A DNA stretch of 18,728 nt from contig JACPSX010000287.1 in assembly GCA_016193065.1 (NCBI GenBank), forward strand, positions 1 through 18,728, in the 5' to 3' direction. Below are positions 1 through 18,728 of the stretch, piece by piece. The stretch comes from Candidatus Tectimicrobiota bacterium (GTDB taxonomy: Bacteria; JACPSX01). The position numbers and the translations under genes are program-made. Position 1 is the stretch's first letter. Each line of letters opens with the position of its first letter. The notes beneath the pieces were generated by a model that made no database searches, was not told where the DNA came from, and saw only the letters and a program-made list of their open reading frames with translations.

Positions 1-1
1 C

Positions 2-1069
2 CCGTCCTGGACCGTGTCCAGCAACGCGGTGAACGTCTTCGGCATCGGACGCAAGGGGAAGATGGTGGGCGCCCTGCTCTCGGATCATCGGGGCGGTGGA
101 GCCGGGGGCCGCTCCTTCGGCGACGGATTCGACAGCGCGGGCCATCCTTTGTCCTACCTGGGGTTCATGGCGAACGTGGAGGATCAGGAGTGGAAGCTTC
201 CGATCCTGTACATCTTCCGGCAGCGGCTGAAGGACTCCGGAGGGCCGGGGAAATTCCGCGGCGGGGTGACCTCCATTTCCGCTCTGACCCCCTACGGCAC
301 CGAGCGCACCATCTTCAAGTGCATGAACACAGCGGGCACGAACCAGTCCAACGCGGCGGGGATCGAGGGGGGGTACCCGGGGTCGGGCTCCCAGGTCTCC
401 CTGGTGCGCGGCTCGACGGTCTGGGAGATCCTGAAGGGGGGAGAGAGCCCCATGACCCACGAAGCCCTGGGGGGAGAGATGCAGCATCTCCCGTCCAAGG
501 CCGACGGCGTTTTGGAGAACGGAGACCTCCTGGTGTTTTACCCGCCTGGGGGTGGAGGGTATGGAGATCCGCTGGACCGGGATCCCGACAGGGTTCGGGT
601 GGATGTTCTCAACGGCACGGTGTCCGTGGAGGCGGCCCGCAAGTACTACGGGGTGTGGCTGCGTGGGGACCTCAGCGTGGACGAGGGAGGCACCCGTCGA
701 GAGCGGGAGCAGCGGATCGCGGAGCGGCTGGGCACCCGGCAGCCGGGTACCCGGTCCCGGCTGGGTTCGGGCAACGGCTCGGGGGAGCGGCAGATCCAGG
801 GGGAGAGGATCGGAGAATACCTGGTCCGGGTCCGCAAGAACGGGGACGAGAGCCTGCACTGCGCCAAGTGCGGGGAGCACCTAGGCAAAAACGAAGCGGA
901 GTGGGACGGGAAAGTCCTGGTGCGGGAAGTTCCCCTGGGCACGGCAGGCCCGTGGATCTCGCTCAGGTACGGCGGGCAGAGCCCCAACTTTTCTCTGCGG
1001 GAAACTCTGTGCCCGGGCTGCGGCACGCTGCTCGACGTTCGCGAAGTCCTGGTGAATCCTCCCGACTAG
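2..1069 (+). CDS. HyuB/acetone-carboxylase-type subunit with C-terminal zinc-binding gamma-like tail (5' partial)
   Basis: The frame is open from base 2, so the true start lies upstream; residue numbers here count from the GTG at 14. Residues 1 to about 215 match the C-terminal half of hydantoinase B/oxoprolinase-type subunits: glycine-rich GGGAGGRSFGDG, the FRGG stretch, and YPPGGGGYGDPLDRDP followed by a segment like VSVEAARKYYGV. In acetone and acetophenone carboxylases this subunit works with an ATP-using HyuA-type partner. HyuB proteins normally end near residue 235. Here about 90 more residues follow, with CAKC (C283, C286) and CPGCGTLLDV (C333, C336), which resembles the small zinc-binding gamma subunit of acetone carboxylase. 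I infer a fused beta/alpha-gamma arrangement. Hydantoinase versus ketone carboxylase cannot be decided without the missing partner. It converges on the next gene across a hairpin repeat. Confidence 0.85.
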   Translation, partial: PSWTVSSNAVNVFGIGRKGKMVGALLSDHRGGGAGGRSFGDGFDSAGHPLSYLGFMANVEDQEWKLPILYIFRQRLKDSGGPGKFRGGVTSISALTPYGTERTIFKCMNTAGTNQSNAAGIEGGYPGSGSQVSLVRGSTVWEILKGGESPMTHEALGGEMQHLPSKADGVLENGDLLVFYPPGGGGYGDPLDRDPDRVRVDVLNGTVSVEAARKYYGVWLRGDLSVDEGGTRREREQRIAERLGTRQPGTRSRLGSGNGSGERQIQGERIGEYLVRVRKNGDESLHCAKCGEHLGKNEAEWDGKVLVREVPLGTAGPWISLRYGGQSPNFSLRETLCPGCGTLLDVREVLVNPPD

Positions 1070-1088
1070 CCAGGTGATGAAAGGGCTT

Positions 1089-1173
1089 CCGTTCCCCCTT
1101 CGACAAGCTCAGGGCGAACGGAGGAGGCCCTATTCTTATTCCGTTCGTGGTGAGCCTGTCGAACCATGAACGG
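1089..1173. repeat. paired hairpin repeat with complementary loops between convergent genes
   Basis: Two 33-nt arms (1089-1121 and 1141-1173) match as inverted copies at 25 of 33 positions. Each arm is also a hairpin by itself: CCGTTC and GAACGG ends give a 10-bp stem with one mismatch and a 13-nt loop. The loops, TTCGACAAGCTCA and TGAGCCTGTCGAA, are complementary at 12 of 13 positions. I recognise the TTCGACAAGCTCA core as a widely dispersed intergenic repeat in many bacterial genomes (from memory, not a search). It lies between two convergent stop codons and could act as a bidirectional terminator; no T-run follows. Confidence 0.75.
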
Positions 1174-1227
1174 ATTTCTGACCCAGTCTTCCCCGGGGGG
1201 AGAAGGGATCTTATTGCGTTGCGATAA

Positions 1228-2253
1228 TCAAGCGGAAATCGGGTTGAGAAGACCGTCAGGAAACTTCTTCAGGATCCCCAACTGCACCGCCTTCTTCAGG
1301 TAAAACTCCATTTCTTGCTCCCCTTTCGGTCCCCACTTCCACACGAAGGTTCTGGGAAGGCGCTCGGCGGCAATCTCCACCTCCTTCTCCGTGTTGAGGC
1401 CCAGGGCCTTCCTCAGCCAATCTTTCTGGAGATTCCCTTTGATGTCTTTGGTGAACAATTCCCAGGCTTCGTCCCGGGCTTTGAGGAAGGAAATGATCGC
1501 AGGGCGGGCATTCTTGATCATGTCTTCCCGGGCGCCGATGCCCCCCACCTGCATCAGGGTATTGCCCGTGATCTCCTGCCAGTCCTTGAGAAAGGGATTC
1601 CCGACCACCTTGTATTTTCCCGTGGCCAGCAGCTTCGACAGGCTCACCTCAATGGCCAGGCCGGCATCCAGCTCTCCCTTTTCCACCAGCGCCGCCGACA
1701 GAGGAGCCGTAACCTTACGCAACCGAAATTTCGTTTCCGCATCGATTCCCTTGATCTGAGCCACCATCAGCAGGCCGGCACTCGCCTCGGAAGGGAGACC
1801 GAACCAGCCCACGTTCTTGCCGATGAGGTCCTCCATGCGCTTGTACGGAGCATCCGCCCGGGCGATCAGGCAGGTCTGCTGCTGCATGTTCGGGCTGATG
1901 TACTGAACCGGCCGCCCTTCGAGTCGCCCAATGGCCCCCGAGATGGCGCCAAAGGCCCCGCTGATGTCCGTCTTTCCCAGGAAGAATTGAGTGAACTGGG
2001 CGTTGATGTTGTCAAAAAGCTTGAACTCCAGATCTCCCCCGTATTTGGCATCCAGGTGCAACTGGTTGATGATCGTCGAGTAAATCGACGTGGTGCCGGT
2101 GTTGAGGACGCCGACCACATACTTTTTCTGGGCCAGGGCTCGTGCCGGGGTAAGCAACGATCCTCCCAGGCCGAGCAAGAGAGCGCTTGCCGTTCCACCT
2201 AGGAATTCCCGACGGTTCATGCCCTCCAAGCGCTTACAAACAGTTGTTGCCAT
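1228..2253 (-). CDS. Tat-exported ABC transporter substrate-binding protein, NMT1/THI5-like
   Basis: The product has 341 residues. A twin-arginine signal follows a short N-tail (NRREFLGG at about residues 12-19, hydrophobic stretch to about 38, ALAQ near the cleavage site), so it probably acts in the periplasm or on the outer membrane face. The rest has the type II periplasmic binding fold of the NMT1/THI5/SsuA group: a KKYVVGVLNTG opening strand, a segment scoring the ligand pocket around FGAISGAIGR, and the hinge region MEDLIGKNVGWFGLPSEASAG. Members bind sulfonates, thiamine precursors, nitrate or aromatic acids; this ligand is unknown. AGGAGG six bases before the ATG supports the start at 2253 over the internal ATG at residue 12. 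No permease or ATPase gene is nearby, so it is a solo binding protein here. Confidence 0.85.
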   Translation of the reverse strand: MATTVCKRLEGMNRREFLGGTASALLLGLGGSLLTPARALAQKKYVVGVLNTGTTSIYSTIINQLHLDAKYGGDLEFKLFDNINAQFTQFFLGKTDISGAFGAISGAIGRLEGRPVQYISPNMQQQTCLIARADAPYKRMEDLIGKNVGWFGLPSEASAGLLMVAQIKGIDAETKFRLRKVTAPLSAALVEKGELDAGLAIEVSLSKLLATGKYKVVGNPFLKDWQEITGNTLMQVGGIGAREDMIKNARPAIISFLKARDEAWELFTKDIKGNLQKDWLRKALGLNTEKEVEIAAERLPRTFVWKWGPKGEQEMEFYLKKAVQLGILKKFPDGLLNPISA

Positions 2254-2673
2254 GGCGATCCTCCTTTCCTGGGGGTTAAGGAATCAGTCGCAAAAAAATT
2301 CGCTGCTCGGCCTATCGTTGGCGATGTCGGACGTATAGCACAAAACAAGGGTAATTTTCAGTATCCTTTTTTTCCTCAAAAATTGTCCTTCCCGAATCCC
2401 TCCTCCTTGGAAGCAACCCCCTGGACCCGAAAATAAAGCCCGGGGAGAAGCGTTACCGAGTCGGTTGACCAACTTGCTGTCCCTGATTGGAAAACTGCAG
2501 ACGCCCCGGGAACTCGGAAGAGAGTCCAGGAGAGTTGGATGCTCGGCGGAAATCCAATTGAACTTTCTCCCCACAAGCCCGTATAATAGTCGGGTCATTG
2601 CCCCTCGCAATCAAGACGCAGGTCCCTACCACTACTGGCCGGAGAAGTTCAAAACACCGTAAGGAGGCTCGTC
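2254..2673. other. 420-bp divergent intergenic region with nested inverted repeats
   Basis: I see no convincing gene here. Nested inverted pairs surround a core: CTGGAC (2421-2426) with GTCCAG (2524-2529), CCGA (2427-2430) with TCGG (2514-2517), and CCCGGGG (2439-2445) with CCCCGGG (2504-2510). ACCGAGTCGGT (2455-2465) lies inside. A further hairpin, TTGGAT (2535-2540) with ATCCAA (2552-2557), ends just before the -35 of the rightward promoter. On the minus strand a weak promoter candidate (CTGAAA at 2361-2356, 18 bp, TATACG at 2337-2332) could serve the binding-protein gene. If minus transcription starts further upstream, the nested pairs would form a structured leader. Confidence 0.5.
2558..2587 (+). 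promoter_or_regulatory. sigma70-type promoter for the ThDP enzyme gene
   Basis: TTGAAC (2558-2563) is separated by 18 bp from a perfect TATAAT (2582-2587). Predicted transcription start is near 2594, giving a leader of about 80 nt before the ATG at 2674, which has AAGGAGG six bases upstream. Confidence 0.6.
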
Positions 2674-4485
2674 ATGCCGGTATCATCCTCGCCATCCACC
2701 GCCAGCGTAGCGGAACTGGCTACCCCTCGCCGACCCGAATACGGGTCCGATCACATCGTCGACGTTTTCAAAGCGCTGGACATCGAGTACACGGCCTTCA
2801 ACCCGGGAGCCACCTTCCGCGGGATTCACGATTCCATCGTGAATTACGGCGGCAACACGCGGCCCGAGGTGATCGAGTGCTGCCACGAGGAGATCTCGGT
2901 GGCCGTCGCCCACGGCTATGCCAAGGCTGCAGGCAAGCCGATGATCGCCATCGTCCACAACATCGTGGGGCTTCAGCACGCCTCCATGGCCATCTTCAAC
3001 GCCTGGTGCGATCGGGTCCCGGTGCTCGTCCTGGGAGGGACGGGACCCATGGACACCATGAAGCGCCGGCCCTGGATCGACTGGATCCATACGGCGCTGG
3101 TGCAGGGCAACCTGGTGCGCGATTTTGTGAAGTGGGACGACCAGCCCCATACCCTCAGCAACGTGGCCGAATCCTTCTTGAGAGGCTACCGGATCGCCCT
3201 GACCGAGCCCCAGGGCCCCATCTATATCTGCTATGATGCCGAGATCCAGGAAGGCCGGGTGACCGAAGAGATCTCCATTCCCGACGTGAGCCGCTACGGC
3301 CTGCCGGCACCCTTTCAGGCGGAACGGGGGGCACTGGAAAAAGCCGCCGACCTTCTTACCCGGGCCAAGTTCCCGGTGATTATCGCCGACTTCGTGGGCC
3401 GGAACCCGGGGGCGGTCCGCCACCTGGTGGAGCTGGCGGAAACCCTTAACGTTCCCGTCCTCGACACGGACAAGAGGAACCGGTTTAACTTCCCGAACAC
3501 GCACCCCCTGGATCTTTCGGGAGCCGATAATGAGATTATCAAGAAAGCCGATGTGATTTTGGGTTTGGATGTCCAGGATCTCTTCGGGGCCCTGAGCACG
3601 ACGGACCGGGTGGCCCGGGTAGCCAGGATGGGAATCGGCAAGGAAACCCAGGTGATTCACATTCACTTGAACGACCTCATCGTCCGAAGCTGGTCCACCG
3701 ATTACCAGCGGCTTCCCGCCGTGGACCTCCCGATCCTGGCCGACACTTCCGTGGCCCTGCCGGAGCTCGTGACCCTGTGCAAGGAGAGATTGAAAGGCGA
3801 AAACCCGAAGACCTCGGGGCGCCAACAGCGCCGGGAGGAATGCACGGAAATTCACCACCGCCTGAGGCAGACCTGGGCGGAAGCCGCCTCAACTCCGGTG
3901 CGCAACGGCCGCCTGACGGTTCCCTTCGTGGCGAAAGAGGTCTATGAAGCGATCAAGTCCGAAGACTGGACCCTGGTAAACGGAGATTTTAACAGTTGGG
4001 TCCGTCGGCTCTGGACAATGGACAAGCCTTACCAGTATCTGGGCCGGGCCGGCGGCGGCGGCGTGGGCTACGGAATGGGAGCCTCCCTGGGAGCCACCCT
4101 GGCGAACAAGGGGAACGGCAGGCTCTGCGTCGATATCCAGTCCGACGGCGACCTTCTCTATTGCGCCAGCTCCTTGTGGACGGCGGCACACCACCGAATT
4201 CCCCTGCTGGCCGTCATGTTCAACAACCGCTCTTACTACAACTCTCAAGAGCACGGAATCAACATGGCCAAGGCGCGCAATCGCCCCGTGGAAAAAGCGG
4301 GGATCGGCACCGAGATCACGGACCCCAACGTGGATTTCACCACGCTGGCCAAAGCGTACGGCTTGTGGGGCAAGGGGCCCATCACCCGTCCCGAGGAGGT
4401 GCGCCCCGCGATCCAGGAAGCCCTGCGCCATGTGAAGGAACAGAACGAATTCGCCCTCGTGGACATCGTCATGGAACCGCGCTGA
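2674..4485 (+). CDS. thiamine-diphosphate-dependent enzyme of the acetolactate synthase/decarboxylase family
   Basis: The product has 603 residues, the usual length for the ALS, oxalyl-CoA decarboxylase and benzoylformate decarboxylase superfamily. The N-terminal pyrimidine-binding domain has CCHEEISVAVAHGYAKAAGKP, with the likely catalytic Glu at E72 after H71. The central domain spans roughly 210-370. The C-terminal diphosphate-binding domain carries the Mg/ThDP motif as SDGD (490-493) and ends 24 residues later in NN (517-518); the first Gly of the usual GDG is Ser. I recall the same departure in a set of unassigned ThDP proteins. The reaction should be decarboxylation or carboligation of a 2-keto acid or acyl-CoA; the substrate is not readable. 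The start is set by AAGGAGG six bases upstream. It is monocistronic and converges on the next gene with 22 bp between the stops. Confidence 0.88.
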   Translation: MPVSSSPSTASVAELATPRRPEYGSDHIVDVFKALDIEYTAFNPGATFRGIHDSIVNYGGNTRPEVIECCHEEISVAVAHGYAKAAGKPMIAIVHNIVGLQHASMAIFNAWCDRVPVLVLGGTGPMDTMKRRPWIDWIHTALVQGNLVRDFVKWDDQPHTLSNVAESFLRGYRIALTEPQGPIYICYDAEIQEGRVTEEISIPDVSRYGLPAPFQAERGALEKAADLLTRAKFPVIIADFVGRNPGAVRHLVELAETLNVPVLDTDKRNRFNFPNTHPLDLSGADNEIIKKADVILGLDVQDLFGALSTTDRVARVARMGIGKETQVIHIHLNDLIVRSWSTDYQRLPAVDLPILADTSVALPELVTLCKERLKGENPKTSGRQQRREECTEIHHRLRQTWAEAASTPVRNGRLTVPFVAKEVYEAIKSEDWTLVNGDFNSWVRRLWTMDKPYQYLGRAGGGGVGYGMGASLGATLANKGNGRLCVDIQSDGDLLYCASSLWTAAHHRIPLLAVMFNNRSYYNSQEHGINMAKARNRPVEKAGIGTEITDPNVDFTTLAKAYGLWGKGPITRPEEVRPAIQEALRHVKEQNEFALVDIVMEPR

Positions 4486-4507
4486 ACAGGGAGGGATGGC
4501 CGGGCCC

Positions 4508-5404
4508 TCAGGCGTTCGCCAGAGCCTCCTCGATGACCTGATTCTTCCAGGTGGTGGGCAAGGGGATCCCGCATTCTTCCAGACCGACGGTCGCTGCACG
4601 GGGCACCAGACCGATGATCTCCAGATCGGACACCGGCAGCCCCCGGCTCTCCGCTTCGGCGGCGATGCGGCGGATGATCTGGCTCCAGGGTGTGATCCTG
4701 TAGTCCACCAGATTGACCGAGACCTGCACCATCCGGCGGCCGCGGAGTTTCACCCCGATTGCCTTCACAGCCGGAAGCCCCCCATCCCGGGCGCGCACGG
4801 CCCGGGCGACGGCCCGAGCGCTCTCCAGATCCTGCGAGGCCAGGTTGACATTGAAGGCGATGAGAATGCCCCGGGCTCCCACGGCCGTAGCTCCAGACTT
4901 GGCGTGAAACCGGCAAGGGCCTTCGTCGGGCTTCCAGCGCGGGTCTGCAAGCTTCCCCTGCAACCCCTCGTACTCTCCGCGCCGTACCGCCTCCAGCGGG
5001 ATGCGCTTCGCCGTCCGGGCCGCCTCTCCGTAGTAGAAGACCGGAATCCCGTGGCGGCCGGCAAATTGCCGCCCGAACTCATGGGCCGTCTGGACGGCTC
5101 GGGCCATGGGGAGATCCCCCAACGGGACAAAGGGGACCACATCAACGGCCCCGAGACGGGGATGGACGCCGCGATGATTCCTCATGTCAATGTGCTCCAC
5201 AGCCAGGCCGCAGGAAGCCAGGGCCGCCTCCAGGACTCTCTCGGGAGTACCCGCAAAGGTGAGCACCGAGCGATGGTGGTCCGGATCGCTCGTCGCGTGG
5301 AGAAAATTAACTCCGCTCACGCCCTTGACGGCCTGGACCAGGGAATCGACCAGACTCCGGTCCTTCCCCTCGCTGATGTTCGATACACATTCGAGAAGAT
5401 TCAC
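4508..5404 (-). CDS. glutamate formimidoyltransferase (single-domain FTCD N-terminal type)
   Basis: The product has 298 residues, the size of the stand-alone formiminotransferase domain without the cyclodeaminase half. Family motifs appear in order: ECVSNISEGKD (5-15), DPDHHRSVLTFAG (40-52), HRGVHPRLGAVDVVPF (77-92), VFYYGEAA, GATAVGARGILIAFNVNL, and VQVSVNLVDYR. H81 corresponds by position to the catalytic His82 of porcine FTCD. The enzyme moves the formimino group from N-formimino-L-glutamate to tetrahydrofolate, linking histidine breakdown to one-carbon metabolism in the cytosol. The start is GTG at 5402-5404 with only a weak G-rich ribosome site. No hut genes or cyclodeaminase are adjacent, so its pathway here is unsupported by neighbours. 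It diverges from the UbiD gene. Confidence 0.88.
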   Translation of the reverse strand: MNLLECVSNISEGKDRSLVDSLVQAVKGVSGVNFLHATSDPDHHRSVLTFAGTPERVLEAALASCGLAVEHIDMRNHRGVHPRLGAVDVVPFVPLGDLPMARAVQTAHEFGRQFAGRHGIPVFYYGEAARTAKRIPLEAVRRGEYEGLQGKLADPRWKPDEGPCRFHAKSGATAVGARGILIAFNVNLASQDLESARAVARAVRARDGGLPAVKAIGVKLRGRRMVQVSVNLVDYRITPWSQIIRRIAAEAESRGLPVSDLEIIGLVPRAATVGLEECGIPLPTTWKNQVIEEALANA

Positions 5405-5471
5405 CGCCGCGCGCTTAGCCCCCCGACAGTCAGTTCTCGCAGGGTTTGCAATGCCTCAACCGCATTCGGAT

Positions 5472-5542
5472 CCCCTCACCCTGTCCCTCTCCGCACGCCC
5501 ATAGGGCACCCGGGGTACCCGGGGGAGAGAGGAGGTGAGGGG
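5472..5542. repeat. palindromic repeat, copy A of the CCCTCTCC family
   Basis: CCCCTCACC (5472-5480) pairs with GGTGAGGGG (5534-5542), and the inner CCCTCTCC pairs with GGAGAGAGG. The centre contains a GCCC/GGGC hairpin and a GGGTACCC palindrome. It lies in the divergent gap between the formimidoyltransferase and UbiD genes and shares its stem with two further copies at 7044-7067 and 8735-8770. The remaining gap shows only a weak promoter candidate (TTGAAG 5551-5556, 18 bp, TACCAT 5575-5580) facing the UbiD gene. Confidence 0.7.
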
Positions 5543-5645
5543 GCTCTTCCTTGAAGTGCAGCGGGCAGGAATGTTACCATAGAAGAAACGCTGAACCAAG
5601 TTGCGCCGGCGCAGTCTTCCAAACCATAACATCCGGAGGCGAGCC

Positions 5646-7034
5646 ATGAACAAAGACCTGAGGAGCTTTCTCTCCCAATTGGCCAAGATGGGGGATCGGG
5701 AGATTGTCCGCGTCCGCCGCGAGGTCGATCCCCGCTTCGAGCTCAACACGGTGGTGGCCAAGCTGGAACAGGAGGGGAAGTATCCGGCCGTCTATTTCGA
5801 CAAGGTTAAGGGGTCCCGCATTCCCGTGGTCACCAACCTCTGCTCGACTTACGAAAAGCTGGCCCTGGCCCTGGATACGAAACTGGAACATCTCGTGGAG
5901 GAACATGCCGCGCGGGAAAGGCACCCCGTGGCGACCCGCACGGTCAGCAATGCTCCCGTGAAAGACACGATTCTCACCGGAGAGAGGGCGGATCTGGGCA
6001 TCTTGCCCATCCCCACCCACAACGCCCTGGACGGCGGTCCCTACGTGTGCAGCGGAGTGGGAATCGTCAAGGATCCGGAAACCGGAAAGCAAAACGCGGG
6101 GGTTTACCGGCACATGGTCTACGGCCCTCAGACCATGGGAGTTTACATGGTGAGGGCCCATCACATCTTTTACCTGTGGCGCCGCTACAGCGAGCGCCAG
6201 GAGGAGATGGCCATCGCCATCGCCCTGGGACACCATCCGGCTCTCATGCTGGGCGCCATCTCCCGCCACCCGGGAGCCGGCGGTGAACTGGAAGTGGCCG
6301 GCGCCCTTCTCGGGGAACCTCTGGAAGTAGTTCCCGGAGAAACCGTCGATCTCCTGGTACCCGCGGCGGCTGAAATCATCATCGAGGGGAAGATCATCCC
6401 GGGAGAGATGCACGAGGAGGGACCTTTCGGCGAATGGCCGCGATATTACACTTCTTTCGGTCCGCAGCCCTACATGCGGGTCACGGCCATCACCATGCGC
6501 CGCGATCCGATCTACCAGGACCTGTGCGCCGCCCATTCGGACCACCTGGTGGTCGGCGGGCTGGCGCGGATGGGAAGCCTGCTCATGCGGGTGAGGGAAG
6601 TGGTCCCCACCGTGAAAGCCGTCAACATGCCCATGTCCGGCGGCGCCCGGGCCCACTGCTACATTTCCATGAAAAAGCAGACCGAGGGGGAGCCCAAGCA
6701 AGCCGCCTTTGCCGCCCTCACGGTGGAAAACGACATCAAGATGGTCATTGTCGTGGACGAGGACATCAACGTCTTCAACGAACCCGAAGTTCTGTGGGCC
6801 GTGGCCACCCGCTTTGAGGCGGACCGGGACTTGATCGTCATGCCAAACTGCCAGGGGATCGAGCTTATCCCCACAGCTTACGGGCACAACCGCAACGAGC
6901 ACGGCAACATGAACACCAAGCTCATCCTGGATGCCACCAAGCCCTGCCCGCCGGTGCCTTTTCCCGAGCGGGCCGATGTTCCCCAGGATCTGCTGCGCTC
7001 ACTGAACCTGTCGGACTACGTGGTCCCTTATTAG
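5646..7034 (+). CDS. UbiD-family prenylated-FMN-dependent decarboxylase
   Basis: The product has 462 residues, typical for UbiD enzymes that add or remove CO2 at aromatic or alpha,beta-unsaturated acids using prenyl-FMN. Seen features: DGGPYVCSGVGIVKDPETG (129-147), NAGVYRHMVYG (150-160) with R155, GHHPALMLGA (195-204), and EGKIIPGEMHEEGPFGEWPRYY (247-268). By family knowledge the Glu-Arg-Glu catalytic set falls on R155, E257/E258 and E263, with N150 and nearby acidic residues binding the metal and cofactor. The ATG at 5646 has GGAGG six bases upstream; a TTG at 5601 in the same frame has no ribosome site. No ubiX prenyltransferase gene is in the window. The substrate is unknown; the nearby ThDP and HyuB genes suggest catabolism more than ubiquinone synthesis. 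Confidence 0.9.
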   Translation: MNKDLRSFLSQLAKMGDREIVRVRREVDPRFELNTVVAKLEQEGKYPAVYFDKVKGSRIPVVTNLCSTYEKLALALDTKLEHLVEEHAARERHPVATRTVSNAPVKDTILTGERADLGILPIPTHNALDGGPYVCSGVGIVKDPETGKQNAGVYRHMVYGPQTMGVYMVRAHHIFYLWRRYSERQEEMAIAIALGHHPALMLGAISRHPGAGGELEVAGALLGEPLEVVPGETVDLLVPAAAEIIIEGKIIPGEMHEEGPFGEWPRYYTSFGPQPYMRVTAITMRRDPIYQDLCAAHSDHLVVGGLARMGSLLMRVREVVPTVKAVNMPMSGGARAHCYISMKKQTEGEPKQAAFAALTVENDIKMVIVVDEDINVFNEPEVLWAVATRFEADRDLIVMPNCQGIELIPTAYGHNRNEHGNMNTKLILDATKPCPPVPFPERADVPQDLLRSLNLSDYVVPY

Positions 7035-7043
7035 TTCCTCCTT

Positions 7044-7067
7044 CCCCTCTCCCTGGTGGGGAGAGGG
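7044..7067. repeat. palindromic repeat, copy B of the CCCTCTCCC family
   Basis: CCCTCTCCC (7045-7053) and GGGAGAGGG (7059-7067) form a perfect 9-bp stem with a 5-nt loop, flanked by pyrimidine-rich (left) and purine-rich (right) arms from about 7037 to 7080. It fills the gap between the UbiD and SDR genes. It could be a weak terminator or an mRNA-stabilising hairpin. Confidence 0.7.
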
Positions 7068-7099
7068 CGAGGGGGAGGGGATCCCCCAAGGAATACACT

Positions 7100-7993
7100 A
7101 TGGCCAGAATCTTCGTCACCGGAGGAACCGGTTTCGTGGGTCAGGAAATTCTCCGGGAGCTTCACCGTCAAGGTTATGGTCTCCGCTGTCTGGTGCGCCC
7201 AGGTTCGGAAGGCAAGCTTCCTCTGCGGGAAGGGGTTGAAATCATTCACGGCGATTTGCGAGAGCCCGCTTCTCTGGAGAACGCCGCCACCGGATGCGAG
7301 GCCGTCATCCACCTGGTGGGAATCATCCGGGAATATCCCCGCCAAGGGATCACCTTTAAGAACCTTCACGTGGAAGCGACCCGGCAGGCCTTGAAGATCG
7401 CCCGGACCGCAAGGGTTTCCCGCTATCTTCACATGAGCGCCCTGGGAGTTCGGGAAGGAGCTGTTTCCGCTTACCACCGCACCAAGTGGGAAGCGGAAGA
7501 GATCGTGCGAGCAAGCGGCCTCACCTTCACGATCTTCCGTCCCTCGGTGATCGTTGGCCCCGAAGGCGAATTCATGACAATGATCTCCCGCCTCGTGCGG
7601 TGTGCTCCTGTGGTGCCGGTCATCGGAGATGGTCGCTACCGTCTCCAGCCCGTAGCCCTGGAGACGGTAGCCAGAGGTTTTGTGACGGCGCTGCGCTCCC
7701 CAGCAGCCAAGGACAAGACCTTCGAGGTGGCCGGACCGGATCCGGTGACCTACAACGAGTTCCTGGACTTGGTAGGAAAATGCCTGGGGAAAAAGGTGCG
7801 CCGGCTTCACCAGCCGCTCTGGCTCATGAGGCCTCTGGTCGCCGCGCTGGAAAAAGTCCCTTTCTTTCCTCTCACCAGCAACCAGCTCACCATGCTGCTG
7901 GAAGACAACACGACGGACCCGGACCCGTTTTACCGAACCCTGGGCCTGGAGCCCATCCCCGTGGAAGACGCCATCCGCCGAGCCCTGCGTTGA
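7100..7993 (+). CDS. atypical SDR, complex I NDUFA9-like NAD(P)-binding protein
   Basis: The product has 297 residues. It opens with the Rossmann motif TGGTGFVG (residues 7-14), then a conserved HGDLREPASL and the strand VIHLVGIIREYP. HMSALG and the YHRTK segment give the SDR YxxxK active-site pair. The C-terminal half (EVAGPDPVTYNEFLDLV) is that of the atypical SDR group that includes mitochondrial NDUFA9 and bacterial NAD(P)H-binding proteins. Members often bind NADP without a known catalytic role; a quinone, lipid or sugar-nucleotide link is possible. An AAGGA sequence precedes the ATG at 7100. It is 65 bp behind the UbiD gene and may be cotranscribed through copy B of the palindrome. No other complex I gene is nearby. 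Confidence 0.82.
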   Translation: MARIFVTGGTGFVGQEILRELHRQGYGLRCLVRPGSEGKLPLREGVEIIHGDLREPASLENAATGCEAVIHLVGIIREYPRQGITFKNLHVEATRQALKIARTARVSRYLHMSALGVREGAVSAYHRTKWEAEEIVRASGLTFTIFRPSVIVGPEGEFMTMISRLVRCAPVVPVIGDGRYRLQPVALETVARGFVTALRSPAAKDKTFEVAGPDPVTYNEFLDLVGKCLGKKVRRLHQPLWLMRPLVAALEKVPFFPLTSNQLTMLLEDNTTDPDPFYRTLGLEPIPVEDAIRRALR

Positions 7994-8026
7994 AACAGAC
8001 TGGGGAGCGTGTTCGACAGAATCAAA

Positions 8027-8056
8027 GACGGACACTCGGAAATGAAAACGTCCGTC
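8027..8056. terminator. possible hairpin between convergent genes
   Basis: GACGGAC (8027-8033) and GTCCGTC (8050-8056) form a perfect 7-bp stem with a 16-nt loop, between the convergent stops at 7993 and 8079. On the plus side a GTTGTTTTT stretch follows at 8071-8079, somewhat far from the stem. Support is modest. Confidence 0.35.
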
Positions 8057-8078
8057 GATAAGCTGGGTCAGTTGTTTT

Positions 8079-8732
8079 TCAGGCGGGGGCGGCCCAGATC
8101 TTGGTTACCGCCTCGCGGCTCAAGGTCGTCTTCCGGCCGCCGATTTCCACCACCAGCGCCCCGCCGTAGTTCCGCTCCAGGACACGGAAGGAAGCCCCGG
8201 GCCGCAGACCCAGGCGGTGCAGGTACTCCATGAAGCTCTGGTCCTTCTCATGGACCCGGATGATCTTCAGGCTATCTCCCGGTGCGGCCGACTCCAGGAT
8301 CTTCACTCCGCCTTTGCGGTCCTCCCGGGGAGCTTCCACGCTCAGGGGGTAGCCGTGGGGGCAGGTGCCTTCCCGGCCGAAGAGCGAAACCAGGCACCTC
8401 TCCAACTCGGGAGAAATCGCGTGCTCCAGGATCTCGGCTTCCTCATGAACCCGGTACCAGGGCATCCGGATCACGTCCGCCAGGAGTTTCTCCACCAGCC
8501 GGTGCCTCCTCACCAGGGTGACGGCAATCCGCTTCCCCTTAGCCGTCAGGAGGATCCTTCCCTGGGGGCCTACCTTGACGTAGCCCTCCTTCGCCATCCT
8601 CTTCAGAGCGGCCGTCACAGCCGGAGGAGAAACCGCCAGTTCCTCCGCCAGCCGGGCCGCGATGGGGCTTTGCCCCTCGTACTGGAGATGCCAGATGGTC
8701 TTTAGGTAATTCTCCTTGGAAACCGTCGGCAT
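8079..8732 (-). CDS. MntR/DtxR-family metal-dependent transcriptional regulator
   Basis: The product has 217 residues with three parts: a winged helix-turn-helix (about 1-75), a dimerisation and metal-binding domain (75-140), and an SH3/FeoA-like domain (about 150-217). Metal-ligand positions by alignment from memory: N8 (Asp8 in MntR, Met10 in DtxR), H77, E81, H96, E100 (Glu99 in MntR, Cys102 in DtxR), E103 and H104. The Glu instead of Cys at 100 argues for manganese or a broad divalent response more than strict iron sensing, while N8 is unusual for both. The ATG at 8732 starts MPTVSKENYLK, the normal family N-terminus, with GGTGAGGGG as ribosome site. An in-frame ATG at 8804 lies inside an operator and is rejected. 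It diverges from the oxidase and permease genes, its likely targets. Confidence 0.88.
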   Translation of the reverse strand: MPTVSKENYLKTIWHLQYEGQSPIAARLAEELAVSPPAVTAALKRMAKEGYVKVGPQGRILLTAKGKRIAVTLVRRHRLVEKLLADVIRMPWYRVHEEAEILEHAISPELERCLVSLFGREGTCPHGYPLSVEAPREDRKGGVKILESAAPGDSLKIIRVHEKDQSFMEYLHRLGLRPGASFRVLERNYGGALVVEIGGRKTTLSREAVTKIWAAPA

Positions 8733-8734
8733 CA

Positions 8735-8770
8735 ACCCCTCACCCCACCCTCTCCCGCCAGGGGAGAGGG
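8735..8770. repeat. palindromic repeat, copy C, in the regulator leader
   Basis: CCCTCTCCC (8748-8756) and GGGAGAGGG (8762-8770) form a perfect 9-bp stem with a 5-nt loop, and CCCCTCACCC precedes it as in copy A. It ends two bases before the regulator start codon and, read on the minus strand, supplies the G-rich ribosome site. It must therefore be part of the regulator's 5' leader. Confidence 0.7.
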
Positions 8771-8785
8771 GGAAAAAGGACCCCC

Positions 8786-8814
8786 TTGACAGGTTATTAA
8801 CCATGGTTAATAAT
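8786..8814 (+). promoter_or_regulatory. promoter of the multicopper oxidase-ZIP operon
   Basis: A perfect TTGACA (8786-8791) and AATAAT (8809-8814, 5 of 6 to consensus) are separated by 17 bp. The first operator palindrome occupies almost exactly the space between the two boxes and the -10. A weaker promoter on the other strand (TTGTTA 8836-8831, 18 bp, TATTAA) would overlap the same operators. Confidence 0.65.
8794..8813. promoter_or_regulatory. operator palindrome 1 (probable metalloregulator box)
   Basis: A perfect 20-bp palindrome, half-site TTATTAACCA. The TTAACC/GGTTAA core is of the kind bound by DtxR/MntR-family dimers. It sits between the -35 and -10 elements of the oxidase promoter, so binding would block RNA polymerase. 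Confidence 0.7.
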
Positions 8815-8816
8815 AT

Positions 8817-8836
8817 TTGTTAACCAGGGTTAACAA
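8817..8836. promoter_or_regulatory. operator palindrome 2 (probable metalloregulator box)
   Basis: A 20-bp palindrome with one mismatched central pair, half-sites TTGTTAACCA and GGGTTAACAA. It has the same TTnTTAACC-GGTTAAnAA design as box 1 and its centre is 23 bp away. It covers the predicted transcription start near 8821. Confidence 0.7.
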
Positions 8837-8923
8837 CACAGAGCCCGCAGGTTCACAACCCTTGAGCCTCATTATAGTGGCAGAGGGCCCAACTGCAAGG
8901 CGAGAGTGAACGGAGGGGGGAAG

Positions 8924-9928
8924 ATGGTTTCCAGAAGAGAATTCCTGAAGTACGGCCTCGGCGGTACAGCCGCCTTGGGGGCGGCCACCCTGGCGGCGAG
9001 CGCCGGCGGGCAGACATCCGGCCACGTTCCGGCAGCCGGGGCTTCGGGGCACGCCGTCATGATCCCGAAGGTCCCCCGAACGTTCGGCGATTTCAACCCC
9101 ATGGCCTTTCTCACCTCTTTTGACTACGGGCGCGTGCAGCGTCTCAGCGACGGTACCACGCTGCGCGAGTACAAAATCGTGGCGGTGGATAAGGAGATCG
9201 AGGTGGCCCCGGGGGTGAAGTTCCCCGCCTGGACCTACAACGGCACGGTTCCAGGCCCCACCCTGCGCTGTACCGAGGGGGATCTATTGCGGGTTCACTT
9301 CACCAACGCCGGCAGCCACCCCCATACGATCCACTTCCACGGCATCCACCCGGACAACATGGATGGGGTCTTCGAGATCGTCCCCACAGGGGGAACCTTC
9401 ACCTACGAGTTCCACGCCGAACCCTTCGGGCTGTTCCTTTACCACTGCCACGTGATGCCGATCAAAGCCCACATTCACAAGGGGCTCTACGGAGCCTTCC
9501 TCGTCGACCCGCGCCAGCCCCGGCCCCCGGCCCGGGAGATGATCATGGTGATGAACGGGTTCGACACGGACCTGGATGGGGAAAACGAGTTTTACACCGT
9601 GAACGGCGTTGCCAACTACTATGCCGCTCATCCCATTCCGGTCAAGGTGGGGGAACTGATCCGCGTCTACCTGGTGAACCTGACGGAGTTTGACCTGATC
9701 AACTCCTTCCACCTGCACGCGAACATGTTCCGGCTCTACCGCACGGGGACGAATCTGACCCAGTACGAGTACACCGATACGGTAATGCTCTGCCAGGGGG
9801 AGCGCTGCGTCCTGGAGTTCACCTACAAGTATCCCGGGAAGTACATGTTCCACGCCCACCAGAGCGAATTCGCGGAGCTGGGCTGGATGGGCTTCTTTGA
9901 GGTAACCGGCTCGACTGGAGTCGGCTAA
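8924..9928 (+). CDS. Tat-exported two-domain multicopper oxidase (type 1 copper in domain 1)
   Basis: The product has 334 residues. A twin-arginine signal (SRREFLKYGLGG, hydrophobic to about 28) sends it folded to the periplasm or cell surface. Cupredoxin domain 1 (about 80-195) has HPHTIHFHG (H134, H137, H139) and YHCHV (H174, C175, H176), then H183 and L188, which supply a type 1 site (H134, C175, H183). Domain 2 (about 205-328) has FHLH (H263, H265) and FHAH (H310, H312) but no Cys, so no type 1 site. Eight His remain for an inter-domain trinuclear cluster. This layout is the type C two-domain oxidase class. Substrates may be Fe(II), Mn(II), Cu(I) or phenols. GGAGGGGGG four bases before the ATG at 8924 beats the upstream GTG at 8906. 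It leads an operon with the ZIP gene 14 bp downstream. Confidence 0.88.
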   Translation: MVSRREFLKYGLGGTAALGAATLAASAGGQTSGHVPAAGASGHAVMIPKVPRTFGDFNPMAFLTSFDYGRVQRLSDGTTLREYKIVAVDKEIEVAPGVKFPAWTYNGTVPGPTLRCTEGDLLRVHFTNAGSHPHTIHFHGIHPDNMDGVFEIVPTGGTFTYEFHAEPFGLFLYHCHVMPIKAHIHKGLYGAFLVDPRQPRPPAREMIMVMNGFDTDLDGENEFYTVNGVANYYAAHPIPVKVGELIRVYLVNLTEFDLINSFHLHANMFRLYRTGTNLTQYEYTDTVMLCQGERCVLEFTYKYPGKYMFHAHQSEFAELGWMGFFEVTGSTGVG

Positions 9929-9942
9929 GGGGGGAGGCAACC

Positions 9943-11112
9943 ATGAGCACCAAACTTCGCCTGGCTCTCACCTTTCTCCTCCCCCTGGTCGCCCTGGGGA
10001 TACTGGTCGCTTTCCTGCTAACCCGCGGCCATACGCTGCTGGGAAGCCCCGTGCCCCCCGTGGAGAAGCTCACGATCACCCGGGCTCTGTTCCGGCCTCA
10101 GGTCATCGAGGTCCGTGTCCTCAACAACGGACCGATCCCGGCCTCCGTTGCCCAGGTGACGGTCAATGAAGCCCTGTGGGACTTCTCCATCACTCCCAAC
10201 CCGACTATGCCCCGACTCGGTCAGGCAGTCATCTCGATCCCTTACCCCTGGGTGGCCGGCGAGCCCCACAACATCGCGATCATCACCGCCACGGGCCTGA
10301 AGTTCCAGAAGCAGGTGGAAATCGCCGCGCCGGCTCCCTCCCCTTCACCGGGCGCCTTCGGGCTCTTTGCTCTCCTGGGGGTGTACGTGGGGGTGATCCC
10401 CGTGTTTCTGGGGCTCCTCTGGTTCCCGTTCTTGAAGCGGCTGGGGGACCAGTGGCTCGATTTTTTCATGAGCCTCACGGCGGGGCTGCTCATCTTCCTG
10501 GGTCTGGATGCTCTGAAAGAGGCCTTCGAGGTCTCGGGGCGGATCCCCGACCTCTTCCAAGGGGTCGCCATCATCGCGGCGGGCACGGCGGGAAGCTTCC
10601 TGCTGCTGATTGCCATCTCCCAGAAGCTGAGCAAGAGGCTCCCCTCGGGCTCCGCCGGGTTTCTGCTGGCTTACATGATCTCCATCGGGATCGGCCTGCA
10701 CAACCTGGGGGAAGGGCTGGCCATCGGGGCGGCCTACGTCCTCGGCGAGGTGGCCCTGGGGGCTTTCCTGGTCATCGGCTTCACGATCCACAACACGACG
10801 GAAGGGCTGGCCATCGTGTCCCCCCTGGCGCAGAGCAAACCGCCCCTGCGGCATTTCCTGTGGCTCGGACTCATTGCCGGCGCACCGACCATCCTGGGAA
10901 GTTGGATCGGCGGCTTTACTTATTCGGATCCCGCCTCCGTCCTGTTTCTCAGCATCGGAGCCGGAGCCATCTTCCAGGTGGTCCGGGAAGTCATCCGTTA
11001 CCGGGCGCGGGGCGCACCGGTCCTCCAAGCCCTGGGCACTCCGGTGAATTTCTCCGGCCTCCTGTGTGGCTTCCTTCTTATGTACGTGACCAGCCTCTTC
11101 GTGGCCGCCTAG
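9943..11112 (+). CDS. ZIP-family divalent metal transporter with N-terminal extracytoplasmic domain
   Basis: The product has 389 residues. Residues about 7-27 form a first membrane segment, and 40-130 are a soluble beta-rich stretch (KLTITRALFRPQVIEVRVLNNGPIPASVAQVTV and onward) that looks like an Ig/cupredoxin-like sandwich on the outer side. A Pro/Ala/Ser linker (129-137) then joins a ZIP core of about eight segments. The ZIP metal-site motifs are HNLGEG (H253, N254, E257) and HNTTEG (H283, N284, E287) in adjacent helices. ZIP proteins move Zn, Fe or Mn towards the cytoplasm. The extra domain is not part of ordinary bacterial ZIPs and may dock the oxidase or bind metal. GGGGAGG precedes the ATG; both genes should be controlled by the twin operators. 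The stop shares CTAG with the convergent DUF72 gene. Confidence 0.87.
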   Translation: MSTKLRLALTFLLPLVALGILVAFLLTRGHTLLGSPVPPVEKLTITRALFRPQVIEVRVLNNGPIPASVAQVTVNEALWDFSITPNPTMPRLGQAVISIPYPWVAGEPHNIAIITATGLKFQKQVEIAAPAPSPSPGAFGLFALLGVYVGVIPVFLGLLWFPFLKRLGDQWLDFFMSLTAGLLIFLGLDALKEAFEVSGRIPDLFQGVAIIAAGTAGSFLLLIAISQKLSKRLPSGSAGFLLAYMISIGIGLHNLGEGLAIGAAYVLGEVALGAFLVIGFTIHNTTEGLAIVSPLAQSKPPLRHFLWLGLIAGAPTILGSWIGGFTYSDPASVLFLSIGAGAIFQVVREVIRYRARGAPVLQALGTPVNFSGLLCGFLLMYVTSLFVAA

Positions 11113-11825
11113 CATAGTTCTGAACTAAGCCTGAGGAATCGGCGGGCGTCCTCAAGCATGGTGACATTGTTGAACAGGCAGTACACGTCGCCGGGACCGG
11201 CACAGAGCGCCCGCAGATTTTGTAAATCCTCGTCCGTAAATTGATAGCGATAGCCCGTGACGCCATGGAGGCGGAAATAGCGAATTTTCCCCCAGGTAGC
11301 TGTCCCCTTAAAGGGATCCACGCAGTGAATGAGGTTAAGTTCCTCGCAAAGGGTCCGGACCTCTTCCGGTTTCCAATCCCCCCGCGGCTCCCAGGCAAAG
11401 AGGAGGTCCGTGCGGGAAACCGTCTGGAAAAAGCTCATCAGGTTCTGCTTGTTTTCTGCCGTGGGCTTGAAGGAGGCCGGACACTGAAAAACAATGACTT
11501 TGGATTTGAGAACCCGGACAATCTCTTCAGTACGCTCCCAGGCGCGCAAGACTTCACGTGTGGGCTTGAAGCTGCCGCACCGTTCCAGGCTGGCCTGGGG
11601 AATCTTCTCCGTGAGACGCCGGTAGGTCGGACTGGAGAATTCGTGGGTGATGAGCTGCCAAGCTTTCAGCGTGAACTCAAAGTTCTCCGGCGCTTTCTCC
11701 CTCCAGCCTCGCGCGGTTTCCAGCCTCGGCGGCTGGTAGAACGTGATCTGAATTTCGATCACGGGGAATTCCTCAAAATATTTTCTCTGGGTTTCCCCGA
11801 AGCCGCAGCAGCCAACCTTGATCAT
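11109..11825 (-). CDS. DUF72 family protein
   Basis: The product has 238 residues, typical for DUF72 (YecE-like TIM-barrel proteins). Features seen: the N-terminal VGCCGFGETQRKYFEEFPVIEIQITFY, where the family has a strand followed by E-x-N/Q-x-TFY, then FEFTLKAWQLITH, a central VIVFQCPASFKPT strand, LLFAWEPRGDW, and FRLHGVTGYRY near the C-terminus. No function is established for the family; a nucleic-acid or metal-related enzyme role has been suggested but I cannot support one here. The gene starts 9 bp behind mutS2 on the same strand with only a weak ribosome site (GTGGAG about 13 bases upstream), so it is probably coupled to mutS2 translation. It is somewhat diverged from common DUF72 proteins, with YFEEF where a longer insertion is usual. 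Confidence 0.8.
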   Translation of the reverse strand: MIKVGCCGFGETQRKYFEEFPVIEIQITFYQPPRLETARGWREKAPENFEFTLKAWQLITHEFSSPTYRRLTEKIPQASLERCGSFKPTREVLRAWERTEEIVRVLKSKVIVFQCPASFKPTAENKQNLMSFFQTVSRTDLLFAWEPRGDWKPEEVRTLCEELNLIHCVDPFKGTATWGKIRYFRLHGVTGYRYQFTDEDLQNLRALCAGPGDVYCLFNNVTMLEDARRFLRLSSELC

Positions 11826-11834
11826 TCGTGGCGT

Positions 11835-14288
11835 CTAGCTCCACAGCTCCACCAGCGTCACCCCATCCCCTCCCTCTTGCGGCTCGCCGGGCCGGAACCG
11901 GCGGACATACGGAGAAGTTTCCAGGTAGCGCCGGAGGGAAGCTTTCAGGGCACCGGTGCCGTGGCCATGAATCAGGTAGACGTGGGAAAGATGGTTCAAG
12001 ATGGCCCGGTCCAGGTACTTCTCCGCCTCATCGAGAGCCTCGTCGACTCTAAGGCCTCTCAAATCGCAGGTGTTCTCCGAGCGGGGGAGGTGGACCTCCA
12101 CCTCATCGACGGCCTCGGTTAAATTCCTTCCCGCCGTCGAACGGAGCTTGGCAGATCTCATGGGCTTTGAAGATCCGGAGGGAACACTGCGGCTGTGCCA
12201 GGGCCGCAGATTGTCCGCTCCCACCGTCATCTTCACCTGCCCCACCTGAACCTGGACCCGGCTGGACCGGGTGGGATCCTCCAAAAGAATCCCCTTTTGT
12301 CCCAGAGAGATTACTTCCACCTCTTCTCCCGGGCGGCAAGGCAGAGGGGCACTACTCTCAGACACCTGGGGAGGGAGGAGATCCTTCACAACCTCCTGGA
12401 TCCCGGATCTGACTTGGTTCTCTAAACGGTCTAGAGACCGTTTGGCCTCCCGGAGCCGCTCCAGGCGCCTGTCCTTCTTGGCCTCGTCCAGGATGGTCTC
12501 GATCTCTCCCTTCGCGTTGGAGACCAGGGAGGTGATCTCCCGCAAAGAGCGGTTGAGAATTTCTCTCTTCTCTTCTTTCAGACCCGCCAGCCTTTCCTGG
12601 TATTCCCCGTGCATTGTTTCGGCCTCTTTCCTGAGCCGTTCCAGGAGCTTTTGCTCATCAGACAGGACCAAGCGCCGTTTCTCCAGATCCTCCAGCAGGA
12701 CTTCCAGACTCGCCTGTTCTTCGCCCAGGAGATCCTTGGCCCTTCTGTACGCTTCGGAGGAGAGACCCAATCTGTGAGCAATCTCCATCCCGAAGCTGCG
12801 GCCGGGGACCCCCAGTTCCAGGCGATAGGTTGGACGCAGATCCGTCGTGTGGAATTCCATGCCGGCGTTGGCAAAGCGAGAGTCCCGGATGGGCAGGGCT
12901 TTGAGCTGTCCATAATGGGTGGTGGCCAGAACCAGGGCACCCCGATCCACGAACTGCTCCAAAACGGCCTGAGCCAGGGACGCCCCTTCGTGCGGGTCCG
13001 TGGAGGTGGCCACCTCGTCCAGGAGGACCAGCGCCCCCGGTCCGGCATGATGCAGGATCTCGATCATGTTCAGCAGGTGAGCGGAGAAAGTGGACAGATT
13101 GCTCTCGATGCTCTGCTGGTCCCCGATGTCGGCGTAGATGCCCGAAAAGATCGCCATCTCGGAACCAGGGGCCGCGGCAAGATGGAGGCCGGCCCGCACC
13201 ATCAGCGCGCATAGACCCATGGTCTTCAGGGTGATCGTCTTGCCGCCCGCATTGGGACCGGTGATGATCAGGGCCTGGAACTCCCGCCCCAGGCAAAGAA
13301 CGTTGGGCACCACATCCTCCCGGGCCAAGGCCAGCAAGGGGTGGCGGACGTCCAGGAGTCTTACACGCCCCCGCGCGTTTACGGCGGGCGCACATCCCTT
13401 CATGATCTGACTGAGCCGGGCCTTGCTGTTCACAAGGTCCACCCGCGCCAGGATCTGCAGATCGGCGAGGATTTCGCCGGCATGATCGGCCACCAGGATA
13501 GAGAGTTCTTTCAGGATCCGATAAACTTCGCGGTCCAGCTCCAGCTCAGCCATCTTGAGCTGGTTGTTTCGCTCCACCAGGCTCTGGGGTTCGATAAAGA
13601 CGGTAGCGCCGCTCAGAGAGGAATCGTGCACAATCCCCGGCACGCGGCTGCGGGCTTCGGCCTTCACCGGGATGACATACCGGTTGGCCCGGATCGTGTA
13701 ATAGTTGTCCTGGAGCTCCTGGGCATACGATGGATCATTCAGGATGGACTCCAGATGATCCTTGATCTGTTGATGGAGGAGGCGGACCTGGCGGCGCCGG
13801 GAGCGCAGCACAGGACTGGCGTCGTCGGACAGGTTCCCGCTCGGATCGAAGCTGCGGGCTATGCAGTCGGCCAGCTCGTTGAGATCAGACAGGGGCCCGG
13901 TCAGACGGGAAAGGAGCGGGCAGACGTTTCTCCTCTGCTGAAAGAAGGATTTCAGGCGAGCACCGGCCCGCAGGGTCTCGCCGACAGCAATGAGATCCTT
14001 GGGCTCCAGAACCGCCTCTTTGGCTGCCCTCTCCAGAACCTCCCTCAGATCATGAATGCCAGCCAGAGGAATGTCCCCTTCTTCCTCCAGCAGATCTTTG
14101 CACTCCGTGGTTTCCTGGAGACCTGCGCTGATCGTCGCTTCATCATCCGCCAGAGGGAGGTTGCGACAGAACTCCTTGCCCGGGACCGAGGTTGCGAGAT
14201 CGGCCAGCTTCTCCTTGAGCTTGGGCCATTCGAGCGCCTCCCAGGATCTCTCCTGGAGTGTCTTGGTCATCCCATCCATGCCTATCAA
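11835..14288 (-). CDS. mutS2: endonuclease MutS2
   Basis: The product has 817 residues, close to the 780-800 usual for MutS2. It lacks the MutS mismatch-recognition domain and begins with core/lever helices (about 10-310). The ATPase follows: Walker A GPNAGGKT (344-351), the signature DIGDQQSIESNLSTFSAHL (387-405), and Walker B LVLLDEVATSTDP (420-431). A coiled-coil clamp region (about 520-640) and a KOW-like segment (EEVEVISLGQKGILLED) come next. The C-terminal Smr nuclease domain starts at 741 with CDLRGLRVDEAL and has HGHGTG (774-779). MutS2 acts on branched DNA and, in Bacillus, on collided ribosomes. Three ATGs occur in the first seven codons (14288, 14279, 14270); the exact start is uncertain. 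It leads the mutS2-DUF72 pair. Confidence 0.93.
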   Translation of the reverse strand: MIGMDGMTKTLQERSWEALEWPKLKEKLADLATSVPGKEFCRNLPLADDEATISAGLQETTECKDLLEEEGDIPLAGIHDLREVLERAAKEAVLEPKDLIAVGETLRAGARLKSFFQQRRNVCPLLSRLTGPLSDLNELADCIARSFDPSGNLSDDASPVLRSRRRQVRLLHQQIKDHLESILNDPSYAQELQDNYYTIRANRYVIPVKAEARSRVPGIVHDSSLSGATVFIEPQSLVERNNQLKMAELELDREVYRILKELSILVADHAGEILADLQILARVDLVNSKARLSQIMKGCAPAVNARGRVRLLDVRHPLLALAREDVVPNVLCLGREFQALIITGPNAGGKTITLKTMGLCALMVRAGLHLAAAPGSEMAIFSGIYADIGDQQSIESNLSTFSAHLLNMIEILHHAGPGALVLLDEVATSTDPHEGASLAQAVLEQFVDRGALVLATTHYGQLKALPIRDSRFANAGMEFHTTDLRPTYRLELGVPGRSFGMEIAHRLGLSSEAYRRAKDLLGEEQASLEVLLEDLEKRRLVLSDEQKLLERLRKEAETMHGEYQERLAGLKEEKREILNRSLREITSLVSNAKGEIETILDEAKKDRRLERLREAKRSLDRLENQVRSGIQEVVKDLLPPQVSESSAPLPCRPGEEVEVISLGQKGILLEDPTRSSRVQVQVGQVKMTVGADNLRPWHSRSVPSGSSKPMRSAKLRSTAGRNLTEAVDEVEVHLPRSENTCDLRGLRVDEALDEAEKYLDRAILNHLSHVYLIHGHGTGALKASLRRYLETSPYVRRFRPGEPQEGGDGVTLVELWS

Positions 14289-14366
14289 ACAAACTCCCTC
14301 ATGCTCTTTAACGTATGGAAGAAAGCTCCACGACGATCCATCGCGCCGGTGGATCTATTGGAACTC

Positions 14367-14394
14367 ATTGTATCTTATCACGGCGTGCTGTCCG
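14367..14394 (-). promoter_or_regulatory. possible promoter of mutS2
   Basis: On the minus strand CGGACA (14394-14389, 4 of 6) is followed after 16 bp by TACAAT (14372-14367, 5 of 6). This would give a leader of about 70 nt before mutS2. Confidence 0.35.
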
Positions 14395-14452
14395 TGTGCG
14401 GGGAAGATCCCGGATTTAGGGCTGGCAAGGACTTTTCACTGGGAAAGCAATC

Positions 14453-14503
14453 GGGGCCCTTTTACCCCTTTACTGGCTTTGCGAAAAAGAGGTAGAGGGC
14501 CCC
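14453..14503 (-). terminator. terminator-like hairpin after the methyltransferase operon
   Basis: GGGGCCCT (14453-14460) pairs perfectly with AGGGCCCC (14496-14503), and the stem continues through TTACC-CCTTT against AAAGA-GGTA with one gap and two mismatches. It lies about 37 bases after the final TAG of the methyltransferase gene and before mutS2. Only a short, interrupted T-rich tail follows on the minus strand. Confidence 0.55.
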
Positions 14504-14540
14504 GGTTCGGATCGAAATGTGTCAGCGGAAGGCGATCCCT

Positions 14541-15365
14541 CTAGGCACTATCCCCTCTCGGTTGGGCAGCCGCATGCTCTCCAGGCTTGCGGGCCGTTAC
14601 GATGATCGAGTAGACCAGCTCGGCGTGGCGGTGAGGCGGCACCACCTCCCGCAGGAAGTCGAGAAACTCCGTGGCGAAAAGCGGATAGCAGGCCAGTTCG
14701 GCCAGGCCAAAGGGTTTTCGCTCCAGCACCTGAATCTCTTCAAATCCGACGTTGAAAAACTTCTTCAGCAGCACTGGCTCCACCAGTGTTCCTGCCAGTC
14801 ACCCCGCCAGGGCCGCCGGGCTCTTGAGGACCGGCTCCGGCAGAGTCTCGGTCAGGACGAGGTCCGAAATCGAAACCCGCCCGCCAGGGCGAAGCACCCG
14901 TATCATTTCCGCCAGGGCGCGGCTCTTGCGCGTTGACAGATTGAGTACCCCATTGGAGATGATCACATCCACGGAGGCATCGGAGAGCGGGATCTCTTCC
15001 ATCATCCCTTCCCGAAGTTCCACGTTCGTAAGGCCCATGAGAGCGGTGTGTTTCTGCGCCCGCTCGAGCATCTTCGGAGTCATGTCAAGGCCGATGGCCT
15101 TCCCCTGAGGGCCTACGGCCATGGCCGCCAGAAGCGTGTCAATCCCGCCCCCACACCCCAGGTCGAGCACCACCTGGCCCGGCTTAAGGCCCGCATGGCG
15201 CACCGGGTGTGCGACCCCTAGAGCCAGCTCGACTGCCCCTCGAGGCAGTCGGGCCAACTCTTCGGGAGCATAAAGGGCCTCGGCTACAGCGGCCCCGTCG
15301 GACTGAACCTGTCCGTAGGTTTCGCGGATGATCGATCGGGCATCCGCTTCACTGAAATAAGGCAT
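14541..15365 (-). CDS. ArsM-like SAM-dependent methyltransferase, candidate selenoprotein (in-frame TGA)
   Basis: Read through one TGA at 14801-14799, the frame gives 274 residues from ATG 15365 (GAGGGGG six bases upstream) to TAG 14541. The first 188 residues hold a class I methyltransferase: VLDLGCGGGID (66-76), IGLDMTPKML (91-100), VDVIISNGVLNLS (132-144), LRPGGRVSISDLV (158-170). After the TGA (residue 189) comes LAGTLVEPVLLKKFFNVGFEEI, then the family-specific RKPFGLAELACYPLF. Both halves are in one frame with no lost bases. In arsenite methyltransferases this motif is G-C-(L/V)-(A/G)-G, with the Cys binding As(III). The UGA thus replaces that Cys, and a SECIS-like hairpin follows. C71 and C226 remain; the Cys after the GxGxD motif is Thr77. 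It is cotranscribed with the sigma/anti-sigma pair. The alternative is a nonsense mutation giving a truncated protein. Confidence 0.78.
14772..14788 (-). promoter_or_regulatory. candidate bacterial SECIS hairpin
   Basis: On the minus strand CACTGG and CCAGTG form a perfect 6-bp stem around loop TGGAG; a U-G pair can reduce the loop to GGA. The loop begins 17 nt after the TGA, inside the 16-37 nt window known for bacterial SECIS elements, and has G at the second loop position as in SelB-bound hairpins. Confidence 0.6.
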
Positions 15366-15392
15366 GGTGTTCCCCCTCTGCGACGAATCCCC

Positions 15393-15626
15393 TTAGGGAC
15401 GGTTCAAGGCCTGACGGATCCGCTCTTGCAGCCCCGATGGCAGCGAGGCCTCCGGCAGGCGGTTCTTGACAAAGGCGTCAAGCTGGCGGCTGAACGCCAG
15501 CTTATCGCAGCATGACAGACACTCCTGGAGGTGGGCCTCAAGATCCTCAAGCGACTCTCCGGAGAGGGCCCGGTCCAGGTACGCAAAGAACTGTTGCATG
15601 GCTTCTCCACAAGTCATTGGCTTCAT
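15393..15626 (-). CDS. soluble zinc-binding anti-sigma factor (ZAS / zf-HC2)
   Basis: The product has 77 residues and no membrane segment. It has the ZAS pattern: C6 near the start, then H32, C36 and C39 (HLQECLSC), the same H-x3-C-x2-C spacing as the redox-sensitive anti-sigma factor RsrA of Streptomyces. An extra Cys, C40, is adjacent. Such proteins hold an ECF sigma factor and release it when the Cys are oxidised or modified. The start at 15626 overlaps the sigma stop as ATGA, so translation is coupled; a longer frame from 15734 lies inside the sigma gene and is rejected. The methyltransferase start follows 27 bp after its stop. The exact inducer (oxidant, electrophile or thiophilic metalloid) is inference. 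Confidence 0.85.
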   Translation of the reverse strand: MKPMTCGEAMQQFFAYLDRALSGESLEDLEAHLQECLSCCDKLAFSRQLDAFVKNRLPEASLPSGLQERIRQALNRP

Positions 15627-16234
15627 GTCTTCCACGTCCTCACTAGTCCACGCCGCTTGGCGCACTCCCACAACTCCCGCTCCAGGATCTTTCTCCCTCG
15701 GTGCAGGCGGGACATCACCGTGCCGACGGGACACCCCAAGACTTCCGCCAGATCCCGGTAACTCATCTCTTCTCCATAGAGCAGAACCAAAGGCAAACGG
15801 TAAACCTCAGGCAAGTGCAGCAAGGCCCTGCGTACCTCCTCATCCTCAAACTGTTTCAGAAAATCATCGTGGAGACAGTCCGAATAGGGGAAAGGATCTT
15901 CATCCCAGATCTGGTCATAGAGAGAGAACCAGTCCGGCTCTTTGGGATCCCCCATGGTAATTTCTCGAGTCTCGCTCCGGTGATGATCCATAACCAGGCG
16001 GCTCAGGATCTGGAAGAGCCACGACCGAACCCGCTCAGGTTGCCGCAATGTGGAGAAGGCCCGGAGCGCCTTAAGGTAGGTGTCTTGTACGAGGTCTTCC
16101 GCATCCTGTGAATCCCCTTTGAGGCGAACCGCTAATCGGTACAGGCTGTCAAGGTGTGGCAGCGTGAGCTCTTCGAACCGCTGTCTCTCCTGCGGATCGA
16201 GCGAGCTTGCCGTCCCTGTGTCCTGACCACCCAT
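15623..16234 (-). CDS. ECF-type RNA polymerase sigma factor
   Basis: The product has 203 residues, the normal ECF length. Region 2 (about 25-90) contains DAEDLVQDTYLKALRAFSTLR and SWLFQILSRLVMDHHR for -10 recognition and core binding. Region 4 (about 135-195) contains LPEVYRLPLVLLYGEEMSYRDLAEVLGCPVGTVMSRLHRGRKIL, a clear helix-turn-helix for the -35. Regions 1.1 and 3 are absent, as expected. AGGGGGA lies directly before the ATG at 16234. It overlaps the anti-sigma gene by four bases and heads a three-gene unit ending in the methyltransferase. With an RsrA-like partner it is probably a SigR/RpoE-type stress factor and may drive its own promoter (16296-16322). Confidence 0.92.
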   Translation of the reverse strand: MGGQDTGTASSLDPQERQRFEELTLPHLDSLYRLAVRLKGDSQDAEDLVQDTYLKALRAFSTLRQPERVRSWLFQILSRLVMDHHRSETREITMGDPKEPDWFSLYDQIWDEDPFPYSDCLHDDFLKQFEDEEVRRALLHLPEVYRLPLVLLYGEEMSYRDLAEVLGCPVGTVMSRLHRGRKILERELWECAKRRGLVRTWKT

Positions 16235-16295
16235 TCCCCCTCCCCTTTGTGCAGTTCAGGACCGCTCTGTTGGTTTTACTGCGTTTGCTTGTTAA

Positions 16296-16322
16296 GACGG
16301 TAAACCAGGAGGAAATATTCCC
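16296..16322 (-). promoter_or_regulatory. candidate ECF-type autoregulated promoter
   Basis: On the minus strand GGGAAT (16322-16317) is followed after 18 bp by GTC (16298-16296). The streptomycete SigR consensus is GGGAAT-N18-GTT, so both the -35 and the spacing fit. Transcription would start about 50 bases before the sigma start codon. Confidence 0.4.
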
Positions 16323-16377
16323 GGCAAAACACGCTACCAGGGCCGGCCTGCCGCGTCAAGGCAAACCAACTTACGCC

Positions 16378-16410
16378 TTGACAAGGACTTAAAAGGGAAT
16401 AGCATATTAT
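16378..16410 (+). promoter_or_regulatory. possible promoter of the penicillin-binding protein gene
   Basis: A perfect TTGACA (16378-16383) lies 19 bp before CATATT (16403-16408) or 21 bp before TATTAT (16405-16410). Both spacings are longer than ideal, so use is uncertain. Confidence 0.35.
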
Positions 16411-16476
16411 TTTCAATGGGTTGCTACTGGATCGATTCGACGGAGAATTGCCCAGATCCCATGAGAAGAAGGAATC

Positions 16477-18420
16477 ATGGCAAAGCGCAGTGACAAGAAA
16501 AACAGAAGGTTTTCCGCGACCTGGACCTGGGTGGGAGCGGCCCTGATCGTCGCCGCCTTGAGCGGAATCGCCACCGCCCTGACCTTGGGGCAGCTCAAGA
16601 CCGGTCTTCCGGATCTCAGGGTCCTGGAGGACTACCGCCCCATCACCACCAGCCGGTTTTACGCAGACGACGGCACGCTGATTGCCGAGCTGGCCAGCGA
16701 ACGCCGCATCCTGGTCTCCCTCGAGGACATCGCCCCGGAAGTGATTCAGGCCTTCATCGCAGTGGAGGACAAACGCTTCTTTGATCACAAGGGGATTGAT
16801 TTCAAGGCAGTAGTGCGGGCTACCATCAAGAACATTCTTTCCGCGAAGATCGTCGAGGGAGGAAGCACGATCACGCAGCAGGTGGCGAAAAATCTCTTCT
16901 TGAGCCAGAACCGCACCTTGAAGCGCAAGGTCAAGGAAGCCCTCCTGGCCCTGGAGATCGAGCGGCGCTACTCCAAGCGGGAGATCCTGCGCGTGTATCT
17001 GAACCATATCTACTTCGGCTATGGAGCTTACGGGGTCGAGGAAGCCGGCCGCACCTACTTCGGGAAATCGGCCCGGGAACTGACCCTGGCAGAGGCGGCA
17101 GCCCTGGCCGCACTCCCGCGCTCTCCAAAACGGTATTCCTATTTCAACAACCCCAAAGTGGCCCGGGAGAGACGCAATTTCGTTCTCGATCGCATGGTCA
17201 ACGTTGGGTTTATCACGCGCCAGCAAGCCGAAACCGCCAAGAAAGAGCGCTTTACTTTGAAAGCCCCCATCCGGGTGGCGAACACAGCTCCCTATTTCAT
17301 CGAGGAGATCCGCCGCTACATCGAGCAACGCTACGGGGATGAAGCCCTGACCTACGAAGGGCTGCGCATCTACACGACTCTGAACTTGGCCATGCAGCAA
17401 GCAGCCAACGCAGCAATCGAACAGGGGCTCAGAACCCTTGAGGATGAGAAAGTCGTCGCTCCCGCCCGCAGCCACGCCCCTCTGCAAGCGGCTCTGCTCG
17501 CCATTGATCCGGCCAGCGGGGAAATCAAAGCCATGGTGGGAGGGCGGGACTACCGGAAGAGCGAATTTAACCGGGCCACCCAGGCCGAGCGCCAGCCGGG
17601 CTCGGCTTTCAAACCGATTGTCTACCTGACGGCCATGGAAGCGGGCTACACCCCCAGTTCCCAGTTTGAAGATTCACCGGTCACTTACCAGATCCAAGGC
17701 TTCGGGGAGTGGAGCCCCAAAAACTGGGACAACGCTTACCTGGGCCCCATCACACTGAAGACTGCCCTTTCCCGCTCCGTCAACGTCGTCTCCGTAAAAC
17801 TCCTGGATGCCGTCGGATCCGAAAAGGTGGTCGGGATGGGGCGCCGCCTGGGCATTGAAAGTCCCCTGAAGGCGAATCTCTCCCTGGCGCTGGGAACCTC
17901 CGAAGTCAACCTCCTGGAACTGACCAGCGCTTATTCGATTCTGGCCAACCGGGGCCGGCGGGCCCAGCCTTACATGATCCGCAGGATCGTGGATCAAGAG
18001 GGGAAAGTTCTGGAGACAAACCAGCCTCTGATGGTTTCCGTGGTGGATCCCAAGACGGCCTTTCTGGTGACTTCGATGCTCGAGAGCGCCGTCCTGGAAG
18101 GAACTGCGTCCCGGGCCCGGGAGCTGGGAAGACCTGCAGCCGCCAAGACCGGAACCACGAGCGACGCAGCCGACGCCTGGTTCATGGGGTTTACCCCCCA
18201 GCTTGCCGCGGGCGTCTGGGTGGGCTACGACGATCGCAGCCCCCTGGGAGCCCACGTGTTTGCCTCGAATGCCGCCGGCCCCATGTGGGTCCAATTCATG
18301 AAAAAGGCCTTGGCGGACATCGCCGCCGCGGATTTCATCCTTCCCGAGGAGTCACCCCCAAAACCGGACGGAGTCAATGGGGCAGGGCAAAACTCACTTC
18401 CAACCGCCGCCACCCCTTAA
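16477..18420 (+). CDS. class A penicillin-binding protein 1A (glycosyltransferase/transpeptidase)
   Basis: The product has 647 residues. A short basic cytoplasmic tail precedes one membrane helix (about 17-38). The GT51 glycosyltransferase domain (about 60-235) has VEDKRFFDHKGID with catalytic E97, EGGSTITQQVAKNL (127-140), and KRKVKEALLALEIE with E154. The transpeptidase domain has the nucleophile motif GSAFKP (S376, K379), SVN (434-436) and KTGTTSDAADAW (KTG 557-559). It polymerises and crosslinks lipid II on the outer face of the membrane. It is shorter than Gram-negative PBP1A (about 800 or more) because the inter-domain OB-fold insertion is missing or small, and is closer in size to Gram-positive or deep-branching forms. 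The start follows AAGGAA. It diverges from the sigma operon. Confidence 0.93.
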   Translation: MAKRSDKKNRRFSATWTWVGAALIVAALSGIATALTLGQLKTGLPDLRVLEDYRPITTSRFYADDGTLIAELASERRILVSLEDIAPEVIQAFIAVEDKRFFDHKGIDFKAVVRATIKNILSAKIVEGGSTITQQVAKNLFLSQNRTLKRKVKEALLALEIERRYSKREILRVYLNHIYFGYGAYGVEEAGRTYFGKSARELTLAEAAALAALPRSPKRYSYFNNPKVARERRNFVLDRMVNVGFITRQQAETAKKERFTLKAPIRVANTAPYFIEEIRRYIEQRYGDEALTYEGLRIYTTLNLAMQQAANAAIEQGLRTLEDEKVVAPARSHAPLQAALLAIDPASGEIKAMVGGRDYRKSEFNRATQAERQPGSAFKPIVYLTAMEAGYTPSSQFEDSPVTYQIQGFGEWSPKNWDNAYLGPITLKTALSRSVNVVSVKLLDAVGSEKVVGMGRRLGIESPLKANLSLALGTSEVNLLELTSAYSILANRGRRAQPYMIRRIVDQEGKVLETNQPLMVSVVDPKTAFLVTSMLESAVLEGTASRARELGRPAAAKTGTTSDAADAWFMGFTPQLAAGVWVGYDDRSPLGAHVFASNAAGPMWVQFMKKALADIAAADFILPEESPPKPDGVNGAGQNSLPTAATP

Positions 18421-18463
18421 TGCTCCGATCTCCTCGTCCCTGGCTTCCCGATTCCCCGGAGCA
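18421..18463 (+). terminator. inverted repeat directly after the PBP stop codon
   Basis: TGCTCCG (18421-18427) and CGGAGCA (18457-18463) form a perfect 7-bp stem with a 29-nt loop, starting at the base after the stop codon. There is no T-run, so a factor-independent terminator is doubtful. Confidence 0.3.
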
Positions 18464-18490
18464 CTCATACCGAATCGGTAAAGGGCAATC

Positions 18491-18728
18491 ATGGCAAAGA
18501 AAACACACACCCGCACAAGAAACACCGCACCCGGGGTAAGCCGTTTCACCGATCACGACGTCTACCTGTTTAAGGAAGGAAGCCATTTTCAACTATACGA
18601 GAAGCTGGGCTCCCATCTCATGAACGCGGGCGGCACGGCGGGAACCTTCTTCGCCGTATGGGCTCCTAACGCCGAGAGAGTCTCGGTCATTGGCGACTTC
18701 AACGGATGGGACCCTGTCTCGAATCCCC
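18491..18728 (+). CDS. glgB: 1,4-alpha-glucan branching enzyme, N-terminal part (3' partial)
   Basis: The frame from ATG 18491 stays open to the window edge (79 codons). After a basic Lys/Arg/Thr-rich lead of about 17 residues it reads [24 protein letters not shown], then [27 protein letters not shown]. This is the start of the GlgB N-terminal carbohydrate-binding (CBM48) domain, where FAVWAPNA and VIGDFNGWD are hallmarks. The full enzyme makes alpha-1,6 branches in glycogen; its GH13 catalytic domain lies beyond the window. AAAGGG lies before the ATG, and the palindrome TACCGA-A-TCGGTA (18468-18480) overlaps this leader. The gene is 70 bp behind the penicillin-binding protein gene on the same strand, with no clear own promoter. 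Confidence 0.88.

Follow-up and report, generated by a model that had tools for sequence, protein, structure and literature searches.

The analysed DNA, an 18,728-nucleotide stretch referred to here as the window, encodes on its minus strand an ArsM-like SAM-dependent methyltransferase, in which an in-frame UGA at codon 189 is almost certainly decoded as selenocysteine (Sec), making the enzyme a selenoprotein. This assignment follows from a TGA conserved at one codon, an invariant hairpin, silent-site conservation, and the presence of selB together with two TGA-containing selD genes in the source genome. On balance, we favour an explanation in which Sec occupies the position of one arsenite-binding cysteine of ArsM enzymes, the other ligands have been lost, the substrate is singly bound and the enzyme is supplied by a stress-regulated operon.

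The UGA codon and its decoding

The methyltransferase gene at 14541–15365 was delineated by domain matches and by orthologues sharing its UGA, and its product comprises 274 aa if UGA is read as Sec. Read from 15365 to 14541, the 274-codon frame contains a single internal stop, TGA at 14801–14799, in the context SPAALAG-U-LAGTL, and terminates with TAG. The original prediction had described two same-frame open stretches of 188 aa and 85 codons, split by this TGA, as a candidate selenoprotein, and both the coordinates and the context were confirmed.

A contig search of genomes returned four relatives from Candidatus Methylomirabilota/Rokuibacteriota assemblies with 76, 79, 68 and 64 % identity, and a phylum-wide search added one orthologue at 68 % and two paralogues at 51 % identity. 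All five orthologues (64–79 % identity to the window protein) and the paralogue family (51 %), from Rokubacteria/Methylomirabilota, carry TGA exactly at codon 189, while their aligned domain is free of other stops and distant homologues have Cys at this site. The comparison of close relatives at residue 189 suggested along with the original prediction was therefore answered by UGA throughout. The pN/pS ratios of 0.23–0.31 before and 0.23–0.47 after the UGA indicate purifying selection on both sides.

Just 3′ of the UGA, at 14772–14788 on the minus strand, lies a bSECIS-like hairpin, CACUGG-UGGAG-CCAGUG, recognised by its fold and by its invariance in the window gene and the five orthologues. 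Its apical loop starts 16 nt 3′ of the UGA, from where the hairpin would assist decoding of codon 189 as Sec. The 17-nt element reads CACTGG-YGGAG-CCAGTG in all six genes, a U/C exchange in the loop being the only variation; because of this invariance, no covariation or compensatory changes were found among them. Folding of single sequences gives only modest z-scores (−0.8 to −1.9), which would be insufficient on their own. At the fourfold sites of codons +1 to +10, 98 of 120 third-base comparisons agree, compared to a mean of 6.5 of 15 per column elsewhere, and the observed agreement was reached by 0 of 100000 random column draws. Codons +4 and +8 must end in A for the hairpin to form, and they do so in all six genes, whose GC-rich sequences otherwise show an A-ending share of only 1–10 % among fourfold codons.

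The source assembly, which is 86 % complete and consists of 294 contigs, contains selB (match of 371 bits) and a pair of selD genes, both of which have a single in-frame TGA within the N-terminal motif in which SelD proteins carry Sec or Cys. The two selD genes are diverged, one being located at L020 (G000:C175) near 8424–9350 and the other at L021 (G000:C120) near 3960–4886, with the TGA contexts CAGUAGKL and GAGUGCKI, respectively. Neither selA nor tRNA-Sec was found in this assembly, so that the genome check proposed earlier came out positive for selB and selD only. The best RF01852 matches, considered as tRNA-Sec candidates, were shown by ARAGORN to be ordinary tRNA genes (Ser, Trp, Leu and others), and the start of the selB contig held no convincing trace of a truncated selA or tRNA-Sec. 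Among the genomes of the first four relatives, three contain both selB and selA. Five of the six relatives searched for tRNA-Sec proved to have it, and one of the genomes (G060) has tRNA-Sec, selA and selB on a single contig; furthermore, 83 of the 95 genomes from the relatives' phylum contain selB. The absence of selA and tRNA-Sec from the source assembly is thus most simply explained by assembly gaps.

These observations also bear on whether the codon is a true stop, be it through a sequencing error, in a pseudogene or at the end of a functional truncated protein. UGA does serve as a normal stop in the source genome, with TGA terminating six of the 15 main window genes (which also ruled out a genome-wide reassignment of UGA), and the missing selA and tRNA-Sec would fit such a reading. 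The recurrence of this TGA in at least six diverged genomes that were assembled independently, the purifying selection downstream of it and the conservation of the SECIS-like hairpin nevertheless eliminate it in all three forms, leaving it a vanishingly small probability.

Loss of the partner arsenite ligands

The Sec-containing gene product belongs to the class I SAM methyltransferases and, within the ArsM superfamily, is nearest to arsenite methyltransferases. It displays the SAM motif VLDLGCGGGID within an ArsM fold, and its AF2 model (pLDDT 79.8, with low confidence in the loop around residue 189) matches the CrArsM and CmArsM structures with Z 23.7–25.0. The best NCBIfam match, the arsenite methyltransferase model PRK11873 (NF008823), scores 230.5 bits and thereby stays below its cut-off of 263. 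With NF041537 (ArsM_AhpD_UU), NF041536 (ArsM_DUF2284_UU) and NF047649 (MTase_UXPK_star), the window protein shares a homologous methyltransferase domain and the UxxG Sec motif, whereas those families feature extra domains with further Sec; having a single Sec and no extra domain, the window protein reaches 161.6, 148.8 and 155.8 bits, far below the respective cut-offs of 510, 575 and 460.

Cys72, Cys174 and Cys224 are the arsenite ligands of crystallised CmArsM. Its C174A and C224A mutants methylate neither arsenite nor methylarsenite, and the C72A mutant has lost the first step, arsenite methylation (PMC3877260). In the alignment to CmArsM, Val51 corresponds to Cys72, Gly139 to Cys174 and Sec189, whose codon at 14799–14801 on the minus strand was placed by frame and alignment, to Cys224. 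The earlier claim that the UGA falls on a known As(III)-ligand cysteine was therefore borne out. Fold, SAM motif and the correspondence of residue 189 to C224 are common to the window protein and CmArsM/AS3MT (PDB 4FR0, 4FSD, 5EVJ, 6CX6, 8XT7), but the triad C72/C174/C224 of these enzymes is replaced by V51/G139/U189. The accompanying picture of an ArsM with one Cys merely swapped for Sec was not supported, as the partner ligands are lost in every Sec member examined and the window protein therefore has no arsenic site of the known type.

To follow this pattern across the family, homologues were drawn from two sets of genomes, the first comprising 386 diverse genomes and the second 95 from the relatives' phylum. 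Gly139 is present and Cys51 absent in each of the 20 Sec proteins of the first set, whereas Cys139 is found in 45 of 45 Cys proteins and Cys51 in 43 of the 44 that have a residue there. In the second set, too, every Sec protein (14 of them new) has Gly139 and lacks Cys51, and the 27 Cys proteins all have Cys51, 26 with Cys139 and one with Ser139. Over both sets, comprising 106 homologues of which some are near copies of one another, Gly139 without Cys51 occurs in 34 of 34 Sec proteins, while Gly139 occurs in none of the 72 Cys proteins. The only other conserved cysteine in the Sec group is the motif-I Cys71 (14 of 20). The best tree built without the three ligand columns requires two changes for the Sec type, but the AU test does not reject one clade (p 0.51). 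The association of Sec with Gly139 thus reflects no more than one or two origins, few events though consistent ones. As far as the sequences tell, it is an old stable replacement and not the product of many repeated events.

Several further variants were observed among the homologues. Rare deviants of the Cys type, L029 with Val51 and both other cysteines and L147 with Ser139, are possible intermediates. The source genome has a second Sec methyltransferase at L077 (G000:C268; 1–1322, minus strand) with the motif WFKUIAGAL in frame with a radical SAM domain, a methyltransferase–radical SAM fusion selenoprotein interrupted by the contig end. Sec methyltransferases of different subfamilies stand in tandem or as neighbours in two genomes, at L080 (2230–3018 and 3024–3841, minus strand) and L055 (1673–2473 and near 3600–4300). 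Some orthologues carry a C-terminal zinc-ribbon-like tail (e.g. CPACGHDN...FCNQCG), as seen after 2473 in L055 and before 3934 in L082, where a zinc-ribbon adenylate/guanylate cyclase is the next gene. A Sec methyltransferase subfamily represented by L180, L182, L184, L185 and L187 shows WFAUIAGAKE and VNGIFNLN motifs with a deviating SN motif.

In principle, the window protein could be a working arsenite (or methylarsenite) methyltransferase, with Sec standing in for one Cys ligand and the remaining ligands coming from glutathione or other thiols of the cell. Its best NCBIfam match and its closest structures are indeed ArsM enzymes, and databases label its Sec relatives arsenite methyltransferase (PMC13188914). 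However, the PRK11873 cut-off is not reached, the equivalents of Cys72 and Cys174 are missing in all 34 Sec proteins, and mutating those cysteines in CmArsM or AS3MT abolishes arsenite methylation. The source genome, moreover, already encodes an ArsM of the canonical Cys type with a complete ligand triad (L078). We consider such an activity of the window protein unlikely.

A probable sigma-factor operon and its promoter-like site

The Sec methyltransferase gene is very likely the third gene of an ECF sigma/anti-sigma operon. It lies 27 nt 3′ of a zf-HC2 anti-sigma gene on the same strand, which is in turn preceded by the ECF sigma gene. Domain matches identified the ECF-family RNA polymerase sigma factor at 15623–16234 and the zf-HC2 anti-sigma factor with its RsrA-like HxxxCxxC motif at 15393–15734, both on the minus strand; the latter range is that of the longest ORF, the true start being probably an internal ATG near 15622. 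Sigma70 r2 and r4 domains adjoining a zf-HC2 protein characterise the two as an ECF sigma/zf-HC2 pair, and both have counterparts in all five orthologous loci, at 64–76 % for the sigma and 56–66 % for the anti-sigma factor. The order ECF sigma, anti-sigma, Sec methyltransferase is common to these five loci, one of them having an extra methyltransferase inserted, and the identical order recurs in a genome outside the 95-genome phylum set (G443), at 45 % and 32 % identity.

Sequence comparison also uncovered, at 16293–16322 on the minus strand, a conserved promoter-like site of the ECF type, GGGAATATT-N13-CCGTCTTA, which lies upstream of the sigma gene. The pattern GGGAATWTT, 12–16 bases, CCGTC precedes the sigma gene of the window and likewise that of every orthologous locus with the region available, four in number. 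It occurs once in the window, where 0.01 occurrences are expected by chance, and among 187 loci it is found nowhere but upstream of the sigma gene. In its form the conserved site resembles an autoregulated ECF promoter, and it may act as one. The SigR-RsrA/SigH pairs likewise combine an ECF sigma factor and an HxxxCxxC anti-sigma factor with a GGGAAT...CCGTC-type promoter before the sigma gene, but the window pair stays below the equivalog cut-offs (RsrA 47 vs 62.5 bits, SigH_actino 122 vs 252) and, unlike those pairs, is followed by a Sec methyltransferase as third gene. The original interpretation, which was supported for the selenoprotein and the ligand position but not for the ArsM picture, had contained neither this operon and its promoter nor the SECIS-like hairpin.

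Proteins annotated as PpoB2 (copper chaperone) are encoded in the vicinity of both the paralogue locus L081 and the G443 gene, the latter being additionally accompanied by DUF1326 and OsmC; these neighbours point loosely to metal or thiol stress. Within the window, ORF translations judged by eye place a DtxR/MntR-like regulator, a multicopper-oxidase-like protein and a ZIP-like transporter consecutively at 8079–11112.

The RsrA-like anti-sigma factor would also suit a role of Sec189 as a redox or sensing residue for peroxide or electrophiles, in a protein that methylates an unrelated organic substrate or is a stress-responsive methyltransferase. Sec is typical of redox sites. The group nonetheless has no conserved resolving Cys, and its Sec occupies the metalloid-ligand position that faces SAM in ArsM, which makes a redox or sensing function quite improbable.

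Proposed mechanism and significance

For the Sec methyltransferase, we tentatively propose, with somewhat less than even confidence, a mechanism based on a single bond to selenium. Sec189 would hold the substrate in front of SAM through one Se bond, Gly139 would open the space formerly filled by the second thiolate, and the methyl group would be transferred to a soft centre attached by this bond alone. The number of thiols bound falls from three for arsenite to two for methylarsenite and one for dimethylarsenite (PMC3877260), so that among arsenicals only a one-valence species would fit a single-ligand site. Candidate substrates would be compounds with a single free valence, for instance dimethylarsenite, and with equal likelihood an organomercurial or a Se, Te or S species. 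Canonical arsenite methylation by the Sec protein is unlikely because one selenolate stands for a three-thiolate site; the selenolate might nevertheless coordinate arsenite together with glutathione or another external thiol, which we count against the single-bond model. The methyltransferase would be made on demand, its gene standing last in a presumably autoregulated operon that would answer thiol-reactive or metal(loid) stress.

Sec-containing ArsM-like (UxxG) proteins have already been catalogued as arsenite methyltransferase and as fusions (PMC13188914), among them the arsenite methyltransferase-like entry WP_011987699.1 (NF008823 'UxxG'), with Fomenko 2007 cited in the same source. Like the window protein, these are ArsM-superfamily methyltransferases with Sec as at the C224 position of CmArsM; they are treated as arsenite methyltransferases, whereas the window protein is devoid of the other two As ligands. 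A literature search, the scope of which did not extend to Haft and Tolstoy 2025, Haft and Gwadz 2023 and Fomenko 2007, found no description of ligand loss in Sec forms or of the sigma-factor operon, and both the lost-triad rule and the operon provisionally appear to be new.

More broadly, we see evenly balanced prospects for a widespread branch of the ArsM superfamily in which the three-Cys metalloid site has given way to a single Sec facing Gly, carrying out a different methyl transfer on a singly tethered substrate and, in Methylomirabilota, placed under its own ECF sigma/anti-sigma switch. A lone conserved Sec without a resolving thiol is unusual, selenoproteins being mostly redox enzymes. 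The name arsenite methyltransferase, which Sec ArsM-like proteins bear in databases, was given by homology, and if the proposal is true, such labels on these selenoproteins are wrong. That Sec never occurs alongside the other As ligands in the cases examined suggests another substrate for the whole selenoprotein set, across several lineages, and the inducer of the operon would point to what this substrate is.
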